Shown: positions 1-64,000 of the stretch, one piece after another
Layout of the letters: each line of letters starts with the position of its first letter
How positions within the stretch are numbered: position 1 is the stretch's first letter
Source: Candidatus Nitrosopumilus sp. SW
GTDB lineage: Archaea > Thermoproteota > Nitrososphaeria > Nitrososphaerales > Nitrosopumilaceae
Length of the DNA stretch: 64,000 nt
Assembly (NCBI RefSeq): GCF_006740685.1
Contig: NZ_CP035425.1
Location: forward strand, 163,687-227,686
Reading direction: 5' to 3'
The notes under the pieces: generated by a model
What the model was told of the DNA's origin: nothing
Databases searched by the model: none
What the model saw: the letters and a program-made list of their open reading frames with translations, nothing else
Translations under genes and position numbers: made by a program

Positions 1-193
1 GCTCTTCTTTATCAAAGTCCATAGCAAGTGCTTTACCAGCAGCAGATGGGGCAATGATTCCAGAATAAGCTAAAAGGCTGTCACTCATGGTAGTCTTTCC
101 ATGGTCAACATGTGCGATTACACCAAAGTTTCGGATCTGATCCTTATTTTTGATAATTTTCATAACGTCGCTAGTTGACTTGAATTTTACCAT
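1..193 (-). CDS. fusA: Translation elongation factor aEF-2, N-terminal fragment
   Basis: The GTPase that drives ribosome translocation. The first 64 residues are in the window; the gene runs off the left edge. The start ATG at 193 is followed by a short lysine-rich leader and the G1 P-loop AHVDHGKTT at about residues 26-34. The next stretch, [20 protein letters not shown], is typical of archaeal and eukaryotic EF-2 rather than of aEF-1 alpha or aIF2 gamma. Only the start of the G domain is seen, so integrity of the gene cannot be judged. Confidence 0.93.
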
Positions 194-242
194 ATTCGCA
201 AACCCTAGGATTCAGCTATTAAACCTTATCAAAACAAAAAGA

Positions 243-1151
243 TCAATAGATCATTTGGTTGCTTACATTACGAATATTTTTTGCAGCGACAAAATGACAG
301 TCCTTTTTCCGTTTCTTTTTTGCCTCATTTAGTGCAAGGAACTGGGAAAGAAATGTGCAGTAAAGTATCTGGGATAATTTTTCAGAAGGCAGATTGGGGT
401 GAACTACATTAATTCCAATTTTCTTTAGGTTTTTGGCCAGTTGTTTATTGTGGGGGTTTTTTTCTTCAAAAATTATTACAGTATCACCACTTTTTGCAGA
501 AAACAATTCCATGTGGGAAAATTGCTCTATCCTAGAGTAATGAACATCATAACCCATTACTTCATAAAATTTTGCTGCACAAAACATTGCAAGAGGATAT
601 GTCAAGAGATTACCTAGAACATAGACCTTTTTTGATATCTTGATTTTTTTAGAATAACATTTTGTTTTTCTAAAAAGCACATCTGGTTTGTGAATAGAGA
701 TAGGTTTGACTAGGGAAATACACGTAAGTGCACTTTCTAAAAAGGAGAGACTACCTGCAGTAAACACATCATTATTTGGAGAATTTAGCAAGATTACACC
801 ATCAGATGCTTTGGCTAGTCGACTGTCAGATTTTGAAGTAATTGCAATTGATTTTTTTGCAAATTTTGCAGTTTTGATATTAGTAATGGTATTTCCAGAA
901 ATTGAAACAAAATAGACATGTTTTGATTTTATCAAATGCTTGTTTTTGTACAAATCCAAAGGATCCATTGCTTTTATCAATCCATCTGAAAAAGATTCAG
1001 CAAGTAATGATGAAATTAATGAGTCACCACTACCTGTAAAAATAGTATTTTTTTGAAGAGATTTAGAAATAGGTTTTTGTTTTTTAAAAGATTTTAGAAA
1101 ATCAACTTGAAGATGTATGTCTTTTTCAAATGCATCTATTGTGTTCATCAA
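243..1151 (-). CDS. SIS-domain sugar-phosphate isomerase-like protein
   Basis: A 302-residue protein with a sugar-isomerase (SIS) fold. An FTGSGDSLISS motif near residues 38-48 matches the phosphosugar-binding glycine/serine loop, and FVSISGNTITNI near residues 81-92 is the second SIS signature. The second half (YPLAMFCAAKFYEVMGYDVHYSR, then QFSHMELFS) resembles the C-terminal lobe of archaeal phosphoglucose/phosphomannose isomerases. A sugar-phosphate isomerase or a SIS sensor are both possible. It lies between aEF-2 on the same strand and mqnD on the other. The lysine-rich C-terminus is unusual. Confidence 0.7.
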   Translation of the reverse strand: MMNTIDAFEKDIHLQVDFLKSFKKQKPISKSLQKNTIFTGSGDSLISSLLAESFSDGLIKAMDPLDLYKNKHLIKSKHVYFVSISGNTITNIKTAKFAKKSIAITSKSDSRLAKASDGVILLNSPNNDVFTAGSLSFLESALTCISLVKPISIHKPDVLFRKTKCYSKKIKISKKVYVLGNLLTYPLAMFCAAKFYEVMGYDVHYSRIEQFSHMELFSAKSGDTVIIFEEKNPHNKQLAKNLKKIGINVVHPNLPSEKLSQILYCTFLSQFLALNEAKKKRKKDCHFVAAKNIRNVSNQMIY

Positions 1152-1232
1152 TCAAAATAGATTTTTGGCATATATTAGAAAATCTGTTTAGAGTATGTTT
1201 TGATTTTTATTACGACTGACTAGGGTAAGATT

Positions 1233-2060
1233 ATGGAAATTTCAGTAGGTCATACTCCTGATTCAGATGATGCATTCATGTTTTATGGAATGTTTACAGG
1301 AAAAGTTCCATCACCAGATTTCAAAGTAACCCATGTGATTGAAGATATTGAAAAATTAAATCGCAAAGCTACAGATCCACAATTAGACGTCACAGCAGTT
1401 TCAGTTCATGCATGTGCATACATCCCAGGATATACAATATTGCGTAGTGGCGGAAGTTTTGGAATTGGATACGGCCCAATTGTTACAGCCAGAGAACAGA
1501 TGACTATTGATGAGATAAAAAAATGCAAAATTGCAATTCCAGGAAAGATGACATCTGCATTTTTACTATTACAATTAATGATTGGAAAATTTGATTATGT
1601 TGAAATGAATTTTAGCGACATTCCAGAAGCAGTAAAGTCAGGCAAGGTAGATGCAGGCCTGGTAATTCATGAAACACAATTATCATATGAACAAGAAGGA
1701 AATGTCAAAATCTTAGATGTAGGTGAGTGGTGGCACAAAACTACAAACGGATTACCAGTTCCACTTGGAATTAATGTTATGAGAACTGATTTAGGAATGG
1801 AAACAATCCACAAATTTGATCAGTATCTTCAAGCATCAATAGAGTACGGTTTAGAGAATTTAGAAGATGCATTAGAATATGCAATGCAGTATTCTAGAGG
1901 AAAACCACGAGACTTGATTGAAAAGTTTGTAAAAATGTATGTAAATCAAGTGACTGTCAACATGGGAGATTCTGGAGAAGAGTCCATACGAAGATTATTT
2001 GAGATGGCAAAAGAAAAAAATCTTGTTCCGGATTTTGAATTAAGTATAGCCATCAAGTAA
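1233..2060 (+). CDS. mqnD: 1,4-dihydroxy-6-naphthoate synthase (MqnD family)
   Basis: Menaquinone biosynthesis by the futalosine route: MqnD converts cyclic dehypoxanthinyl-futalosine to 1,4-dihydroxy-6-naphthoate. The 275-residue protein begins with the family signature GHTPDSDDAFMFYG (residues 6-19), followed by DVTAVSVHACAYI and the GYGPIV strand, in a periplasmic-binding-protein type fold. Its length is usual for the family. MqnA is a close relative, but the TPDSDDAFMFYG motif fits MqnD better. A second futalosine-route gene (mqnE) lies about 4 kb downstream on the other strand. Confidence 0.85.
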   Translation: MEISVGHTPDSDDAFMFYGMFTGKVPSPDFKVTHVIEDIEKLNRKATDPQLDVTAVSVHACAYIPGYTILRSGGSFGIGYGPIVTAREQMTIDEIKKCKIAIPGKMTSAFLLLQLMIGKFDYVEMNFSDIPEAVKSGKVDAGLVIHETQLSYEQEGNVKILDVGEWWHKTTNGLPVPLGINVMRTDLGMETIHKFDQYLQASIEYGLENLEDALEYAMQYSRGKPRDLIEKFVKMYVNQVTVNMGDSGEESIRRLFEMAKEKNLVPDFELSIAIK

Positions 2061-2086
2061 TTATAGAACAAAAAAGAAAAAAAATC

Positions 2087-2377
2087 ATGGGAGACGGTAT
2101 TGGTGGAGCAGTTATCAATATTCTTACAAACAATGCTTTTGAATTGCTAATCAGTCACACTAGAAAAGATAACCAAGAAGAATACGGTAAAGTAGAAAAA
2201 ATAATCATGAGTAAAATTGACGATCCGAATCAACCACAATATGAAGAAAAAACAAAAGAGGATTTAGAAAGAGCATTGAAAGGAAAATTTGTTTCATGTA
2301 ATGTGCAATACAGAGATAAAAAAACAGATGCACTTGTTTGCAATGTATTTGTGCAAAGACCCCCAGAAGGATTTTAG
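2087..2377 (+). CDS. Conserved hypothetical protein, 96 aa
   Basis: A soluble, charged 96-residue protein that I do not recognise. It starts 26 bases after mqnD on the same strand, behind a purine-rich run (aaaaaagaaaaaaa). The sequence has a hydrophobic N-terminal part, a central acidic helix-like stretch (YEEKTKEDLERALKG) and a beta-like C-terminus. No cysteines form a metal site and there is no signal peptide. Cotranscription with mqnD is possible from spacing alone. Confidence 0.7.
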   Translation: MGDGIGGAVINILTNNAFELLISHTRKDNQEEYGKVEKIIMSKIDDPNQPQYEEKTKEDLERALKGKFVSCNVQYRDKKTDALVCNVFVQRPPEGF

Positions 2378-2462
2378 AAATTTTAGCATAAAAAAATATC
2401 ATATTATTAAATTAGGAGCATCTCATTTTTATTTCACAAAATCACAGAAAAATTGAGGGGTA

Positions 2463-5400
2463 TTGGTGCAAGTAGCATTATTAGGATTATTGATACTCGT
2501 AGGTAGCATCCCCATTTCAGGAATAAATTTTGCAGATGCTCAAACTGATGAAATCCCAGAGTGGGTAAAGAGGACTTTGGAATTGTGGTCAAATGGAGAA
2601 ATTTCCAATGAAGAATTTGTAAGGGCAATTGATTATTTATCTCAAAAAGGAATTGTGGAAATTTCTTCAACCACAGATAAAGAATTGAAAAGAGATGTAG
2701 AATATCTAAAGGCAAAAGCAGAGGTATTCCAACAAGAAGTCAAAGAATTAAGAGACGAAAATGAAGAGTATAGAATACTACTCAAAAGTCAGGAAATGAA
2801 TAGATCAGGACAATTTCCAACATCAATGTCATCAATTTTTGATGAATATCAAGCATTGAAAAAAGAAGTTGACAGATTACGAGAGACAAACAAGAGGATG
2901 TCAACTAATATCGATGCATGGGTAGCAAACATGAATCCAGAAACAACTGTTTTAGGAAATTCTAATGATAATGGGTTAGTTCAAGTCAAATCAGATGTAA
3001 TTGAGGAATTAAATAATTTAAAAGTAGAAAATAAAAAGTTACAAAATAAAATTACAGAATTAGATGAGAAAAAAGAATCCTATAAACAAAATATTGAACT
3101 GTTAAAAATTGAAAATGAAAATAAACAACAACTAATTGCAATTCTAAAAGAAAAGAATCAAGAAAATAGAAACAGTGCTAATGAATTAATTCAAGATAAG
3201 GAAACATATGAATCGCTAATCACGAAATTAAAAAATGAAAGCTTTATTCAAAAACAAAAAATCATTGAATATGAAAATAAAATAAAATCATATGATGAGA
3301 CAATAAAGCAAATTAGTGGAGAAAAAATACAAACAGATGAAACAGTTGTTAGTTTGAAAAATCAAAATACTGGCTACATTAATGCCATAAATCAATTAGA
3401 AAACTTAAACCAAGAACAAAAATTACAATTATCATCAATAACTAATGAGCTTCTAAATGCAAATGAGGCAATAATGAAATTTTCAGCAGAAATTCAGGAC
3501 TATGAGAACAAAATAGGCACGCTTGAGGATGAAAATAATCAGTATAAAAATAGGATTGACCAGTTGGGGTTGCAAAATACAGAATATGAAAATAAAATTT
3601 CACAGCTAGAGTCAGAAAATATTGAGCAACGAAAAACATTGATAGGAATAATGAATGATGCAGAAGAATCAAATGAATTTGCAACAGCATTAAACTCTAG
3701 ATTATCAGAATTCCAAAAAATAATCAAAGAGTTAGAAGATGAAAATGAACAATACAAAACAACCATACATGAACTAGAAAATGAAAATTTTGAGAAAAAT
3801 ACATCATTAATTTCAATGAAAAGTGAGTTTGATAAGATGAATCAATTAGTAAACGAGTTAAACTCCAAAGTAGCCAAATATGAAAATACAATTCAAGTTT
3901 TAGAAGATGAAAATGAACTACTCAAAAATAACATGATGCAGGTAAATGATGAAAGCATATCAGAATACGAGTCACTTGTAAGACAGTTACAAGGCGAAAA
4001 AACTATTCAGCAAGAAAGCATTACTTTGATGAAAATAGAAATTGAGGAATCTAACGAGTTAATCAATTCACTAAATTCAAAGATTGTGAGTTATCAAAAA
4101 CAACTAAGTCTATTTGAAGAAGAAAACTCTCAATATAGAAATGAAATTACAGATTTGAAAAATACCAATGAATCTCAACAAGATTCTTTGAATTCATTTG
4201 ATACGGGCATAAATGAAAGCGATGAGATGATCAAATTACTTGTAAATGAAAATAAAATGTATCAAAGTACAATAGACAAACTCAGAGAAGAAAACAGATT
4301 ATTGGAAAATAAAGTAAGTGTAGTTTCAAATGAAAATACTGATAGTTTAATCACCATATCAGAAATTGAATCGGAAAATAAAGAAATGAGAAAACAAGTT
4401 GAACTACTACAATCAGAAATCAGACAAAAGCACGAGCAAATTCAGAATCTAAAGCAGGTTCAAGAACAAAAAGATGTCAAATATGAGCAAATTCAGGCAC
4501 AAATGTCAACAAAGCAGTCTGTAAAAGAACCAGCAATCAACACAGCAAATGAAAAAGATGATGCGTTGATTGTTGAGTTGAACTATCTTAAAGCAAAAAA
4601 TCTGGTTAATGATGAAGAGATAGAAATACTCAGAGCAGAAAATGAAGAGTATAGAGTTTTGTTAAACTTGTTAAAGAAAGGTGAGAGTTCATCCACAGGT
4701 ATTCAAAATACAGATTATGATAAAATTGACAATGGTCAAGGAGTCATAGTATACAACAATGCAAATCCAGAAAAAACATTACCAAGTGACTGGATAGCAA
4801 GAGTAGATAATTCAAAAACATATCCAATTTACATTGAAAAAAGTCCTTCATGGTCAAAAGACATGTCAATAGAAGTTACCGAGGCTTTGAGATTTTGGGA
4901 ATTGACTGCAAACGTAAAATTTGAAATCGTAGACTCACCATCATTTGGAATTACTTCGATTAATTGGGAAAGAGAATTAAAAAATGGATATGATGGTTAT
5001 GTTGTTGGTCAAACAAATGTTTCAATTGGATTAGGTAGTAGCGACTGTGATGGAAAATGGAAAGCATACAGTTCAGAATCCATAAAGAGTATTTTGATTC
5101 ATGAGATTGGTCACACAGTAGGATTAGATCATGCAGTAAGTAAATCAAACATAATGTATCCAATGATTCAAGATGCAAAATTTGCACCAATTGAACAACT
5201 AGTAACAATTCCACAAGATGAATCAGTATTCATAAAGGGATGTTCATTTAGTGCAGATCCGGTTTACAAATACAATGTAAAAGTCAATGATTCAAAGACT
5301 GCAGATATTTTCTTTGTGCCATCAATTGATGAAAAATTCAAAGTAGATTCTGGAATGACTTTTGACTATTATTCAGACATTAATTGTATAGGACTAGAAA

Positions 5401-5510
5401 AATCATACAAAAATGGAGCCTGCAAAGTGGCAGATTCTGCAGGAATGTTGATAATTAACTCAGGAGATCAAGGTACAATTTCCTTGAAAATCTACCTAGA
5501 AGAGCAATAA
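2463..5510 (+). CDS. Large secreted coiled-coil protein with C-terminal matrixin-like metalloprotease domain
   Basis: A 1015-residue exported protein. A signal peptide (VALLGLLILVGSIPISGINFADAQ) is followed by an EWVKRTLELWSNGEISNEEF segment, a small module common at the N-terminus of secreted thaumarchaeal proteins. About 650 residues of heptad-rich Glu/Lys/Asn coiled coil follow, with repeated LEDEN and NEQYK units. The C-terminal part carries the metzincin zinc site HEIGHTVGLDH (His880, His884, His890, catalytic Glu881) and a downstream Met-turn-like IMYPM, placing it near the M10 matrixin family. The start is TTG at 2463 or GTG at 2466. A stalk-borne surface protease is the likely arrangement. 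Confidence 0.85.
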   Translation: MVQVALLGLLILVGSIPISGINFADAQTDEIPEWVKRTLELWSNGEISNEEFVRAIDYLSQKGIVEISSTTDKELKRDVEYLKAKAEVFQQEVKELRDENEEYRILLKSQEMNRSGQFPTSMSSIFDEYQALKKEVDRLRETNKRMSTNIDAWVANMNPETTVLGNSNDNGLVQVKSDVIEELNNLKVENKKLQNKITELDEKKESYKQNIELLKIENENKQQLIAILKEKNQENRNSANELIQDKETYESLITKLKNESFIQKQKIIEYENKIKSYDETIKQISGEKIQTDETVVSLKNQNTGYINAINQLENLNQEQKLQLSSITNELLNANEAIMKFSAEIQDYENKIGTLEDENNQYKNRIDQLGLQNTEYENKISQLESENIEQRKTLIGIMNDAEESNEFATALNSRLSEFQKIIKELEDENEQYKTTIHELENENFEKNTSLISMKSEFDKMNQLVNELNSKVAKYENTIQVLEDENELLKNNMMQVNDESISEYESLVRQLQGEKTIQQESITLMKIEIEESNELINSLNSKIVSYQKQLSLFEEENSQYRNEITDLKNTNESQQDSLNSFDTGINESDEMIKLLVNENKMYQSTIDKLREENRLLENKVSVVSNENTDSLITISEIESENKEMRKQVELLQSEIRQKHEQIQNLKQVQEQKDVKYEQIQAQMSTKQSVKEPAINTANEKDDALIVELNYLKAKNLVNDEEIEILRAENEEYRVLLNLLKKGESSSTGIQNTDYDKIDNGQGVIVYNNANPEKTLPSDWIARVDNSKTYPIYIEKSPSWSKDMSIEVTEALRFWELTANVKFEIVDSPSFGITSINWERELKNGYDGYVVGQTNVSIGLGSSDCDGKWKAYSSESIKSILIHEIGHTVGLDHAVSKSNIMYPMIQDAKFAPIEQLVTIPQDESVFIKGCSFSADPVYKYNVKVNDSKTADIFFVPSIDEKFKVDSGMTFDYYSDINCIGLEKSYKNGACKVADSAGMLIINSGDQGTISLKIYLEEQ

Positions 5511-5569
5511 AATCAAAAAAAATTACAATCCAATTTCCTAATATATGATAAATTCAGAATAAAGTCAGT

Positions 5570-5845
5570 TTGGTGTTAATTGATAAGAAGATTTTTGCTG
5601 CAGGCATTGCAATGATTATTGCAGGTGTCATTATCGGAATAACTACAGGCGAAGGACCAACAGGTCATGCAGGAATGACTGAAGAGGAGATAATTGATTT
5701 GATGGTTGCTGAAGATGAAAACCAGGCATTACAGTTATTGTATGGATTGTTAATTGGTGTTGGATTTTTGTTAGTTTTGATAAGTTTTGGAGCAAGACGT
5801 AGAAAAGGAAGCGCAAAAAGAACAGAAAAAAAACCTGCAGAATAA
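5570..5845 (+). CDS. Small membrane protein with two transmembrane helices
   Basis: A 91-residue protein with two hydrophobic segments (IFAAGIAMIIAGVIIGITTG and LLYGLLIGVGFLLVLISFGA) joined by an acidic loop (MTEEEIIDLMVAEDEN). It ends in a basic tail (RRRKGSAKRTEKKPAE), so the C-terminus is probably cytoplasmic. The start is TTG at 5570 or the next codon, GTG. I do not recognise a family beyond a small thaumarchaeal membrane protein. Confidence 0.7.
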   Translation: MVLIDKKIFAAGIAMIIAGVIIGITTGEGPTGHAGMTEEEIIDLMVAEDENQALQLLYGLLIGVGFLLVLISFGARRRKGSAKRTEKKPAE

Positions 5846-5883
5846 TTCAAACTTTTTTTATCTGATAAAAATAAAGAGAAGGA

Positions 5884-6189
5884 ATGATTCATGCAGAAAT
5901 TAGCGTGTATCCAATGGCAACAAAAACTACCAGTGCAAGTTTTTACATTGCAAAAGCAATAGAATCAATTCAAAAAATTGACAATCTCAAATATGAAATT
6001 AATCCTATGGGTACTATTTTAGAATCAAATGATATGGATGTAATCAATAAAGCTACAAAACAAATGACTGAAACAGTTCACAATTTAGGAATTAATAGAG
6101 TAGAAGTTGTAATTAAAATAGATTCAAGAAAGGATAAAGACCAAAGCGGGAAAGAAAAATTAGAATCTATTAAAAAACATCTAAATTAA
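5884..6189 (+). CDS. MTH1187/YkoF-type thiamine-binding-like protein (DUF77)
   Basis: A 101-residue protein of the MTH1187 family. It has the family start IHAEISVYPMAT, the central IEPMG/INPMGTILE pattern and the spacing of a ferredoxin-like fold. Bacterial relatives bind thiamine or related pyrimidines; the archaeal ligand is not settled. The gene converges on mqnE and their stop codons overlap by 4 bases. Length matches the family. Confidence 0.8.
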   Translation: MIHAEISVYPMATKTTSASFYIAKAIESIQKIDNLKYEINPMGTILESNDMDVINKATKQMTETVHNLGINRVEVVIKIDSRKDKDQSGKEKLESIKKHLN

Positions 6190-7304
6190 AAATTCTTTAA
6201 AATTTCAAAATGAGTATTTCGTTGTGCAGGAGTACGTCCTATCTCTTTTACCATAGTTGCAAGTTCATCTACTGAAGAACTAGTTTCTTTTCCTGCAGCA
6301 CGATAGATTTCTTCAGAAAATGCAGTTCCTACTAAATCACTTCCACCATTAGACAAAGCCACCTGAGCAAGTTTCTTGCCATATGCTACCCAATAAACAG
6401 AGATATTATTCAGGTAATTTGCAAGCATAAGTCTAGACAATGCAATTACTCTCAAGTCATACACAGAAGAGCATTCATTGTTTACCAAGTGTTTTTGTTC
6501 TAATTCAGTATTATCCAAGCTGAATTTTAAAGGAATAAGTGTAATGAACCCGTTTGTTTTCTTTTGCAAGTCACGAATTTTAATGAGATGATCAACGATA
6601 TGTTCAGGTTTTTCAATATGTCCATAAAGCATAGTTACATTACTTTTAATTCCCATGTTATGTGCTTCTTCAATTACATCTAACCATTCTTGTCCAGTAC
6701 ATTTTCCTCTAACAATTTCTTTTCTAATTTCTGGATGAAATAGTTCTGCACCTCCACCAGGCATTGAATCCAATCCAGCGTCTTTTAGACGAGATAAAAT
6801 TTCTTTAGTAGAATTTTTAGTAAGTTTTGACAAGTAAAAAATTTCTGCAGCAGTTAATGCTTTGATGTTTAGTTGAGGATGATTTTTCTTGATTATTTTC
6901 ATCATGTCTTCATAATATTCAAGTGGAAGTTTTGGATGAAATCCTCCAACAATGTGTACTTCAGTGGCGCCCATTTGTTTTGCAATTCCAACTCGTTGTT
7001 CGATTTCTTGAGGAGTTAATGTGTAAGCATCTTCTGCGCCATCTTTTCTATAAAATGCACACATTTGACAACTTGCAGTACAGACATTGGTGTAATTCAT
7101 GTAGTAAGATGCTGCAAAAGTTACAGTGTCACCAACTAATTCTTTTCTTCGAGTATCAGCTACTGCACCAAGCAAATGTAAATTATCATAATTCATCAAT
7201 TCTAAGCCGTCTTTGTAGGATAATTCCTGACCAGCAATTGCACGATCTAGTGCCTGAGAATCCCCTACCAATTGATCTAACATATTTTTACTCATTCCCA
7301 TCAT
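6186..7304 (-). CDS. mqnE: Aminofutalosine synthase (radical SAM)
   Basis: Radical SAM enzyme of the futalosine menaquinone route, joining SAM to 3-[(1-carboxyvinyl)oxy]benzoate to give aminofutalosine. The iron-sulfur site is CTASCQMC (Cys75, Cys79 and Cys82 from the chosen start). MPGGGAELF at about residue 181 and TMLYGHIEKPEHIVDHL separate MqnE and MqnC from the F420 enzyme CofH, which usually has a TAAE motif; the latter fits MqnE best. The start chosen is ATG at 7304, preceded by an AAGGA at a suitable distance. The frame stays open to a TTG at 7343. A partner of mqnD in this window. Confidence 0.83.
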   Translation of the reverse strand: MMGMSKNMLDQLVGDSQALDRAIAGQELSYKDGLELMNYDNLHLLGAVADTRRKELVGDTVTFAASYYMNYTNVCTASCQMCAFYRKDGAEDAYTLTPQEIEQRVGIAKQMGATEVHIVGGFHPKLPLEYYEDMMKIIKKNHPQLNIKALTAAEIFYLSKLTKNSTKEILSRLKDAGLDSMPGGGAELFHPEIRKEIVRGKCTGQEWLDVIEEAHNMGIKSNVTMLYGHIEKPEHIVDHLIKIRDLQKKTNGFITLIPLKFSLDNTELEQKHLVNNECSSVYDLRVIALSRLMLANYLNNISVYWVAYGKKLAQVALSNGGSDLVGTAFSEEIYRAAGKETSSSVDELATMVKEIGRTPAQRNTHFEILKNF

Positions 7305-7359
7305 GATATATTCCTTAGTTAGGCCCAAGAAATAAGTAGTCAAATTACAATATCAATGC

Positions 7360-7533
7360 ATGGTGCTCCCTTTAGTAGACGAACATAAACCAAAATGCTA
7401 TCTATGCCACGAAGGGTTTGAAGATTTAGAGAGTCTCAGAGAACATCAAAATTCTAAACACAAAGAGTTTTTTGAATCACATGAAAAAGAAATGAACCGA
7501 GAGCCAGCACCTGGCGATGTTACGGTGTTTTGA
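7360..7533 (+). CDS. Single C2H2 zinc-finger protein, 57 aa
   Basis: A short gene with a clear C2H2 finger: CYLC, a 12-residue spacer, then HQNSKH (C-x2-C-x12-H-x4-H). An acidic tail follows. The ATG lies 55 bases from the divergent mqnE start, and the 3' end overlaps the converging TPR gene by 14 bases. Single-finger proteins of this size are common in thaumarchaea and are often missed because of length. Nucleic-acid or protein binding is plausible; no partner is indicated. Confidence 0.75.
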   Translation: MVLPLVDEHKPKCYLCHEGFEDLESLREHQNSKHKEFFESHEKEMNREPAPGDVTVF

Positions 7534-8014
7534 TTTTATTTTCATTAATAGATTTTAGCAAGTCTTGAGCCATATCTTTTGAAATACTGGCCAAATCAAA
7601 CTCTTTATCAATAGATAGTGCTTTTTTGAAATGTTTTAGGGCTTCATGTAGTTTTCCAGTTTCTCCTAAAGACAGTCCTTTGTATGCCAATGCCATTGCA
7701 CATTTTTTATCAATTTTTAAGACATGATCATAACACTTTATCGCTTCTTCATATTTTTGATCAGAATGTAATGCAGTACCTTTGTTTAGTAATGCATCAA
7801 TGTTTTCAGGAGAAACCAATAGTGCTTTATCATATGTTCTAATTGCAAGTTTGATTCGACCCATGTTTTGGAGAGTAACTCCTTTATCGATTAGGGCACC
7901 AATGTTTGAGGGATCATTTTTTAGCACAAGATCATAAAGTTGGATGGCATCACTAAAATCACCATCCTCAACACATTCGTAGGCTTCAGCTAGCATTCGA
8001 TCTGTGTTATTCAA
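7520..8014 (-). CDS. TPR repeat protein, 164 aa
   Basis: A protein made almost entirely of four tetratricopeptide repeats, each with the A/G-Y-A/P pattern (for example DAIQLYDLVLKNDPSN, LAIRTYDKALLVSPEN, EAIKCYDHVLKIDKK, EALKHFKKALSIDKE). It is a probable protein-protein adaptor in the cytoplasm. It lies just downstream of a second, smaller TPR gene on the same strand, and the two may be cotranscribed. Confidence 0.85.
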   Translation of the reverse strand: MNNTDRMLAEAYECVEDGDFSDAIQLYDLVLKNDPSNIGALIDKGVTLQNMGRIKLAIRTYDKALLVSPENIDALLNKGTALHSDQKYEEAIKCYDHVLKIDKKCAMALAYKGLSLGETGKLHEALKHFKKALSIDKEFDLASISKDMAQDLLKSINENKIKTP

Positions 8015-8068
8015 TACAGAAGATAATATTTTGTTAATAATATAGATTCACTATTTGTCAATAACAGA

Positions 8069-8296
8069 TCAAGAAGCATTTCTATCACGAGGATCAATAT
8101 TGAGAGATTTGTTAAAACAATCCATTGCCTCTTCGTACCTACCAAGACTTCGTAATGTTATACCTTTGTAATTCCACAAATCAGGATCGTCTTGATTCAA
8201 AAGCAGTGCCTGCTCAAAAAACCCAAGTGCATCATCAAATTTTCCATCCTCTAGTAGGATCTTACCACGAGACACAAGTTCTTGAATTTCGTCCAC
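8069..8296 (-). CDS. Short TPR repeat protein, 75 aa
   Basis: Two TPR units are visible (DDALGFFEQALLLNQDD and EAMDCFNKSLNIDPRD) after a short leader. It resembles the N-terminal part of the neighbouring 164-residue TPR protein, so the pair may derive from one duplication. Fifty-four bases separate it from that gene, and no frameshift joining the two was found. Confidence 0.8.
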   Translation of the reverse strand: MDEIQELVSRGKILLEDGKFDDALGFFEQALLLNQDDPDLWNYKGITLRSLGRYEEAMDCFNKSLNIDPRDRNAS

Positions 8297-8418
8297 AAGG
8301 AATGTAATTTAGTATTTGTATTAAATTTGAAAAATTATAAAAAAAATTGAGCCTGGTAAATTAAACAAACTTTTAGTTATTTAGTGAAAATTTAAATAAA
8401 TTTTTCATCATAGAAAAT

Positions 8419-8862
8419 ATGAATTTGGATAAAACAGATGAGAAAATTTTAAGAAATCTGATGGTAGATGCACGATTATCAGCACGACAGTTAGCACTAA
8501 AACTCGGCATGTCAACTGTAACAGTTCTATCAAGAATCAAAAAGATGGAAAAGGAGAAGATCATTAAAGGGTATTCAGCAATGATTGATCATGAGAAATT
8601 AGGATATTCTCTTACTGCAATAATTGAAATCATTGCAAAAAACGACAAAGTTGTGGATGTTGAAGAAGAGATATCAAAGTTTGAAAATGTTTGTGGTGTT
8701 TACGATATAACAGGTTCAACAGATACAATAATCATTGCAAAATTTAAGGAGAGAAATGAGTTAAGTAAGTTTGTCAAAGAGCTTGCCTCTATTCCAAATG
8801 TAGAAAATACAATCACTCATGTAGTATTAAATACTGCAAAAGAAGATTTTAGATTATCATAG
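8419..8862 (+). CDS. Lrp/AsnC-family transcriptional regulator
   Basis: A 147-residue regulator with an N-terminal winged helix (DEKILRNLMVDARLSARQLALKLGMSTVTVLSRIKKME). A C-terminal RAM ligand-binding domain follows (GVYDITGSTDTIIIAKFKE is its beta-strand core). The length is that of a complete Lrp/AsnC protein. Such proteins bind promoters as dimers or octamers and sense amino acids. The J-domain gene starts only 10 bases downstream, which suggests cotranscription. Confidence 0.92.
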   Translation: MNLDKTDEKILRNLMVDARLSARQLALKLGMSTVTVLSRIKKMEKEKIIKGYSAMIDHEKLGYSLTAIIEIIAKNDKVVDVEEEISKFENVCGVYDITGSTDTIIIAKFKERNELSKFVKELASIPNVENTITHVVLNTAKEDFRLS

Positions 8863-8872
8863 TGAAAAAGAA

Positions 8873-9421
8873 TTGAAAATTGCAAGTGTTTTTCTAATTT
8901 CAGTAGTTTTGCTTTTAGTTCAATCATCATACGGCCAAGAAAAAGAATTAGACATGGATCTTGAAGTAACAGATGAAGAAAAAATCATACTGTTTGGAGG
9001 ATTTGCAATAGCAGTTATTGGCTTGTTTTTATTTTTGGCAAGAGACATCATACTTAGAAAAAAAACATCATATGACAAAGAAGAACTAGAATCAAAAAAA
9101 GACAAAACATATGAGAAATACAAATCAGATTGGGGAGATGATTATGAAGAGATTGGAAAGAGAAGAAACACTGTTAAAGATAAAGAATTCAGAGAGGCTG
9201 CAAGAAATGATGAACTTCCAAATTATTATGAAGTGTTAGGAGTGTCAAGAGACGCAACACAAGAAGAAATAAAGAAAAGTTTCAGAGAACTTGCAAAAAA
9301 AACACATCCAGATAAAACAAAGAAAGATTCTGAAGAAGAGATGTCAAAATTAAACAAAGCATATGAAGTTCTTTCTGATGAAGATAGTAGAGAAAGATAT
9401 GACAAGTATTTTGTAGATTAA
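8873..9421 (+). CDS. Membrane-anchored DnaJ-domain protein
   Basis: A 182-residue protein with an N-terminal signal-like helix, a second transmembrane helix (ILFGGFAIAVIGLFLFLARD) and a charged linker. The C-terminus is a complete J domain with the HPD motif at residues 145-147. The J domain would stimulate DnaK-type ATPase at the membrane. The first helix may be a cleavable signal or an anchor. The start is TTG at 8873. It follows the Lrp gene by 10 bases and its stop overlaps the converging neighbour. Confidence 0.88.
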   Translation: MKIASVFLISVVLLLVQSSYGQEKELDMDLEVTDEEKIILFGGFAIAVIGLFLFLARDIILRKKTSYDKEELESKKDKTYEKYKSDWGDDYEEIGKRRNTVKDKEFREAARNDELPNYYEVLGVSRDATQEEIKKSFRELAKKTHPDKTKKDSEEEMSKLNKAYEVLSDEDSRERYDKYFVD

Positions 9422-9822
9422 ACAGATTCTAGTTTTACAATAATCATGCTAAGCTCTATAGAATCAGGGGTCTGAACACTGTTTGTTAGATTAGCAGATA
9501 TTTCCAAGTTTTTTTGATTCCCATCATTACCTATAGAAGTGGTGATTTTTAATTCTCCAAACTCAGTATTGGGGCCAAGCATCTTCTTTGTAAGTAATGG
9601 GACTACAGAAAGATCTTCGACAGTTCCTTTCATTTTATATGCAAATTTTTCTGAAAAATATACACCCCCACGAGTTGTAGGTTCGTTAATAGGAACAGAG
9701 GAATGGATTACCTGAACGTTAGTTAGAGGATACAAGTTGTCTTTTAAATGAAGATTGAATTGTGATGAACCAGATTCAGTAAAATCAATTAGTGATGTTA
9801 AGAGAATCTCATCAACAGTCAT
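9418..9822 (-). CDS. Conserved hypothetical protein, 134 aa
   Basis: A beta-rich soluble protein without cysteines, signal peptide or known motif. It ends with alternating hydrophobic strands (SIELSMIIVKLESV). It converges on the J-domain gene with a 4-base overlap of stop codons. I do not recognise the family. Confidence 0.65.
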   Translation of the reverse strand: MTVDEILLTSLIDFTESGSSQFNLHLKDNLYPLTNVQVIHSSVPINEPTTRGGVYFSEKFAYKMKGTVEDLSVVPLLTKKMLGPNTEFGELKITTSIGNDGNQKNLEISANLTNSVQTPDSIELSMIIVKLESV

Positions 9823-9914
9823 TTAAAAATAAAAAAATCATAATTCTATTGAATCTTTCTACAAAAAAAATTCTTTCAGATCATCTTTAAAAAGAACAAA
9901 AAGATCGTCTGATT

Positions 9915-11228
9915 ATGCAATTATTTGCAAATACTCAAGTCATGAGAAACAATATTCTTGATTTGTTAATAGAAAATAGATTAGAAGAAGATTGCTATGT
10001 TGAAATGTTAGATTACACCATTGATTTGTTTGAAAGTAGAGGACTTGGAAGAGATTATTATGGATATCACAATATCAACCATGAATTAGAAGTAACATAT
10101 TTTTCACTATTAGCTGCAAAACAAGAAAAAATAGAATTCACACATGATGATATAAAATATCTATATGTTGCTGCATTATTTCATGACTTTGATCCAGAAA
10201 AAAGCGTTGACAAACCACATGAAGAAAGTGTATTAAAATTTATTTCAACAGATAGAAAACTTAGCCAGTTAATAAAAATTGCAAATATTGATTTAGAAAT
10301 TATCAAGGTTTTGATTTTAAGAACAACATATCCTTGGATGGGAGAATTAAAGAAAAATGCTGAAGCACAAATTAAACAATGTTTTCAGAATTCAGAACTG
10401 ACAAGAAATGACATAGAATATCAAAAGCACATAATGGATATGGGGTGGTATCTTACAGTAGTAGACAGAATTAGTGGTTATGCATTAGGAGATTTCTCAA
10501 AGGCTATGGAAATGGCAAAAATGAATGCTCACGCACTTGCATGGAGACCATCATTAATTGTCAGAAGTGCCGTAGCATATTTTGAAGAATTGCTCAATAA
10601 AGAAACAGATATGGTAAAACCAGTTCTCAAAGTACTTTCAAATGAAATGAGGAAGAACTTTTTTGATACAGTTTTATCATTTATGAGAATCAGACAACAA
10701 GAAATTACCATTCAAGCAGATTCTGCATATAAAAATCTCAGGTTAGTTCCAACCATAGAATGCATGACAACTAGAAATGATCCAGAATTCATTAATTCAT
10801 TACATGATATTTTACTAGAATTACCAAGACCACTGCAATTCTTAGATAATTTTGAAAAATCAGTAAAAGATCCAGAGACAATAATCACCACATTGAGATT
10901 AAATGGAAAAAATGGAGAAATTGTAGGGTATGCCAAAGGAGGTTTATTAGAAAATTATAATTTAAGAGAGGAAATAAGAGATGAAAATTATGGTTTAGGA
11001 AACACAGTATTCTTAGAACCAATTGCAGTGAAAATGGGATATTGGGGTCTAAAAGGAGGCAGTGAGATGAGACACATGTTTGTAATGCAAGCACATTCTA
11101 AGAAATTCAAGTATCTAACAAGTTTTGCATTAAGAGATGTAATTAATGCAAGAATTGAAAAAGAGCAAGCAGAGTTTGTAGCACAGTTTGATCCAGAGCG
11201 ATGGGATTATTATCGAATCAAAATTTAG
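9915..11228 (+). CDS. HD-domain protein with C-terminal GNAT-like region
   Basis: A 437-residue protein in two parts. The N-terminal half has HD phosphohydrolase ligands: His56, the His90-Asp91 pair in LFHDFD, and Asp184 in VVDRISGYALGD. From about residue 320 the sequence reads like an acetyltransferase fold (EIVGYAKGGLL, then NTVFLEPIAV). The HD half may act on nucleotides. The GNAT assignment rests on pattern only. The FAD-oxidoreductase gene starts 9 bases downstream, so the two are probably one operon. Confidence 0.7.
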   Translation: MQLFANTQVMRNNILDLLIENRLEEDCYVEMLDYTIDLFESRGLGRDYYGYHNINHELEVTYFSLLAAKQEKIEFTHDDIKYLYVAALFHDFDPEKSVDKPHEESVLKFISTDRKLSQLIKIANIDLEIIKVLILRTTYPWMGELKKNAEAQIKQCFQNSELTRNDIEYQKHIMDMGWYLTVVDRISGYALGDFSKAMEMAKMNAHALAWRPSLIVRSAVAYFEELLNKETDMVKPVLKVLSNEMRKNFFDTVLSFMRIRQQEITIQADSAYKNLRLVPTIECMTTRNDPEFINSLHDILLELPRPLQFLDNFEKSVKDPETIITTLRLNGKNGEIVGYAKGGLLENYNLREEIRDENYGLGNTVFLEPIAVKMGYWGLKGGSEMRHMFVMQAHSKKFKYLTSFALRDVINARIEKEQAEFVAQFDPERWDYYRIKI

Positions 11229-11237
11229 ATTCATTAA

Positions 11238-12683
11238 ATGAATTCAATCAAAGTGCAATTATCCAAAGTTATCAAGGGAGAAGTGCATTCAGAAGAAGAG
11301 TTTAAGAAATTTTATTCTGTTGATGCAAGCTCATATCAAATAATTCCAAAAATAATAGTTATTCCAAAAAATGAAAAAGATGTAATTAACACAGTAAAAA
11401 TTGCAAAAAAATTCAAGACATCAGTAACTGTACGTGGTGCAGGCACAGGATTAGTAGGTAGTTCATTAAATAACGGCATTATTTTAGATATGAAAAAATT
11501 TGATTCAATCAAAATTAAAGAAAAATATGCAATAGTAGGTCCTGGAACAATCAAAGGAAAATTAGACAAAGCATTAGAGAAAAATAAAAAATTTTTTCCA
11601 CCAAATCCATCAATAGGATCATTTTGTTCTGTTGGAGGAATGATTGGGAATAATTCTAGTGGAAGTAGAAGTTTGAAATATGGAAGTATGATAGACAATG
11701 TAATCGAATTAACTATAATTGATGGGAATGGGAATAAAATCACCCTTCCAAATAACAAAAACTTTTCAAATAAAATCCAAAAGAAAATAAAAATTAATAA
11801 CAAAAAAATCCCAAACGTTTCAAAAAATTCATCAGGATATAGAATAGACAAAATCAAATCAAAAAATGACATTCATAAAATCATTATCGGTTCAGAAGGA
11901 ACATTAGGAATTGTCACATCTGCAAAATTAAAAATAAAAAATATTCCAAAGAAAAGAATTCTATTCATCATAGAATATAACTCCATAAAAAATGCAATTA
12001 GAGACTGTGTACTTGTAAACAACACTAACCCATCAGCAATAGAATTTGTAGATAAAATAACATTACAGCAAATTGATTTTAAATTTGAAAGTAATGCGAA
12101 ATGTTTACTTTTTGTAGAATATGATGAAAAAACTAATCAAAACAATAGAAAATTTGAATCAATAATTTCGGGAAAAATTGTTAAAAAATTAACAAAAAAG
12201 CAGGAAATTCACCAATGGTGGAAATATCGAGATTCATCGTTGTTTTACAGCCTGAAAAACATAAAAAAAGAAAATAGAATCCCGCATGTGATTGAGGATG
12301 CAGCTGTTCCCATTGACAAATTATCAGAATTATTTTCAATATTAGAAAAAATTCGTAAAAAATTCAAAACTAAATCAATTGTGTATGGACATATTGGAAA
12401 TGGTAATTTGCATGTCAGACTAATAGGAGAAAGGAAAAAACTATCACTAGTCAAAAATATTGCAACATACTATTTTGATGAAATTATCAAAATAGGAGGA
12501 ACTATTACTGCAGAGCATGGAGATGGATTAGCACGTTCAGAGTTTATCAAAAAACAATATGGAGATACAAATTATCAAACATTTCAAGAAATAAAGAAAT
12601 TGTTTGATCCAAAAAATATTTTGAATCCAGGAAAAATAATTAGTAGACAAAGTACAATTATCAAAAATTTTGAAAAACTATAA
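11238..12683 (+). CDS. FAD-linked 2-hydroxyacid dehydrogenase (GlcD/D-lactate dehydrogenase family)
   Basis: A 481-residue flavoprotein of the VAO/PCMH type. The FAD-binding half contains VTVRGAGTGLVGSSL and the GSFCSVGGMIGNNSSGSRSLKYG signature. The C-terminal half ends with the family's YGHIGNGNLHVR, TAEHGDGLARSEF and LFDPKNILNPGKI motifs. Glycolate or D-lactate oxidation is the usual role, but substrate cannot be read from sequence. No iron-sulfur (GlcF-like) partner is adjacent. Confidence 0.88.
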   Translation: MNSIKVQLSKVIKGEVHSEEEFKKFYSVDASSYQIIPKIIVIPKNEKDVINTVKIAKKFKTSVTVRGAGTGLVGSSLNNGIILDMKKFDSIKIKEKYAIVGPGTIKGKLDKALEKNKKFFPPNPSIGSFCSVGGMIGNNSSGSRSLKYGSMIDNVIELTIIDGNGNKITLPNNKNFSNKIQKKIKINNKKIPNVSKNSSGYRIDKIKSKNDIHKIIIGSEGTLGIVTSAKLKIKNIPKKRILFIIEYNSIKNAIRDCVLVNNTNPSAIEFVDKITLQQIDFKFESNAKCLLFVEYDEKTNQNNRKFESIISGKIVKKLTKKQEIHQWWKYRDSSLFYSLKNIKKENRIPHVIEDAAVPIDKLSELFSILEKIRKKFKTKSIVYGHIGNGNLHVRLIGERKKLSLVKNIATYYFDEIIKIGGTITAEHGDGLARSEFIKKQYGDTNYQTFQEIKKLFDPKNILNPGKIISRQSTIIKNFEKL

Positions 12684-12713
12684 TGTTTAACAATGTAACA
12701 CAAACAGCATTAC

Positions 12714-12766
12714 AAAACTAATGAAGGATTCAATTATGTTTTTGATAGATATTGAACATTAGTTTT
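12714..12766. other. Long stem-loop downstream of the flavoprotein gene
   Basis: AAAACTAATG at 12714-12723 is perfectly complementary to CATTAGTTTT at 12757-12766. Inside it TTCAAT (12729-12734) pairs with ATTGAA (12751-12756). The result is a 16-bp hairpin with a five-base bulge on one arm, 30 bases after the stop codon. It could be a 3'-end structure of the upstream mRNA or a DNA site. Confidence 0.5.
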
Positions 12767-12947
12767 ATCAAAAATGGAACATAACTGATCAAATTCAAAA
12801 ATAAAAATTGAATGAAAAACAATAATTATTTAAAAAATACGTAGAATTCATTCCTAATTTTATCAAAATAACATCCAATACGAAAAAAATAGTTCTAAAA
12901 CACAATAATTAAGATCGGAGGTTTGCCTATTTGTGAAAAAAGTTCAA

Positions 12948-12983
12948 CAAGTTCTTGCTAATAGAACCTTGAGCCTAGTGAAC
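12948..12983 (+). other. Hairpin leader before the 47-aa zinc-ribbon gene
   Basis: GTTCA at 12948-12952 pairs with TGAAC at 12979-12983. CAAGTTCT pairs with AGAACCTTG inside it, with one bulged C. The structure ends two bases before the ATG of the next gene, so if transcribed it could mask or shape that start. The rest of the gap from 12767 to 12947 holds no feature I can support. Confidence 0.35.
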
Positions 12984-12985
12984 AT

Positions 12986-13129
12986 ATGACAATAGGATAT
13001 TGCGTAAAATGCCGAGACAAACGAGAAATCGGTGGCGCTAAACCATACACAATGAAAAATGGTAAACCTGCAATCAAAGGCACATGCCCAACATGTAGTA
13101 CAGCCATTTTTAGAATCGGCAGAGGATAA
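12986..13129 (+). CDS. Zinc-ribbon protein of the DUF5679 type, 47 aa
   Basis: A tiny protein with two CxxC knuckles (CVKC near the start, CPTC near the end) enclosing YTMKNGKPAIKGT, and the closing AIFRIGRG. The layout YCVKC...MKNGxPAxxGTCPxC...FRIG is that of the short DUF5679 zinc ribbons, which also occur at topoisomerase C-termini. Role unknown; nucleic-acid binding is likely. Confidence 0.8.
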   Translation: MTIGYCVKCRDKREIGGAKPYTMKNGKPAIKGTCPTCSTAIFRIGRG

Positions 13130-13146
13130 ATTTCTAATTTAGAAAT

Positions 13147-13398
13147 TCAATACTGCCATTCGTCAGTAAGGCCATTCCATAGCGAACGCATAGGGGATGG
13201 ATCTTTTTCTATTTCTTCTGTAATTCTGTTTTTTAGTACAAAAAAGAAGTTTTCCAAAGCATCAACACCGCCATCATCATACAATTCACGACCAATTTCA
13301 GAAATTCGTTTATGTTTTTCAGAGATTTCAGAAGAGTCAGGGTTTTGTAAACAAAACGTCATTAAATCAATTAGTTCTTCTTCAAGCATGAAATCCAT
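13147..13398 (-). CDS. Conserved hypothetical protein, 83 aa
   Basis: A small acidic, mostly helical protein (MLEEELIDLMTFCLQNPDSSEI, ISEIGRELYDDGG). The size and N-terminal pattern resemble short helical archaeal proteins of unknown role. It shares the strand with the 124-residue gene upstream, about 55 bases away. Confidence 0.65.
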   Translation of the reverse strand: MDFMLEEELIDLMTFCLQNPDSSEISEKHKRISEIGRELYDDGGVDALENFFFVLKNRITEEIEKDPSPMRSLWNGLTDEWQY

Positions 13399-13453
13399 AC
13401 AAAATTTTTGGAGTTTTAATCAAATTTAGGTTTTAGGAAAAAAGAAAAAGAGA

Positions 13454-13828
13454 TTATTTTAAACGTCTGTAAATCTCTTTGAACTCAAGGGATAGATTAT
13501 ACGAGATGTTAAGTAAATGAGCAAGTTGATTCATAGATGTTTTATCATGTCCAAGTTGTCTTAGAATTGTTAATGCTTTTTGTGGAGAACTAGACAATAA
13601 TGGATTTTGTCCAGACCAAGTCTTAAATGCCTCATCAACATCTAGACTAAAGTTCAAAACAAATTCTTTCCAATTTGGCATTGCCTTGAGAGCTTTTTCA
13701 GTTAACAGAACTTGAGACAATTCTCTAAACTCATTTTTCCTGTCAATGTATAACATGTCTAAAGCTTGTTGGACTTTTTCTTCTTGATATTGAGGTACAT
13801 TCAGCATGTACATTCCTGCAATACTCAT
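13454..13828 (-). CDS. Conserved 124-aa protein, paralog of the gene at 59404
   Basis: A helical protein with no known motif. It has a full-length 124-residue paralog at 59404-59778. Shared stretches include GxYMLN, DRKNEFRELS, NWK-FVLNF-LDV, FKTW-GQ, SPQKALTILRQ and TSMNQL-H-LN-SY. That pattern of strict conservation suggests a defined interaction surface. Function unknown; I see no zinc site or helix-turn-helix. Confidence 0.8.
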   Translation of the reverse strand: MSIAGMYMLNVPQYQEEKVQQALDMLYIDRKNEFRELSQVLLTEKALKAMPNWKEFVLNFSLDVDEAFKTWSGQNPLLSSSPQKALTILRQLGHDKTSMNQLAHLLNISYNLSLEFKEIYRRLK

Positions 13829-13932
13829 ATGTTATTATTCACATAATTCAAAATAAATAGTATAGTTGATTCTCTGAAAATTTGTTAGAATTTTCAAATA
13901 AAATTAAACAAATGTAAGAAAAAAAGAAGATC

Positions 13933-15192
13933 TTATTGGAATGGGTCAATAAATGGACAGTTTACAATATGATCACTGTTCATTGGACGTGCAATACCAA
14001 TATCGATCAAGCCAGTTTCTCTGTATGCATTCAAATCATCAATTGTCTCTAACAATTGGGCATTTTCGGGACTAGTCCAACCAGTCATGAAAATTCTCCA
14101 CATTGGAGAGTAATTTTCATCGCCAGGAGCTCCTGCAGCAATTCCTGCTTGGAAGCCCAAAGGACCAGAACCAGTCAAGCCATTTTTGAATTGAAATAGA
14201 TCAACTGCGGCTGAATTTGCAATTAAACTTGCAGATGTTGGAGAACTAACAACACCCATCATACCTGCAGGACCGCTAGGAGTAGCATCTGTTACAATGT
14301 AATAGATGGTTCTACCATCAGGTCCCCATCCACGATGAGCTATGAAAGTTACATTCATCTCTTCTGTATCGATATCAAGAACTTGTCCACCACCATAAGG
14401 AGTTTCATCAGTCAAAGTTTTGTCATCTTTAACCATCATTTGCCCATCAGGCCAAACAATTTGAGGCATATTCAAAACCACATCAACAGATGTTAATGTG
14501 ATTTCACCATTATCTGCAGCTTCCATTACCATTGCATCAGAAGTTAACACCCTAGGTGTTGTGCCTTCATTCCAAGTTACATGTACATGTGAGGTTAATG
14601 CACTGTATACATCTGGTTGTGCAGGAGTGCTAGTAAAAACTTCTCCTTGGAAACCATGTACACCATCACCATCTATTCCATTTGTAAACATGTAAGTTTT
14701 TGAAAGTGCAGCATCAGGAGCATTCTTTAGCAATGGTGCAAGTTCCACTTTCCAATCTTGATTTTTTGTAATCAATTCTGCATGTGTAGGATCACTTGAA
14801 TCAGTGATGATAAAATAAACATCTCCGCCATCATAGTATCCATGATGCATAGGAATAGTTGCAGGAACGTTTGCTCTTGATAATCTAAGTACAGACCCCA
14901 AGTCTGCTTCAGTTATTTCCTCCATCATGGTTTCTTTATCCATTTTTTCAGGAGTTTCGGTAACTGGAATTACAGGTTTGGATTTTCCTTGTTCGGCCAT
15001 CCATGCAGTTTTACCGCCTGGAATTTCAGAACATAGTTGCAATCCACAAACATCAGTGCTAGAACCATATTTTGAAGATCCAACACCCTTACCTTTCAAA
15101 GCTTCAGCGTCTGTGAAAGAACCAGTGGTCATTCCTACTGTAAACAAGGGGAGAATTGCAAGTAATGCAATGTATCTTAGACTCTTGTTCAT
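13933..15192 (-). CDS. Secreted protein with two DUF7482-like repeats
   Basis: A 419-residue exported protein. The signal peptide (MNKSLRYIALLAILPLFTVG) follows the start chosen at 15192. Two related domains follow, each with a GDVYFIITDSSDP / RTIYYIVTDATPS strand and a later FTNGIDGDGVHGFQGEVF / FKNGLTGSGPLGFQAGIA block. I believe this matches a family of secreted thaumarchaeal proteins (DUF7482), but that name is from memory. The final region has CPFIDPFQ at the C-terminus. Probably a cell-surface or extracellular protein; no enzyme motif is visible. Confidence 0.75.
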   Translation of the reverse strand: MNKSLRYIALLAILPLFTVGMTTGSFTDAEALKGKGVGSSKYGSSTDVCGLQLCSEIPGGKTAWMAEQGKSKPVIPVTETPEKMDKETMMEEITEADLGSVLRLSRANVPATIPMHHGYYDGGDVYFIITDSSDPTHAELITKNQDWKVELAPLLKNAPDAALSKTYMFTNGIDGDGVHGFQGEVFTSTPAQPDVYSALTSHVHVTWNEGTTPRVLTSDAMVMEAADNGEITLTSVDVVLNMPQIVWPDGQMMVKDDKTLTDETPYGGGQVLDIDTEEMNVTFIAHRGWGPDGRTIYYIVTDATPSGPAGMMGVVSSPTSASLIANSAAVDLFQFKNGLTGSGPLGFQAGIAAGAPGDENYSPMWRIFMTGWTSPENAQLLETIDDLNAYRETGLIDIGIARPMNSDHIVNCPFIDPFQ

Positions 15193-15243
15193 TAAACAAA
15201 AGATCAAATTTTTCTTTAAAAGAATTTGTCCAAATCAGATACG

Positions 15244-15867
15244 TTAGTCAGAAAGTTCTGAGAAACGATTTTCAACATAATCCCAATTAACAATATTCCA
15301 CCAATCTTTAACATAATCAGTTCTTCGATTTTGATGTTTTAGATAGTAGGCATGCTCCCAAACATCTAATCCCAATAAAGGGATTTTTTGTAGAGTCCAT
15401 GGACTAGTTTGGTTTTCAGTGGAAATTATTTCTATTTTGTTGTATGTCGAATTAAAAACTAACCAAGACCAGCCACTACCTTGAATTCCAATTGCAATAT
15501 CAGAAAATACTTGTTTGAAATTTTCAAAATTCTTAAAATAAACATCAATGGCATCTTCTATCTTCCCACCAGGAGAACCATCACCATTTGGAGTCATAGT
15601 TTCCCAGAATAATCTATGATTCTCAAAACCACCACCAAAAAAATTAATTTTATTTCTTCCAGACTCAGGAATTGGGGTTAGATCAGATAGAATTGAAGTG
15701 ATGTATTGAGGGTGAGATGCACTACCTATCTCTTCAAGAGATCTATTCAAGCCATCAACATATGATTGATGATGTTTTTGATGATGAATTTTCATTGTTT
15801 CAGTATCAATGAATGGTTCTAACTCATCATAATCATAAGGCAGTCTTGGAAGTTCATACTGAACCAT
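15244..15867 (-). CDS. sodA: Superoxide dismutase, Fe/Mn type
   Basis: Converts superoxide to peroxide and oxygen in the cytoplasm. The protein starts with YELPRLPYDYDELEP and carries the metal-ligand positions: the IHHQKHH helix, NHRLFW, and the DVWEHAYY Asp/His pair. At about 207 residues from the start at 15867 it is the usual length. The frame is open for eight more residues upstream. Iron versus manganese cannot be decided from sequence. Confidence 0.95.
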   Translation of the reverse strand: MVQYELPRLPYDYDELEPFIDTETMKIHHQKHHQSYVDGLNRSLEEIGSASHPQYITSILSDLTPIPESGRNKINFFGGGFENHRLFWETMTPNGDGSPGGKIEDAIDVYFKNFENFKQVFSDIAIGIQGSGWSWLVFNSTYNKIEIISTENQTSPWTLQKIPLLGLDVWEHAYYLKHQNRRTDYVKDWWNIVNWDYVENRFSELSD

Positions 15868-15932
15868 AAATTTATTCATTACAATCCACATATAATCTTC
15901 AAGTAGGAATCAAGTTTTTATCCAAAATTACA

Positions 15933-16505
15933 TTGAAAAAAATATTGATTCATCCAACCATTACAGAAATATTTTCAGATGATAGTAAAGCAAATTTATT
16001 TTTTAAATGGATTTCAAACCAGATAAAGGAAAGAAAGAAAATGCAAGAGTTTTTGCATTGGCATGTAGAAGTAATTTCAGAGGTAATTAGTGAAGTAAAC
16101 AAAACTCAAAAAATTGATTTTTTTGAAAAAAATGAAACAGAGCAATGGGCAAAGGATTTTTTAAAAAATTACGATGAAAAAATAAGAAAAATGAGGAACA
16201 TTAGCAATCAAATATTTGAGAGATTTCATGAATTGAAAACAGAATTTAAAGAAATAATTCCAAAAGATCACAAATATGAAAAAGAATCAAATGAGACAAT
16301 GCAAATATTTCTTAACAAACACGAATTACTAGTTGGAAAAATTATTTTTTCATATAGGGAATTATGGTTTTTAGCAAATCACATTACTGATTCTAATTTT
16401 AAGTTGGGTTCAATTAAAAAATATCAAGAATGGGTGGATGAAAATTATACGAATCTAAAAAATGTGAAAAAAGAATTGAAAAATATTGAAAAAGAAATTT
16501 CCTAG
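15933..16505 (+). CDS. Hypothetical helical protein, 190 aa
   Basis: A lysine- and glutamate-rich protein with long predicted helices and no cysteine, signal or membrane segment. The start is TTG at 15933. It sits 37 bases ahead of a winged-helix gene on the same strand and may be cotranscribed. I do not recognise the family. Confidence 0.6.
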   Translation: MKKILIHPTITEIFSDDSKANLFFKWISNQIKERKKMQEFLHWHVEVISEVISEVNKTQKIDFFEKNETEQWAKDFLKNYDEKIRKMRNISNQIFERFHELKTEFKEIIPKDHKYEKESNETMQIFLNKHELLVGKIIFSYRELWFLANHITDSNFKLGSIKKYQEWVDENYTNLKNVKKELKNIEKEIS

Positions 16506-16542
16506 TAGAAAAGATGATAAGAGTTGAAAAATTCAAAAAAAC

Positions 16543-17157
16543 ATGAGAAAATTAGGAACAATTGATTTAGAAATTTTACATTTAGCAATCAAAGAAAATG
16601 GAACATTTGATGAAACTCATATTGAAAATTCAGAATTAAAAAGATTGGGAGTAGGAAAAATTTTAGATTCGCTAGGTTCGCTAAAAGATAGAAAATTTAT
16701 TTCACTTAACAAAAACGGCTCATTTTCTATAACACCCGTTGCAAAAGCAATTCTATGGGGAAATGATATCCCAATCTGGGCAAAAATATTACGTTTGCTT
16801 CAAATAAAATCATGCAATATGGAGCAGATTACAGACATACTAAGAATTCCGGAAGATAAAATTTTACAGGAAGTAGAAAAATTAAGACAAAATCAGTTTG
16901 TTTTAATGTCACCTCAAAGGCAAGATGAGAAAATCATCAAAGTATACGAAATATTACCCGAAGGAATAGAAGAGATTGACAAAACAGAAACAGTTGGGTT
17001 TGATAAAATAAAATTTGGAAATGTAAAACCTGAAATTGAGATTTTGAGTTTAATTGATGAGGTTACAAGAGACATTCAAGAATCTCAAATAGAATCAGAA
17101 ATGAAAACAAAAATCATCAATAAATTATCAAAACTCAAAACAAAATTGAATATCTAG
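16543..17157 (+). CDS. Tandem winged-helix regulator-like protein
   Basis: A 204-residue protein with two helix-turn-helix-like units: LEILHLAIKENGTF...GVGKILDSLGSLKDRKFISL (residues 9-57) and WAKILRLLQIKSCNMEQITDILRIPEDKILQEVEKLRQNQFV (about 80-121). A helical tail may dimerise it. A transcription regulator is the likely role. It converges on the SNF2 gene, whose stop follows immediately. Confidence 0.6.
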   Translation: MRKLGTIDLEILHLAIKENGTFDETHIENSELKRLGVGKILDSLGSLKDRKFISLNKNGSFSITPVAKAILWGNDIPIWAKILRLLQIKSCNMEQITDILRIPEDKILQEVEKLRQNQFVLMSPQRQDEKIIKVYEILPEGIEEIDKTETVGFDKIKFGNVKPEIEILSLIDEVTRDIQESQIESEMKTKIINKLSKLKTKLNI

Positions 17158-18882
17158 TTATTTTGAACGTATTTTATCCTGAATTTGTGCAAGAATAAGC
17201 TCTGCTTTGTCTTTATTTTCAAAGTTCTCAACACTTTCATCCATAATTTCATCAATTTCATAACTCTTGTCCACAAGAACATTTGCAACATGATCATCAA
17301 GAGTACCGTTTCCAATCAAATAATATGCAAACACAGTATTCTTTTGTCCTATTCTATGTAATCTGTCTTCAGCTTGTCTATGAATTGCAGGACTCCAATC
17401 AAGTTCTGCAAAAATTACGTATTTTGCCCTAGTGAGATTAATTCCAACATTTCCTGCACGAATTCCAGCAATCATTAATTTTGATTCACCTTTTTGGAAT
17501 TTATCAATCTGATCTTGCCTTACAGAATCAGACTGACCACCAATAATGGAAACAGGTGAGAATTCTTGAAGACTCTCATGGAGTAACTTGTGAATTACTT
17601 TATGATGACAAAAAACTACGACGCTTTCTTCAATTTCCATGATATTTTTTACAAAATTGATAACATGAGGAAGTTTTGCCAATCCTGCAATTTGTCTTTC
17701 ACTTTGTATAGCTCTATGATATGAAGCAGATTTTGAGAATTCAGATTCAGCATCCTTTTGTTCTTCTTCAAGACGTTTCCATATTTTATCTAATTCTTCA
17801 AGATAGTAATCAGTATCTGCAGCAATTACTTCTTTGTAACGAACTTTATCTTTAAGTTCTTTTAATACATCAGATTTTTTTCGTCTAAGCATAACGTGTT
17901 TTTGTAATTCATTTCTCAAAGACGCACGTTTATTTTCCAATACAATTGCTTTGCCTTTTTCATTAACATAGCAAAAATATTCACAAAACTCTTTGAAACT
18001 TCCAAGAAGCCCAGGTTTCAAAATATCAATTATCGGCCAGATTTCAGAGCCACGATTGTAAATAGGAGTTCCAGAAAGTCCTATCCTATAAGAGACAGAA
18101 GGCAATGCAGCTAATTTTTTTATGGATTTGTATTTTTGAGTAGTTTTTGATCTTAGATTATGCACTTCGTCACACACAATGGTTTTAATTCCAACTTTTT
18201 CCAGATCATCATATCTTTTGAAAAGTAATTCATAATTTATTACATAAATATCACTTTGAGGGAGTTCTTTTTTCTTTCCAGTTCGAATCAAAGTAACACT
18301 AGGAGATTGAGATTCAATTAGTCTACCATTCCTGCTTTTCTTCTTGAGGAATTTTTCAATTTCTCGTTCCCAGTTGTTTAGGGTAACTAATGGTGCAACA
18401 ACTAAAACTGGAAATGTTTGTTTCTCAGTAGCAACATAAGATAGTGTTTGCACAGTTTTTCCAAGTCCCATTTCATCAGCCAACAATGCATTTCCAGAAG
18501 ATTTCATCAAAAAGTCCAATCCCTCTTTTTGGAAGTTCAGTAATTTTCCTCGGAATTGATCACCTGTTTTTGCTCGTTTTAGTTTGTGTTTGACTGGAGG
18601 CAAGGTGGGTTTAGGGGCATATGTTTTGATAATTTTTCTTTGCCATGTAGTTTTTGATAATATTTCAAGTGGGTACCTATCAAGGATCATTTTGATTTGT
18701 TTTACACTTTCAGTACTATCAGGAATGATTACTTCATTGATGTTCTCCCCATACCAGGCTTCTGGCACCAATCTAGAGATCATGCTTACAGCACGCTCAC
18801 CTGTAATCTTCCAGCACCAGATTTTAGAGTATTTGTCAAGAACATACTCTAATGTACCGATGTTTTCCATGGATGTTTCCAT
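17158..18882 (-). CDS. SNF2-family DNA-dependent ATPase/helicase
   Basis: A 574-residue SF2 enzyme. The N-terminal about 100 residues have no clear assignment. Walker A is ADEMGLGKT (137 onward), motif II is DEVH (238-241), motif III is GLSGTPIYN, and motifs V-VI are AGIRAGNVGINLTRA and QAEDRLHRIGQ. This layout matches compact SNF2 proteins of the SMARCAL1/HepA type, which remodel DNA or forked structures. It is full length, with no obvious missing motif. Confidence 0.9.
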   Translation of the reverse strand: METSMENIGTLEYVLDKYSKIWCWKITGERAVSMISRLVPEAWYGENINEVIIPDSTESVKQIKMILDRYPLEILSKTTWQRKIIKTYAPKPTLPPVKHKLKRAKTGDQFRGKLLNFQKEGLDFLMKSSGNALLADEMGLGKTVQTLSYVATEKQTFPVLVVAPLVTLNNWEREIEKFLKKKSRNGRLIESQSPSVTLIRTGKKKELPQSDIYVINYELLFKRYDDLEKVGIKTIVCDEVHNLRSKTTQKYKSIKKLAALPSVSYRIGLSGTPIYNRGSEIWPIIDILKPGLLGSFKEFCEYFCYVNEKGKAIVLENKRASLRNELQKHVMLRRKKSDVLKELKDKVRYKEVIAADTDYYLEELDKIWKRLEEEQKDAESEFSKSASYHRAIQSERQIAGLAKLPHVINFVKNIMEIEESVVVFCHHKVIHKLLHESLQEFSPVSIIGGQSDSVRQDQIDKFQKGESKLMIAGIRAGNVGINLTRAKYVIFAELDWSPAIHRQAEDRLHRIGQKNTVFAYYLIGNGTLDDHVANVLVDKSYEIDEIMDESVENFENKDKAELILAQIQDKIRSK

Positions 18883-18968
18883 AATTTGTCGATAGAATGT
18901 TTTTTTGCCTTATGAATCTTCATGTTTTCATCGATCACTATAAAGTGAATGAAAAATCTCCAAGAGTT

Positions 18969-19021
18969 AAAATATGATAATGTTTTTACGTATTAGAAAA
19001 ATCATATTTTGTGCTTAAGCA
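18969..19021. promoter_or_regulatory. Inverted repeats in the divergent SNF2/PAC2 intergenic region
   Basis: AAAATATGAT at 18969-18978 is exactly complementary to ATCATATTTT at 19001-19010, with a 22-base loop. A perfect palindrome TGCTTAAGCA follows at 19012-19021. They lie between two divergent starts, 18882 and 19117, where an operator is expected. No binding protein can be named. Confidence 0.4.
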
Positions 19022-19116
19022 TAAGTTTTGAGTAACAAAAAATATTCTGCTAAAATTCAAACATGAATGATATCAAAATCGCATATGTTTAAAGTTCATT
19101 AGATTTTTAATGAAAC

Positions 19117-19797
19117 ATGGATTTTAAACAAGAATTAGAACCCGATGTTGAAAAACCAATAATTATTGCAGCAATGCAAGATATGGGAAATGTTGGAAGT
19201 ATTGTAATAAATTTCATCAATGAATCATTAAGAACTAAAACATTCAGAGTTTCAAAAACTCCATTTCCAACATATGTGGTAGATAGAGGAGGATACATTG
19301 ATCTTCCAGATGAAAGTTGGGAATACAGATACACAGAAGACTTGATTGTTTTTGGAGGAGGTAAAGGGCAGCCACAAAACACTAGTGAATTAAATGCATT
19401 ATGTCAGGATGTAATAGATGTAGCAAAAAAATATTCTGCTAAATTCATTTACACGTTAGGGGGATTTCATACAAATAGACCCTACAAAAATAATCCAAAA
19501 ACATACATCACTACAACATCAAGAGAGTTAACAAAACAGATGGAAGGATTGGGAGTAGACATCACGCCACAAAAATCAATCATCACAGGGTTTAATGGGT
19601 TAATCTTAGGATTTGCTAAAAAAAATGAAATCCACGGAATTGGTATGTATGGAGAACTTAACGAGCCTGAAATACCCCAATATCGTGCAGCAATTAGCAT
19701 AATCAAAACTCTTGAAAAACTAACTTATAGAAAATTTGGAGATACCAGCAGATTGGAAGTTATGGCTCAAGAAATTGAAAGAAAATTCAAAAATTAA
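19117..19797 (+). CDS. PAC2-family protein (proteasome-assembly-chaperone fold)
   Basis: A 226-residue protein of the PAC2 fold. The DMGNVGSIVINFI strand-helix, then YTLGGFHTNRPY and ITGFNGLILGFAKKNEIHGIGMYGE, match archaeal PAC2-domain proteins. Eukaryotic relatives assist 20S proteasome assembly; the archaeal role is not proved. A proteasome beta subunit (41777) and JAMM protein (26281) are elsewhere in the window. Confidence 0.85.
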   Translation: MDFKQELEPDVEKPIIIAAMQDMGNVGSIVINFINESLRTKTFRVSKTPFPTYVVDRGGYIDLPDESWEYRYTEDLIVFGGGKGQPQNTSELNALCQDVIDVAKKYSAKFIYTLGGFHTNRPYKNNPKTYITTTSRELTKQMEGLGVDITPQKSIITGFNGLILGFAKKNEIHGIGMYGELNEPEIPQYRAAISIIKTLEKLTYRKFGDTSRLEVMAQEIERKFKN

Positions 19798-19800
19798 TTT

Positions 19801-19935
19801 TTAATGAGAGTTTCCTACTGGGTGAGGTTCAGTATTTTCATCATGACAATCACAAGAACATAAATGAGTTTTGTGATTATTCATACAGTCAATGCATTCA
19901 AAGTGTTTTCGAGTTTCACAAGCAGCACAGATCAT
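19801..19935 (-). CDS. Cys-rich micro-protein, 44 aa
   Basis: A short protein with CAAC, CIDC and the CSCDC block plus several histidines, giving two or more probable zinc sites. It converges on the PAC2 gene with a three-base gap. It belongs to the broad group of tiny cysteine/histidine proteins seen many times in this window. No function can be assigned. Confidence 0.65.
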   Translation of the reverse strand: MICAACETRKHFECIDCMNNHKTHLCSCDCHDENTEPHPVGNSH

Positions 19936-19989
19936 CTTATTATTGATATTTTACTAGATGAATTTGAATTTTTTCTTAGTTTTTGCATA

Positions 19990-20649
19990 CTAATACTCTA
20001 TTTTGCTTCTACTTAGTAGATCATGAGTTAAGTCAACATATCCCTGTGGATCTAATTCTTTTACAAATCCACCATCAATGTTAATCAAATAGACTGAATG
20101 CAGACGAGCATTCAAAATATCATCATATTCTATTGGAGGATTTTTGTAGTATCGATCACAAAGATCTTTTACTTTTTGAACATCTTCTTTTTTTCTTGCA
20201 CTAGGAGGAAATAAGAAGATTTTTGGAATTGGTAAAACTCCAGTGGCAGGGCTTGCTAATGAGAACTTGGAACAATGTTGACTATACCTTGCAATCTTAC
20301 TCATTATTCTTGCAGTAAAATAATCTATTGTATCCATTGCATGTTCGGGGGGAGTAAACCCAGTTTCAATTTCAATAATGGTATTTCCTCCACCTTTCTT
20401 TGCAAAAATATCACAAACTAAAATTTCCGAAATATCTTTTTCCACTTCTACAGCATATCCTCTAGAAATCAAATTACTTGCACAAATTAGTTCCAAAATA
20501 GAATGATTAATTTTTACCAAGTTTTTTTGATACATTTCAATTAATTGTTGCCGAACATAGTTTAATTTTGGAAGGTCTTTTTCAAGTAAATCTACAGATA
20601 GTTTTTCGGTCATACGATATACATCATTTCTAAATTTTTCTAAATCCAT
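19990..20649 (-). CDS. Conserved protein with PD-(D/E)xK nuclease-like motif
   Basis: A 219-residue protein whose middle reads EILVCDIFAKKGGGNTIIEIETGF. The Asp of VCDIF followed by an E-x-E strand resembles the active-site hairpin of PD-(D/E)xK nucleases, with the usual Lys replaced. A preceding ICASNLISRGYAVEVEKD segment matches the helix-strand that normally comes before the motif. A DNA-binding or nuclease role is inference only. Confidence 0.55.
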   Translation of the reverse strand: MDLEKFRNDVYRMTEKLSVDLLEKDLPKLNYVRQQLIEMYQKNLVKINHSILELICASNLISRGYAVEVEKDISEILVCDIFAKKGGGNTIIEIETGFTPPEHAMDTIDYFTARIMSKIARYSQHCSKFSLASPATGVLPIPKIFLFPPSARKKEDVQKVKDLCDRYYKNPPIEYDDILNARLHSVYLINIDGGFVKELDPQGYVDLTHDLLSRSKIEY

Positions 20650-20804
20650 AATTCAAGATTAGATAAATTTGGGGGTTTAAGAACAATCTGAAATTAAACT
20701 CTTTTTTTAAGCATAAATCTTGTCAAAATTAATCAAATAAAATTGAAAGTTAGCGAATTTTTATTCATACTTTATCTTAACAATAAAAATCAACACAACA
20801 TCAA

Positions 20805-21770
20805 GTGTACAAAAAGGCAGGCATAGTAGGAATATTTTCATTCTTAATGTTATTTTCACTTGTTCAGACATCTGAGGCAGAATTATGGGAGTTAATTATT
20901 GACCTCAATGTAGAGAAAGGAGCAATAGTTTCAGGGGAAACAGTAGTAGTAACTGGCAAAGTCGTAGACCATGCATACAAACCAATCAGAGGCGCAGAAA
21001 TATTGATCAGAACAGGTTCTGAAACAACAAAAGCATTCACGGATCCATGGGGGGTTTTCAAAGGAGAATTCAAAGACTTTGAAAGAGTTCCAGGAACTTA
21101 TACAGTTAATGTAATTGCAACATGGTACGGTATGACAGGATTAGAAACCACACAGTTTCAAGTAAAAGGAGACGCATCACCTGTTTCATTATTACAACAA
21201 AAATTAGACACAGAAGAAGCAATAAAATATCTTAGTTCAAATGAAAGTGATTTTGAAAAAGATCCAATAGGACAAACACTCTTCAAGTATTATCATGGAT
21301 TATTACAAGAATTAATTTTAGAAAATAAAAAAGCACTGCAACCAAATGAAGACGAATTGTATGTAGAAGAACAAAGAACAATTGCAAAAGACCTTACAGA
21401 ACAAGCAATTGAAGAATATAGTCCAAGTAACGGAGTGTTTGAGGGTTTGAACTATGATGACTATGTTAATAGTTTAGACTCTGAAATTCGAGATATTGTA
21501 GTTAGCCAATTGAATTTTACAAAGAATTTGTTTGAAGAAGCCCAAATTGCAAGAGCGCAAATTATTGCAAATGGAGGAACATATGAAGAAGCCCAACAAG
21601 CATATCTAGAAATGATTACAGTTCCAAGAGAAAAATTAGAGGAATTTAATGAGCAAAAACTTGAGGAATTAGAAAGTTCTGAGGAATCATCAGAAGAAAG
21701 TTCTGAGGAATCATCAGAAGAAAGTTCTGAGGAATCATCAGAAGAAAGGTCTGACGAAAAGAACGATTGA
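20805..21770 (+). CDS. Secreted protein with carboxypeptidase-regulatory-like domain and Glu/Ser repeat tail
   Basis: A 321-residue exported protein starting at GTG 20805, with signal peptide GIFSFLMLFSLVQTSEAE. Residues about 30-110 form an Ig-like domain of the carboxypeptidase-regulatory type (VSGETVVVTGKVVDHAYKPI, then AEILIRTGS). A helical middle follows, then a very acidic SSEESSEE tail encoded by a 24-base tandem repeat. Acidic surface tails may bind cations. No enzyme motif is seen. Confidence 0.75.
   Translation: MYKKAGIVGIFSFLMLFSLVQTSEAELWELIIDLNVEKGAIVSGETVVVTGKVVDHAYKPIRGAEILIRTGSETTKAFTDPWGVFKGEFKDFERVPGTYTVNVIATWYGMTGLETTQFQVKGDASPVSLLQQKLDTEEAIKYLSSNESDFEKDPIGQTLFKYYHGLLQELILENKKALQPNEDELYVEEQRTIAKDLTEQAIEEYSPSNGVFEGLNYDDYVNSLDSEIRDIVVSQLNFTKNLFEEAQIARAQIIANGGTYEEAQQAYLEMITVPREKLEEFNEQKLEELESSEESSEESSEESSEESSEESSEERSDEKND
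21672..21750 (+). repeat. 24-bp tandem repeat inside the acidic tail
   Basis: Three perfect 24-base units start at 21672, 21696 and 21720, and a fourth is partial and mutated. Each encodes ESSEESSE. Because the units are identical even at synonymous sites, the array expanded recently. It is likely to vary in copy number between strains. Confidence 0.9.
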
Positions 21771-21782
21771 TAAATTCTACGT

Positions 21783-21983
21783 GTGTCTTATATTCAAAAT
21801 TCACCTAAAGGATTTATGAAAATAGATATTCCAATTCCATGCCCAAGTTGTGGCGGAAAAATGTATTCAGTTTGCTACGAATCATCATTTTCTCTTCTAA
21901 AGAAAAGAAGCTGGCAAGTATGCAAAGAATGCAGTTTTGAAAGAAATTCAGAAGATTTTAAAAAATCAATTTGCTGTGCGTAA
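21783..21983 (+). CDS. Zinc-ribbon protein, 66 aa
   Basis: Contains CPSC and CKEC knuckles 26 residues apart, and a CC pair near the C-terminus. The frame opens at GTG 21783, while an ATG at 21816 is also possible and would keep both knuckles. It begins 12 bases after the acidic-tail gene. Function unknown. Confidence 0.65.
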   Translation: MSYIQNSPKGFMKIDIPIPCPSCGGKMYSVCYESSFSLLKKRSWQVCKECSFERNSEDFKKSICCA

Positions 21984-22036
21984 CAGCACATTTTTTCTAA
22001 ACAATTTTTAACGATGTAGGATAGAAAAATCATAGA

Positions 22037-22372
22037 TTGAAAATATTTCACAAATCCACTTGCATTACGTGTAAAAAGATGATATCAGAAGTTGAAAGGA
22101 TGAATGCAGACATTGAAAAACGGGATTTTTTCAAAGATCCACTTTCAGAATCAGAGTTGAAAAAAATTATAAAAATGACAGGAAAAAAACCTTCAGAGTT
22201 ATTGAGAAAACGTGATAAAATGTACAAAGAATTAGATTTAGAAAATAATAAAAAAACAGATGCTCAAATTATTAAATTAATGATTAAGCATCCAGGTTTA
22301 ATTTTAAGACCAATTATCATATCAAAAAATAAAGCATTTGTTGGAAAAGTAGATACAGCAAAAATAAAATAA
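22037..22372 (+). CDS. ArsC/Spx-family thioredoxin-fold protein
   Basis: A 111-residue member of the ArsC family with a CITC redox pair near the N-terminus (HKSTCITCKKM) and the family's RDFFKDPLSESELKK and LRPIIISKNKAFVG segments. Canonical arsenate reductases use one catalytic cysteine in this loop; here a second makes a CxxC, as in Spx. Either arsenate reduction or a thiol-redox role is possible. The start is TTG at 22037. Confidence 0.8.
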   Translation: MKIFHKSTCITCKKMISEVERMNADIEKRDFFKDPLSESELKKIIKMTGKKPSELLRKRDKMYKELDLENNKKTDAQIIKLMIKHPGLILRPIIISKNKAFVGKVDTAKIK

Positions 22373-22374
22373 TT

Positions 22375-22617
22375 TTAAGGATTTTCTTTTTTGAATATCC
22401 TAATAGCTTCCAAGTGAGAGCAATTTGCTTTTATTCCCTTACCATGATGAAATTTGTAAAAATTTTTGAATCCGGGACATTCACAAGTATCAGACGTTAC
22501 AAAATAGGACTTTTCAGGATCAGATGAGGACTTTATTTGAAATAAATCATCGTCAATTTTTGAAACACCGCCACTTTCAACTAATTTTTTTGCTTTTCGA
22601 ATTGTGTTTGCACTCAT
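22375..22617 (-). CDS. SWIM zinc-finger protein, 80 aa
   Basis: The C-terminal half holds a SWIM zinc finger: CEC, a spacer of 17 residues, then CSH (CxC...CxH). SWIM domains bind DNA or protein. The protein is short for the family and stands alone. It converges on the ArsC-like gene, 2 bases apart, and is about 18 bases after the next gene on its own strand. Confidence 0.8.
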   Translation of the reverse strand: MSANTIRKAKKLVESGGVSKIDDDLFQIKSSSDPEKSYFVTSDTCECPGFKNFYKFHHGKGIKANCSHLEAIRIFKKENP

Positions 22618-22635
22618 AACATTACAAAAAACATC

Positions 22636-22944
22636 TTATTTTTTATTCTTTAATTTTTTTAACATGTTTGACCACTGTTCATCTTGTGACATCGCATTCT
22701 CATAAAGAAGTTCAAAAGTCCATGCAATAATTTCGCGCCAAATTGCTTTAAGAGATTCATCGTCAGTCCACAGAACACTAGTTTTAACAGCATTCATTGC
22801 AAGGATGTTTTTTGCATTTTTTGTAGTATTTTTGCTCCATTTTTCTATCACCCTATCACAAAATTCTAAAATCTCATTCTTTGATAATACTAATTCATCA
22901 GGATCAAATAGATTTTTTGTGTCAGATTTACCAGTTTTTACCAT
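22636..22944 (-). CDS. Hypothetical helical protein, 102 aa
   Basis: A soluble helical protein (KNEILEFCDRVIEKWSKN, LKAIWREIIAWTFELLYEN). It lies directly upstream of the SWIM gene on the same strand, with an 18-base gap, so the two are probably cotranscribed. I do not recognise it. Confidence 0.6.
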   Translation of the reverse strand: MVKTGKSDTKNLFDPDELVLSKNEILEFCDRVIEKWSKNTTKNAKNILAMNAVKTSVLWTDDESLKAIWREIIAWTFELLYENAMSQDEQWSNMLKKLKNKK

Positions 22945-23000
22945 ATTTTACCAATGCCGATGAGAATTATAATTTTTTAGAATAATATTTTCATAAATTC

Positions 23001-23009
23001 TTAAATAAC
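23001..23009 (+). promoter_or_regulatory. TATA-like box for the leader RNA at 23027
   Basis: TTAAATAAC lies 26 bases before the first base of the closing stem at 23027, the normal archaeal TATA-to-start spacing. A TTAAATAT box stands at nearly the same distance from the related element at 46472. Confidence 0.5.
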
Positions 23010-23026
23010 TTTGTTACTATAATATA

Positions 23027-23086
23027 TTGACGAGAGACCTGCTTTTCTGCCCAGAATATGCCTAGAGTTCGTTTCACTCTCGTCAA
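23027..23086 (+). ncRNA. Candidate structured RNA, element A (upstream of dppB-like gene)
   Basis: TTGACGAGAG at 23027-23036 is exactly complementary to CTCTCGTCAA at 23077-23086. Inside is a TTCT/AGAA hairpin (TTCTGCCCAGAA). An AGAG at 23063-23066 could compete for the 3' arm. A T-rich stretch follows the closing stem. Shared blocks with element B at 46472 are ACGAGA, ACCT, TTTTCTGC, AGAATA, CGTTTCA and TCTCGT. It ends 62 bases before the dppB ATG. It may be a leader or a separate small RNA; it does not match a tRNA. Confidence 0.5.
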
Positions 23087-23148
23087 AATATTTTTGAGCC
23101 TGTTTTCAAATGATTATAAACTGATTTTTGTATTTGGGATTATTGGGC

Positions 23149-24198
23149 ATGAAGAGATATGTTGCAACAAGGGCTGTAACAATGTTTGGAGTTTTAATGG
23201 TCACACTGTTAATCACAATTTCGTTAGTAGGATCAAATATGGATACCATTCTAAAGCAAGGAATAGTTTTTCAAGTACGTTCTGAAATAACTGAAAATCC
23301 TGCCATTGCAGAAAGTTTTTCATCAGTAGAAGAATTTGAAAGATTCATTCAAAGTCAGATTGAACAAAGAACCAAAGTTTTAGGTCTAGATGAACCATGG
23401 TATTCACCTCAAAGAATAGGATTGACAATGTACAAAATATTATTATTGGATTTTGGTCATGCAACTTTTCTTACAAGTGACGCAGGTTCATCAGATGTAA
23501 AGGACATAATTTTTGAAAAACTTCCAAGAACAATCCTATTATTCACAACTGCTACAATAATTATTTCAGTAATTGGTATTTTCTTAGGGGCATTGTCTGC
23601 AAGTAAAGTTGGATCAATCATAGATAGAATTACGTCAAGTTTTGCAATTATCAGTTCTAGTTTTCCAGTTTGGTGGATTGGAATGTTGATGATATTTTTG
23701 TTTTCTTTCACATACCAAATATTTCCTGCAAGAGCAACTCCAGATATCCCATCATCAGATCCAGGATACATTGGTTCGCTGTTATACCATATGGCATTAC
23801 CACTAATCACAATTGTAATGATTGGTTTTGGTTCATGGGCATATTTGGTAAGAAATTTCATGGTAGGAATTATGCAAGAAGACTTCATCATGGCAAAAAG
23901 AACAATAGGAATAAAACAAAAAAAGATAATCTATACACATGCATTAAAAAATGCAGCACCACCAATCGTTACGATTTTAGCTCTTAGTCTTTCAGGATCC
24001 TTAGGAGGTGCAATAATTACAGAAGCAGTATTTGATTGGCCAGGAATGGGTAGACTGTATTTTGAGGCAATTACAGTTATGGATTTACCTGTAATAATTG
24101 GAGCCACATACATTCTAACAGTATTCTTCCTTGTCAGCATATTCATTGCAGATTTGCTTTATGGTTACTTTGATCCAAGGGTGAGAACAGGTCAATGA
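23149..24198 (+). CDS. Peptide/nickel-type ABC transporter permease (DppB-like)
   Basis: A 349-residue inner-membrane permease with a first transmembrane helix (VTMFGVLMVTLLITISLVG), an external segment, and five more helices. The family EAA loop is visible as FIMAKRTIGIKQKKIIYTHALKNAAPP, with EAVFDWPGMGRLYFEAI near the end. The ATG at 23149 is preferred over the TTG at 23128. It overlaps the second permease by 4 bases (ATGA). Binding protein and ATPases are not encoded here. Confidence 0.92.
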   Translation: MKRYVATRAVTMFGVLMVTLLITISLVGSNMDTILKQGIVFQVRSEITENPAIAESFSSVEEFERFIQSQIEQRTKVLGLDEPWYSPQRIGLTMYKILLLDFGHATFLTSDAGSSDVKDIIFEKLPRTILLFTTATIIISVIGIFLGALSASKVGSIIDRITSSFAIISSSFPVWWIGMLMIFLFSFTYQIFPARATPDIPSSDPGYIGSLLYHMALPLITIVMIGFGSWAYLVRNFMVGIMQEDFIMAKRTIGIKQKKIIYTHALKNAAPPIVTILALSLSGSLGGAIITEAVFDWPGMGRLYFEAITVMDLPVIIGATYILTVFFLVSIFIADLLYGYFDPRVRTGQ

Positions 24199-25562
24199 GC
24201 AGTATAACACCACAGGAAATTAAACAAGAGTTTCTTAAAAGTAAAATTGGGATTGTCGGAATCACTATTCTTGGAATTCTTATTGCCATATCAATAATTG
24301 CAATTATTTCAATTCCAGTAGAGACATTTCAAGAGTGGAACAATCCAGGAAACTGGATCCTATATCCCAAAGTGGCAATTCCAATATGGGTAAATCTTTT
24401 CATGACAGAAAAAATTCCAGAGCACAAGATTCTTGAAAATCCAAATATTCAAACATATTCAGAAGGTGAAATTATGTTGTCATCCCATAAATTTGGTGTT
24501 AATTTTGATTATGGGTTTTTTCCAAATGATTTCATCTATGTGTTCTCATCAGAATATTCTGAATCAGTGTTATTACAAATGTCAGTAATAAGACCTGATG
24601 GTATAAAATTGGAATTATTATCTACATCATTACCACATTCTAACACAAAAACAATTCACAGTGAAAGAATTTTTTCAACAGATGAATCAATGAAAAAAAA
24701 ATTATTGTTGCAATCAGACTTGTTTGAATTTGATTTGGAAGGACTGTCATCTGAAGACATTGTTTTTTCAAACACCAAAACAAATCAACCTCTTAAAGGA
24801 AATTACATTTTTTCAATTGACATGTATTCAGTAAATTCAGAAATCAAAAATCATGAATCCAAATTAATCATAGGTGGAAAGGCATTTGGAATAATGGGAA
24901 CCGATGAATTGAGACGAGACCTTGCCATAGGATTGTTATGGGGAACACCACTTGCATTGTTCATTGGTCTAGTTGTATCTATTGCATCAGTAATAATGGG
25001 ATTGTTGTATGGCGTATATGCAGGATTCAAAGGTAAAAAAACAGACGAAGTGATGATGAGATTCAATGATGTCATCTACGCGTTGCCAGCATTGCCATTT
25101 CTCATTATTTTATCAGTCACAATAAGTAACAGCATATTCGTTTTGGTAGGATTTTTAATGATTTTTGGTTGGGTAGGCATTGCAAAGGTTGCCAGAAGCA
25201 TGTCTCTTCAAATCAAGACTAGGGGATACGTAGATGCAGCTAACATGATGGGACAAAAAAATTCTAAAATTGTGCTTAAACATATCTTACCTCAATTATT
25301 GCCATATGCATTTGCAAGTATTGCAATATCAGTTCCAGCAGCAATAACAACAGAAGCAGGTTTGAGTTTTCTAGGGTTAGGCGATCCATCATTTCCAACA
25401 TGGGGACATATCCTTCATGATGCAAACACATTTGGAGCAGCAGCAAGGGGATTATGGTGGTGGATCATGCCACCAGGAGTAATGATAGCAATTGCAGGAC
25501 TTGCATTTGTGTTTATAGGAAATGCTCTTGATGCAATAGTTAATCCAAAATTAAAACGATGA
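24195..25562 (+). CDS. Peptide/nickel-type ABC transporter permease (DppC-like) with large external insert
   Basis: A 455-residue permease, about 150 longer than usual. After the first helix (residues 19-41) comes an extra-cytoplasmic domain of about 190 residues. The DppC core follows: GTDELRRDLAIGLLWGTPLAL, the EAA loop YVDAANMMGQKNSKIVLKHILPQLLP, and the LSFLGLGDPSFPTWG block. It works as a heterodimer with the preceding permease. The insert may receive substrate from a binding protein. Confidence 0.9.
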   Translation: MSSITPQEIKQEFLKSKIGIVGITILGILIAISIIAIISIPVETFQEWNNPGNWILYPKVAIPIWVNLFMTEKIPEHKILENPNIQTYSEGEIMLSSHKFGVNFDYGFFPNDFIYVFSSEYSESVLLQMSVIRPDGIKLELLSTSLPHSNTKTIHSERIFSTDESMKKKLLLQSDLFEFDLEGLSSEDIVFSNTKTNQPLKGNYIFSIDMYSVNSEIKNHESKLIIGGKAFGIMGTDELRRDLAIGLLWGTPLALFIGLVVSIASVIMGLLYGVYAGFKGKKTDEVMMRFNDVIYALPALPFLIILSVTISNSIFVLVGFLMIFGWVGIAKVARSMSLQIKTRGYVDAANMMGQKNSKIVLKHILPQLLPYAFASIAISVPAAITTEAGLSFLGLGDPSFPTWGHILHDANTFGAAARGLWWWIMPPGVMIAIAGLAFVFIGNALDAIVNPKLKR

Positions 25563-25874
25563 TTAGAAATAACTTCGAATAATGCCTATTGCAGAATCAT
25601 TTAGTTTTATTGTATAAGTTTGAGAGTTTGGATCAGTTGCTTTTGTTTCGGCTAAAATTTCAGTAAATTTTGTTTTTTCTTCTTCAGTAGCTCCTGCTTC
25701 ATGAGTGCAAAGATTGAAAGCTTTGAGATTAAGATTGTTTTTTAACAAATGTGCAATAAATTGTTTATACTCTTCAGGATTTGTCCAATCTTTGTTCTTT
25801 TCCCCGCATGCGGAAATCCATACGTCAACAGAATTGTGAAAGATTACCTTTTGGCGAATTTCATCAAGAGACAT
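25563..25874 (-). CDS. Conserved hypothetical protein, 103 aa
   Basis: A small soluble protein with DVWISACGEKNKDW and FNLCTHEAG segments. Three cysteines are scattered, not in a zinc pattern. Its stop abuts that of the permease. The next gene upstream on its strand ends only 2 bases from its start, so it probably belongs to that operon. Confidence 0.65.
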   Translation of the reverse strand: MSLDEIRQKVIFHNSVDVWISACGEKNKDWTNPEEYKQFIAHLLKNNLNLKAFNLCTHEAGATEEEKTKFTEILAETKATDPNSQTYTIKLNDSAIGIIRSYF

Positions 25875-25876
25875 TT

Positions 25877-26206
25877 TTAGAAGTCAGCACGTTGCATTTT
25901 GGAACCACATCGAGGACAAGAGCCACCTTTGTGTTTATTGTTACATACAAGACATACGTAACGTACACCACCAGAGCCACCTTGTGAACCCATTCCAAAG
26001 AATCCACCACCTCCAGTGCCAGAATCGCTACCACCATAACCGCCTCTCATACGATTCATGTATCGTCTTCTCAAAATTAATGGAAATGCGATAAATATTG
26101 CAAGTGCAGCTCCCAATCCATACGGAAATGGCAATACCATCTGAAGTCCAATACTGATAGCTAATGAAGCAAATAAGAATATCAAATAAGTTTTGTAATT
26201 AAACAA
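25877..26206 (-). CDS. Membrane protein with C-terminal zinc ribbon
   Basis: A 109-residue protein with two adjacent hydrophobic segments (LIFLFASLAISIGLQMVL and LGAALAIFIAFPLIL), a glycine-rich linker (GGYGGSDSGTGGGGFFG) and a C-terminal zinc ribbon with CLVC and CPRC. The ribbon is probably cytoplasmic. It stands between a JAMM gene and a hypothetical gene on one strand. Function unknown. Confidence 0.75.
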   Translation of the reverse strand: MFNYKTYLIFLFASLAISIGLQMVLPFPYGLGAALAIFIAFPLILRRRYMNRMRGGYGGSDSGTGGGGFFGMGSQGGSGGVRYVCLVCNNKHKGGSCPRCGSKMQRADF

Positions 26207-26280
26207 TTCATAGAAAGTACCTTCAAAAAGGTTATAAAGTTTTGTTAGTTTTTTTAAAATTCCACTATAATTTTGAAGAA

Positions 26281-26679
26281 TTATTTTATTGAAAGAGGGA
26301 TAGAATTTCCCCCACTATCCCAAGCAAAAATAGAATCATCAGTATAAGGAGATTTTACAATCACGGAAACTAATCCAAAGAAATTATTCAAATCAGTAAC
26401 AGAAGGTTCAGCTGAACCACTGGGATGAGAATGAACAATACCAACATAACTCATATCAAAAGGCAAAAAAGAATGAGGGAATCCTGCAAATGTAGGTCCA
26501 GTGTAATTAAATGGTGGAATCACAAGTCCATCGATGTTAATTTCACCATTTTTTGATTTTCCTTTAAGAATCAAGATTCCTTCATTAGGATGTTTCATTT
26601 GGCAATATGAGAGAATGCTATCAAGAACTTCTTTTTGAAGTATGACCTTGCGTTCAAATTTTTTCTTTTTGAATAACAT
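26281..26679 (-). CDS. JAMM/MPN-domain metalloprotease
   Basis: A 132-residue single-domain protein with the JAMM zinc site: Glu33, then HSHPSGSAEPSVTD with His83, His85 and Asp96. Archaeal JAMM proteases remove ubiquitin-like SAMP modifiers; whether this one does is inference. A coiled-coil gene lies upstream with a 31-base gap and both may share one transcript. Confidence 0.88.
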   Translation of the reverse strand: MLFKKKKFERKVILQKEVLDSILSYCQMKHPNEGILILKGKSKNGEINIDGLVIPPFNYTGPTFAGFPHSFLPFDMSYVGIVHSHPSGSAEPSVTDLNNFFGLVSVIVKSPYTDDSIFAWDSGGNSIPLSIK

Positions 26680-26710
26680 GAAAGTTATAAAATTTTAAAC
26701 TAATTTAATT

Positions 26711-27991
26711 TTAAGACATCAAAACAGTATATTTTGTGTTTGAGAATAAACGTAATTTTTTCTCAATTTCAGATACAAGTTTAGGTATATCAGAGTCAAT
26801 TTCATCAACTTCAGCCTGAAATGTTTCAGATTTTAGTTGTAAATCACCCTTATTTTCAGATGCTTTAGTAAATTCAGATTCCAATGATGTTAATTTTTCA
26901 GAGCGTAAAGAATCCAGTTCATCAGACATTTGTTGATATTTTTCAAAATATTTTGAAACCTGAGAGATAAATCCATCCAGAGTCTCCTCAGTTTCAGTAA
27001 TTTGAGACAATGTTTTATCAACATCTTTTACAGATATAGAACCCGAAACGATGCCTTTTCTAACATTTTCTAAAATCAGAATTACAGAATCTTTGTTTTG
27101 AGGAATCAAGATATCAAATGGATTTTCTACTAATTTTGTGAGAATATTTTTTTGGTCTTTATCTAAAGATGATGCATATTCATACCTTCCAAGAGGCCTA
27201 GAAATTTTTGTAAATTGAGAATTAATTTCATCTTTAATTTTTGATTTTTCATTTTCAAACAATTCTAAGGATTTTTTTGATTTCAAATATTTTTTATATT
27301 CATCAGAAGATTTGATTTCTTCAATAGATTTTTCTAAGGAAGAAATATGTTCTTTTGTAGATTCTAATTCATTGTTTGTATCAATGATTTTTTGAGTTTT
27401 TTCCATCTTTGTAGATTTAAGATTATCAATTTTTTTTAATGTGGCAATAATTTCACTAGAAGTTGATTTTGTATTTTCATAGTTTTGAAGAATGTCATGA
27501 ATGTCAGAATGGTTTTGATTCATTACCTCCAGATTATCTTTTAATTGTGTAGCATATTTTTTTGCAAAAATATGAATGACCCTAGTCTGACGTCCTAAAA
27601 CATCGCCTACTTTTTTTAGAATTTGATTTAGAGAATTATCCAGTTTTTTGGCATTGTCAATAGAAGAGACCTCAGGAAGCGAAACAACTCCTTTCTTAAT
27701 CATATTAATTACCTGTTTTTTTCCTCTAACCACAATTATTGCAAGATGTTTATCAATATCATCAACGTTGAGGGTGTCTTTTTCAAGCATTTTTCCAACC
27801 TTAATCAAATCATCAATCAGTGGAGCAGTATTATTTCGAAGATGGTTTATCTCAGAAACTGTTTGAGATTCACGTAGTTTTTCAAGATCAGTGACAATTC
27901 TTTCTACATCATTTAGAGAGATGCTTTTTGTTTGAGGCGTCTCTTCAACAGGTTTTTCTTCTTGTTTCTTTTTCCCCCATCCAAAGACCAT
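26711..27991 (-). CDS. Coiled-coil protein, 426 aa
   Basis: A cytoplasmic protein that opens with MVFGWGKKKQEEKP and then carries long heptad-type helices broken by a central globular part (IFAKKYATQLKDNLEVM, and SRPLGRYEYASSLDKDQKNIL). No signal peptide or membrane helix. A structural or scaffold role is possible. The 31-base gap to the JAMM gene suggests cotranscription. Confidence 0.75.
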   Translation of the reverse strand: MVFGWGKKKQEEKPVEETPQTKSISLNDVERIVTDLEKLRESQTVSEINHLRNNTAPLIDDLIKVGKMLEKDTLNVDDIDKHLAIIVVRGKKQVINMIKKGVVSLPEVSSIDNAKKLDNSLNQILKKVGDVLGRQTRVIHIFAKKYATQLKDNLEVMNQNHSDIHDILQNYENTKSTSSEIIATLKKIDNLKSTKMEKTQKIIDTNNELESTKEHISSLEKSIEEIKSSDEYKKYLKSKKSLELFENEKSKIKDEINSQFTKISRPLGRYEYASSLDKDQKNILTKLVENPFDILIPQNKDSVILILENVRKGIVSGSISVKDVDKTLSQITETEETLDGFISQVSKYFEKYQQMSDELDSLRSEKLTSLESEFTKASENKGDLQLKSETFQAEVDEIDSDIPKLVSEIEKKLRLFSNTKYTVLMS

Positions 27992-28063
27992 TTGATAGTA
28001 TTTGCCAAGGGGGATTAAAAATGGTTGTACAAAATTTAAAACTTACAAGATTTGAGGGCTCAT

Positions 28064-28525
28064 ATGGCAAAAACATTGAAAAAATCATTTCATACAGGCA
28101 CGGTTAAAAAAACAATAAAGATCAAAGCATCAAAAGACAAAGTCTGGAGAAAAGTCAGCAATATTGTTGGCCTTCCAACATGGTTGGTAGATGTAAAAAA
28201 GACAGTGTACCTTTCTAAAAAGAAAAAAGATGTAGGTGCAATAAGATTAATCACATTTGCAGATGGGAATCAAATTGAAGAACATGTTGTAGCATGGAAA
28301 ACAGGGGAATATTTCACATATGTTGCAACCGAAGGATTGCCATTAAGAGCATATGTTGCAACAATATCCATCAAGCCAAAATCAAAAAATCTTGTGGAAT
28401 TAACATGGCAGTCATATATCAACAGCAAAAAAATGTCAGAAAAACAATTCACAGATTTCCTTGTGTTTATGGGGTCATTTTACGATGCATCACTTGAAAA
28501 TCTAAAAGCATTATTAGAAAAATAA
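28064..28525 (+). CDS. SRPBCC/polyketide-cyclase-like protein
   Basis: A 153-residue protein with the START/SRPBCC pattern: IKIKASKDKVWRKVSNIVGLPTWL at the N-terminus and a long C-terminal helix (FTDFLVFMGSFYDASLENLKALL) that closes a hydrophobic pocket. The fold binds lipids or other hydrophobic ligands. The ATG at 28064 is preferred over 28052. The ligand is not known. Confidence 0.75.
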   Translation: MAKTLKKSFHTGTVKKTIKIKASKDKVWRKVSNIVGLPTWLVDVKKTVYLSKKKKDVGAIRLITFADGNQIEEHVVAWKTGEYFTYVATEGLPLRAYVATISIKPKSKNLVELTWQSYINSKKMSEKQFTDFLVFMGSFYDASLENLKALLEK

Positions 28526-28579
28526 CACTAGAATTTTTTTGGGTCAAAATGTAAATACTGTGAAGCAAGAAAAAATAAC

Positions 28580-28921
28580 ATGACAGATATGCGATTTATC
28601 CTAATTGGGATAGGTCTAACTTTTGTGGGATTTTTAGTTTTAGGTGTGATGGGAGGTCAATATCAAGCTGCAACATTTGAGGAAAACGAATTTGGAACTT
28701 GTTACGAATATTTTGAAGATAAACCCCCACAGGAGATTAATTGTTCATTTAAGATAATGGACCAGACAGTATTTTTTGCATTGGTCATAGGATTGCTGGC
28801 AGCAGGGATGATTGCATTGGTTAAAGGTGTCAGGGGAGACTGGGACAGTAAAGTAAAACCAGAAGATATTGTAGGTCCAGGGAATTCACAAAATGAAGAT
28901 TCCGAAGGAAAGCAAGACTAG
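28580..28921 (+). CDS. Small membrane protein with two transmembrane helices
   Basis: A 113-residue protein with helices FILIGIGLTFVGFLVLGVMGG and VFFALVIGLLAAGMIALVKGV, flanking an external loop of about 45 residues that holds two cysteines (GTCYEYF and INCSF), possibly a disulfide. Acidic, polar C-terminal tail. Family not recognised. Confidence 0.7.
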   Translation: MTDMRFILIGIGLTFVGFLVLGVMGGQYQAATFEENEFGTCYEYFEDKPPQEINCSFKIMDQTVFFALVIGLLAAGMIALVKGVRGDWDSKVKPEDIVGPGNSQNEDSEGKQD

Positions 28922-29004
28922 GAATCTTTTTTAGATTTTATTTTTTCATATGCTTCAGGTTCATCTTCTTCTAATCTTTGAAAATATACTTCTTCATAGG
29001 GCAT
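28918..29004 (-). CDS. Possible micro-protein, 28 aa
   Basis: An open frame from ATG to stop encoding an acidic peptide that begins MPYEEVYFQRL. Its stop overlaps the converging membrane-protein stop by 4 bases. Codon use is like that of its neighbours, but the length is too small for certainty. Confidence 0.4.
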   Translation of the reverse strand: MPYEEVYFQRLEEDEPEAYEKIKSKKDS

Positions 29005-29069
29005 TTTTATCAATACATTATATCCAAATTTACTTTTAAGGTTAAGGAATGATTTCTACTTGTCTAGGC

Positions 29070-29447
29070 TCAGGAAGATTCTAGAATTTGTTTCATGTGG
29101 TTGACCATTTCTTCAAGCTCTTCCATCCTTTGATTGAATTGTTCATCAGTTAATTCATCTGGTTTGTTCAGAGTAATCAAAATTTCAGAATAATCTCCAT
29201 TTGAAACAACCCTCATAGGAACATCCCATACAGATTCTTCATCCACATATTGATGGTCTAAAATACCAAGGGACTTGTTTTCATTAAATTTCAGCTTAGA
29301 TTTTCCATGAGGTCCAGTAAATGACCACCATCCATCATCTTGGAATTTTGCATCAGGCATCATTTTACGAGGAAGTTGTAAAATTGCATCAAATGCATCA
29401 CCGGTTTTTTTCTTTACAGTAATGGTGATGGTCCTAGATCTTGACAC
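29070..29447 (-). CDS. SRPBCC-like conserved protein, 125 aa
   Basis: A beta-rich protein with TITITVKKKTGDAFDAILQLPRKMMPDA at the N-terminus and a C-terminal helix (LTDEQFNQRMEELEEMVNHMKQIL). The plan is that of AHA1/START proteins, in which a curved sheet wraps a long helix. The ligand is unknown. It precedes the 58-aa gene on the same strand, 63 bases away. Confidence 0.6.
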   Translation of the reverse strand: MSRSRTITITVKKKTGDAFDAILQLPRKMMPDAKFQDDGWWSFTGPHGKSKLKFNENKSLGILDHQYVDEESVWDVPMRVVSNGDYSEILITLNKPDELTDEQFNQRMEELEEMVNHMKQILESS

Positions 29448-29510
29448 AATTTGAAACCAAGTTAATGATTAAAAAGGATATAGTAGTAATGACACGATTC
29501 AATTTGAAAA

Positions 29511-29687
29511 CTATTTGTTAAGAAATTCTTTAATTTTTTTTAGATTTTCAACATTTGATTCATGAAACATGACCATGGATTCAGCAAGTGAATTTGGGAG
29601 GACAGTTTTGAGATTGTCGACTAGTTCGTCACCACTACGTATCATATTATCAATGAGTTTGTCTATCTCAGTTTTGTCGTCAACCAT
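29511..29687 (-). CDS. Small helical protein, 58 aa
   Basis: A complete short frame, soluble and helical (KTEIDKLIDNMIRSGDELVDNLKTVL). It ends 63 bases ahead of the SRPBCC-like gene and starts 22 bases after the RAM-domain gene, all on one strand, so these genes may form an operon. Function unknown. Confidence 0.6.
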   Translation of the reverse strand: MVDDKTEIDKLIDNMIRSGDELVDNLKTVLPNSLAESMVMFHESNVENLKKIKEFLNK

Positions 29688-29708
29688 CTAAATTAGATTA
29701 ACGTCAAT

Positions 29709-29942
29709 CTAATTATCTTTTTTTATTAGGGTTGCAGTAGAACGAACCTTATCTAATTTTTGAATATTCCAAGATACAATTTCTCGAATTTTCTCAAAAT
29801 TTTCCGCCTGTAATTTGACTAGCATATCATGGGTTCCGATAGTTTCAAAGACATCAACAACCTGTTCAAGTTCTTTGAGTTTTTCAATGATTTCGGCCTC
29901 TGCGCCTAACTCACAATTTAGCATAACGTAAGCATCAGTCAT
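29709..29942 (-). CDS. Stand-alone Lrp/AsnC ligand-binding (RAM) domain protein
   Basis: A 77-residue protein equal to the C-terminal half of Lrp/AsnC regulators, with YVMLNCELGAEAEIIEKL and GTHDMLVKLQAENFEKI as the beta-alpha core. The DNA-binding domain is absent. Such proteins are thought to bind amino acids and to modulate full-length Lrp partners such as the one at 8419. Confidence 0.85.
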   Translation of the reverse strand: MTDAYVMLNCELGAEAEIIEKLKELEQVVDVFETIGTHDMLVKLQAENFEKIREIVSWNIQKLDKVRSTATLIKKDN

Positions 29943-29993
29943 GAATCTAGCAAATAGTATTGATTATTTAAAGATGAATATTTTAGGTAGGGT

Positions 29994-30641
29994 TTACCAG
30001 ATTACATGAACCAAGTCTTGGAGATTTCGTCTTGGTTTTGGGAATTTAGTTTGTTTAGGGTATCCAATACAAAGTACAGAAGAAGGAACCAAATCAGTTC
30101 CAATAACATCCATTACTTTTTGTTCATCAAACATTCCAATCCAAATAGAGCTCAACCCCAAAGCTTGTGCTGCTAATTGAGAGTATCCTGCTGCCAATGT
30201 AGCATCTTGGATAGCAAATTTCTTTAGTACATATTCAGGAAAATCAAATTTTACTCGGGACGGATTTTTACAGAAAATCAACACTACCGGAGCATCAACA
30301 TAAGGTTGATTGTTACATGCTTCAATTAGTTGTTTTTTCTTTTCTGGGCTTTTTACGTAAAAAATTTCAAATCCCTGATAGTTTCCAGCAGTAGGAGCAG
30401 TATCAGCTGCTGCAATAATTTTATCAATTTTCACAGTCTCAACAGGTTTGTCTAAAAATTTTCTTGTAGATCGTCTCTTTGCCATGACAGCAAACAAATC
30501 AGTATCTACAACTTCAGTAGGTCCAGATTTTAAAATAAAATTAATTAATTCATTTCTCACATTAGGATTGGTGGATTCAGGAGTAATTTCAGGTTCATAA
30601 CCCAGAGGATAGGTCTTTTCTTCTTTTATATCAGGAGTCAT
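29994..30641 (-). CDS. Nitroreductase-family FMN oxidoreductase
   Basis: A 215-residue flavoprotein with the family's RRSTRKFLDKPV start (FMN phosphate binding), AADTAPTAGNYQGFEIF, and the closing LCIGYPKQTKFPKPRR. The middle AAGYSQLAAQALGLSSIWIGMF is typical. An N-terminal extension of about 45 residues precedes the domain. Substrates of this family vary widely. Confidence 0.9.
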   Translation of the reverse strand: MTPDIKEEKTYPLGYEPEITPESTNPNVRNELINFILKSGPTEVVDTDLFAVMAKRRSTRKFLDKPVETVKIDKIIAAADTAPTAGNYQGFEIFYVKSPEKKKQLIEACNNQPYVDAPVVLIFCKNPSRVKFDFPEYVLKKFAIQDATLAAGYSQLAAQALGLSSIWIGMFDEQKVMDVIGTDLVPSSVLCIGYPKQTKFPKPRRNLQDLVHVIW

Positions 30642-30679
30642 AAAATAACTAAAAGAAATTAGTATTAAAGAATTTGAAA

Positions 30680-30865
30680 TTATTCCGCTTCAAATTTATC
30701 ACAACCAGAAGTGCAAGGTTTGTTCATAACACCTTCGCATTTTCCAAAGGCATTATGCATGATTCTATGATGACCACAAATTTTACATTTTTCTCTAAAA
30801 TGCAAAATTAATTCATCAGTTGAAAGATAAGAATTTTGAATCTTTGATTCAATATTATCAACCAT
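30680..30865 (-). CDS. Small Cys/His zinc-binding protein, 61 aa
   Basis: The core reads CKICGHHRIMHN followed by CEGVMNKPCTSGC, giving five cysteines and three histidines for one or two metal sites. The ATG at 30865 is preferred over a TTG at 30880. It lies 38 bases upstream of the nitroreductase gene on the same strand. Function unknown. Confidence 0.7.
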   Translation of the reverse strand: MVDNIESKIQNSYLSTDELILHFREKCKICGHHRIMHNAFGKCEGVMNKPCTSGCDKFEAE

Positions 30866-30973
30866 ATTGGTTCTCTTCAAAAAGCACCTTAAAAATTATG
30901 AATATATGTAATAAGTAAACAGCACAAAAACCAAAGCCCAGATTAGAAGAAAAGAAGGACCAAAGTTTAAAAC

Positions 30974-31456
30974 TTAATCTAACTGCAATATTGTTAAAAT
31001 CATACTTGGTATAACAGGTGCTCCGCTAGGTTCAATGCATTCAATTCCTAGCCCTTCATTTAGTTCTTCAACACACATCATAATGTTCAGAGTGTCTCCT
31101 TTGTTCAATTTTGTTAGTACCTGTAAAATGGCAACGTCTTTGACATCAGGATCTTTAATAGTTCGTCTAATGTTAGAGTTCGGAACATCCACATTATTGA
31201 CTCTAAGCCACACATCTACCCATCTTGAAATATTACCAGATTCTTTTGCAATCTGAGGACCTGCAATAATCAAATACATTCCCGTATTGTTAATAGTAAT
31301 TTGTCCTTTGTCAAATGAAATATGATGCTCACCACCATAGGTATCTTCTTGGGTATCTAACTCAATCTCAACTGGTTGTAAGGTAGTCGGTCTTTGAGTT
31401 ACACATGAAGAAAATTGGCCAAATGCTTTTTGAAAAGTGAGATTATTTTTTAACAA
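30974..31456 (-). CDS. C1q/TNF-like jelly-roll protein
   Basis: A 160-residue beta protein. The segments AFGQFSSCVTQ, NNTGMYLIIAGPQIAKE, and especially VDVWLRVNNVDVPNSNIRRTI are the pattern of C1q/TNF-like jelly rolls known from virus and phage structural proteins and from some bacterial proteins. The start is TTG at 31456. There is no signal peptide. It might be a capsid- or fibre-derived domain, but no phage neighbour exists. Confidence 0.6.
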   Translation of the reverse strand: MLKNNLTFQKAFGQFSSCVTQRPTTLQPVEIELDTQEDTYGGEHHISFDKGQITINNTGMYLIIAGPQIAKESGNISRWVDVWLRVNNVDVPNSNIRRTIKDPDVKDVAILQVLTKLNKGDTLNIMMCVEELNEGLGIECIEPSGAPVIPSMILTILQLD

Positions 31457-31557
31457 TCAATTTTACAAAAATTAATTCTATATAACATTATGTTTCACAA
31501 TTTAAAAAAATTATGATATGAAGATATGCTTATATGTATTTAAGAAATTAAATTTTG

Positions 31558-32232
31558 ATGAAAAATATTTTTTTATCATTTGTGATTATTTTATTTTCTA
31601 CAATGATTCTAGCTTCACTTACCATCAATTATGCAGAAGCAAGAGCAGATTTAGAACGTTGTGGTTTTTTTGAAGTCAATGAGAATTGTGATTTATCCGG
31701 ACTGTATCACTTAATTCTTGGAGATGTTATAATTGGAGGAATATTAGGAGCTGTTTTTTTCGTTTTAACTGAAAGAAACAATAGAGCTATTCAAAAGATT
31801 ATCGCATCTGAAAAATCATGGTCAGATGCAAGAAGAGATTTTGCAGTTAGAAATATGAAAGATGCATTAAATACAATCATGTTTATTTCAGGAAGAATCA
31901 AGAAGTTAACTGAAATATATAACAAAAAAGGGGTAACAGATCCAAAAGAGGAAATTAAAGAGAAAATTAAAGATGAAGAAGCAGTTCTTCAGAGATTCTT
32001 ACAAACTGCACGAAATGGATTAATTTATTCTAGTGATGTTTTCGATCCTGTCGTCATGTATCAAATTGAAGGAATGTGTACATTTATCAGTCAAATGTCA
32101 ACAGTTCATGAAGGAGAAAAAATTCTTTTTCCAAAATACAATGATGCAATTCTCAAAATCAAAATTTTATACAAACAACTTCAAACATATAGAAATTTGA
32201 CTCATTCATTTGAAGAATATGTTGAAGAATAG
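31558..32232 (+). CDS. Membrane protein with long cytoplasmic helical domain
   Basis: A 224-residue protein with a signal-like first helix (IFLSFVIILFSTMILASLTI), an external loop holding two cysteines (ERCGFF and ENCDL), a second helix (GDVIIGGILGAVFFVL), and a helical region of about 150 residues. A TATA-like stretch (TATTTAAG) some 25 bases before the ATG at 31558 suggests a leaderless message. Function unknown. Confidence 0.7.
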   Translation: MKNIFLSFVIILFSTMILASLTINYAEARADLERCGFFEVNENCDLSGLYHLILGDVIIGGILGAVFFVLTERNNRAIQKIIASEKSWSDARRDFAVRNMKDALNTIMFISGRIKKLTEIYNKKGVTDPKEEIKEKIKDEEAVLQRFLQTARNGLIYSSDVFDPVVMYQIEGMCTFISQMSTVHEGEKILFPKYNDAILKIKILYKQLQTYRNLTHSFEEYVEE

Positions 32233-32282
32233 TAAATTGTTAACTAGTAATTTTTTGAATAGATTTTAAAGGAAATATTTTA

Positions 32283-32364
32283 CGCCGGGAAAGGGATTCG
32301 AACCCCTGCACGCTTGCACGTAGCCGTTTTCGAGACGGCCGCCTTACCACTTGGCTACCCCGGC
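32283..32364 (-). tRNA. tRNA-Ser(CGA)
   Basis: A complete 82-base type II tRNA without encoded CCA. The acceptor stem pairs GCCGGGG with TCCCGGC, and the anticodon arm GCCGT-CTCGAAA-ACGGC gives anticodon CGA. A long variable arm follows, then the T arm with TTCGAAT. The long variable arm and the anticodon both indicate serine. No intron is seen. Confidence 0.95.
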
Positions 32365-32404
32365 AATTAATATGAAATTTTCTCCATAATAAAGCAAATC
32401 AGAA

Positions 32405-32665
32405 CTAGGATTTTTTATCAATTTCAAATAATTCATCATTGAATCTTTTTTTGATTTGTGTCTTGGTACGATTCCATTCTTCATCAGAAATATTATCAGT
32501 AAAAATAGAATAAAACCCTAAATCTGTTTTCAGAATAGAACAGATTTCCTGTTTTTCAGAATCAGATAAAGGAAAATACGAAGTAATTCTGGAAACAGTA
32601 TTATCAGAAGATTTTATTTCAAATATTTTATCTTCAAGATAGGATGGGAGATTCAGTTTTGACAT
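32405..32665 (-). CDS. Conserved hypothetical protein, 86 aa
   Basis: A small soluble protein with LPSYLEDKIFEIKSS and SDSEKQEICSILKTDLGF. No known motif. It lies between the tRNA gene and fen, which it faces divergently. Confidence 0.6.
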   Translation of the reverse strand: MSKLNLPSYLEDKIFEIKSSDNTVSRITSYFPLSDSEKQEICSILKTDLGFYSIFTDNISDEEWNRTKTQIKKRFNDELFEIDKKS

Positions 32666-32765
32666 AATATATTGTAAATAAAATCAATATTAAAATCGAT
32701 TTTTTCAAAAACCCGATCAGATTAAAAAGACAAACACAAAATAGCATAAAATTTCAACCAAAATC

Positions 32766-33788
32766 ATGGGGTTAAATCTAAAAGATTTAGTTGTCAGAGA
32801 GAAAACAACATTAGAAGCATTTTCAAACAAAGTAATTGCAATTGATGCATACAATGCAATCTATCAATTTTTAGCAAGTATTAGAGGTCCAGATGGATTA
32901 CAATTATCAGATGCAGAAGGCAGGATCACTAGTCATCTTAGTGGATTGTTATACAGAAACGTAAATTTTCTATCACTAGGGATAAAACCAGTTTATGTCT
33001 TTGATGGAAAACCACCATCCCTCAAAACAGCAGAAATTGAGCGTAGAAAACAAATCAAAATGGATGCCACCATAAAATACGAAAAAGCAATTGCAGATGG
33101 AAACATGGAAGACGCCAGAAAATATGCTCAACAAACCACAAGTATGAAAGATGGAATGGTAAAAGAATCAAAACAACTTTTGACATATTTTGGTATTCCA
33201 TATATCGAAGCCCCATCAGAAGGAGAGGCAACTGCAGCTCATCTAACAAACACAGGGCAAGCATATGCTTCTGCAAGTCAAGATTTTGATTCAATTTTAT
33301 GTGGTGCAAAAAGACTAGTCAGGAATTTTACAAACAGTGGTAGAAGAAAGATACCAAACAAAAACACATACATCGATATTGTTCCAGAAATTATTGAAAC
33401 CCAAAAAACATTGGACTCATTAGAATTAACACGTGAAGAATTAATCGATGTGGGAATATTAATTGGGACTGATTTTAATCCCAATGGATTTGAAAGAGTC
33501 GGTCCAAAAACTGCACTTAAAATGATCAAACAATATTCAAGATTAGAAGATATTCCACAAATTCAGGAACAATTAGAAGAAATTGATTTTCAACAAATCA
33601 GAAAAATATTTTTGAATCCCGAAGTTGCAGATGTAAAAGAAATTGTCTTTGAGGATGTAGATTATGAAGGAATGATCAATTATCTTGTAAAAGAAAGGAG
33701 TTTTTCTGAAGACAGAGTAACCTCGACATTAAACAGATTAAAAAAAGCATTGGAAAAGAAAAGTCAAAATCTGGACCAGTGGTTCTGA
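32766..33788 (+). CDS. fen: Flap endonuclease 1
   Basis: Structure-specific 5' nuclease that trims flaps during Okazaki-fragment processing and repair. The 340-residue protein has the N-domain acidic site (AIDAYN, Asp27; VYVFDGKPP) and the I-domain ([12 protein letters not shown] and ASQDFDSIL). It also carries the helix-hairpin-helix region and a C-terminal PCNA-binding box (SQNLDQWF). Full length. Confidence 0.97.
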
Positions 33789-33829
33789 AAATATTTCAAT
33801 TTAATAACTAGTTCTTACAATTTTAAAAA

Positions 33830-34354
33830 ATGCCGCAAACAGAAGCAAGAAAAACACTCAAAGATGCACCAGTGATGTGGAGAAGAATCAATTCCATAGG
33901 AGCAATACTTGACTGCAATTCCACTTATGCTGCAAACCTAGGATATGCAAAATCAGAGATTTTAGGTAAGACAATATTTGAACACGTGCCCAAAGAAGAG
34001 TGGCAAGACATGAACAATTCCCTCAAAACATGGTTTGAAACAGGAAAAGTAACTGACAGGAAAATCATATTCAAGAGACAAGACGGGAGTACATTTCCAG
34101 GAATGCTACATGCCACAAGCCTATATGATGAAAACAAAAATCTTCTAGGAAGCAATACTGTGATTTTTGACCTTACACAAATGACAGATGAAAAAATAAA
34201 AGAGTATGAACAGTTTTTCAAAGATGCAAATAACAGATTAGATGAAATCAAAGAAAAAGAATACAATGAATTAGACGAAGAATCAAAATCTGAATATGAT
34301 GGACTAAAAGATATGTTTGAGATGTTATCTACAATTGATTTAAAGAAAATTTAA
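33830..34354 (+). CDS. Stand-alone PAS-domain protein
   Basis: A 174-residue protein with one PAS domain (DCNSTYAANLGYAKSEILGKTIFEHVPKE...GNTVIFDLT-like core) and a C-terminal charged helix. No kinase or output domain is attached. The cofactor is unknown. It converges on acetyl-CoA synthetase with a 4-base stop overlap. Confidence 0.85.
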   Translation: MPQTEARKTLKDAPVMWRRINSIGAILDCNSTYAANLGYAKSEILGKTIFEHVPKEEWQDMNNSLKTWFETGKVTDRKIIFKRQDGSTFPGMLHATSLYDENKNLLGSNTVIFDLTQMTDEKIKEYEQFFKDANNRLDEIKEKEYNELDEESKSEYDGLKDMFEMLSTIDLKKI

Positions 34355-36270
34355 TTTGATTCTTGAATAGATTTTTGAATTTCATCAAAAGCAGTTTGTA
34401 CTTCAGTAACAGCAGCACCATCTTCTAAAGTGCTAACATCACCAATCTTTTCGTTATTTCCAATTGCCTTAAGCAATCGTCTCATAATTTTTCCACTTCG
34501 GGTCTTTGGTAATTTTGAGACAAAATAGATTTGTTTAGGAGTGGCGATTGCACCAATATCAGTTCTAATTTTTTCAACAAGTTCTTTTTCTAAAACTTTT
34601 GTGTCAGCGGTAACTCCTTCTTTAAGTACAACAAATGCAATTATCACTTCACCTTTAACTTCATCAGGAATACCACATGCAGCTGATTCAGCAACATCAT
34701 CATGAGAGACAATACAACTTTCAAGTTCAGCAGTACCAATTCTATGTCCTGCAACTTTTAAGACATCATCTGCACGTCCAAGTAGCCAAATATATCCATC
34801 TGAGTCTTTTAGAGCATAGTCTCCAGGATAGTAACAGTTCTCATATTTTGACCAGTATACTGTCTTGTATTTTTGATCATCACCCCATAGTGTCAAAAGC
34901 ATTCCAGGCCAAGGATTTCTAATTACGAGATAACCCTTGGTATCAGGTGCAACATCATCGCCATTTTCATCTACAACAGTGATATTTACGCCTGGAATAG
35001 GACGTGTTCCAGAGCCAGGTTTTAGTGGAATTGTTTCTATGCCAGGTAAAGGGGAAATCAACATTCCTCCAGTCTCTGTTTGCCACCAAGTATCAATTAT
35101 TGGACACTTTTCTTTACCAATAGTTTTGTAATACCATTTCCAAACTTCAGGATTGATTGGTTCTCCAACAGTTCCAAGTAATCGTAATGATGAAAGATCA
35201 AATGAATTTGGAATATCATCTCCAAATTTCATAAACATTCTAAGCGCAGTTGGTGTGGTGTAAAAAATTGTGGCGTTGTATTTTTGTAAAATATCCCACA
35301 TTCTTGACGCATCAGGAAAATCAGGTGCACCCTCATACATAATCTCTGTTGCACCATGTAACAAAGGTGCGTAAACAACATAACTATGACCAGTAACCCA
35401 TCCAATATCAGCTGTACAAAAAAATACATCAGAATCTTTAATGTCAAATGCCCATTTGAAAGTAGAATGAAGATGAGTCAGATATCCGCCGGTTCCATGT
35501 AAAACACCTTTTGGTTTTCCAGTAGTTCCCGAAGTGTACAAAATGTAAAGTGGATGTGTACTATCTAATTTTTCTGCAGGGCAATCATCAGATGCATTTT
35601 CCATTAGTTCATTCCAAAGTTTATCTTTTGAAGACATTGAAATTTCATTTTTTGTTCGTTCCACAACTACAACATTTTTAACAAAATCAAAGTCTTTGAT
35701 TGCTTCATCAACTACCTCTTTGAGTTTTACAATTTTTCCACGACGATAGCCTCCATCTGCAGTGACTATAACTTTGGATTTTGAATCATCAACTCTGTCT
35801 TTAATAGATGTTGCACTAAATCCTGAAAAGATAACAGTGTGAGGTGCTCCAATTCTAGCACATGCCAACATTGCAATTGGCAATTCTGGAATCATTGGAA
35901 GATACAAAGTCACACGATCTCCTTTTTCCACACCAAGAGATTTGAGAACATTTGAGAATTTTTTGACTTGAGACAACATCTCAGAATATGTGAGAATCTT
36001 AGAATCACCATTCTCACCTTCCCATAATATGGCAGGTTTTTGGGATTTTGTCTCCTGATGGACATCTAGAGCGTTGTATGAGGCATTAATTGTGCCTCCA
36101 ACAAACCATTTTGCAAAAGGAGGTTGCCAATCTAAGGTCTTGCTCCAAGGCGAAAACCAGGTGAGTTTTTTTGCCTGATCATCCCAAAATGAGACATAAT
36201 CAGAATCGGCTTTACTGCGGATGGTGTTATCATTATTTCCAAGCCCGATATCATAGGTCTCAGCCAACAA
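34351..36270 (-). CDS. acs: Acetyl-CoA synthetase, AMP-forming
   Basis: Adenylate-forming enzyme that activates acetate, and often propionate, to the CoA ester. The 639-residue protein has the P-loop-like YTSGTTGKPKG (residues 245-255), WWQTETGG, the GRADDVLKVAGHRIG hinge, and the C-terminal PKTRSGKIMRR with the lysine that is commonly acetylated. Length matches Acs rather than shorter fatty-acyl ligases. Substrate choice is not proved. Confidence 0.9.
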   Translation of the reverse strand: MLAETYDIGLGNNDNTIRSKADSDYVSFWDDQAKKLTWFSPWSKTLDWQPPFAKWFVGGTINASYNALDVHQETKSQKPAILWEGENGDSKILTYSEMLSQVKKFSNVLKSLGVEKGDRVTLYLPMIPELPIAMLACARIGAPHTVIFSGFSATSIKDRVDDSKSKVIVTADGGYRRGKIVKLKEVVDEAIKDFDFVKNVVVVERTKNEISMSSKDKLWNELMENASDDCPAEKLDSTHPLYILYTSGTTGKPKGVLHGTGGYLTHLHSTFKWAFDIKDSDVFFCTADIGWVTGHSYVVYAPLLHGATEIMYEGAPDFPDASRMWDILQKYNATIFYTTPTALRMFMKFGDDIPNSFDLSSLRLLGTVGEPINPEVWKWYYKTIGKEKCPIIDTWWQTETGGMLISPLPGIETIPLKPGSGTRPIPGVNITVVDENGDDVAPDTKGYLVIRNPWPGMLLTLWGDDQKYKTVYWSKYENCYYPGDYALKDSDGYIWLLGRADDVLKVAGHRIGTAELESCIVSHDDVAESAACGIPDEVKGEVIIAFVVLKEGVTADTKVLEKELVEKIRTDIGAIATPKQIYFVSKLPKTRSGKIMRRLLKAIGNNEKIGDVSTLEDGAAVTEVQTAFDEIQKSIQESN

Positions 36271-36321
36271 AAAGTGTATGAACTAAGATCTTTCTAAATG
36301 TTAAAAAAATAATTAAAAAAA

Positions 36322-37200
36322 TTATTGTGCTTCCATTCTAGCAAGCCAATCATTATCGTTGTCGTCTTTTGGAGTCTCTGCGGTCACCTGTTGGGGTGGT
36401 TCTGGAAATGCAAATGTTACTTCAGATTCTGTTGGAGGTTCTGGCATAGGGGATGCGCTTACCTCAATTGGTTCTGAAGGTGTTGTAACGGGTTCTGTTG
36501 GTGCTTCCGGAAGACTTGTTTGAACTACTTGTTGTGGTTCATTTGTCTCCAGATATGAAACGGCTGATTCTTGGATGTCTGGTGTAGGAGGAGCTGTTAT
36601 CTCTTGCACTTCCAATGACAAGTCTGCAATTCTACTCTTAACATTCTCAATTTCTGCGACTTCGTGAGTTACATGCTCAATTACCTCAGTTGTGCATGCT
36701 TTCACAGTTTCAAATGTTTCTTCAGAGATTTCATTGCTCTTGTATTGTACTTTTGCATCAAATGATAACATCTTTGCAGACTTCATTTGTTCATCTAACT
36801 CTGTCAATCTTGCCTCAAGTTTGGCTTTGATTTCACTTTCTGTTTCATCTAATGATACAAGTTTTGACTTGTATTTTTCATGAATGATTTCTGCATCTTC
36901 TTTCATGTCATCATTTTCTGAAACAATATCAATCAAGGCCTTTAGACGACGTAACGTTAGTTGTTTTTCACGAATGAGTCTTTGTGAGTCGAGTCTCCAT
37001 TTTGGAATGAAAATAACTACATCGCCTTGAACTACTAGTTGCTCATATTGGATTTGCTGTAATCCTTGAGAACCGCAGTCAACGCCGACGGATTGAATAC
37101 TACCGTCAATGTCAGTTATTGTTCCTGCAACTTTACCCATGAATGTTCCGTACATGTCTTTGACGTTTTTACCGATTATCTCGATATCGTCTTTGGTCAT
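36322..37200 (-). CDS. cdvA: Cell-division protein CdvA
   Basis: A 292-residue protein with an N-terminal PRC-barrel-like domain (MYGTFMGKVAGTITDIDGSIQSVGVDC), a central coiled coil, a proline-rich linker and a short C-terminal acidic/aromatic end (DNDWLARMEAQ). This is the layout of archaeal CdvA, which binds membranes at midcell and recruits ESCRT-III (CdvB) there through its C-terminus. CdvB and CdvC genes are not in the window. The ATG at 37200 is the preferred start. Confidence 0.85.
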   Translation of the reverse strand: MTKDDIEIIGKNVKDMYGTFMGKVAGTITDIDGSIQSVGVDCGSQGLQQIQYEQLVVQGDVVIFIPKWRLDSQRLIREKQLTLRRLKALIDIVSENDDMKEDAEIIHEKYKSKLVSLDETESEIKAKLEARLTELDEQMKSAKMLSFDAKVQYKSNEISEETFETVKACTTEVIEHVTHEVAEIENVKSRIADLSLEVQEITAPPTPDIQESAVSYLETNEPQQVVQTSLPEAPTEPVTTPSEPIEVSASPMPEPPTESEVTFAFPEPPQQVTAETPKDDNDNDWLARMEAQ

Positions 37201-37333
37201 GTGAGTAACTTTAGAGATTTGTATAACCAACAAAGTGTAAGTAATCTTTTTAGTTTTGGTAAGATTATTTTTACTAACTCAAAATCACATATTTTGTAGA
37301 AATTTTAAAATTTAGAGGTCAATTAGTAGGCTC

Positions 37334-37627
37334 ATGATTCAAAGAGAAGAACTTGAACAGATTTTGAATTTTGTATCAAACAGATGGTCTGAAGTTGCTA
37401 AAGAAAAAGACAGTAAAGTTATGGAGAATTTGCCAAGTGATTTTTGGATGAATTCTGTTGGAGGTAAAACTGCCAACAATGGCTTTTGGGTCACCACTTT
37501 GATGTATACTGAAAATGAAGCTGATGCAGCTGCATTCAAAGAAGTGTTACTTAGATGGCAAGCAAAAGGCCAAGAAGGCAATAAAGACAAAGCCCCCGAT
37601 CTAATTCAAATTGGAAAAAAGAAATAG
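37334..37627 (+). CDS. Conserved hypothetical protein, 97 aa
   Basis: A soluble protein with helices at both ends and a central FWMNSVGGKTANNGFWVTTLM strand pair. No known motif. It lies 11 bases upstream of the ThyX-like gene on the same strand, so cotranscription is likely. Confidence 0.7.
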   Translation: MIQREELEQILNFVSNRWSEVAKEKDSKVMENLPSDFWMNSVGGKTANNGFWVTTLMYTENEADAAAFKEVLLRWQAKGQEGNKDKAPDLIQIGKKK

Positions 37628-37638
37628 ACTATTAATAA

Positions 37639-39276
37639 TTGAAAAACCTGACAACAATATTGTCAGAATTTTCAGTTAAAGAAAAAAAGATTTTATCAGA
37701 TCATTTTTCAAATACTGATGGCAATGTGTTTGCCATAATTACACCACAACAAGTTGATCGTGGTGCATTAATGTCAAGATACAGTCGAACTGACAAAAGT
37801 ATGCGACGAATTTTTCTTGATGAATTTTTGAAAAATAAAAACAGAGGAGAGGAATTTTACAATAGAGTACTTTTAGAATATGGGGATGATTCAGTTGCAG
37901 AACTTGGAGAAGCACAAATTGCAATTGAAGGATTATCAAACATTGCAGTAAAAAAAATTGAAGACAGAAGAATTGGGTTATCATATTTAGAAAAATCATC
38001 AAGATACGTTGCATGGAACAAAAAAGAAAAAGGAAAATACAGATTTTACAGAGATCCAGAAATTATGAAATCTAAATTTGCAGATATGTATGAAGAAACA
38101 TGTAATTTTTCATTTGATGTTTACTCAAGAAACATTGAACCAATGATAAATTATGTAAGAGAAAAATATCCAATTGAAAAATACAACTTTAAAGATTCAA
38201 GAGATGGGAAAGAAAAATCATTTTCTAAATTAAAAAATGAAAGTGACATAAATTCTGCAAATATGATTTACAAAGGTTCAACAAAAGCTAAAGCATTGGA
38301 TATTTTGAGAGGGCTATTACCTGCATCAACTTTGACAAATGTAGGAATCACAGGTAATGGAAGAGCATTTGAATATCTCCTTACAGTTCTAGCCTCATCT
38401 GACCTCAAAGAAGAGCAAGATTTAGCCTCAAAAATCAAGATAGAACTTGATAAAATCATAAAATCATTTGTTCGAAGAGCAGATGACAAACATGGAAAGG
38501 CATTTCAAAAATACCTCAGAGATGTGAAAAATAAATCAAAGGCAATATCAACAAAACAAATTAAATCAAATCCAAAAAAAGGAACTAGAACAAAATTAGT
38601 AGATTATGAATCAGAAAAAGTTGCAATTGATAAAATTATCACAAGTATAATGTATGAGCAATCTCCAAGTACATCATATCAAGACATTTTGCAACAAGTT
38701 AAAAAAATGTCAATGAAAAATAAAACAAAAATCATTGACGAATTTGCAAAACTTAGAACAAACAGAAGACATAGACCATCACGAGCATTTGAAAATGTCT
38801 ATTATACATTTGATTTGTATAACAATTTTGGAATGTTTAGAGACTTTCACAGACATAGAGCGTTAACATTAGAAAGGCAATTACTTACAACAGATCATGG
38901 ATACAACATCCCTAATGAAATAAAGATTCTAGGTATTGAAAAGGACTTTAAAGATTGTATGAACAAAACAAAAGAAACATTTGATAAAATTAGAAAAAAA
39001 TATCCCGAACAAGGACAGTATGTAGTAAACTTTGCATATAATTATCCATACTTTATAAAATTCAATTTAAGAGAAGCATGTCATTTAATAGAATTAAGAA
39101 CAGTACCACAAGGACATGTTGATTATAGAAGGGTTGCACAACAAATGTTTCAACAAATTAACAAAGTACATCCAAGTTTAAGCAAAATCATGAAGTTTGT
39201 AGATATGAAAGAATATGATCTAGAGAGATTTGAATCAGAAAAAAGAACTGAAGAAAAAAGAAAGAAATTGAAATAG
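37639..39276 (+). CDS. Double-domain ThyX-like protein (flavin-dependent thymidylate synthase family)
   Basis: A 545-residue protein with two ThyX-like halves. The first has [15 protein letters not shown] followed by [16 protein letters not shown] (109-124), a version of the RHRxxSxxExSxRY motif whose first His is changed. The second has [14 protein letters not shown] (RHR at 405-407), without the serine-rich part. Known ThyX enzymes are single domain of about 220-300 residues and tetrameric. This may make dTMP or be a paralog with another role. The start is TTG. Confidence 0.75.
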
Positions 39277-39311
39277 AAAATATTGAAATATTTTAAAAAA
39301 GAATCCATACC

Positions 39312-39719
39312 ATGACAGAAAAAATCAGAAAAACACCAGAAGAATGGAAAGAACAGTTAACACCTGATCAGTATGAAATTTGCATAAATCACGGAACAGA
39401 GCCGCCATTTTCTGGAAAATATAACAATTCAAAACTTGAAGGGAAGTTCAAATGTACGTGTTGCGGGGAAGAATTATTCTCATCAGATGCAAAATTTGAT
39501 TCAGGTTCTGGTTGGCCAAGTTTCTGGGAGCCAGTTTCAGAAGACAAGATCGAGTACATTTCAGACACATCATATGGAATGGTAAGAACTGAAGTCAATT
39601 GTAACAAGTGTGGAGCACACTTAGGACATGTTTTTGATGATGGACCCCAGCCTACAAACCAAAGATATTGTATCAATTCAATTTCATTACAACATGAAAA
39701 AGATGATGAAGGTCAATAA
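39312..39719 (+). CDS. msrB: Peptide-methionine (R)-S-oxide reductase
   Basis: Repairs oxidised methionine. The 135-residue protein has CTCC and CNKC zinc knuckles, SGSGWPSFWEP, and the active-site region LGHVFDDGP...RYCINSISL with the catalytic cysteine. It is the typical single-domain MsrB length. No msrA is adjacent. Confidence 0.95.
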   Translation: MTEKIRKTPEEWKEQLTPDQYEICINHGTEPPFSGKYNNSKLEGKFKCTCCGEELFSSDAKFDSGSGWPSFWEPVSEDKIEYISDTSYGMVRTEVNCNKCGAHLGHVFDDGPQPTNQRYCINSISLQHEKDDEGQ

Positions 39720-39811
39720 TTTCAAAAATTATTAATAAAACACATTTAATGATAAGAAAATTAAATGAAAAAGAAAATGGACAACAAACATTGGAAAAGG
39801 AATGACGTGAT

Positions 39812-40822
39812 TTGAGAATAATATTGTGTGGATTTGGTGTTGTTGGCCAAAGTTTAGTTAAATTATTTGATTCTAGAGCAGAGGATTTGTATGCAAAGTA
39901 CGGATTAAAACCCAGAGTTGTAGGGGTTTTTGACAGTAAAGGGAGTGCAGTTAATCCTTCAGGATTAGATTTAAACAAACTTATCGAAGTCAAGAAAAAA
40001 TTTGGAACTGTAAAAAATTATGCTGACACAAAAAATACAATGTCAGGTATCGACATGCTCAAAAATGTGGAAGCAGATGTGCTCATTGAAACTACTGCAA
40101 GTAATTACAAAGATGCAGAACCAGGAATGACACACATCACAACTGCAATGAAAAAAGGAATGCATGTGATCTCAGTAAACAAAGGTCCATTGGCACTTGC
40201 ATTTCCCTCACTAATGGAGCTTGCAACATACAATCAAGTTATGTTCAAATTTAGTGGGACAGTTGGTGGAGGAACACCAATTCTAGATTATGCAAAAAAT
40301 AGCCTTAGCGGAGAGAGAATCATATCATTTGCAGGCATTCTAAATGGAACAACAAATTATATCCTAACAAACATGGCAACAGGAATTTCATATGAAGATG
40401 CGCTCAAGGATGCCCAAGAGAAAGGATACGTAGAAGCAGATGAGTCTTTAGATTTAGACGGTCTTGATGCAGCAGCTAAATTAGTAATTCTTGCAAATTG
40501 GATTATGGGAATGAAAGTAACAATGCCAGACATTAATTGTACTGGAATTCGTAAAGTAACAACTGAAGACATCAAAAAGGCAGCTAAAAACAATTGTTCA
40601 GTAAAATTAATCGCATCATGTAACAAAGAACTGATAGTTGCACCAAAAGAGGTTTCAAATGATGATCCACTTTGTGTAAATGGGACACTTAATGCAATTG
40701 CATTTACATCAGAGCATTCAGGCACACAAACAATAATCGGAAGAGGTGCAGGAGGTATGGAAACTGCCAGTTCCATTCTAAGAGATTTGCTAGACATTAG
40801 ACAAGAGATCGCAAGAACTTGA
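39812..40822 (+). CDS. hom: Homoserine dehydrogenase
   Basis: Reduces aspartate semialdehyde to homoserine on the way to threonine and methionine. The 336-residue enzyme has the Rossmann motif LCGFGVVGQS at the N-terminus, TTASNYKDAEPG, VNKGPLALA, and the GTVGGGTPI and GILNGTTNYIL catalytic strands. There is no C-terminal ACT domain, so feedback control through ACT is absent. The start is TTG at 39812. The PUA gene overlaps it by 4 bases. Confidence 0.93.
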   Translation: MRIILCGFGVVGQSLVKLFDSRAEDLYAKYGLKPRVVGVFDSKGSAVNPSGLDLNKLIEVKKKFGTVKNYADTKNTMSGIDMLKNVEADVLIETTASNYKDAEPGMTHITTAMKKGMHVISVNKGPLALAFPSLMELATYNQVMFKFSGTVGGGTPILDYAKNSLSGERIISFAGILNGTTNYILTNMATGISYEDALKDAQEKGYVEADESLDLDGLDAAAKLVILANWIMGMKVTMPDINCTGIRKVTTEDIKKAAKNNCSVKLIASCNKELIVAPKEVSNDDPLCVNGTLNAIAFTSEHSGTQTIIGRGAGGMETASSILRDLLDIRQEIART

Positions 40823-41295
40823 AGTCAAATCTAATTTCAAAGAGTGAGACATCTGCACTCTTAAAAACAGTTTCAGAAGAGTGGGGAATCGAATTTCCTA
40901 AAATCAAAAATCTTAAAGTACATCAAATTTTAGATGACGCACAAATCATTACAGGAAATGGAATTAAAATTCTAAAAATTAATGATGATTATTTGCCGTT
41001 TTTATCAGAAACAGAAACTCTAGAAAAATTTCCTAGTGTTACAGTAGATATGGGTGCAGTCAAATTCATGTGTAAAGGTGCAAATCTGATGAGGCCAGGA
41101 ATCAAATCATTTACTGAATTTGAAAAAGATAAACTGGTTTGTATTGTTGAAGAATCGCAACACAAATTCTTAGCAGTAGGAAAATCAGTTGTATCAAGTG
41201 AAGAATTAGAAAAAATGGATAAAGGCGAAGTTCTAAAAAACCTTCATTATATTTCAGATAAATTCTGGGAAACTGGAAAAACGATTTATGATTAA
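40819..41295 (+). CDS. PUA-domain RNA-binding protein
   Basis: A 158-residue protein with an N-terminal unit (ALLKTVSEEWGIEFPKIKNLKV) and a C-terminal PUA domain (SVTVDMGAVKFMCKGANLMRPGI...VVSSEEL). The plan matches the archaeal MCT-1-like group linked to ribosome recycling and initiation. It overlaps hom by 4 bases and its stop overlaps the converging Mut7-C gene. Confidence 0.85.
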   Translation: MKSNLISKSETSALLKTVSEEWGIEFPKIKNLKVHQILDDAQIITGNGIKILKINDDYLPFLSETETLEKFPSVTVDMGAVKFMCKGANLMRPGIKSFTEFEKDKLVCIVEESQHKFLAVGKSVVSSEELEKMDKGEVLKNLHYISDKFWETGKTIYD

Positions 41296-41762
41296 CTTGG
41301 TCTTTTTAATTTTTTAACAAATTCTTGTAAATTTTTGATATGAGTTCCTTCCCAGTAGATCTGACCACAATTTTCACACCTCCAAAATTTTTCGTTATTA
41401 TCAAAAACGCCTTGAGGTATATTTTTTGAAATTTTTGATTTTTCTACCATAGAAGTTAGAGAATTGCATTTTGTACATCTTGCAATATCACCAGAAATAC
41501 CATTTAATTTCAAATTAGTTTGTTTGATAATTTCTAAAAATTGTTCAATTTCATTTTCTTGAGTAAGATAGACAACAGAAATGTTATTCTTTTTTGCTTT
41601 GTTAGTTAATTCACTATCTTTAGTAATGATCACTCTGTTCTCATTTTTAGATTTTTCAATTAATACAGAATCATCAACATCAGACAAATATTCTGAATCA
41701 AAACCTAATAGACGTAATTTTTTGGCAATATTGCCAAGCATAGCATCAACACAGAATAACAT
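41292..41762 (-). CDS. Mut7-C RNase-domain protein
   Basis: A 156-residue protein with the Mut7-C fold, a PIN-like RNase (LFCVDAMLGNIAKKLRLLGFDSEYL and VIITKDSEL hold the acidic residues). A C-terminal zinc ribbon (CTKC and CENCG) follows. A role in RNA turnover is expected. Fourteen bases separate it from the proteasome gene upstream. Confidence 0.85.
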   Translation of the reverse strand: MLFCVDAMLGNIAKKLRLLGFDSEYLSDVDDSVLIEKSKNENRVIITKDSELTNKAKKNNISVVYLTQENEIEQFLEIIKQTNLKLNGISGDIARCTKCNSLTSMVEKSKISKNIPQGVFDNNEKFWRCENCGQIYWEGTHIKNLQEFVKKLKRPS

Positions 41763-41776
41763 TATTTGTTAAAATT

Positions 41777-42373
41777 TTATTTTATTTCTTCTGTAAATTC
41801 TTCTGTACCATCTTTGGTAATTACAAGAACATCCAAACCGTCACCACTTGCAGAATCTCTAAGTGATGCTGCACGTACTGCACGTTTTGCCAAATCAATT
41901 GCTTCATCCTTTGTCATGTTTGGTTTGAATTGAGGATCAAGTACACCTAATGCCATTTCAGCACCAGTTCCAACTGCTGCATATTCATCAGGAAGAACGG
42001 AACCTAATGGGTCCAAAGTATACATAATTGGTTTATCTACAACACCACCAACTATCACCTGAGTCAATAATGGGAAATATCTTCTCTCATACATCATATT
42101 TGACATCATTTTGGCAACAGTGTTTGGAGGAACATCTCTTTTGAGTTCCATTTTTCTAATTTTAGCAAGAGCAGCAATTTGTAATGATAAAATCTGCATA
42201 TCGGCGACAAGACCAGCACAAGTTGCTCCAACTTTAGGAGTGATAGGAAAAGTCTTCTTTGTGGTTTTGCTTACCAGAAAGTTTCCAAATGCGATCCTTT
42301 TTTCGCTAGCAAAAACTACGCCACCATCAAAAGTAATTCCAACAGCAGTTGCTCCTGGCATATACATTGACAT
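41777..42373 (-). CDS. psmB: Proteasome beta subunit
   Basis: Catalytic subunit of the 20S proteasome. After a very short propeptide (MSMYMPGA) comes the expected N-terminal threonine (Thr9, TAVGITFDGGVV), with ASEKR and the KTTKKTF lysine region, then CAGLVADMQ and AVGTGAEMALG. Total 198 residues. Whether it is processed like canonical beta subunits depends on removal of the eight-residue leader. Confidence 0.93.
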   Translation of the reverse strand: MSMYMPGATAVGITFDGGVVFASEKRIAFGNFLVSKTTKKTFPITPKVGATCAGLVADMQILSLQIAALAKIRKMELKRDVPPNTVAKMMSNMMYERRYFPLLTQVIVGGVVDKPIMYTLDPLGSVLPDEYAAVGTGAEMALGVLDPQFKPNMTKDEAIDLAKRAVRAASLRDSASGDGLDVLVITKDGTEEFTEEIK

Positions 42374-42467
42374 ATTTCAAATAATTTTGCAGCATAATAA
42401 AGGGCTTTCTACAATTTACAGAGAAACAATCAGCAAAATAGTTATACTAAAAAAAAATCTTTGAGTC

Positions 42468-42887
42468 ATGGCTACTAGTGAAATTAGCAAACGAAATTTT
42501 GTAGACATTTCGTTTATGGGTCTAAGATCATCAATAGGTGTGATCTTCATTGTTGCAGGCATGTCTAAACTTGGCAATCCAGGGTTTGGAGGATTTTTGA
42601 GTAGTTTAGGATTACCACCAGAAATGCACATACCCATAGCATTAGCAGAATTAATTCCAGGAATTCTATTAATCATAGGAGTTTTGAGTAGAATTTCTGC
42701 ATCACTGATTTCAATAATTATGATAGGAGCAATTTTTGTCGTAAAAGAAGCTCAAAGTCTCACAGGAGATGGAGGGTATCGCATTGATTTGATATTGCTT
42801 GCAGCATGCTTGGTAATAGTTGCAGGAGGTCCAGGTAGAGTTTCACTAGCACATATTGTTAAGAAACTACCTAGATGCCTCCATTAG
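42468..42887 (+). CDS. DoxX-family membrane protein
   Basis: A 139-residue protein with four hydrophobic segments and the DoxX pattern GVIFIVAGMSKLGNPG near the N-terminus and IALAELIPGILLIIGVLSR in the middle. Members have been tied to quinone-linked and redox functions. The substrate is unknown. It converges on the M20 gene with a 4-base overlap. Confidence 0.85.
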   Translation: MATSEISKRNFVDISFMGLRSSIGVIFIVAGMSKLGNPGFGGFLSSLGLPPEMHIPIALAELIPGILLIIGVLSRISASLISIIMIGAIFVVKEAQSLTGDGGYRIDLILLAACLVIVAGGPGRVSLAHIVKKLPRCLH

Positions 42888-44236
42888 GACTTTCCAAAAT
42901 TCTCCATTATCAAACATGTACATTTTGTCATTTTCTTGAGTAAGTCAATTCGTGCAAATTCATTTGGAGAATGAATTCTTGAAAACATGTAGGTACTTCC
43001 TATTGAAATGCAAGGAGCCTTTAGTACATCAACAAAAGGATACATCGGACCAGTGCCAGCATTTGATACGTTTAGAATGGATTTTCCAAAGGATTTGTTA
43101 GCTGCATCTTTTACTTGAGATACAAATGGATTTGAAGAATTTGTTCTAGCAGCTGCTTCCCCATGAAATACTTTGATTCCAATATCAGAGAATCCATGTG
43201 ATTTTAGATGTTTTTTCAAACGTGTGACTTGTTTTTTTGGATCCATTTTAGGAATCAATCTAAAATCAATCTTTACAAGGGATTCTGAAGGAAGTACAGT
43301 TTTTGCACCATCTCCAGTATATCCAGAAATGAATCCTGCAATATTACAAGTGGCATCTCCAACTAGAGCCTTTTTTGCATCAATTCCTTTCTTATTTCCA
43401 ACAAATGACTTGATGCCAAATTCCTTTTTGAAGTCATTTTCATCAAAGGGTTCACTTTGAATTAATTTCAAATCTTGTTTTGAGAAAGGAGTTACCTCTT
43501 TGTACCAATCTTTGATGAGTATTTTTCCATTGGAATCACGTAGAGTGTGAACTGCTTCAATCAATCGCCATGCAGGATTTTTTATCAAAACTGCCAAACT
43601 AGAATGTGCATCTCTGACAGATTCTTTGACAGATAATTCGACAAAGAGTAATCCCTTCATTCCAAGTCCAATAATAGGTCTATTTTTTGCATCAACATAT
43701 CCAAATTCCCAGATTACGCCATCACAAGCAAATTTCTTTTTGTATTTTTTTAGATAATCTTCAATATGAGCACTGCCAGTCTCCTCTTCACCTTCAATTA
43801 CAAATTTTATGTTACAAGGAACATCACCAGTTGTTTTAAGACAAGCCTCAACTGCTTTGATTCTAGTAATTAGTTCGCCTTTGTCATCAGTTGCTCCACG
43901 TCCAAAGATTTTGTTTCCTTTACGAACTCCACTAAATGGTGGAGAATCCCATAAATCAAATGGCTCAGCTGGTTGTACATCATAATGATTGTAAAACATG
44001 AGAGTTTTGTTGGGATTTTGTTTTGACTTTATTTCACCATAAACAATAGGAGCTACACCTTTTCTTAGTCGTAAAATTTCAGATTTTACTCCAGCCTTTT
44101 TCAATAATTTTTGAACTAATTTTGCACATTCTTCGATTCCTTCGTTTTTTGCAGAGACACTAGGCTGTCTAATCAGCGTTTGAAGATCTGAAATCAGATT
44201 TTCCATGTGAGTATCAATATGTTTTAGGGGATTCAT
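42884..44236 (-). CDS. M20-family metallopeptidase
   Basis: A 450-residue di-zinc peptidase with MFYNHYDVQP and FGRGATDDKGE (metal ligands), EGEEETGS (catalytic Glu pair) and the lid domain. It is most like the dipeptidase branch that also contains carnosinase-like proteins. It begins 4 bases after the NAD(P)HX dehydratase gene on the same strand. Confidence 0.9.
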   Translation of the reverse strand: MNPLKHIDTHMENLISDLQTLIRQPSVSAKNEGIEECAKLVQKLLKKAGVKSEILRLRKGVAPIVYGEIKSKQNPNKTLMFYNHYDVQPAEPFDLWDSPPFSGVRKGNKIFGRGATDDKGELITRIKAVEACLKTTGDVPCNIKFVIEGEEETGSAHIEDYLKKYKKKFACDGVIWEFGYVDAKNRPIIGLGMKGLLFVELSVKESVRDAHSSLAVLIKNPAWRLIEAVHTLRDSNGKILIKDWYKEVTPFSKQDLKLIQSEPFDENDFKKEFGIKSFVGNKKGIDAKKALVGDATCNIAGFISGYTGDGAKTVLPSESLVKIDFRLIPKMDPKKQVTRLKKHLKSHGFSDIGIKVFHGEAAARTNSSNPFVSQVKDAANKSFGKSILNVSNAGTGPMYPFVDVLKAPCISIGSTYMFSRIHSPNEFARIDLLKKMTKCTCLIMENFGKS

Positions 44237-44240
44237 GGCC

Positions 44241-45104
44241 TTACACTATTTTATCAAAGGGCTTCATTACAGAGGGGATCTCAGTTAGAAGATCCATTGA
44301 AGTCATATGCAATCCCAGTTTCTTTTGGACTACTTTTCCTGCCAATCCATTGACAAATGCAGCAGCTGCTGCAGATTCCAGAGGTTTTCTATTTTTTGAT
44401 AGTAATCCTGCAACCAATCCAGACAAAACATCTCCAGTTCCACCAACAGTCATTGCAGGAATTTTTTTCTCATAGAGATAAGTAGTGTTTCCATCAGAGA
44501 TAACGTCAGTTGCACCTTTTAGTAAAATAGTAATTCCAAACTTTTTTGCTTTTTCTTCTACTAATTTTATTCGTTCATTTTTAGAATTAGAAGGTTCTTG
44601 TCCAAACAGTCTTTTGAATTCTCCTGCATGAGGAGTAACTACAACATTCTTGTTTGCCAAAAGAGGCAACACTTCAGGAATTAATGCACTAGCATCAAGG
44701 GACAATCTAACATCTCTATCCAAAAGGGATTTGACAAGATGCAAAAGTGCATTTTTTTCTTGAACAGCAAGTCCCATTCCAATTGTTGCAGAATCCAGTT
44801 TTCGGGGCAATGCTCCCAAGAGTTTGTTCACAGCGCCACGGGTTAGTTTTTGATCAACCAGTGGAATTACAATCAAATTTGGAGATACAGAACGAGTAGA
44901 TGAGACGTTAATTTTAGGAACAGAAGTGTAAACTAGATCAGTGCCAGATCTTAATGCTGCAACTGAAGATAGAATTGGAGCACCATGGTAAATGTAACTT
45001 CCACCAACAACTAAAACAACACCATTTTCACCTTTTCGAGATTTCGCTTTTCTAGCAGGAATGAATTTTTTCACCAGTGCAGTTGTTAGTGTTTTTCGAG
45101 CCAA
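44241..45104 (-). CDS. nnrD: ADP-dependent NAD(P)H-hydrate dehydratase
   Basis: Repairs hydrated NADH and NADPH. The 287-residue protein has the ribokinase-like fold with VLVVGGSYIYHGAPILSS, VVTPHAGEFKRLFG and the TVGGTGDVLSGLVAGLL signature. The NnrE epimerase half found in bacterial fusions is absent. It directly precedes the M20 gene. Confidence 0.9.
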   Translation of the reverse strand: MARKTLTTALVKKFIPARKAKSRKGENGVVLVVGGSYIYHGAPILSSVAALRSGTDLVYTSVPKINVSSTRSVSPNLIVIPLVDQKLTRGAVNKLLGALPRKLDSATIGMGLAVQEKNALLHLVKSLLDRDVRLSLDASALIPEVLPLLANKNVVVTPHAGEFKRLFGQEPSNSKNERIKLVEEKAKKFGITILLKGATDVISDGNTTYLYEKKIPAMTVGGTGDVLSGLVAGLLSKNRKPLESAAAAAFVNGLAGKVVQKKLGLHMTSMDLLTEIPSVMKPFDKIV

Positions 45105-45148
45105 TATGACACCTCTAAAGAATAGATGAATAAATCTTGTTTTAAAAA

Positions 45149-46015
45149 TTAGGAGGTTTTCTTGCTTGTTTTCTTGGTGGTTTTCTTGCTTGTTTTAGAA
45201 ACAGATGTTGTTTTTGAAGAAGATTTCTTTGATTCTCTTCCAAAAAAAGCCTTTCTTGCAAAGCAGAGATAAGTGGTATGACCTATTCCTTGAAAAGAAT
45301 GTCTTGTTTTTCCTTCACGAGCTTCAATTGTTCTTAAGATATGTTCGGTGGATTCAATATCAGTAAATTCATTCTCAACTAGAGCCATCGTTAATTTCTC
45401 TAATTGGTTCATTGTAGGGCATATTGCAAAGATAGAACCACTGCCTTTGAGCATTTTACGAACTTGTGGAATCACTACCCAGGGGTCACCAAGATCAATT
45501 AATGCCACATCCATATCTTCAAGGGGCATCTTCTTTGCAGTTTTCAAATCTTGGTTATGTTGTGTAACATATTTTGAGACTCCAGCCTTTTTGATATTTT
45601 TTTCAGCTATCTTCATGAAATTTTCATCAACATCAAAAGTGTAAACATGTCCACGAGGTTTTACAATACTTGCAATACATGAAGTAAGAGAACCACTACC
45701 AGTTCCTATTTCTAAAATTTTCTGACCGCTTTCAATTCCAGCCCTTGCAATAATGTAACCAATATCTTTTGGATAAACTATCTGTGTACCATGCTGTATT
45801 TTCATGACATAGTCATACATTGTTGGTTTGAGCAAATAGACATACTTGTCCTTGTTTGTGACAAGTCTAGAACCATATTCTTTTCCTATAGCATCAGAAT
45901 GTTTGATAACTCCAATATGAGTATGAAGAGAATCCTTTTTTGAGATTTTAACTAGCCATTTTTTTGAATGATTAAAGTAGAATAATACAGAAGAATTTTG
46001 TTTTATTTTATCCAT
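45149..46015 (-). CDS. trmI: tRNA (adenine-N1)-methyltransferase with lysine-rich tail
   Basis: SAM-dependent enzyme that makes m1A in tRNA. The 288-residue protein has the TrmI arrangement: N-terminal beta domain, TQIVYPKDIGYIIARAGI, and motif I ILEIGTGSGSLTSCIA. VALIDLGDPW and RTIEAREGKTRHSFQGIGHTTYL follow. It ends in a KTSKKTTKKTSKKTS tail, encoded by near-repeats of one oligonucleotide, which could strengthen RNA binding. The tail is longer than usual. Confidence 0.88.
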   Translation of the reverse strand: MDKIKQNSSVLFYFNHSKKWLVKISKKDSLHTHIGVIKHSDAIGKEYGSRLVTNKDKYVYLLKPTMYDYVMKIQHGTQIVYPKDIGYIIARAGIESGQKILEIGTGSGSLTSCIASIVKPRGHVYTFDVDENFMKIAEKNIKKAGVSKYVTQHNQDLKTAKKMPLEDMDVALIDLGDPWVVIPQVRKMLKGSGSIFAICPTMNQLEKLTMALVENEFTDIESTEHILRTIEAREGKTRHSFQGIGHTTYLCFARKAFFGRESKKSSSKTTSVSKTSKKTTKKTSKKTS

Positions 46016-46101
46016 AAATTTTGCTGAGAAATTTTAGATAAGAATCTATGGTTTTAGAAATTAAGCACTACGCTTAAGTTTACAACTAGTTCACGAAAAT
46101 T

Positions 46102-46221
46102 ATGGATCTTAATGAACTGCATCAAAGAGAGATAGATTCGCTTCGAGATGAAAATATAGAATTGCGAAAAAAAGTCCAAGAACTTGAGGCTAAAATCAAA
46201 GAATTAGAGAGTAAAAATTGA
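46102..46221 (+). CDS. Coiled-coil micro-protein, 39 aa
   Basis: An open frame from ATG encoding a single leucine-zipper-like helix (heptads over REIDSLRDENIELRKKVQEL). The stop overlaps the TTG start of the following C2H2 gene, which points to coupled translation. Too short for family assignment. Confidence 0.6.
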   Translation: MDLNELHQREIDSLRDENIELRKKVQELEAKIKELESKN

Positions 46222-46406
46222 ATTTCAACTGTGTGTTTCCAGATTGCAACTACAAAGAAAACAACATCAAAGAAGAGGAATTTCTAAAACATTTGAGAGA
46301 AGAACACCATAGTGAAATCACATCTATTTCAAAAAAAGAAGAAATTTCAATAGATATGGCAGAAATGATAACAGTGTCAAATTCCAAGGTATTCATCAAC
46401 TCATAG
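46218..46406 (+). CDS. Single C2H2 zinc-finger protein, 62 aa
   Basis: Has CVFPDC, then HLREEHH (C-x4-C-x14-H-x4-H class), followed by an acidic tail. The TTG start lies in the 3' end of the coiled-coil gene, overlapping by 4 bases. Function unknown; one of several single-finger proteins in the window. Confidence 0.7.
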   Translation: MNFNCVFPDCNYKENNIKEEEFLKHLREEHHSEITSISKKEEISIDMAEMITVSNSKVFINS

Positions 46407-46444
46407 TATACAAAGTTAGCAGCAGGTGAGAATCAAGATCATTG

Positions 46445-46452
46445 TTAAATAT
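46445..46452 (+). promoter_or_regulatory. TATA-like box for the RNA at 46472
   Basis: TTAAATAT lies 27 bases before the first base of the closing stem, almost the same spacing as the box at 23001 for element A. Confidence 0.5.
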
Positions 46453-46471
46453 CATTTTGACGTATAGTATG

Positions 46472-46574
46472 TAACGAGAAAACCTTTTTTCTGCGTCGTA
46501 GAATAAAGGTATGGAAAGCGTTTCATGTTAGGTCAACGTCCTAGGAAAAAATACGCTTTCCGTGTGTCTCGTTG
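46472..46574 (+). ncRNA. Candidate structured RNA, element B (three-way junction)
   Basis: The closing stem pairs TAACGAGA (46472-46479) with TCTCGTTG (46567-46574). A second stem ACCTTT/AAAGGT (46482-46487 with 46505-46510) carries TTCT/AGAA. A third, ATGGAAAGCGT with ACGCTTTCCGT (46511-46521 with 46553-46563), carries TAGG/CCTA. The second and third stems are adjacent with no gap, so they may stack. It shares blocks with element A at 23027 and ends 62 bases before the ATG at 46637. Confidence 0.55.
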
Positions 46575-46636
46575 TTTTAAAAAATTGTCATTTTAACACA
46601 AATAGTATTTTAGTAACTAAAAAAGAACAATATGAA

Positions 46637-46978
46637 ATGGCAGAATTAAAAGTTCAAGGTTCTGGAGGATATGTTATTGCAGACCTTACTGATGAACAAG
46701 CAAAAAAAGCAGATTTGGGAGTAGGAAAATTATTTCTAGCACCAATAGGAAAAATTGAAACTGAAAAAATGTTAAAACATTATTGTAATAATTGTGAAAC
46801 CGAATTTGATAATCCACCAAAAATTCAGTTAGAAGAAAGTCCTAATGAAGAAGTTGCAGATAATTTGATCTTAATTGAGAGAGGTCAATACGTCTGTGAA
46901 AAATGCAATGGAGTCATAGGAGAATACAGAGAATTCCAAAAGAAAGGCGAAGTTGGTAACGCAAGACCATCAGAATAA
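46637..46978 (+). CDS. Zinc-ribbon protein, 113 aa
   Basis: From the ATG at 46637 the protein has a basic N-terminal domain (LKVQGSGGYVIADLTDEQ), then a zinc ribbon with CNNC and CEKC about 46 residues apart (HYCNNCETEF and QYVCEKCNG). The frame is open further upstream, but that part lies in the RNA element's tail. Function unknown. Confidence 0.75.
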   Translation: MAELKVQGSGGYVIADLTDEQAKKADLGVGKLFLAPIGKIETEKMLKHYCNNCETEFDNPPKIQLEESPNEEVADNLILIERGQYVCEKCNGVIGEYREFQKKGEVGNARPSE

Positions 46979-47035
46979 TTGATAGGCGTACAAATAACCC
47001 GTATTCAATAAATACAGTAGTTTTTGATGATTAAC

Positions 47036-47173
47036 ATGGCAAATCAAAAATGCGTTTCTTGTGGCATAGGATTTTTCTCACCAACAGGTTCAGACAAATG
47101 TTCTAGATGTGCAGGAAAAGAAACAGAGGGTCATGGAGGACATGATTCCTGCGGTTGTGGACACAGCCATTAA
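47036..47173 (+). CDS. Zinc-binding micro-protein, 45 aa
   Basis: Has CVSC and CSRC knuckles in a rubredoxin-like layout, then a His/Cys-rich tail (HGGHDSCGCGHSH) that could hold extra metal. An AAATAACCC stretch about 45 bases upstream resembles the repeated promoter-like motif near 48211, 60931 and 61146. Confidence 0.7.
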   Translation: MANQKCVSCGIGFFSPTGSDKCSRCAGKETEGHGGHDSCGCGHSH

Positions 47174-47221
47174 CTCTTTTTTCTATAACATGCATATATT
47201 GCACATATTGTGAGTGGTTTT

Positions 47222-47731
47222 ATGGTAAAGACATCTGATGAAATGAAAAATCTTGTTGAAGAATTCATCAAAGTAACTAAGATCAATTATGAAGATCAAA
47301 CTGACAAAGTCAAAGAGAAAAGCAATCTAATTGAATGGCAGTTTAGAGTAGGAACAAATGTCATTGTAAGTAAAAATGCAAACAGAGCAGACAGAATTCA
47401 TTTGAATGTAAATATGAGATTCCCACCTGAAGATGCAAAATTATTGGTAATGAAAAACCCATCATTTTCAAAGGCAGTGATGGACATCAGTGAAATATGT
47501 ACAATTTGTAATGTAGGACATCAGTGGGTAAAAGACAAAGAAAACATTGCAGGTTTGGCAATATTTTCACATGTTGATGAACAAATTTTAGACAGAATAT
47601 CATTTCATGACACCTGGGATAATGTTGCAAGAGTAACTGCACATATTCAAAAAATCCTTCGTTCTAATTTTAGCGGTTTTTCAGGACAGGCAAATTCGGA
47701 TGAGACCACTGAAAAGTCAATGTATGGATAA
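47222..47731 (+). CDS. DUF2299-like archaeal protein
   Basis: A 169-residue soluble protein: WQFRVGTNVIVSKNANRADRIHLNV at the N-terminus, then ISEICTICNVGHQW and a helical C-terminus. It resembles an archaeal family known as DUF2299, from memory. The ATG at 47222 is preferred. Function unknown. Confidence 0.6.
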   Translation: MVKTSDEMKNLVEEFIKVTKINYEDQTDKVKEKSNLIEWQFRVGTNVIVSKNANRADRIHLNVNMRFPPEDAKLLVMKNPSFSKAVMDISEICTICNVGHQWVKDKENIAGLAIFSHVDEQILDRISFHDTWDNVARVTAHIQKILRSNFSGFSGQANSDETTEKSMYG

Positions 47732-47782
47732 TAGCAAAAAGCAAGGTTTATTGACTTTGAATATTCAATTTTCTTAATTGGT

Positions 47783-47831
47783 TTGCATGCCAAATAGTGT
47801 TTACCGAGTATTGGCCAAGAAATGATCAAAC
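47783..47831 (-). repeat. Dispersed ~49-bp repeat, copy 1
   Basis: Nearly identical to 52764-52811 (only a few mismatches). It carries an imperfect palindrome (GCCAA-A-TA.T ... AGTATTGGC) and lies at the 3' end of a Cys-rich micro-gene on the minus strand, overlapping its stop. A shared 3'-end hairpin or terminator is the simplest reading. Confidence 0.8.
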
Positions 47832-47942
47832 AAGAGTTGAGTTATTTTTATGTTCTCCAAGTAGACAAAAGATACAAGTATCATAATAGACATTGGATAT
47901 TTTTCGTTCACATCCACACTTGCAAGGGCATATTTTGTTCAT
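47826..47942 (-). CDS. Cys-rich micro-protein, 38 aa
   Basis: A complete ATG-to-stop frame with CPCKCGC at the N-terminus and CIFC with a following histidine later. The dense N-terminal cysteines resemble those of the peptides at 56078 and 58729. The stop lies inside the dispersed repeat. No function can be named. Confidence 0.6.
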   Translation of the reverse strand: MNKICPCKCGCERKISNVYYDTCIFCLLGEHKNNSTLV

Positions 47943-47983
47943 TGTCGTTAAAAGATATTTTTTATGAACTTAAGTATGATTAA

Positions 47984-48139
47984 CTAGTCTTTAGATTCTT
48001 CATAATTTTCGTCACTTTCATAATTTTCTTTCAAGTCAAGTTGATGCTGTTCGTCTTTCATCTCTTCTTGCTCAGCTGACCTATTTTCAGAATCAGTTGA
48101 TGTGTCTTTAGTTTTTTTGAATTTGTCTAGAAATCCCAT
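47984..48139 (-). CDS. Acidic micro-protein, 51 aa
   Basis: Starts MGFLDKFKKTK, a short amphipathic segment, then becomes very acidic. The start resembles the first genes of the micro-operons (MFKK/MLKN). No cysteines. Function unknown. Confidence 0.5.
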   Translation of the reverse strand: MGFLDKFKKTKDTSTDSENRSAEQEEMKDEQHQLDLKENYESDENYEESKD

Positions 48140-48192
48140 AACATCTATACATTTTCTAAGAACTTAAGCATATTGATTAGTATCAAAAGAGT

Positions 48193-48203
48193 TTAGAATC
48201 TAA
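48193..48203. repeat. TTAGAATCTAA palindrome, copy 1
   Basis: A perfect 5-bp inverted repeat with one central base, in front of the zinc-ribbon gene at 48256. Further copies are at 48370, 48539, 61295 and 61458. Confidence 0.6.
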
Positions 48204-48210
48204 CCCTAAC

Positions 48211-48223
48211 TATCCAAATAACC
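48211..48223 (+). promoter_or_regulatory. TATCCAAATAACC promoter-like motif, copy 1
   Basis: The motif occurs at 48211 and 60931, and as TTTCCAAATAACC near 61144, each ahead of a small gene and followed by a TGATA(A/G) block. An A/T core behind CC fits a BRE/TATA element. Confidence 0.45.
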
Positions 48224-48255
48224 ACGTTCATTTACGTGATAGGCCGTTAGGAACT

Positions 48256-48369
48256 ATGTTGTATTGCCACTTTTGTGAGAAATGTTATGTGTTATGTGAA
48301 AAGATTAGAGAGTCAGATACTCAATGGTGGGTTTGCCCTAGTTGTCATTTCCATTATCCAGTTGAATGA
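48256..48369 (+). CDS. Zinc-ribbon micro-protein, 37 aa
   Basis: CHFCEKC near the start and CPSCH near the end make a probable zinc ribbon. The copy at 61189 is disrupted, so this is the intact member of the pair. A TATCCAAATAACC motif precedes it. Confidence 0.65.
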   Translation: MLYCHFCEKCYVLCEKIRESDTQWWVCPSCHFHYPVE

Positions 48370-48380
48370 TTAGAATCTAA
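48370..48380. repeat. TTAGAATCTAA palindrome, copy 2
   Basis: Directly after the zinc-ribbon stop and before the 39-aa gene. Confidence 0.6.
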
Positions 48381-48415
48381 GTGCTCTTTATGTATAATGA
48401 ACTGCCTATTACATT

Positions 48416-48535
48416 ATGACAAAAGAAGAAAAAGAAAAAATCTTTGAAGAAGTTATTTTAGGTCTTAGAAAAAAATTCACCGATTATGATAAAGAATACC
48501 TAGAGGAAAAGTATCGAAGACTACCTTTAGACTAG
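48416..48535 (+). CDS. Charged micro-protein, 39 aa (duplicated at 61341)
   Basis: A helical, charged peptide (LRKKFTDYDKEYLEEKYRRL). The copy at 61341 differs by an in-frame six-base deletion and few replacements, many differences being synonymous. That pattern argues for a real, selected protein. Function unknown. Confidence 0.7.
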   Translation: MTKEEKEKIFEEVILGLRKKFTDYDKEYLEEKYRRLPLD

Positions 48536-48538
48536 AGT

Positions 48539-48549
48539 TTAGAATCTAA
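48539..48549. repeat. TTAGAATCTAA palindrome, copy 3
   Basis: Just after the 39-aa gene stop. Confidence 0.6.
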
Positions 48550-48605
48550 GTAAAGGTCACAAACCAATCATTCTCTTGGTTTAATACGTGTCAATTGAAC
48601 TGAAC

Positions 48606-48645
48606 GTGCCGTCAATAGGTTTGTAGGTAAAACCAAATTAGGCAC
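48606..48645 (+). ncRNA. Candidate small structured RNA
   Basis: GTGCC (48606-48610) pairs with GGCAC (48641-48645), and inside it GGTTT (48618-48622) pairs with AAACC (48630-48634) around a seven-base loop. A TATA-like TTTAATAC starts 26 bases upstream. It is absent from the second duplication copy. Confidence 0.35.
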
Positions 48646-48675
48646 ATACGGAAGCAAAAACCTTCATTTTAATCA

Positions 48676-48840
48676 TCATCCTTCTTCATTCAAAAATTCT
48701 CCATCATCCTCAAATCCTGTTTTAGGAGTTGTCATGTCAAAACCAATTTCTTTGCATTGAGGGCATTTTGAAATGTTTATGATCCCCACTATTTTAGAAA
48801 AATTATTCCCACATTTTTCGCATACATGTGATTTATTCAT
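48676..48840 (-). CDS. Zinc-ribbon micro-protein, 54 aa
   Basis: CEKCG and CPQC knuckles separated by a KIVGIINISK strand, then an acidic tail. A zinc ribbon fold is likely. Function unknown. Confidence 0.7.
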   Translation of the reverse strand: MNKSHVCEKCGNNFSKIVGIINISKCPQCKEIGFDMTTPKTGFEDDGEFLNEEG

Positions 48841-48939
48841 AGACGTCACTGATTACATTTTCTAATTAATTAAGATGTTGTAAAAACCGTTTTGAATATC
48901 AGAATTTCATTATGTACAGGATAAGGTATCTTTCACAAT

Positions 48940-49380
48940 TCATTTGATTATGATTTTATATTTGCAAAGCAGGTCAAGAAATAACCTCAAATCTTTTTTG
49001 TGTTCCTTTTCTGACTCGTTTAGTTCCTTGAGCAAGTCTTTGTAGTCATAATCTGAATGAGATTCCATTGATTCCTGATTCACCTCGTTTATTGAGATCC
49101 TTTTTTGGATCTGTCGGATTTTGTTTTCTCCGTATTCTATTGTAGAATTAATCTTCTGCATATACTCATTAGGATTTTGCTTTGAATTATCCTGCTGTCC
49201 AGTCATTTTTGCAACTATCTCATGGTTTTGCAGAATCTGATTCCATTCCTCAAGTGTTAATGGATATTTTAGTATGCAAACTTCAGTTCCATCAGGTATG
49301 TCTTTGTGTATGTATTCTGTAGTATGTATTACTCTATCTTCACTCAATTTGGTTTTGTAAGATAACATATTTGATGTCAT
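48940..49380 (-). CDS. Micro-operon III gene H: helical 146-aa protein
   Basis: A charged protein with a beta-like N-terminal third (RVIHTTEYIHKDIPDGTEVCIL), then helices through to the C-terminus. The ATG at 49380 is chosen because ATGA overlaps the stop of the zinc-ribbon gene upstream, giving coupled translation; the frame is open to 49401. Its paralog at 62809-63249 is nearly identical over the C-terminal half and more diverged at the N-terminus. Function unknown. Confidence 0.8.
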   Translation of the reverse strand: MTSNMLSYKTKLSEDRVIHTTEYIHKDIPDGTEVCILKYPLTLEEWNQILQNHEIVAKMTGQQDNSKQNPNEYMQKINSTIEYGENKIRQIQKRISINEVNQESMESHSDYDYKDLLKELNESEKEHKKDLRLFLDLLCKYKIIIK

Positions 49381-49502
49381 TGGATAGATTCCTTCTTCCA
49401 CACATTACACGCAGGACATCTGTTTGTTAACTTGTTTGTTATTTTTTTTAAGAACACGTTACCACAATTCTCACAGGATCTCAAATCATCAATTGAAATC
49501 AT
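49377..49502 (-). CDS. Micro-operon III gene R: zinc ribbon, 41 aa
   Basis: CENCG and CPACN knuckles with NVFLKKITNKLTNR between. Two other copies lie at 63246 (41 aa) and 58851 (39 aa). The stop overlaps the next gene by 4 bases. Confidence 0.75.
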   Translation of the reverse strand: MISIDDLRSCENCGNVFLKKITNKLTNRCPACNVWKKESIQ

Positions 49503-49506
49503 GATC

Positions 49507-49635
49507 TTATGCCGTTTTTCCTGCAATGCGTGTTGCCTTTTCTTTCAAATGAGTCTTTTCATGAAGAAGTAGTTTTTGAATATCCCCTTCAGAGGAATCC
49601 CAAGTAAATTTGCAGTATTTGCAATGATATGTCAT
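49507..49635 (-). CDS. Micro-operon III gene Z: C2H2 peptide, 42 aa
   Basis: CKYC near the start, then HEKTH: a C2H2-type finger (C-x2-C-x16-H-x3-H). Homologous to 63376 and to the start of the 74-aa protein at 56315. It starts directly after the stop of gene P (TAAATG). Confidence 0.75.
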   Translation of the reverse strand: MTYHCKYCKFTWDSSEGDIQKLLLHEKTHLKEKATRIAGKTA

Positions 49636-49746
49636 TTATTTTTCTACCCCCACGGGTTTCTTTTCTTCGGATTCTTTGAATGCGTTTACGTCCTTTGATG
49701 TCTTTTCTTTTTTTCCTTTTAGTCTTGCAAAAATATTTTTTAACAT
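49636..49746 (-). CDS. Micro-operon III gene P: leaderless basic peptide, 36 aa
   Basis: MLKNIFARLKGKKEK forms a basic amphipathic start, followed by DVNAFKESE. The latter is also present in the first gene of operon I (DVDAFKESE). A TATA-like TTAATAAG lies about 26 bases upstream, so the message is probably leaderless. Too short for ordinary gene callers. Confidence 0.65.
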   Translation of the reverse strand: MLKNIFARLKGKKEKTSKDVNAFKESEEKKPVGVEK

Positions 49747-49858
49747 GATTATGTTGGTCGTTCCTGCTTATTAAGACATGATGAAAATGATTTACTATAG
49801 AATAGACACAACTATACTTCCCCTTAACTATTAGTGACCAGCCACAATAGTCATTATA

Positions 49859-49987
49859 ATGAAAAAACAAACAAAACATCCACAAATTAACAAAAATAAC
49901 AAAACAAAACCTGAAAATTTAGCTAAAAAAGAATATTTGGAAACTCTTGATAAATTAAAAAAAGACATCAGGGAAGAACAAAATTAG
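49859..49987 (+). CDS. Basic micro-protein K, 42 aa (divergent from operon III)
   Basis: A lysine/asparagine-rich peptide that ends in a helix (KEYLETLDKLKKDIREE). It is transcribed away from operon III across a 112-base shared promoter region. Paralog at 63730 (40 aa) in the same arrangement. Confidence 0.65.
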   Translation: MKKQTKHPQINKNNKTKPENLAKKEYLETLDKLKKDIREEQN

Positions 49988-50155
49988 AATTCAAGTGGAA
50001 TTGATCAGAAACAAAATCATGGCAAAAAGAATAGAAGAAAAGGACTGTAGTTTACCCAAAAATAAGAAGAATCTCAAGTCACAATAATTACAAATCGGTT
50101 AAGATCCGGTACAATAATGTCTCTAGTTTGAATTACGAAGATTAACCTGTATTTT

Positions 50156-51388
50156 CTATTTTTTCATAACATTTTTGTCCAGTTCTTTTCCATATGAATT
50201 CCGAAGTAAAATAGGAGTTATGAATATAGTTACCAATACAACCAAGACTATTGTAGAATAAATTATCTCATCAAATATTCCTGCAGATAACCCAACTCCC
50301 ATAGTGATAAATGCTACCTCTCCTCTGCCAATCATCCCATATCCGACGCGCAATCCCTTTGTTCTATTTTTTAACATAACTATTGAAGGAAGTCCACATC
50401 CAATAATTTTGCTAAATATCGCCACTGCCAAAATCACAATAAAGAAAACAAAATTCATTTCATTAATCTGTGCAAGATTGACATGTGCACCAATGATAAC
50501 AAAAAACAATGGCTCTACAATCACCTTTAACCTTCCCACAAATTCCCTTACCTGGCCTGCCAGCTTTGAACCCGCAAGTCCCATTCCTGCAGCAAATGCC
50601 CCGACAATAGGATTCAGCCCCACAGTGGATGCAATAGCTGCAAATCCAAATGCAGAACCCAATGATGCAGCCTCTTTGGCTCCTCTTGCCTCCAGAGAGG
50701 ATGGCTTGCTCAAAGATACACCGTGGACAATTTTGGGGAGTATGAACACGGCACCCATCAAAATTAAAAACCAAAGACCGACATCTCTTGCAACGGTGAA
50801 AAATATTGATTCGACACTTGGCATAGTGTGAAGTGTAACTAGTGAAATTACTGCTGAAAGCACAGCCAATCCAACCACATCATCTAAAACCGCCGCGTTT
50901 ACCAAGATGTTTCCTTCCTCTGATTTTTCCTTTTTGAGTTCTTCAAGAATTGTTACTGCAACTACAATGCTAGTTGCACTTAGCGTTGCTCCGATGATGA
51001 CTGCCACTGTCCAGTCAAATCCAAACAAACTGGATACATAGTATCCTAATACCAAAGGAACTACAACACCCATGACTCCAACAACAGCAGACCGATATCC
51101 TGCTTTTATCAAACCATGAAATGTAAAGTGAAGCCCTGCTGAAAACAAAATGATAATTCCAGAAATCTGCCAAAGAGACAGCATGATTTCATTTAGATTC
51201 ACTATGGAATTCTCAAAGAAAGGGATGATACCACCAAGTGCAAACGGTCCAAGCAATACACCGGCCAAAACAAATCCGACAATCTCTGAAATTTTGAAAT
51301 GCTTGCAGATTTTGCCAAACAAGATGGCAGGCAAAACCATAAACAATATTCCAATCATTGTTGGTATGACATCAAATTCTGTAACCAT
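50156..51388 (-). CDS. Cation/proton antiporter of the CPA2 (KefB-like) family
   Basis: A 410-residue membrane protein with about 12 hydrophobic segments. The key transport motif is NAAVLDDVVGL in the middle (aspartate pair), and GRGEVAFITMGVG is near the C-terminus. The family exchanges Na+ or K+ for protons. There is no regulatory RCK domain at the end. It looks more GC-rich than its neighbours. The ATG at 51388 is preferred over a TTG at 51397. Confidence 0.9.
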   Translation of the reverse strand: MVTEFDVIPTMIGILFMVLPAILFGKICKHFKISEIVGFVLAGVLLGPFALGGIIPFFENSIVNLNEIMLSLWQISGIIILFSAGLHFTFHGLIKAGYRSAVVGVMGVVVPLVLGYYVSSLFGFDWTVAVIIGATLSATSIVVAVTILEELKKEKSEEGNILVNAAVLDDVVGLAVLSAVISLVTLHTMPSVESIFFTVARDVGLWFLILMGAVFILPKIVHGVSLSKPSSLEARGAKEAASLGSAFGFAAIASTVGLNPIVGAFAAGMGLAGSKLAGQVREFVGRLKVIVEPLFFVIIGAHVNLAQINEMNFVFFIVILAVAIFSKIIGCGLPSIVMLKNRTKGLRVGYGMIGRGEVAFITMGVGLSAGIFDEIIYSTIVLVVLVTIFITPILLRNSYGKELDKNVMKK

Positions 51389-51484
51389 GATCTTCAATGA
51401 AGTAGTGTCTTAATAAAAAATAAAGTAATCACTGGTTCTCAGATAGAAATTTGTATAAATCTAGGAAATTATCCCCAAAATGAT

Positions 51485-51952
51485 ATGGGCTTGTCCCTTA
51501 GAAATGCAAGAATAATGAAAGATAAGACATTAAGCTTGGAATATGTCCTTATGATAGGTATTACATTGAGCGGAAAAACTACTTTTGTCAAAGCAAATTT
51601 CAATCATGAAGAAATACGACTGTATTATTTTGACAACAATAGAAAAAAAGAGATGAATTACATTGAACAATGCCTCAAGCAAGGTAAAAGCATAGTTGTT
51701 GATGATACCAATCTTACAAAAAATATCCGAAAAAGGCATATCGATATGGCAAAAAAATACAATGCTAAAATGATTGGAATTTTTATGAATACATCATCAG
51801 GAATAATTGAACAAAGAAGGACAAGAAGACGTGATTCTTTTCCATTGGTTGCAATAAACAAACAACTAAAAGAATTTGAAACACCCAACAAAGATGAGGG
51901 TTTTGACACATTGATAATTCATAAAAACTATGAATCCGCTAATAGATCCTAA
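51485..51952 (+). CDS. P-loop kinase, polynucleotide-kinase-like
   Basis: A 155-residue protein with the P-loop GITLSGKTT, the SIVVDDTNLTKNIRKRHID Walker-B/D region, and RRTRRRDSFPLVAINKQLKEF as the lid arginines. The plan is that of T4 Pnk and related small kinases. The substrate may be nucleic-acid 5'-OH ends or a small molecule. The start at 51485 keeps the P-loop complete. Confidence 0.8.
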   Translation: MGLSLRNARIMKDKTLSLEYVLMIGITLSGKTTFVKANFNHEEIRLYYFDNNRKKEMNYIEQCLKQGKSIVVDDTNLTKNIRKRHIDMAKKYNAKMIGIFMNTSSGIIEQRRTRRRDSFPLVAINKQLKEFETPNKDEGFDTLIIHKNYESANRS

Positions 51953-52021
51953 TCTTATTTAACATCTTATGCTATTTTGTGAAAAATGCAAAAAATACGG
52001 GTAATTTTGACGTGTCTTTTT

Positions 52022-52510
52022 TTAAAATACCAATCCTAACCCAGATACTATTGCAATAGTTTTGAAAGTCTTGCCTGAAACCATAAAAATGAAAAACTTG
52101 GTGAAGTTCATTTTCTTTGCGCCAGCAGATATCAAAATCAAATCACCAACAACCGGAATCCAGGATGCAAAAAATACTGCACCCCAACCAAATTTTTCAA
52201 GGAGTTTATTGTCTTTGTTTTTCTGCTCGACTTTTTTTTGATCTTTCTTTTTCTTGAATTTTGTAAGCAGTGTGTTTCCTCCAAACCCAATAAAATAATT
52301 TAACACCCCACCAATTGTAGAACCTAAAACCAAGGCAATGCCAACTAAAATTTGACTTTCTCCACCTAGAAGTAAAGCTGAAGTCAGAATTTCGGTAGGT
52401 AATGGAATTGCAGTAGCTGACAAAAAAGAATTTAGAAATAATCCAATTATTCCATAATCCTGAAATGTGTTATTGGCTAAAATTTCCTGAAGTTGTTGAT
52501 AAATCTGCAT
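52022..52510 (-). CDS. DedA/VTT-domain membrane protein
   Basis: A 162-residue membrane protein with the DedA features: IPLPTEILTSALLLGG, GGVLNYFIGFGGN (glycine-rich) and FFASWIPVVGDLILISAGAKKMN. A lysine-rich stretch (KKKKDQKKVEQKNKDNK) sits between the two halves in the cytoplasm. Members affect membrane lipid transport and envelope stability. Confidence 0.85.
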   Translation of the reverse strand: MQIYQQLQEILANNTFQDYGIIGLFLNSFLSATAIPLPTEILTSALLLGGESQILVGIALVLGSTIGGVLNYFIGFGGNTLLTKFKKKKDQKKVEQKNKDNKLLEKFGWGAVFFASWIPVVGDLILISAGAKKMNFTKFFIFMVSGKTFKTIAIVSGLGLVF

Positions 52511-52763
52511 AAATAATCCAAAACTCCTACCACAGGGGTATGATTTTAAATCATCTAACTATACCCCCACAACAAAATGCTCTCATTACAATTTGAACGA
52601 TAGGCACGGTAAAAGTAAAAAACGATCAGTTTTGAATATGCATTTTTTGTTGAAATTGAACCGTATCGAATGATATCAAAGGAACTATTATTTTTGGATC
52701 AATACTCTAAGTTCTGCAAATTAGTCCGAAGATATTGTCCTAAATTTTTCATAAATTGTTGAC
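52511..52763. other. Intergenic region without recognised gene
   Basis: AT-rich sequence between the DedA start and the dispersed repeat. I see no open frame with conserved features and no clear hairpin. Confidence 0.5.
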
Positions 52764-52811
52764 TTGCATGCCAAATACTGTTTACATAGTATTGGCCAAG
52801 AAATGATCAAA
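52764..52811 (-). repeat. Dispersed ~49-bp repeat, copy 2
   Basis: Same sequence as 47783-47831 with a few changes. The palindrome reads GCCAAATACT / AGTATTGGC. It follows the stop of the 37-aa gene at 52834 by about 22 bases on the minus strand. Confidence 0.8.
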
Positions 52812-52833
52812 CTAAGAGTTTGAACCTGTCATT

Positions 52834-52947
52834 TCATTCCTCCAAAAATTTATGACATGTGGTACATTCGTATCGATTTTTGTATCCTGGCATCTTGACT
52901 TTAGCATTATGCAAACATGTGTTTTGTGAAATTATTTTAAATACCAA
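52834..52947 (-). CDS. Zinc-binding micro-protein, 37 aa (paralog at 58415)
   Basis: A TTG start leads to CLHNAKVKMPGYKNRYECTTCHKF. The CLH and CTTCH groups form a probable zinc site. The same core, CLHNAKV-x-M-x-GYK-x2-YECT-x-CHKF, appears in the 49-aa gene at 58415, which shows that it is a real family. Confidence 0.65.
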   Translation of the reverse strand: MVFKIISQNTCLHNAKVKMPGYKNRYECTTCHKFLEE

Positions 52948-53007
52948 ATCAAGACACCTTACCGTAATCATGCATTCCAAATTTTTATCCTGTAAGTGGT
53001 GTTATCC

Positions 53008-53541
53008 TTAATCATGAAATTCACTATCCTGTAATTTGTTATAGTCTAACATAATTTTTGGGAGTTTGTCATCAGGATTAAGATGAATTTTGTGTTTTTC
53101 ACAATATTGAAAATAATTTGGCCAATTCTTTTTGGCAGTATCTAGAAAATCCTCTCCAACCATATCATCATACCAATTAATAATGTTCAAACCATAAGCA
53201 AAAAATCGTTCAAGATAGGCAGCAATTCCTTTTGGGATTTTTCCACTACCATCTAAAAAGGCTATTTCATCTACAGTGTTTAGATAATCATTTGCATATC
53301 GCTTACAATCATCTGTAGTTTTAAGAACAGAGTTTTTGTTAAGACGATTTGTCAAATCTTCATGAAATCCTCGAAGTAATTGAGAGTAAGTTGTATTGGT
53401 GCTTTCATGAATGTTTTTCCAAGTAATTACAACCATTACAGCAAGTATCGTTGCAGTTACAGAACTTACAATAATTGCAATTACAGACAAATCAAGAGTT
53501 TGTGGAATTTGCAAAAAAGTATTTTCGAAATTAAACAACAT
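53008..53541 (-). CDS. Membrane protein with single N-terminal helix, 177 aa
   Basis: One hydrophobic helix (LSVIAIIVSSVTATILAVMVVITW) precedes a soluble helical domain (LLRGFHEDLTNRLNKN, YLNTVDEIAFLDG). The ATG at 53541 is preferred over the TTG at 53556. It resembles phage- and plasmid-linked DUF4760-type proteins in plan only. Function unknown. Confidence 0.65.
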   Translation of the reverse strand: MLFNFENTFLQIPQTLDLSVIAIIVSSVTATILAVMVVITWKNIHESTNTTYSQLLRGFHEDLTNRLNKNSVLKTTDDCKRYANDYLNTVDEIAFLDGSGKIPKGIAAYLERFFAYGLNIINWYDDMVGEDFLDTAKKNWPNYFQYCEKHKIHLNPDDKLPKIMLDYNKLQDSEFHD

Positions 53542-53598
53542 GATTTTATCTGTCAATCCACCTGATTAAAACACAGTCATTATGAATTTGAGTCATTT

Positions 53599-53697
53599 TT
53601 ATGGCTCCCAATGACAATCGCAATTACATCCTTTTTGACAATGAACTCTTTTACAATCAGAGCATGTTTTTTGAAAATGGGATGGTATTGTGTTCAT
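53599..53697 (-). CDS. Cys-rich micro-protein, 32 aa
   Basis: CSDCKRVHCQKGCNCDCH gives six cysteines and two histidines within 18 residues. It is probably a metal-binding peptide. It resembles the end of the 44-aa peptide at 19801 (CSCDCH). Confidence 0.6.
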   Translation of the reverse strand: MNTIPSHFQKTCSDCKRVHCQKGCNCDCHWEP

Positions 53698-53776
53698 ATT
53701 ATTAATAGTCGTTTCATCCTAATTAACCTGTGTAATTTAGGAAAGCTCTTTAAGCAAAATAGGCGTAATGACCATA

Positions 53777-53836
53777 TCGTAGTGGTGTGAGTTTGCATAT
53801 CTGTAAGGAAGGACTGAATTAACTACTCAGCTACGA
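53777..53836 (+). ncRNA. Candidate small structured RNA
   Basis: TCGTAG (53777-53782) pairs with CTACGA (53831-53836), and TGAGT (53788-53792) pairs with ACTCA (53825-53829). A TATA-like CTTTAAGCAA begins 29 bases before the stem. The region between 53698 and 53956 holds no other feature I can support. Confidence 0.35.
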
Positions 53837-53956
53837 CAAAGGGTTATCAAAAATTATCTGTATCTTATATGTTAGTATGACCTCTTAATGTATGATAAAA
53901 AATACATTACTAAAACAAGAAAGTGACCACAGTTATCAATTAATTAGCAGTTTCTT

Positions 53957-54142
53957 GTGCAGGAGAAATTAAATTTGTACTGTGCAAATTGTGGAAATCA
54001 GGCAAGTTGGAGGGATCCTATGTGTAACAAATGCAAAAAACAATTGCATCAAGTAAATTGTAAAACAAAGGCATCTGATTGCAAATGTCATCAAATCAAC
54101 GAGCTAGCATGGACACAAAAAAAGACTCCAAATACAATCTAA
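53957..54142 (+). CDS. Zinc-binding protein, 61 aa
   Basis: CANCG, CNKC and then CKTKASDCKCH give two metal sites. The GTG at 53957 is the start. The first knuckle pair resembles a rubredoxin-like zinc ribbon. Function unknown. Confidence 0.7.
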   Translation: MQEKLNLYCANCGNQASWRDPMCNKCKKQLHQVNCKTKASDCKCHQINELAWTQKKTPNTI

Positions 54143-54174
54143 AACAGATTTTATCTAAATATTTTTTAATTAAT

Positions 54175-54309
54175 TTACTGTGAACATTTGCCACATAATG
54201 ATTCACCAATCATGCTGTTTACAGGCTTGAATGTGTTACCACACATTACACAAATGTTTAGCAAAGTTATCCCATTAACGATATTAGGATCTTTTTGTTT
54301 TTCTGTCAA
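54175..54309 (-). CDS. Zinc-ribbon micro-protein, 44 aa
   Basis: CVMCG and CGKC knuckles with 17 residues between them. A TTG start at 54309. It lies 16 bases downstream of the TFB gene on the same strand and could be read through from it. Confidence 0.6.
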   Translation of the reverse strand: MTEKQKDPNIVNGITLLNICVMCGNTFKPVNSMIGESLCGKCSQ

Positions 54310-54325
54310 TTAATCAAGGTCTATG

Positions 54326-55255
54326 TTAGTTGAGTGTTGAAAACAAATCTAACTTTATTTTGAATTCACGAATTCTGGTTCTTATTGAGACAGTGCTGGT
54401 GTTTGCAGCTTTTGCAACTTCTGTTTGTGATTTCAATTCTCCCGTAATCACACATGCTGCATAAATTACAGATGCCGCCAAAATTTCAGGATTTTTACCA
54501 ATGGTAATTCCTGCATCTTGGGCTGCAGTCAAAATTTGTGTTGCTTTACGACTTGTTTTTTCAGATAATTCAAGTTTACTGGTAATCTTGGAGATTGATT
54601 TTATTGGATTTGTTACATTTACTGCAAATTCCAATTCTTTAAACAACATGCGATAAGCCCGTGAGATTTCTTTTCTTTTAATCACAAATTGACTGGCAAT
54701 TTCTGTCAGAGATCTATCATGACCCAAATCTCTACATGCAGCATACAGACATGCCGCTGCAACAGATTTTACGGTTCTTCCACGAATGAGGTTTCTCTTT
54801 ATAGCCTTTCGATAAAACAGAGATGCCCGTTCAACTATGGTATCAGATAGGCCTAATTTTGATTGTACCTTGTCAAATTCAACAAGTGCAAACCTGAGAT
54901 TCTTGTCTGCAGAATTTTTTGTTTGGGATCTAGTATCCCATTTTCGCAATCTTCCAAATGCCTGAACAGTTTTTACAGATAGAGGCTTTCCTACTGAATC
55001 TCGATTCTGTGCACCTATTATTGTGTTCAGTCCCTTATCATGCATTTTAAGTGTCAAACCAGGACCAGTTCTAGCATTATCTGATGGACTCGAGATGAAT
55101 CGACGTTCCATTCCTCGGTATTCTGCATTTTCTGAAATTACAAAACCACAACTTGAACAAATAGTCTCTCCAAGTATTTCATCAGTTACAAATCTAGAGG
55201 CATGACAATAATTACAAAATATTTTTGTTTTTTTAATTGTCGTTGTTATTGTCAA
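54326..55255 (-). CDS. tfb: Transcription initiation factor B (TFB), paralog 1
   Basis: Links TBP at the TATA box with RNA polymerase. The 309-residue protein has an N-terminal zinc ribbon (Cys14, Cys17, Cys33 and Cys36), the B-finger region ERRFISSPSDN, LTLKMHDKGLNTIIG, and two cyclin-like repeats (AAACLYAACRDLG and AASVIYAACVITGE). The start is TTG. Thaumarchaea commonly carry several TFBs; a second lies at 61769. Confidence 0.95.
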   Translation of the reverse strand: MTITTTIKKTKIFCNYCHASRFVTDEILGETICSSCGFVISENAEYRGMERRFISSPSDNARTGPGLTLKMHDKGLNTIIGAQNRDSVGKPLSVKTVQAFGRLRKWDTRSQTKNSADKNLRFALVEFDKVQSKLGLSDTIVERASLFYRKAIKRNLIRGRTVKSVAAACLYAACRDLGHDRSLTEIASQFVIKRKEISRAYRMLFKELEFAVNVTNPIKSISKITSKLELSEKTSRKATQILTAAQDAGITIGKNPEILAASVIYAACVITGELKSQTEVAKAANTSTVSIRTRIREFKIKLDLFSTLN

Positions 55256-55264
55256 AGATTTTTT

Positions 55265-55438
55265 CTAAGCTGAGATAGCAATTTTTTTAGCAATACAATC
55301 AGAATGAATTTCTTTGTCCGTATTAATATTGCAATTGTGGCAAATAAACTCTATTGGCTTTTTACATTCATGACAGTTTTGATATACTTCAAGTCCGTAT
55401 CCACATTTTCTACAAGAGGTTACTTTCATGATTTTCAT
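55265..55438 (-). CDS. Zinc-binding protein, 57 aa
   Basis: CRKCG, CHECKKP and CHNC give three CxxC knuckles, suggesting two zinc sites. The start is probably the ATG at 55438 (or 55429), because a TTTAATAC box lies about 25 bases upstream, which fits a leaderless message. It precedes the TFB gene by nine bases. Confidence 0.65.
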   Translation of the reverse strand: MKIMKVTSCRKCGYGLEVYQNCHECKKPIEFICHNCNINTDKEIHSDCIAKKIAISA

Positions 55439-55480
55439 TATGTGGTTGTTTGTATTAAAGGTGTGTAAAATTAGCACACC

Positions 55481-55693
55481 CTAATGTTCAATTACTTCAT
55501 TAAAATTTTTAATTTCAGAATTAATTTCTTTTAGGATATGATTTTCATCAGGTAATGCATCATGAAATTTTTGAAACACAGAATTATCCATTTTGGATCT
55601 AAAAAACAGAAATTCCAATTCTAATCTTTTCAAACGATTCATTTCTAACAATTCTTTTTCTGTTGTTATTGATGTGGTTAATTGTTGATTCAT
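55481..55693 (-). CDS. Hypothetical helical protein, 70 aa
   Basis: A soluble peptide with a central helix (EMNRLKRLELEFLFFRSKM) and no cysteines. It lies ahead of the zinc protein and TFB on one strand. Function unknown. Confidence 0.6.
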   Translation of the reverse strand: MNQQLTTSITTEKELLEMNRLKRLELEFLFFRSKMDNSVFQKFHDALPDENHILKEINSEIKNFNEVIEH

Positions 55694-55742
55694 TATAATT
55701 TGATAATTAGTAACCCATGTAAAAGATGGGAAAGTTGTAATT

Positions 55743-55838
55743 CTATTTGTCTTTTTTAGAAGCGTCGTCTTTCTTTGGCTCTTCTTTTTTATCGTCGTTG
55801 CCGACTACTATTGTTGGGTTTGTTTCTTTATTTTCCAT
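55743..55838 (-). CDS. Highly charged micro-protein, 31 aa
   Basis: Begins MENKETNPTIVVGNDD and continues in Lys/Glu/Asp. A TATA-like TATATAG lies close upstream. The low complexity makes the call weak. Confidence 0.45.
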   Translation of the reverse strand: MENKETNPTIVVGNDDKKEEPKKDDASKKDK

Positions 55839-55914
55839 ACTATATAGAATATTATGATCAATATATACTTGCGTATTTAAATTTATAGTTATTAAAAAAA
55901 CATATAGAAATTTA

Positions 55915-55938
55915 GGCGTGAAATTAAAAAATTACGCC
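55915..55938. promoter_or_regulatory. Inverted repeat GGCGT...ACGCC upstream of micro-operon I
   Basis: GGCGT (55915-55919) and ACGCC (55934-55938) flank an A/T run with its own AATT/AATT symmetry. The right arm lies next to the TATA box. A regulator site is a possible role. Confidence 0.45.
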
Positions 55939-55954
55939 GGTATATATTATAGAG
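55922..55954 (+). promoter_or_regulatory. Conserved 33-base promoter block of micro-operon I
   Basis: AATTAAAAAATTACGCCGG then TATATATTATAGAG. The same block with five changes is at 59047-59079, on the opposite strand, in front of micro-operon II. The TATATATTA lies about 24 bases before the ATG at 55969. Confidence 0.7.
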
Positions 55955-55968
55955 AAACAAGATAAAGC

Positions 55969-56085
55969 ATGTTCAAAAAAATACTTGAAAAATTGAAATT
56001 TGATTCGTGTAAAGTCAAAACCACAAACGATGTAGATGCATTCAAAGAATCTGAAAAGAAACAAGAAGGCTCAACTAATGAATGA
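55969..56085 (+). CDS. Micro-operon I gene P: leaderless basic peptide, 38 aa
   Basis: MFKKILEKLKFD forms a basic amphipathic start, and DVDAFKESEKK matches gene P of operons III and IV. The TATA-to-ATG spacing indicates a leaderless message. The 3' end overlaps the next gene by 8 bases. Confidence 0.65.
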   Translation: MFKKILEKLKFDSCKVKTTNDVDAFKESEKKQEGSTNE

Positions 56086-56197
56086 TTATGTATGTACCTG
56101 TAATTGTGGTTGCAGGAATTCCACGGGCGAATATATTTGCAAAGATTGCATGGTGAATCTTTGCAAGATTGAAATTAAAGAGATGTTAGTTGCATGA
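56078..56197 (+). CDS. Micro-operon I gene C: Cys-rich peptide, 39 aa
   Basis: CTCNCGC at the start, then CKDC and a further cysteine. It matches the peptide at 58729 (CTCDCKC, YVCNDCMMNLCK). Eight bases of overlap with gene P and one with gene T (TGATG) indicate coupled translation. Confidence 0.7.
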   Translation: MNDYVCTCNCGCRNSTGEYICKDCMVNLCKIEIKEMLVA

Positions 56198-56286
56198 TGA
56201 AACCAAGACATAGATTATCATATTATACATTCTATCTTTTTAGTGTATGTGCAATAGTAGGTCTCACATGGGGATTCTCATTGTGA
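56197..56286 (+). CDS. Micro-operon I gene T: 29-aa membrane peptide
   Basis: One hydrophobic helix after a basic start (MKPRHR). The paralog at 58640 is also exactly 29 residues and keeps the M-x-PR-x-R start, the FY pair and the TW pair. That exact conservation supports a real gene. The orientation is probably N-terminus inside. Confidence 0.7.
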   Translation: MKPRHRLSYYTFYLFSVCAIVGLTWGFSL

Positions 56287-56314
56287 ACGTGTTAACAATA
56301 GAAGGTTTTATGAA

Positions 56315-56539
56315 ATGAAATATCAATGCAAAACATGCAGTTTTCAGTGGGAAGGAACTTCATATACTTTTGACAAAGTACGTGATCATGAAAAAACTCA
56401 TTCAAAAAATAAAACCATTCGTTGTAAGGTCTGTAATGCATCAAAGAATAGTGTTAATGTCAAAAATAATTCAGATGAGAAATGGGAATGTCAAAATTGT
56501 GGCAACATACTTGATATAAATGGCTTAATTAGTTCATAG
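56315..56539 (+). CDS. Micro-operon I gene Z: C2H2 plus zinc-ribbon protein, 74 aa
   Basis: The first half (CKTC...HEKTH) matches the 42-aa C2H2 peptides of operons III and IV. The second half adds CKVC and CQNCG knuckles, so this is a longer member of the family. The ATG at 56315 follows gene T by 28 bases. Confidence 0.75.
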   Translation: MKYQCKTCSFQWEGTSYTFDKVRDHEKTHSKNKTIRCKVCNASKNSVNVKNNSDEKWECQNCGNILDINGLISS

Positions 56540-56615
56540 TAAAATAATTAAAAAGTTGATTTTAAGATTGCAATCTCATGCAACACTCTTTATACTTTGT
56601 ATACATTCTAAATAC

Positions 56616-56705
56616 ATGTCAAATCAACTATATTGTCAAGTATGCCATAAACTCAAATTCCCAAGATTTGAGAAACAGCAAAAATGTGAGTGTAAGACAA
56701 TTTAA
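56616..56705 (+). CDS. Zinc-binding micro-protein, 29 aa
   Basis: MSNQLYCQVCHKLKF is followed by CEC, making a small zinc site (CQVCH...CEC). A TATA-like TTTATAC lies about 27 bases before the ATG, so a leaderless message is likely. It fits better than the longer open frame that covers the same bases. Confidence 0.55.
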   Translation: MSNQLYCQVCHKLKFPRFEKQQKCECKTI

Positions 56706-56857
56706 ACTGGACGATAATTGTTTTTGTAAAATTATGTTTTCTTCCACCATTGGTGTTTATCTTGGATATTATAATGCAAAAATACATGAATTAATTTTTT
56801 AATATTTCTACATACATTAGAATTCATAATCACCATTTCCGTTTTCAAATAAATTGA

Positions 56858-57598
56858 CTAGTTTTCTACCAAGACCTTTTCAATTATTTCAATTTCTATA
56901 TGGTTCAAATGTGTAGAATAAATTTTGGTTTCATAGTTTCGACAAGAGTTTGGCAAGATATCTTTATCAGATCCAACAAGAATGATTTCCATATCAGATT
57001 TTACCAATACTTTGGCTTTATCCAAAATTAGATCTCCTGCACATATATCAAACTGAACCATAAATGTTTCAGAATAGAGTTGTTCTGTTGAGCGAACTTC
57101 TGTGTAAGGTTCTACTGGAATTCGTGAGGAAAGTGTGAGATTTTGTTCGTGAATTTCAATAAATTTATTGTAAATTCTCTCTTTTTTGTCATCTCCCTGA
57201 TAATCCCAAACTTTATCGTTATACAAATCCACACAATCATACAGATAAGTTATGTGAGAATGTTTGTCTTGAAATTGTGCATACTCTAAAATCACATATG
57301 AAGAGTACAGAATATTGCACTGTGTTATTCTTGGATCATTAAATGATTCATCAGGCGTCAAAATGACAGGATCTACAATGACTTTGTCTTTTATCTTATC
57401 TATTGTGATAATGTTATTTTCAATTAAAAATTTTATAGCGTTTAGAAATTCTTGTTCAGATATCATATCTTCTCCAAACCACATGGCAGTATTTTTTATC
57501 CATGAAGGGACAGACTCTGCATACGAATAAGAGCTAAAGACTCCCATCAACAACATTACGGTAGGAATCAAGACAAGAATTTTTTTCAATTTAGACAT
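56858..57598 (-). CDS. Secreted protein with short N-terminal WxKNTA-type module
   Basis: A 246-residue exported protein with signal peptide (ILVLIPTVMLLMGVFSSYSYA) and the segment SVPSWIKNTAMWFGEDMISEQEF, the same small module found in the metalloprotease at 2463 (EWVKRTLELW...EISNEEF). The rest has several cysteines and no enzyme motif. The ATG at 57598 follows the PEFG-tail gene by 10 bases. Confidence 0.8.
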   Translation of the reverse strand: MSKLKKILVLIPTVMLLMGVFSSYSYAESVPSWIKNTAMWFGEDMISEQEFLNAIKFLIENNIITIDKIKDKVIVDPVILTPDESFNDPRITQCNILYSSYVILEYAQFQDKHSHITYLYDCVDLYNDKVWDYQGDDKKERIYNKFIEIHEQNLTLSSRIPVEPYTEVRSTEQLYSETFMVQFDICAGDLILDKAKVLVKSDMEIILVGSDKDILPNSCRNYETKIYSTHLNHIEIEIIEKVLVEN

Positions 57599-57608
57599 TC
57601 TTTTCTTC

Positions 57609-58283
57609 CTAACTTGAGGTAAATGATTTGAACACCATTTTGTTTTTGGCACCAATTACAATTACACTTGTGATTGAAACAACTAGGATCATCATTGCAA
57701 TTGTCCCAAATTCAGGAACTATGTTAATGTCAATAGATTCTCCATCTAACGCAGTTAAGGAATTATCTCCAATCGGATGTAATGTGATGGTAATACTCAC
57801 ATTATCATTACTAGGTAATGCTTGTGTAAGATGGTTACGAATACCTATTTGTTGATTTATCATTGTTTCGTACAAAATGACTTCATTATTTTGAGATGCT
57901 AAAATATCATAGTTTACATCGGTTAATTCTTGTCCATTCTTATCAGTAAACCTTACATTAATTGTCATATGTTCACGCTCTACAGGTTCTGAAGCTGTAA
58001 CAAATATCCAAACAGACCCATCATCAGAAATAGTCTGAGTTTTTATCATAGAGCCAAGATGATTTGCACCAATACTCAATTCAGCCTTTGGACTAACTGG
58101 CTCTTCTGCAAATGCAAATGTGTGAAAATTAGTAGCAGCAAATATTGTTACAAGTAATATTGAAAAGCATAGAAGTTTTTGTCTTGGATTCAGATTCCAA
58201 GTGCAACCTGAATTATTCAAATAACGAGTCCTGAGGGATTTGGATTCACTGCCGTTAATTGAACCAAATTCAAAAAAAATCAT
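57609..58283 (-). CDS. Secreted protein with PEFG-type C-terminal sorting signal
   Basis: A 224-residue protein with an N-terminal signal helix (LLCFSILLVTIFAATNF) and the thaumarchaeal PEFG-CTERM plan at the end: VPEFGTIAMMILVVSITSVIVIG followed by lysines. Such proteins are thought to be processed by an archaeosortase and anchored to the surface. A TTTAATAG box about 25 bases upstream supports the ATG at 58283. An operon with the 246-residue secreted protein is likely. Confidence 0.85.
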   Translation of the reverse strand: MIFFEFGSINGSESKSLRTRYLNNSGCTWNLNPRQKLLCFSILLVTIFAATNFHTFAFAEEPVSPKAELSIGANHLGSMIKTQTISDDGSVWIFVTASEPVEREHMTINVRFTDKNGQELTDVNYDILASQNNEVILYETMINQQIGIRNHLTQALPSNDNVSITITLHPIGDNSLTALDGESIDINIVPEFGTIAMMILVVSITSVIVIGAKNKMVFKSFTSS

Positions 58284-58414
58284 TCGTGTTTACTACGCTT
58301 ATCTTACTATTAAAGAGTCCTTTTAGAAGTTACACGCCAAAAGAAGATCATATGAAATGTTTTTTGTGTTAAATCAAAAATAATCTTTTGAAAAAATTAG
58401 TCTACACACAAAAT

Positions 58415-58564
58415 TTAACTCAAAATTCCAATTTTATTATTTTTTAGTATTGTTACAGGAATGAATTTGTGACATTGTGTGCATTCATACAAATCCTTGT
58501 ATCCGGCCATCAAGACTTTAGCATTATGTAGACATGTATCTTGGGAAAATATCCTATAAGCCAC
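58415..58564 (-). CDS. Zinc-binding micro-protein, 49 aa (paralog at 52834)
   Basis: GTG start; CLHNAKVLMAGYKDLYECTQCHKF is the shared core, and a longer C-terminus follows. See the 52834 entry. Its start lies 75 bases downstream of micro-operon II on the same strand, so it could be read through. Confidence 0.65.
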   Translation of the reverse strand: MAYRIFSQDTCLHNAKVLMAGYKDLYECTQCHKFIPVTILKNNKIGILS

Positions 58565-58639
58565 TATCGCTATTCCCTAGTGTGATGACATCGGTGATCA
58601 AATTTATTGAATGTGAATGGTATACATTTGAATATTTTC

Positions 58640-58729
58640 TCATAGTGTAGATATCCATGTAACAACAACAACTGCACTTATGCTGGAAAAATAGAATCCA
58701 TATGCTATAATCCTATTCCTGGGATTCAT
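58640..58729 (-). CDS. Micro-operon II gene T: 29-aa membrane peptide
   Basis: MNPRNR start and one hydrophobic helix; exact-length paralog of 56197. It starts one base inside the stop of gene C (TAATG). Confidence 0.7.
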   Translation of the reverse strand: MNPRNRIIAYGFYFSSISAVVVVTWISTL

Positions 58730-58851
58730 TATGCAGCCACCACCGGTATCTTGAGTTTAATCTTACAAAGATTCATCATGCAATCATTGCAGACATATTC
58801 CCCAGTAAGATTACTGCATTTACAGTCACATGTACAGGTATAATTATTCAT
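58729..58851 (-). CDS. Micro-operon II gene C: Cys-rich peptide, 40 aa
   Basis: CTCDCKC and CNDC with a further cysteine. A paralog of the peptide at 56078. It overlaps its neighbours by one base on both sides. Confidence 0.7.
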   Translation of the reverse strand: MNNYTCTCDCKCSNLTGEYVCNDCMMNLCKIKLKIPVVAA

Positions 58852-58970
58852 TATACTTGCTTCTTCCATACATTGCACGCAGGACATCTGTTTGTTAACT
58901 TGTCTACCATTTTTTTCAGAAATACATTACCACAATTATCACAAGACATTAGATCATTAATTACAATCAA
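58851..58970 (-). CDS. Micro-operon II gene R: zinc ribbon, 39 aa
   Basis: CDNCG and CPACN knuckles, the same family as 49377 and 63246 with LTNRCPACNVWKK kept exactly. The TTG at 58970 is the start. Confidence 0.7.
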   Translation of the reverse strand: MIVINDLMSCDNCGNVFLKKMVDKLTNRCPACNVWKKQV

Positions 58971-58974
58971 TTTC

Positions 58975-59031
58975 TTACGCTATAATCCCACAACATACGT
59001 TGTTTTGTTTTTGAATTAATTTTTTAAACAT
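58975..59031 (-). CDS. Micro-operon II gene P: short basic peptide, 18 aa
   Basis: MFKKLIQKQNN, then CCGIIA. It has the MFKK start of operon I gene P and lies the same distance (about 25 bases) from the shared promoter block, but it is much shorter. It may be a decayed or minimal version. Confidence 0.45.
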   Translation of the reverse strand: MFKKLIQKQNNVCCGIIA

Positions 59032-59042
59032 ACTATAGATAG

Positions 59043-59100
59043 TTGGTCTGTGATATATACCCGCGTAATTTTTTGAATTCATCAAAAGAGTTCAGACCAA
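59043..59100 (-). promoter_or_regulatory. Promoter of micro-operon II with flanking inverted repeat
   Basis: The 33-base block (59047-59079, minus strand) matches that of operon I. It is enclosed by TTGGTCTG (59043-59050) and CAGACCAA (59093-59100), a perfect 8-bp inverted repeat, which could be an operator. Confidence 0.55.
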
Positions 59101-59403
59101 GTCAAGATTTTGTTTTTCTTACTGTTTTTACAACAAAATCAAACAGATGTTCAGATTATACACAATACGTTCATGTATTAGTATGACATTGTTACATTAT
59201 GGTATACTCTAACGCAATGTATTTTGCATTAAAATTTGACAGATTATCCAAAGGCATATTCTCAAATTTCAATTTTAAAAAAATAAAAATGAACATTACA
59301 TCAAAATAAAATCAAAAATTGATTAAATCTACAATCTAGATGATTAGTGTGTGTAATTGATAGTGATTATCAAGACTTAATAGCATTTTGAACAAACAAA
59401 AGC
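59101..59403. other. Intergenic region without recognised gene
   Basis: AT-rich and free of long open frames with conserved features. It probably holds the promoter for the 124-aa gene. Confidence 0.5.
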
Positions 59404-59778
59404 ATGAACACAACAGGACTGTATATGCTAAACACCTCAAAATACACAGAAGAAAAAATCAAAAAGTCTATGGAATTATTATACGAGGATAGAAAAAATG
59501 AATTTAGGGAATTATCTAAAGTATTTCTTGGAGAAAAAGAATTAAACAAAACTGCAAATTGGAAAGGATTTGTTTTAAATTTTTGTTTAGATGTTGGAGA
59601 ATCCTTCAAAACATGGACTGGTCAATTACCACTAACAGAAACATCTCCTCAAAAAGCTCTTACCATTTTAAGGCAAGTTAGTAACGGTTTAACATCAATG
59701 AATCAACTAATGCACATACTAAATGTCTCATATATGATTTCAGTGGAATTTAACGAAATTTACAAAAGGCTGAATTAG
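59404..59778 (+). CDS. Conserved 124-aa protein, paralog of the gene at 13454
   Basis: The same length and the same blocks as the 13454 gene: DRKNEFRELS, NWK-FVLNF-LDV, FKTW-GQ, SPQKALTILRQ and TSMNQL. The core gene lies in the conserved part of the window and this copy in the accessory part. Function unknown. Confidence 0.8.
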   Translation: MNTTGLYMLNTSKYTEEKIKKSMELLYEDRKNEFRELSKVFLGEKELNKTANWKGFVLNFCLDVGESFKTWTGQLPLTETSPQKALTILRQVSNGLTSMNQLMHILNVSYMISVEFNEIYKRLN

Positions 59779-59836
59779 TGTTTTTAGAACACAGCATCAA
59801 GATATGGGATGTTAACTCAAAAAAACACGATTTTCG

Positions 59837-60223
59837 TTAATTATTTACAACATAATCTTTCAAGGATTGAATGATGTCCTCAATTATGGGTTCGATTTTC
59901 GTAGTAGATTCTGCAGATATCAATGCAAGACTATCATTCATCGGAATTGTAATTATTTTGATATTTTTTCTTTTTGACACTATGTAATCAAGTGATCCTA
60001 AAGAATTGTCAAGATCTTTTTTCATGAATAATTCCAATGCATGTTCTACACAGATCTTATAATGATCAATCTTTGCGATTGGCACTATTCCTTTTTTGTA
60101 ATTTCCCACAACAAGATTGCCCATGCTGTTTACAATTCCAAAAAATCTAATTTCTGGTAAACTCAAAATATACTTACTTGTAGATTCCCAATTTGATGTT
60201 TTTTCAAATATTAATTTTGACAT
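59837..60223 (-). CDS. Hypothetical protein with profilin/roadblock-like pattern, 128 aa
   Basis: A soluble protein; EIRFFGIVNSMGNLVVGNYKKG and IKIITIPMNDSLALISAES suggest a small sheet-helix fold of the roadblock/longin type. A thaumarchaeal family of this kind is known to me only loosely, so the call is tentative. Confidence 0.55.
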   Translation of the reverse strand: MSKLIFEKTSNWESTSKYILSLPEIRFFGIVNSMGNLVVGNYKKGIVPIAKIDHYKICVEHALELFMKKDLDNSLGSLDYIVSKRKNIKIITIPMNDSLALISAESTTKIEPIIEDIIQSLKDYVVNN

Positions 60224-60321
60224 CACATTGAGTAGTTGTTATTTGTATTAAACATATGTAAGATACAACAGTAATTATCACATTGTTGTACCTTAATTAA
60301 CTAGAACAGCTTCAATATTGC

Positions 60322-60603
60322 ATGGTACGTGTATCAAACATACTCACAGAATTATTAAATGAAATTAATTATGAATTGACAAACCAGATTTCTTTGGGGA
60401 AAAATGCAAAAATAGATGCAAGGAAACTTTTCCGGCAATCAGATTCTCTAAACAAGATTCTTCTAACCTCAGTCATCACTCAAGAAAACAAATCAATGTT
60501 ACAGGAATTCTCCAAGACATTACAAGATAGTTCAACAGTTAAGAGTCTCAGATATGAAAGACAAGATCTTGAAAGAGTACTTGCAAACCTTAACGATGTC
60601 TAA
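60322..60603 (+). CDS. Hypothetical helical protein, 93 aa
   Basis: A soluble protein with helices around ILTELLNEINYELTNQIS and ERQDLERVLANL. No cysteines or known motif. Confidence 0.6.
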   Translation: MVRVSNILTELLNEINYELTNQISLGKNAKIDARKLFRQSDSLNKILLTSVITQENKSMLQEFSKTLQDSSTVKSLRYERQDLERVLANLNDV

Positions 60604-60761
60604 AAAAATCTCATCGTTTGGCGGAGAGTTTTATTTTTAGGCATAAACTGTATAAAATACAGATAATTTTTGATTTTCTTAAAACAGCTAATTCGGTTTA
60701 AGTCATGTGTGGTAATTAATACAGAGGAGACAGTATAACTCATTTTTGTTTATGCTTATTC

Positions 60762-60926
60762 TTGATAGTAGATATTGCATGTGGAAATTGTGGAAAAGTA
60801 ATCAAAAATATGATCAAACTTAGATCAATAAAGGACTGCATGCGTAATTTTTCTAATAAATGTCCACATTGTGGAAAATTGTTGTCTGTTTCAGACTTTA
60901 GGTTGGATGTTGAGACTTGTGCATGA
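60762..60926 (+). CDS. Zinc-ribbon micro-protein, 54 aa
   Basis: CGNCG and CPHCG knuckles with 23 residues between them, in a TTG-started frame. A complete zinc ribbon. The opposite-strand frame over the same bases lacks any support. Confidence 0.65.
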   Translation: MIVDIACGNCGKVIKNMIKLRSIKDCMRNFSNKCPHCGKLLSVSDFRLDVETCA

Positions 60927-60977
60927 TAACTATCCAAATAACCTAAGTGATAAGAAAAAGAAACTACAAAGGTATAC

Positions 60978-61094
60978 ATGAACAATAGTGGAATAATAGA
61001 TATGACTAAGAAATTACCACGTGGGCACAATATTGGCGGTGGCGCCAAACAAAAAAGACGCAAAAAGCATAAACAAGAATCTAAGAAAAACTAA
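60978..61094 (+). CDS. Basic micro-protein, 38 aa
   Basis: RGHNIGGGAKQKRRKKHKQESKK is strongly basic and would bind nucleic acid or ribosome. The ATG at 60978, or an internal one at 61002, may be the start. A TATCCAAATAACC motif lies upstream at 60931. Confidence 0.5.
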   Translation: MNNSGIIDMTKKLPRGHNIGGGAKQKRRKKHKQESKKN

Positions 61095-61188
61095 GTTGGA
61101 AAATCTTTTCGAGTATAATTCTAGAATAAAAAGCGAGTGTTGATTTCCAAATAACCTAATTCATTTACTTGATAGTCCATAATGAATT

Positions 61189-61294
61189 AGGTCGTATTGT
61201 CACTTTTGTGAAAAATGTTATGTGAAAAGATTAGAGAGTCAGATACTCAATGGCGGTTTGCCCTATTTGTCATTTCCATTATCCAGTTAAATGA
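61189..61294 (+). pseudogene. Decayed copy of the zinc-ribbon gene at 48256
   Basis: The start codon is changed and a 7-base deletion (one unit of a TTATGTG direct repeat) shifts the frame. A later one-base loss (TGGTGGG to TGGCGG) adds a second shift. The cysteine codons are still recognisable in separate frames. Confidence 0.8.
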
Positions 61295-61305
61295 TTAGAA
61301 TCTAA
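61295..61305. repeat. TTAGAATCTAA palindrome, copy 4
   Basis: Second-copy equivalent of 48370. Confidence 0.6.
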
Positions 61306-61340
61306 GTGCTCTTTATGTATAATGAACTGCCTATTACATT

Positions 61341-61454
61341 ATGACAAAAAAAGAAAAAATCTTTGAAGAAATTATTTTAGGTCTTAGAAAAAAGTTCACT
61401 GATTATGATAAAGAATACCTAGAGGAAAAGTATCGAAGACTACCTTTAGACTAG
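61341..61454 (+). CDS. Charged micro-protein, 37 aa (paralog of 48416)
   Basis: Intact, two codons shorter than its copy; most differences are synonymous. See 48416. Confidence 0.7.
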   Translation: MTKKEKIFEEIILGLRKKFTDYDKEYLEEKYRRLPLD

Positions 61455-61457
61455 AGT

Positions 61458-61468
61458 TTAGAATCTAA
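61458..61468. repeat. TTAGAATCTAA palindrome, copy 5
   Basis: Second-copy equivalent of 48539. Confidence 0.6.
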
Positions 61469-61768
61469 GTAAAGGTCACAAATCAATCATACTCTTTCTT
61501 GGTTGCATCAGCTAGATTTGATTCAGAGATAGTCATTTTGAAGTAAAAAACAGACACAGGTAAGATGAAAATTGGATCACTATAAGAGGTATTCTTGGAA
61601 ATATTGTTCTTATTCTATAGAATCAGAATCTAATCTAAATAAATCCTAAAAAGATCAATTTATTCTAGAAAATTCAACAATATGTAATTAATCATGTTTT
61701 ATTTTGTATGTGTAGTAGCTAGAACTAATTTTGTCGGGGTTTAAAAGACAAGACATGCATTATAGTAC
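61469..61768. other. Region upstream of the TFB paralog 2 gene
   Basis: No coding frame is supported. A TTTAAAAG box lies about 27 bases before the ATG at 61769, so the TFB message is probably leaderless. Confidence 0.5.
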
Positions 61769-62662
61769 ATGTTACAAAAGTACCAAGTTCATAATTGCAA
61801 TTATAGTAAATTAATCACAGATACATTTAATGGAGAAATTTTTTGTTCAAATTGTGGCACAGTTATTGAAGAAAAATTAGATAATCATAATGAAACGCCT
61901 GTTCATAGTTTAGAAGATTTCATGAGTAAGAGTCAAGTTGGTTCAAAGCAATCCCTTTCAATACATGACAAAGGAATGTCATCTATCATTGGAAAAGATA
62001 AAGATGCTACAGGCAAATCATTAAGCTCATTTAACAAATCAAGATTTAATCGATTAAGAGTGTTAGATAGTAGAAGTAAAACAAGAAAATCATCAGCAAG
62101 AACCCTTGTAAAATCCCTAACTTTTCTAAATGGATTAAAGGGAAAGCTAGGAATATCTGAGAATACAATAGAAAGTACATCAGCACTATTTAGAAGGGCA
62201 CAAAAGCATCAATTGATTCGAGGAAGAAGTTCTAATGATTTAATGGCAGCGGCTTTGTATGTTTCATGCAGACAAACTATGACTCCTAGAAGTCTTGAGG
62301 ATATTTCTGAAACTGCCAACATTACAAAAAAACATCTACAAAAATCAGTCAGAGTTTTAATTAATGAATTTGAACTTGTATTGCCTCAATACAATATATC
62401 CTCATTTCTAACTAAATTATCCAATGATCTAGGATTTTCTGAGAAAACTAAACGTTATGCTTTGAACATATTATCAGATGTTGAAAAATGTGGTTCTGCT
62501 GCTGGAAAGAACCCTATTGGTCAGGCTGCTGCATCACTATATCTGGCATCTATGCTGATGGGAGAAAATATCTCACAGAAAATATTCTCAAAAATTTCAG
62601 GAGTATCTACTGTAACATTACGTAATAGAAAAAATACAATACAAAAATTATTGGAATTGTAA
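61769..62662 (+). CDS. tfb: Transcription initiation factor B (TFB), paralog 2, with altered zinc ribbon
   Basis: A 297-residue TFB with DKGMSSIIG and two cyclin-like repeats (AAALYVSCRQT and AAASLYLASMLMGE). The zinc ribbon has lost one ligand: the first knuckle reads CNYS (Cys10, Ser13) where paralog 1 has CNYC. The second knuckle CSNC (Cys26, Cys29) is intact. The arginine-rich finger is also weaker. It may still bind promoters, but with changed polymerase contact. It sits in copy 2 of the duplication. Confidence 0.9.
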   Translation: MLQKYQVHNCNYSKLITDTFNGEIFCSNCGTVIEEKLDNHNETPVHSLEDFMSKSQVGSKQSLSIHDKGMSSIIGKDKDATGKSLSSFNKSRFNRLRVLDSRSKTRKSSARTLVKSLTFLNGLKGKLGISENTIESTSALFRRAQKHQLIRGRSSNDLMAAALYVSCRQTMTPRSLEDISETANITKKHLQKSVRVLINEFELVLPQYNISSFLTKLSNDLGFSEKTKRYALNILSDVEKCGSAAGKNPIGQAAASLYLASMLMGENISQKIFSKISGVSTVTLRNRKNTIQKLLEL

Positions 62663-62808
62663 GTGGGATATTATGTTAGATATTTCTTATTTCAAGAAAC
62701 TATTGCACAAATTCCTGCACCACAATGTAGAAAAGAAGCATCATTGGTGGACTGAATAATAAAATCTACTGAATCCGATTAGTCCCAGGACAGAGTATAT
62801 TTCACAAT

Positions 62809-63249
62809 TCATTTGCTTGTGATTTTATATTTGCAAAGCAAGTCAAGAAATAACCTCAAATCTTTTTTGTGTTCCTTTTCTGACTCGTTTAGTTCCTTGA
62901 GCAAGTCTTTGTAGTCATAATCTGAATGAGATTCCATTGATTCCTGATTAACCTCATTTATTGAGATCCTTTTTTGGATCTGTCTGATTTTGTTTTCTCC
63001 ATATTCTATTGTAGAATTAATCTTCTGCATATACTCATTAGGATTTTGTTTTGAATTATCCAGATGTTCAGTTATTTTTGTAACTATTTCATGGTTTTTT
63101 AGAATCTGATTCCATTCCTCAAGTGTTAACGGACGTTTTAGTACACAAACTTCAGTTCCATCAGGGATGTCTTTGTGTATGAATTCTGTAGTATGTATTA
63201 CTCTCTCTTCACTCAATTTGGTTTTGTCAACAACCACATTTGATGTCAT
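62809..63249 (-). CDS. Micro-operon IV gene H: helical 146-aa protein
   Basis: Paralog of 48940. The last half (from NPNEYMQKINSTIEYGENK on) is nearly identical, while the N-terminal third differs at many positions. The ATG at 63249 overlaps the zinc-ribbon stop (ATGA); the frame is open to 63270. Confidence 0.8.
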   Translation of the reverse strand: MTSNVVVDKTKLSEERVIHTTEFIHKDIPDGTEVCVLKRPLTLEEWNQILKNHEIVTKITEHLDNSKQNPNEYMQKINSTIEYGENKIRQIQKRISINEVNQESMESHSDYDYKDLLKELNESEKEHKKDLRLFLDLLCKYKITSK

Positions 63250-63371
63250 TGGACAGATTCCTTCTTCCACACATTACACGCAGGACATCTATTTGTTAAC
63301 TTGGTTGCTATTTTTTTTAAGAATACGTTACCACAATTCTCACAGGATCTCAAATCATCATTTGCAATCAT
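63246..63371 (-). CDS. Micro-operon IV gene R: zinc ribbon, 41 aa
   Basis: Nearly identical to 49377, with CENCG and CPACN. Confidence 0.75.
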   Translation of the reverse strand: MIANDDLRSCENCGNVFLKKIATKLTNRCPACNVWKKESVQ

Positions 63372-63375
63372 GGTC

Positions 63376-63504
63376 TTATGTTGCTTTTCCTGCAATGGGT
63401 GTTGCCTTTTCTTTCAGATGAGTCTTTTCATGAAGAAGTAGTTTTTGAATATCCCCTTCAGCAGAATCCCAAGTAAATTTGCAGTGTTTGCAATGATATG
63501 TCAT
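63376..63504 (-). CDS. Micro-operon IV gene Z: C2H2 peptide, 42 aa
   Basis: CKHC...HEKTH; differs from 49507 at only a few positions. It starts directly after gene P. Confidence 0.75.
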   Translation of the reverse strand: MTYHCKHCKFTWDSAEGDIQKLLLHEKTHLKEKATPIAGKAT

Positions 63505-63615
63505 TTATTTTTCTAAATCCTCTGGTTTTATTTTTCCAGATTCAGTGAATTCTTTTACATCCTTTGATGTCTTTTCTTGTTTTCCTTTCAGTCTTGCAAA
63601 AATATTTTTTAACAT
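63505..63615 (-). CDS. Micro-operon IV gene P: leaderless basic peptide, 36 aa
   Basis: The first 14 residues match operon III except one, and the C-terminal half differs more. A TTTATAAG box lies about 27 bases upstream. Confidence 0.65.
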   Translation of the reverse strand: MLKNIFARLKGKQEKTSKDVKEFTESGKIKPEDLEK

Positions 63616-63729
63616 GATTATATAGGTCGTACTTGCTTATAAAGACAAAATGTAGTTGATTTGCAACAGAATAAACTCAACTATACTGCCCTTAAACTAT
63701 TAGAATAAGCAACCAAAATGAACAACATT

Positions 63730-63852
63730 ATGAAAAAACAAACAAAACATACACAAATTAACAAAAATAACAAAACAAAACCTGAAAACTTAGCTAAAAA
63801 AGAATATTTGGAAACTCTTGAAAAATTAAAAAAAGACATTCGGAAAGAGTAA
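63730..63852 (+). CDS. Basic micro-protein K, 40 aa (divergent from operon IV)
   Basis: Paralog of 49859 with a changed C-terminus. It is transcribed away from operon IV. The last 148 bases of the window hold no supported feature. Confidence 0.65.
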   Translation: MKKQTKHTQINKNNKTKPENLAKKEYLETLEKLKKDIRKE

Positions 63853-64000
63853 GTTAGTATTCAAACAAAATTGATTAGAAATAAAATGATAAAAAGAATA
63901 GAAGAATCGTAAAAATGAATTGGTTGAAAAAATTAGAATCACAATTTCTATTTTTACAAACTAGGTTGAGTTAATAATATACTACAAAAATATTGTGACG

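Follow-up and report, generated by a model that had tools for sequence, protein, structure and literature searches.

A three-way-junction RNA, probably transcribed from its own promoter, in Candidatus Nitrosopumilus sp. SW and related Nitrosopumilaceae

The locus and the predicted fold

The window, that is, the whole stretch of 64,000 nucleotides analysed here, comes from Candidatus Nitrosopumilus sp. SW. The element under study lies on its + strand between a divergent tRNA methyltransferase gene and a gene for a 113-aa zinc-ribbon-like protein, and related copies, called class I below, were found in many other genomes. Counts out of 76 aligned copies refer to alignment A4 after removal of two antisense echoes from its 78 rows; two of these copies (L053 and L080) are the same place, so that 75 are distinct. 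The features of the locus are as follows.

45149-46015, - strand: divergent upstream neighbour, a GCD14/TrmI-like tRNA methyltransferase (Pfam GCD14, E 3e-38)
46437-46464, + strand: putative dedicated promoter, GATCA-N3-TTAAATATnATTTTGACGTA, with its TATA box at 46445-46452
46472-46479 with 46567-46574, + strand: helix P1, 8 bp by RNA folding
46472-46479, + strand: 5' strand of P1, almost invariant in sequence; transcription start predicted at or beside 46472
46482-46510, + strand: the whole of helix P2, from folding and both-sided changes; its apical hairpin UCUGCGUCGUAGA is nearly invariant
46482-46487 with 46505-46510, + strand: outer part of P2, 6 bp by RNA folding
46489-46494 with 46498-46503, + strand: inner part of P2, 6 pairs, closed by a GUC triloop at 46495-46497
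46511-46521 with 46553-46563, + strand: helix P3, 11 bp including one U-G pair (46512/46562), with covariation
46524-46530, + strand: CAUGUUA on the 5' side of the P3 loop, invariant, each base being kept in 99-100% of the 76 copies
46567-46574, + strand: 3' strand of P1, from folding, almost invariant in sequence
46575-46578, + strand: short T-run, the likely 3' end of the transcript; 51 of the 76 copies have at least 4 T within 12 nt past P1
46603-46612, + strand: TATA-like box of the zinc-protein gene, outside the RNA and kept upstream of the gene in relatives
46637-46978, + strand: neighbouring gene for the 113-aa zinc-ribbon-like protein, with weak Pfam matches below the cut-off and no NCBIfam match
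47028-47174, + strand: small protein rich in Cys and His (MINMANQKCVSCGIGFFSP...CGCGHSH), which many relatives keep in the vicinity of the zinc gene

RNA folding of 46465-46580 gave a three-way junction at 46472-46574. The minimum free energy was -38.9 kcal/mol (z -5.83); 200 dinucleotide-shuffled versions averaged -20.6 +/- 3.2 kcal/mol, and none reached the stability of the element. Three helices at these positions had been proposed in an earlier note from the letters of the sequence, and folding reproduced them, including the contact of helices 2 and 3 at 46510/46511 and the single GU pair of the third helix. The note had described helix 2 as 6 base pairs plus 4; its outer 6 bp agreed with the fold, whereas the inner part comprised six pairs instead of four. 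P3 also contains an internal loop. A search of the window against Rfam 15 returned only a tRNA; the element reached the gathering score of no family, and matches to its region up to E 10 were those expected by chance. A protein-coding reading of the element was ruled out by stop codons and length variation: since frame-1 stops occur in 75 of the 76 copies and the copy lengths (93-107 nt) do not vary in steps of three, the element is not coding.

Selection on the structure was assessed in two alignments. In the first, the structure was taken from the window sequence alone and 28 homologues were aligned by sequence only with MAFFT. Standard pairs made up 91.6% of the pair cells compared with 42-50% when the partners were slid by 1-3 columns, and 32 both-sided changes were found against 10.4 in shuffles. 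The earlier note had named conserved sequence with disrupted pairing at homologous loci as evidence that would speak against the fold; the pairs were instead kept, with compensatory changes. The second alignment held 57 copies aligned by covariance model, a procedure that leans towards the structure. Both-sided changes were present there in all three helices and in 15 of the 29 pairs, amounting to 66 cells against a shuffle mean of 13.0, where cells count sequences and not evolutionary events. They affected 8 of the 13 modelled pairs of P2 and 5 of the 9 of P3, and in P1 a G-C pair was replaced by A-U in 2 of the 57 copies; counts for P1 are lower in alignment A2, in which a gap shifts part of this helix in 17 rows. 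Across the 76 aligned copies, the near-invariant stretches were P1, the tip of P2 and the CAUGUUA of the P3 loop. As the changes are compensatory, selection acts on the structure, and fold and covariation lend strong support to the view that the class I element is a functional structured RNA built around a three-way junction. Binding of a protein or ligand by the element, also put forward earlier, is plausible.

Promoter and genomic context

The 20-base core of the upstream motif was found at no more than 3 mismatches in 73 of the 76 aligned copies, and 3,800 shuffled upstream sequences yielded no such match. Among the 75 copies with the core at up to 5 mismatches, the TATA box (first base of TTAAATA) lies 27 nt before P1 in 66, and 27 nt is the spacing expected between an archaeal TATA box and the start site. 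The promoter 28-mer occurs a single time in the window's genome (1.5 Mb, one contig) at up to 3 mismatches. At its 3' end the element reads UCUCGUUG, followed by the T-run. From this conserved arrangement we infer that the upstream motif acts as a promoter and that the element is transcribed as a discrete RNA. A promoter of its own at fixed spacing would be expected of a stand-alone ncRNA, as would independence from any particular neighbour; the 76 aligned copies lie at many chromosomal sites and in many unrelated gene contexts.

The RNA lies 62 nt upstream of the zinc-protein gene on the same strand, and this order is kept in 7 of the 32 loci that encode the protein (L034, an acidobacterial match of 19 residues, is left out of this set). 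These facts would suit a cis-regulatory leader or riboswitch of the downstream gene. However, the other 25 of the 32 loci have no RNA, and only 9 of the 76 RNA copies precede the zinc gene while 67 adjoin other genes, which is not the consistent association with one gene class expected of such a leader. Nor would the RNA lie inside the 5' leader of the gene, whose own TATA-like box follows the RNA; 6 of the 7 loci that have the RNA and 14 of the 25 that lack it keep this box 33-36 nt upstream of the start codon. From the position of this box (46603-46612) the predicted start would be at about 46630, so the leader would be only about 7 nt long. As the RNA also carries its own promoter at fixed spacing, we regard the leader reading as highly improbable, and cis regulation of the zinc gene was ruled out on promoter and context evidence. 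The earlier suggestion thus held for a structured functional RNA, whereas its proposal of the 113-aa zinc protein as the target found no support in cis.

Another conserved stretch, GTGTTAGCTGG...AGCTCACATAAACTAGTTAATAC...AGTCTCCnnAGnAAAGGAGACT followed by a T-run, occupies this intergenic site in some relatives without the RNA (at approximately L007:3700-3850, L011:3820-3930 and L016:3800-3920). It folds with z -1.6 to -2.5, has no Rfam match and is possibly a different ncRNA.

Multiple copies at unrelated sites, up to four per genome, could also be left by a mobile element or virus whose arms form hairpins by chance. This origin is very unlikely, since the compensatory changes show structural selection and the conserved unit carries a promoter on one side only. 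Viral contigs had no match to the two patterns tried, and phage and plasmid collections gave none either, so that a viral or plasmid origin was rejected as far as two patterns and one query reach. Taken together, 46472-46574 is very probably a stand-alone RNA gene.

Distribution of class I and a second class of RNA

Searches with the element by blastn matched 61 of the 95 genomes of the genus. The covariance model R1, built from 16 copies, matched 84 of 250 Nitrosopumilaceae genomes, of which 66 belong to the element's own genus and the others to three further genera, with at most four copies per genome. By R1, 29 of the 95 genomes of the genus have no class I match, and 7 of these have class II (described below); class I is therefore not universally required. 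Model R2, from 57 copies, matched 93 of the 250 family genomes at E <= 0.05, a figure that includes some weak matches considered to be chance. Of 11 weak R2 matches, five (L138-L142, in genera g13 and g18) were inspected and have no promoter and no convincing fold; they were treated as chance and are still counted within the 93. When 400 genomes were drawn from the class, 81 gave a class I match and every one of these belongs to the family, although the wide searches were filtered more strictly and weak members may be missed. As far as searched, the RNA family to which class I belongs thus appears to be confined to the Nitrosopumilaceae.

One divergent class I copy, L137 (G005:C2:35154-35253), has a full promoter and poor pairing and is perhaps decaying.

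Among the weak R2 matches a related RNA surfaced, class II, which is likewise predicted to form a three-way junction and has a similar promoter. Examples among those found are as follows.

L149:1505-1632, - strand: class II RNA
L160:1501-1631, - strand: class II RNA
L157:1503-1632, - strand: class II RNA

P1 of class II is ACGAGGA/UCCUCGU; its P3 has the base GGAAAACA/UGUUUUCC and an inner hairpin, for example GAUGGAAGCAUC. It shares with class I the P1 sequence ACGAGG/CCUCGU, the P3 base GGAAAAC/GUUUUCC, the three-way junction and the promoter type, but differs in P2, which is usually longer, in the interior of P3 and in size, being usually 120-133 nt. The class I model is built without the promoter, and it recovered class II members with E values of 3e-5 to 4e-3. 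This comparison shows the two classes to be akin at the level of sequence and predicted fold. Both-sided changes in class II affected 7 of its 38 pairs, amounting to 20 cells where shuffles averaged 6.4, and its loci have no Rfam match.

At E <= 1e-17 the class II model R3, which includes 24 promoter bases, matched 41 of the 95 genomes of the genus and three from another genus; further genomes matched with weaker scores. At E <= 0.01 it matched 102 of the 250 family genomes, cross-hits to class I included, and among 400 genomes drawn from the class it gave no match outside the family. Combining R1 and R3, 34 of the 95 genomes of the genus have both classes; class I stands alone in 32 and class II in 7. 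The two classes lie near each other in four genomes (G053, G071, G044 and G009). In the window's genome no class II RNA was found at the thresholds used, R3 finding the class I element alone (1.3e-5).

Possible mode of action and comparison with known systems

The comparative evidence backs the predicted fold and the relationship to class II, shows that the element is independent of the gene next to it, and supports the promoter through its conservation; the models and the promoter do not bear on what the RNA does. On this basis the TATA promoter of the element would drive transcription from a start at P1, and the transcript would end at the short T-run about 105 nt downstream. The RNA would then fold into the three-way junction and act in trans. 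More speculatively, the constant chassis (P1, the base of P3 and the tip of P2) may be bound by a protein, and the invariant CAUGUUA loop may be the working surface that touches protein or RNA. We favour this account as a whole, that of a stand-alone gene with its own promoter whose three-way-junction RNA acts in trans and forms class I of the Nitrosopumilaceae, with some reserve; its protein-bound, trans-acting mechanism is a tentative proposal, somewhat less likely than its absence.

The seven near-invariant loop bases are what the seed of an antisense small RNA would look like, and CAUGUUA could then pair with mRNAs or rRNA. The complement UAACAUG is, however, absent from the 6.5-kb 16S-23S stretch, where the longest exact complement was 9 nt, within the range of shuffled sequences, so that this stretch gives no support to rRNA guiding or antisense pairing through the loop. 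In the window's genome the complementary 10-mer was not enriched, with 5 matches, one of them the RNA gene, versus 6 in the control; none of the remaining 4 sites is a convincing gene start. Relatives do not conserve the UAACAUG that lies ahead of the small zinc-ribbon gene, at about 47036. With this site unconserved and the 10-mer unenriched, start-codon antisense action through CAUGUUA was rejected, and conserved target complementarity was not found in the tests of this loop against the rRNA, the window's genome and the site near 47036. An antisense role is accordingly rather unlikely.

An H/ACA or C/D guide RNA is a still poorer candidate and hardly credible. The size of about 100 nt, the stem-loops, the internal loop in P3 and the archaeal host would fit one, but inspection of the alignment by eye revealed neither C/D boxes nor the conserved ACA/ANA box expected 3' of the stems, and the invariant loop lacks rRNA complementarity. 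The chance-level Rfam matches also argue against it. No K-turn or L7Ae site was recognised in the alignment by eye alone.

A broader extension of the protein-bound, trans-acting reading is conceivable but doubtful, namely a lineage-specific RNP system of the Nitrosopumilaceae with a common chassis and exchangeable arms, at least two RNA classes on one protein and a global role. If it were true, the chassis would consist of the terminal helix ACGAG(G)A/U(C)CUCGU, the helix 3 base GGAAAAC/GUUUUCC and the dedicated promoter, and at least two paralogous classes, often in the same cell, would share one protein. The role would be a global regulatory or assembly one, of a rank comparable to 6S or 7SK RNA and unrelated to either.

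Nitrosopumilaceae are among the most abundant marine archaea and key ammonia oxidisers, and almost nothing on their ncRNAs was found in the open-access papers searched. No description of the class I RNA was found there either. Strong conservation, a promoter of its own, the existence of paralogous classes and a covarying structure would make this RNA family a concrete and testable entry to the ncRNAs of these archaea. The alignments ease probing, pull-down and expression tests, and the covariance models allow existing metatranscriptomes to be read again.

Among archaeal regulatory sRNAs, sRNA154 of Methanosarcina mazei has its own conserved promoter and several stems and acts in trans. It differs from class I in lineage and sequence, and no target was found for class I. 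Class I would belong to a new RNA family, and marine archaeal ncRNAs of unknown function have a precedent in Tan1, as far as the description in PMC5069720 goes. According to that description, Tan1 is an abundant, structured ncRNA of marine group II euryarchaea, 229 nt long and of unknown function (PMC5069720). It is like class I in being a stand-alone structured ncRNA of uncultured marine archaea but differs in its length and in belonging to the Euryarchaeota, the two being compared by description (PMC5069720). Yfr103, a picocyanobacterial ncRNA of unknown function mentioned in the same source, is longer (290-328 nt) and cyanobacterial, and no relation to it is claimed; as described there, it resembles class I in having several paralogous copies per genome, a conserved secondary structure and a conserved upstream element (PMC5069720).

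What the first reader, a model, noticed from the sequence alone, without database searches (positions are those of the whole stretch)
61769..62662. TFB paralog with a broken zinc knuckle inside the accessory region
Paralog 2 has CNYS where paralog 1 has CNYC, losing one of four zinc ligands, and a weaker B-finger. The core repeats look intact, so it may bind TBP-DNA but contact polymerase differently. Its position between micro-gene clusters suggests that it could control them.
Basis: partly seen in the sequence, partly recalled or inferred. Interest (0 to 1): 0.6.

Follow-up and report, generated by a model that had tools for sequence, protein, structure and literature searches.

The report
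Archaeal TFB with rebuilt zinc knuckle
This is a spare general transcription factor (TFB) of an ammonia-oxidising archaeon whose zinc-holding loop has not simply broken but has been rebuilt: the missing cysteine is a different one from the one first reported, a histidine next to it may have taken its place, and the change is kept in related species.

Summary
The gene is real: one of ten TFB paralogs in a Nitrosopumilus-type genome. Knuckles 1 and 2 of these TFBs are joined by C-x15-C; by that spacing Cys10 of "CNYS" is the second, retained cysteine and Ser13 lies outside the ligand sites. "CNYS/CNYC" is a chance string match. What is missing is the first cysteine. The sister TFB subfamily (47 of 48 distinct sequences) and four orthologues carry C5-x4-C10, nearly always with Asp8; the window gene and two orthologues, one from another genus, have Tyr5 and His8, under purifying selection (dN/dS about 0.13-0.16). 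So it is not a single-strain mutation. Other TFB paralogs here moved the same ligand elsewhere (HxxxC, CxH).

Best explanation: a functional alternative TFB in which His8 replaces the outer cysteine and the ribbon still docks RNA polymerase. His8 as ligand is inferred, not shown. The clade is patchy (6 of 95 genus genomes, one copy a pseudogene). Its micro-gene neighbourhood is clearly shared with one relative only, and the two neighbours tested occur widely without it, so control of micro-genes is unsupported. The sister TFB is probably N. maritimus Nmar_0013, reported as the dominant biofilm TFB.

The parts
61769..62662 (+). TFB paralog (297 aa), the focal gene
   Evidence: ORF; Pfam PF00382; NCBIfam PRK00423 match (230 bits, below the 384-bit cut-off); Foldseek best hits are TFIIB/TFB
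61716..61747 (+). conserved promoter block TAGCTAGAACTAATTTTGTCGGGGTTTAAAAG with TATA-like TTTAAAAG about 25 nt before the ATG (probably leaderless transcript)
   Evidence: similar block upstream of 4 other orthologues (L055, L056, L058, L010) despite different flanks; only copy in the genome, none for the reversed control
61781..61783 (+). Tyr5 codon, site of the lost first zinc cysteine (Cys5 in sister TFBs and four orthologues)
61790..61792 (+). His8 codon, proposed replacement ligand (Asp/Glu8 in relatives that keep Cys5 and Cys10, except L071)
   Evidence: ligand role inferred
61796..61798 (+).
   Evidence: C-x15-C spacing
61805..61807 (+).
61844..61855 (+). Knuckle 2, Cys26-x2-Cys29, intact
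61874..62083 (+). B-reader/B-linker stretch without the PEWR motif; shared with the derived TFB subfamily
62084..62659 (+). two cyclin/TFIIB repeats; second helix-turn-helix STVTLRNR close to canonical TEVTIRNR
54326..55255 (-). paralog 1 (canonical CNYC zinc knuckle); other subfamily, 34% identical
60322..60603 (+). 93-aa micro-gene without Pfam match; also next to the TFB in L051

Best explanation
It is a functional alternative TFB from a derived subfamily found in Nitrosopumilus and near relatives. In this subfamily the first zinc knuckle was rebuilt from CxxC to CxxxxC. In the lineage of the window gene the outer ligand then changed again: Cys5 became Tyr and Asp8 became His, so that zinc is probably held by His8, Cys10, Cys26 and Cys29. 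The cyclin repeats bind TBP and BRE DNA, the ribbon docks on the RNA polymerase dock domain, and the altered reader and ribbon tune how well it recruits polymerase and opens promoters. It is thus a condition-specific replacement for the main TFB. Shown: register, conservation, phylogeny, purifying selection, predicted fold. Inferred: zinc held through His8, polymerase docking, condition-specific use.
For: Register: C-x15-C spacing and predicted ribbon strands. Sister clade: C5-x4-C10 in 47 of 48 distinct sequences, 46 with Asp8. Tyr5+His8 in the window gene, L055 and L251 (another genus) form one clade, 100/99 support, nested in Cys5 orthologues. Codons 5, 10, 13 and 29 differ synonymously among the three while the residues are kept; whole-gene dN/dS 0.13 (focal-L055) and 0.16 (focal-L251). 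All four rows of the CX4C superclade that miss Cys5 or Cys10 have His8, against 1 of 51 of the others (only about two independent events). Several TFB clades without the canonical first Cys carry His near Cys10 (-4, -2 or +2), while canonical rows have none at -6 to -1 (0 of 68). A conserved promoter block travels with the gene. The sister TFB lies at 12.8 kb, about the thirteenth gene, in a genome of 1,645,259 bases, which by length is N. maritimus SCM1 (length from memory), hence probably Nmar_0013, the highest expressed TFB in biofilms (PMC12448741).
Against: His8-x-Cys10 is not a standard zinc-knuckle spacing. Residues 1-12 of the model have low confidence (pLDDT below 50), and no metal or geometry was modelled. 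The Tyr5/His8 change is a single branch event. One orthologue (G018) is a pseudogene with two frameshifts and a TAG, so the gene is dispensable there. No expression data were found for this gene.
Confidence: 0.55

Rival explanations
1. The zinc ribbon has lost high-affinity zinc and polymerase docking. The protein still binds TBP-DNA and acts as a competitor (repressor) or as a helper of another TFB, comparable in role to Sulfolobus TFB3, which activates in trans with canonical TFB.
For: Only three canonical ligands; canonical CxxC and PEWR both absent. A review states that the zinc ribbon recruits polymerase and that TFB3 works with canonical TFB in trans (PMC7289017).
Against: Cys10, Cys26, Cys29 and His8 are all kept in three species, and the ribbon codons are under at least as strong constraint as the core. 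A ribbon that no longer bound metal would be expected to lose its cysteines. TFB3 is a shortened protein (from memory); here both repeats are present.
Confidence: 0.22
2. Zinc is bound by the three cysteines plus water or a residue other than His8 (for instance Tyr5), and His8 is incidental.
For: Only one clean event for Tyr5/His8; L071 has His8 with both cysteines.
Against: His8 goes with a missing Cys in two separate lineages.
Confidence: 0.12
3. The gene is decaying: a redundant accessory TFB on the way to loss, with the zinc ligand lost first.
For: Patchy in 6 of 95 genus genomes; broken in G018; TFB fragments elsewhere.
Against: dN/dS about 0.13-0.16, intact ORFs in six species, conserved promoter.
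Confidence: 0.05
4. The TFB is a dedicated regulator of the surrounding micro-genes.
For: Adjacent in the window and in L051; the 93-aa gene is in 5 of the 6 genus genomes with this TFB; TFBs of other clades also sit next to such clusters in G110, G093, G098 and G099.
Against: The two micro-genes tested are widespread without it and most orthologues lie elsewhere. No shared promoter motif was found. Accessory genes cluster anyway.
Confidence: 0.06

Closest known systems
Archaeal TFB / eukaryotic TFIIB (Pyrococcus woesei TFB 1ais/1d3u; human TFIIB)
   Same: Predicted zinc ribbon fold, linker, two cyclin repeats, second helix-turn-helix for the BRE; 34% identity to 1ais/1d3u over the core
   Different: First knuckle lacks the outer Cys (CxxC in archaea, CxxH in human TFIIB, from memory); PEWR reader motif absent
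Sister Nitrosopumilus TFB subfamily (own copy at G000:C1:814156; probably N. maritimus Nmar_0013, reported dominant TFB in biofilms, PMC12448741)
   Same: Sister clade with 99/97 support; same remodelled linker; four orthologues of the focal gene share its C-x4-C knuckle
   Different: Window gene has Tyr5/His8 in place of Cys5/Asp8; about 45% identity; patchy, whereas the sister is found in 46 of 95 genomes
Multiple TFBs as global regulators in AOA and haloarchaea (PMC7554672, PMC2121645)
   Same: Expanded TFB set (AOA 4 to 11 copies reported in PMC7554672; 10 here)
   Different: The passages read describe copy number and expression, not knuckle remodelling
Sulfolobus TFB3 (PMC7289017)
   Same: Divergent TFB paralog with an altered polymerase-facing part
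   Different: TFB3 lacks parts of the protein (from memory); here all domains are present

Membership tests
TFB/TFIIB | Two TFIIB (cyclin) repeats | tested here: met
   PF00382 twice, E 9.7e-31; Foldseek to 1ais/1d3u/7nvu
TFB/TFIIB | N-terminal zinc ribbon with four Cys/His ligands | tested here: inconclusive
   Ribbon strands predicted, three Cys plus a candidate His8; PF08271 27.4 bits against cut-off 29
TFB/TFIIB | B-reader with PEWR-type motif (typical of canonical archaeal TFBs, not of all members) | tested here: not met
   Absent in the focal gene and in the derived subfamily
TFB/TFIIB | Binds TBP-DNA and recruits RNA polymerase | not testable with these tools
   needs biochemistry
Sulfolobus TFB3 type | Truncated TFB that acts in trans with canonical TFB | tested here: not met
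   Full length, both repeats present; trans action not testable
Pseudogene | Disrupted frame or relaxed selection | tested here: not met
   Intact frame, dN/dS about 0.13-0.16; only the G018 copy is broken

The most novel reading that the evidence does not exclude
In Nitrosopumilus-type archaea the outer zinc ligand of the TFB ribbon has been relocated or swapped several times among paralogs (C at -5, H at -4, H at -2, H at +2 relative to the retained Cys), producing a set of TFBs with different zinc sites and so different polymerase docking strengths or metal/redox sensitivity: the cell chooses its promoter programme by which zinc-knuckle type it expresses.
Probability: 0.15. Interest if true: 0.65.

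Novelty: new variant of a known kind. Interest (0 to 1): 0.4.

Why it matters
Ammonia-oxidising archaea carry many TFBs, and what distinguishes them functionally is largely unknown. Rebuilt zinc knuckles that are conserved within paralog clades point to the polymerase-docking ribbon as one place where TFBs specialise, and give exact residues to test. The sister TFB is probably the one reported to dominate in N. maritimus biofilms, so the question can be tested in a cultured organism.

Tried and rejected
2) Single-strain mutation or sequencing error: rejected, Tyr5/His8 shared by three genomes with synonymous codon differences. 3) Missed N-terminal extension carrying another Cys: rejected, in-frame stop two codons upstream. 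4) Decay: dN/dS speaks against it. 5) Micro-gene regulon: conserved promoter block searched in the genome and its core in the window, found convincingly only at the TFB itself (the four other window matches with 2-3 mismatches are within chance); co-occurrence not specific. 7) Two literature searches on TFB/TFIIB zinc-ribbon changes gave nothing directly on knuckle changes; two papers wanted (Turkarslan 2011, Feng 2018) are not held.

Full report
What is there. The window belongs to a single-contig genome of 1,499,620 bases with ten TFB genes; relatives fetched by protein similarity are named Nitrosopumilus. The focal gene at 61769-62662 encodes a 297-aa TFB with two TFIIB repeats and an N-terminal zinc-ribbon-like stretch. 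Its start is secure: an in-frame stop lies two codons upstream, and a TATA-like TTTAAAAG lies about 25 nt before the ATG inside a block that is similar in four other orthologues.

In TFBs of this set the last cysteine of knuckle 1 and the first of knuckle 2 are separated by 15 residues. In the window protein that pair is C10 and C26. In paralog 1 it is the second C of CNYC (C16) and C32. Aligned properly, the window's C10 matches the second cysteine of CNYC, and Ser13 falls three residues past the knuckle. AlphaFold models of both proteins show the same three ribbon strands with a constant offset of six residues, which agrees with this register.

Where the first cysteine went. A tree built without the zinc ribbon columns puts the focal clade (seven members) next to a genus-wide TFB subfamily (99/97 support). 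Of 48 distinct sequences of that subfamily, 47 have C5-x4-C10 and 46 have Asp8 with both cysteines; 46 of 95 genomes have it at E 1e-90. Four focal orthologues (G096, G041, G091 and the broken G018 copy) keep C5-x4-C10 with Asp/Glu8. The window gene, L055/L051 (88% identical, a San Francisco Bay MAG) and L251 (80%, another genus of the family) have Tyr5 and His8 and form one clade nested inside the Cys5 group (100/99). The change was thus Cys5 to Tyr plus Asp8 to His on one branch. It has been kept over a whole-gene dS of about 0.5-0.9, with synonymous differences in codons 5, 10, 13 and 29. Whole-gene dN/dS is about 0.13-0.16.

Is His8 a ligand? It is not shown. The evidence is comparative. 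In the CX4C superclade every row that lacks Cys5 or Cys10 has His8 (window trio; L064, where Cys10 is Asp and C5-x2-H8 remains), against 1 of 51 of the rest. This rests on only about two independent events. More broadly, several TFB paralog clades in the genus that lack the canonical first Cys have a His near C10: HxxxC in the clade of the own copy at 1428488, and CxH in L143, L150, L158 and L147. Canonical TFBs have no His at the six positions before C10 (0 of 68). A few divergent paralogs (L119, L121, L125) have no obvious substitute, so plain loss also happens. In that census 17 of 146 rows had no anchor and were left out, nearly all visibly canonical CxxC, and a few anchored rows (L024, L046, L128) are out of register and not counted as canonical.

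Function. The intact core and a recognition helix (STVTLRNR) close to the canonical TEVTIRNR suggest ordinary TBP and BRE binding (inference). The ribbon of TFB recruits RNA polymerase through the dock domain (PMC7289017). The PEWR reader motif is missing, but so it is in the derived subfamily. The sister TFB sits as about the thirteenth gene at 12.8 kb in a genome of 1,645,259 bases. That length is, from memory, N. maritimus SCM1, so the sister is probably Nmar_0013, which became the highest expressed TFB in biofilms (PMC12448741). A remodelled knuckle is therefore compatible with a highly expressed TFB. I conclude that the window gene is most likely a working alternative TFB with a rebuilt zinc site.

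Micro-genes. The gene does lie among micro-genes, and L051 keeps several of them next to it. G122 has only scattered, weaker homologues. The other orthologues sit among unrelated genes (G096 has one weak hit). Homologues of the 124-aa neighbour are in 71 of 95 genomes and of the 93-aa neighbour strongly in 16. Clusters of these micro-genes lie next to TFBs of other clades in G110, G093, G098 and at a contig end in G099, which may mean no more than shared accessory islands. The promoter block of the TFB occurs nowhere else in the genome. Control of the micro-genes is unsupported.

Distribution and dispensability. Orthologues are in 6 of 95 genus genomes and in one further genome among 250 of the family (that search's strict threshold would miss broken copies). 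The G018 copy has two frameshifts and a stop. The gene is accessory.

Noticed in passing
window 48964-49635 and 62809-63504: The micro-gene cassette 62809/63246/63376 (153-aa protein plus two small cysteine-rich proteins) has a second copy 13 kb away, 86 to 93% identical in protein.
   Followed up: partly
G096 (for example L101, L105, L143, L147): This relative carries about 21 TFB matches including fragments, more than the 4 to 11 reported for AOA (PMC7554672); contamination 4%, so some may be foreign.
   Followed up: no
L010/L049 (G018:C6:67447-68312): The orthologue of the focal TFB is a pseudogene with two frameshifts and one TAG.
   Followed up: yes
L044 (G000:C1:1428488) and relatives: A second TFB clade has a conserved HxxxC first knuckle in its members; other paralogs show CxH.
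   Followed up: partly
L188, L190, L192, L184: Micro-gene clusters homologous to those of the window lie within about 2 kb of TFB paralogs of other clades (paralog 1 orthologues in G110 and G093).
   Followed up: partly
window 61716-61747: A 32-bp promoter block travels with the focal TFB across unrelated flanks and is unique in its genome; it may hold a binding site for an unknown regulator.
   Followed up: partly
L252:14856-15083: A TFB remnant (residues 221-297, 62% identical to the focal TFB) lies 5.6 kb from the intact orthologue in G122.
   Followed up: no
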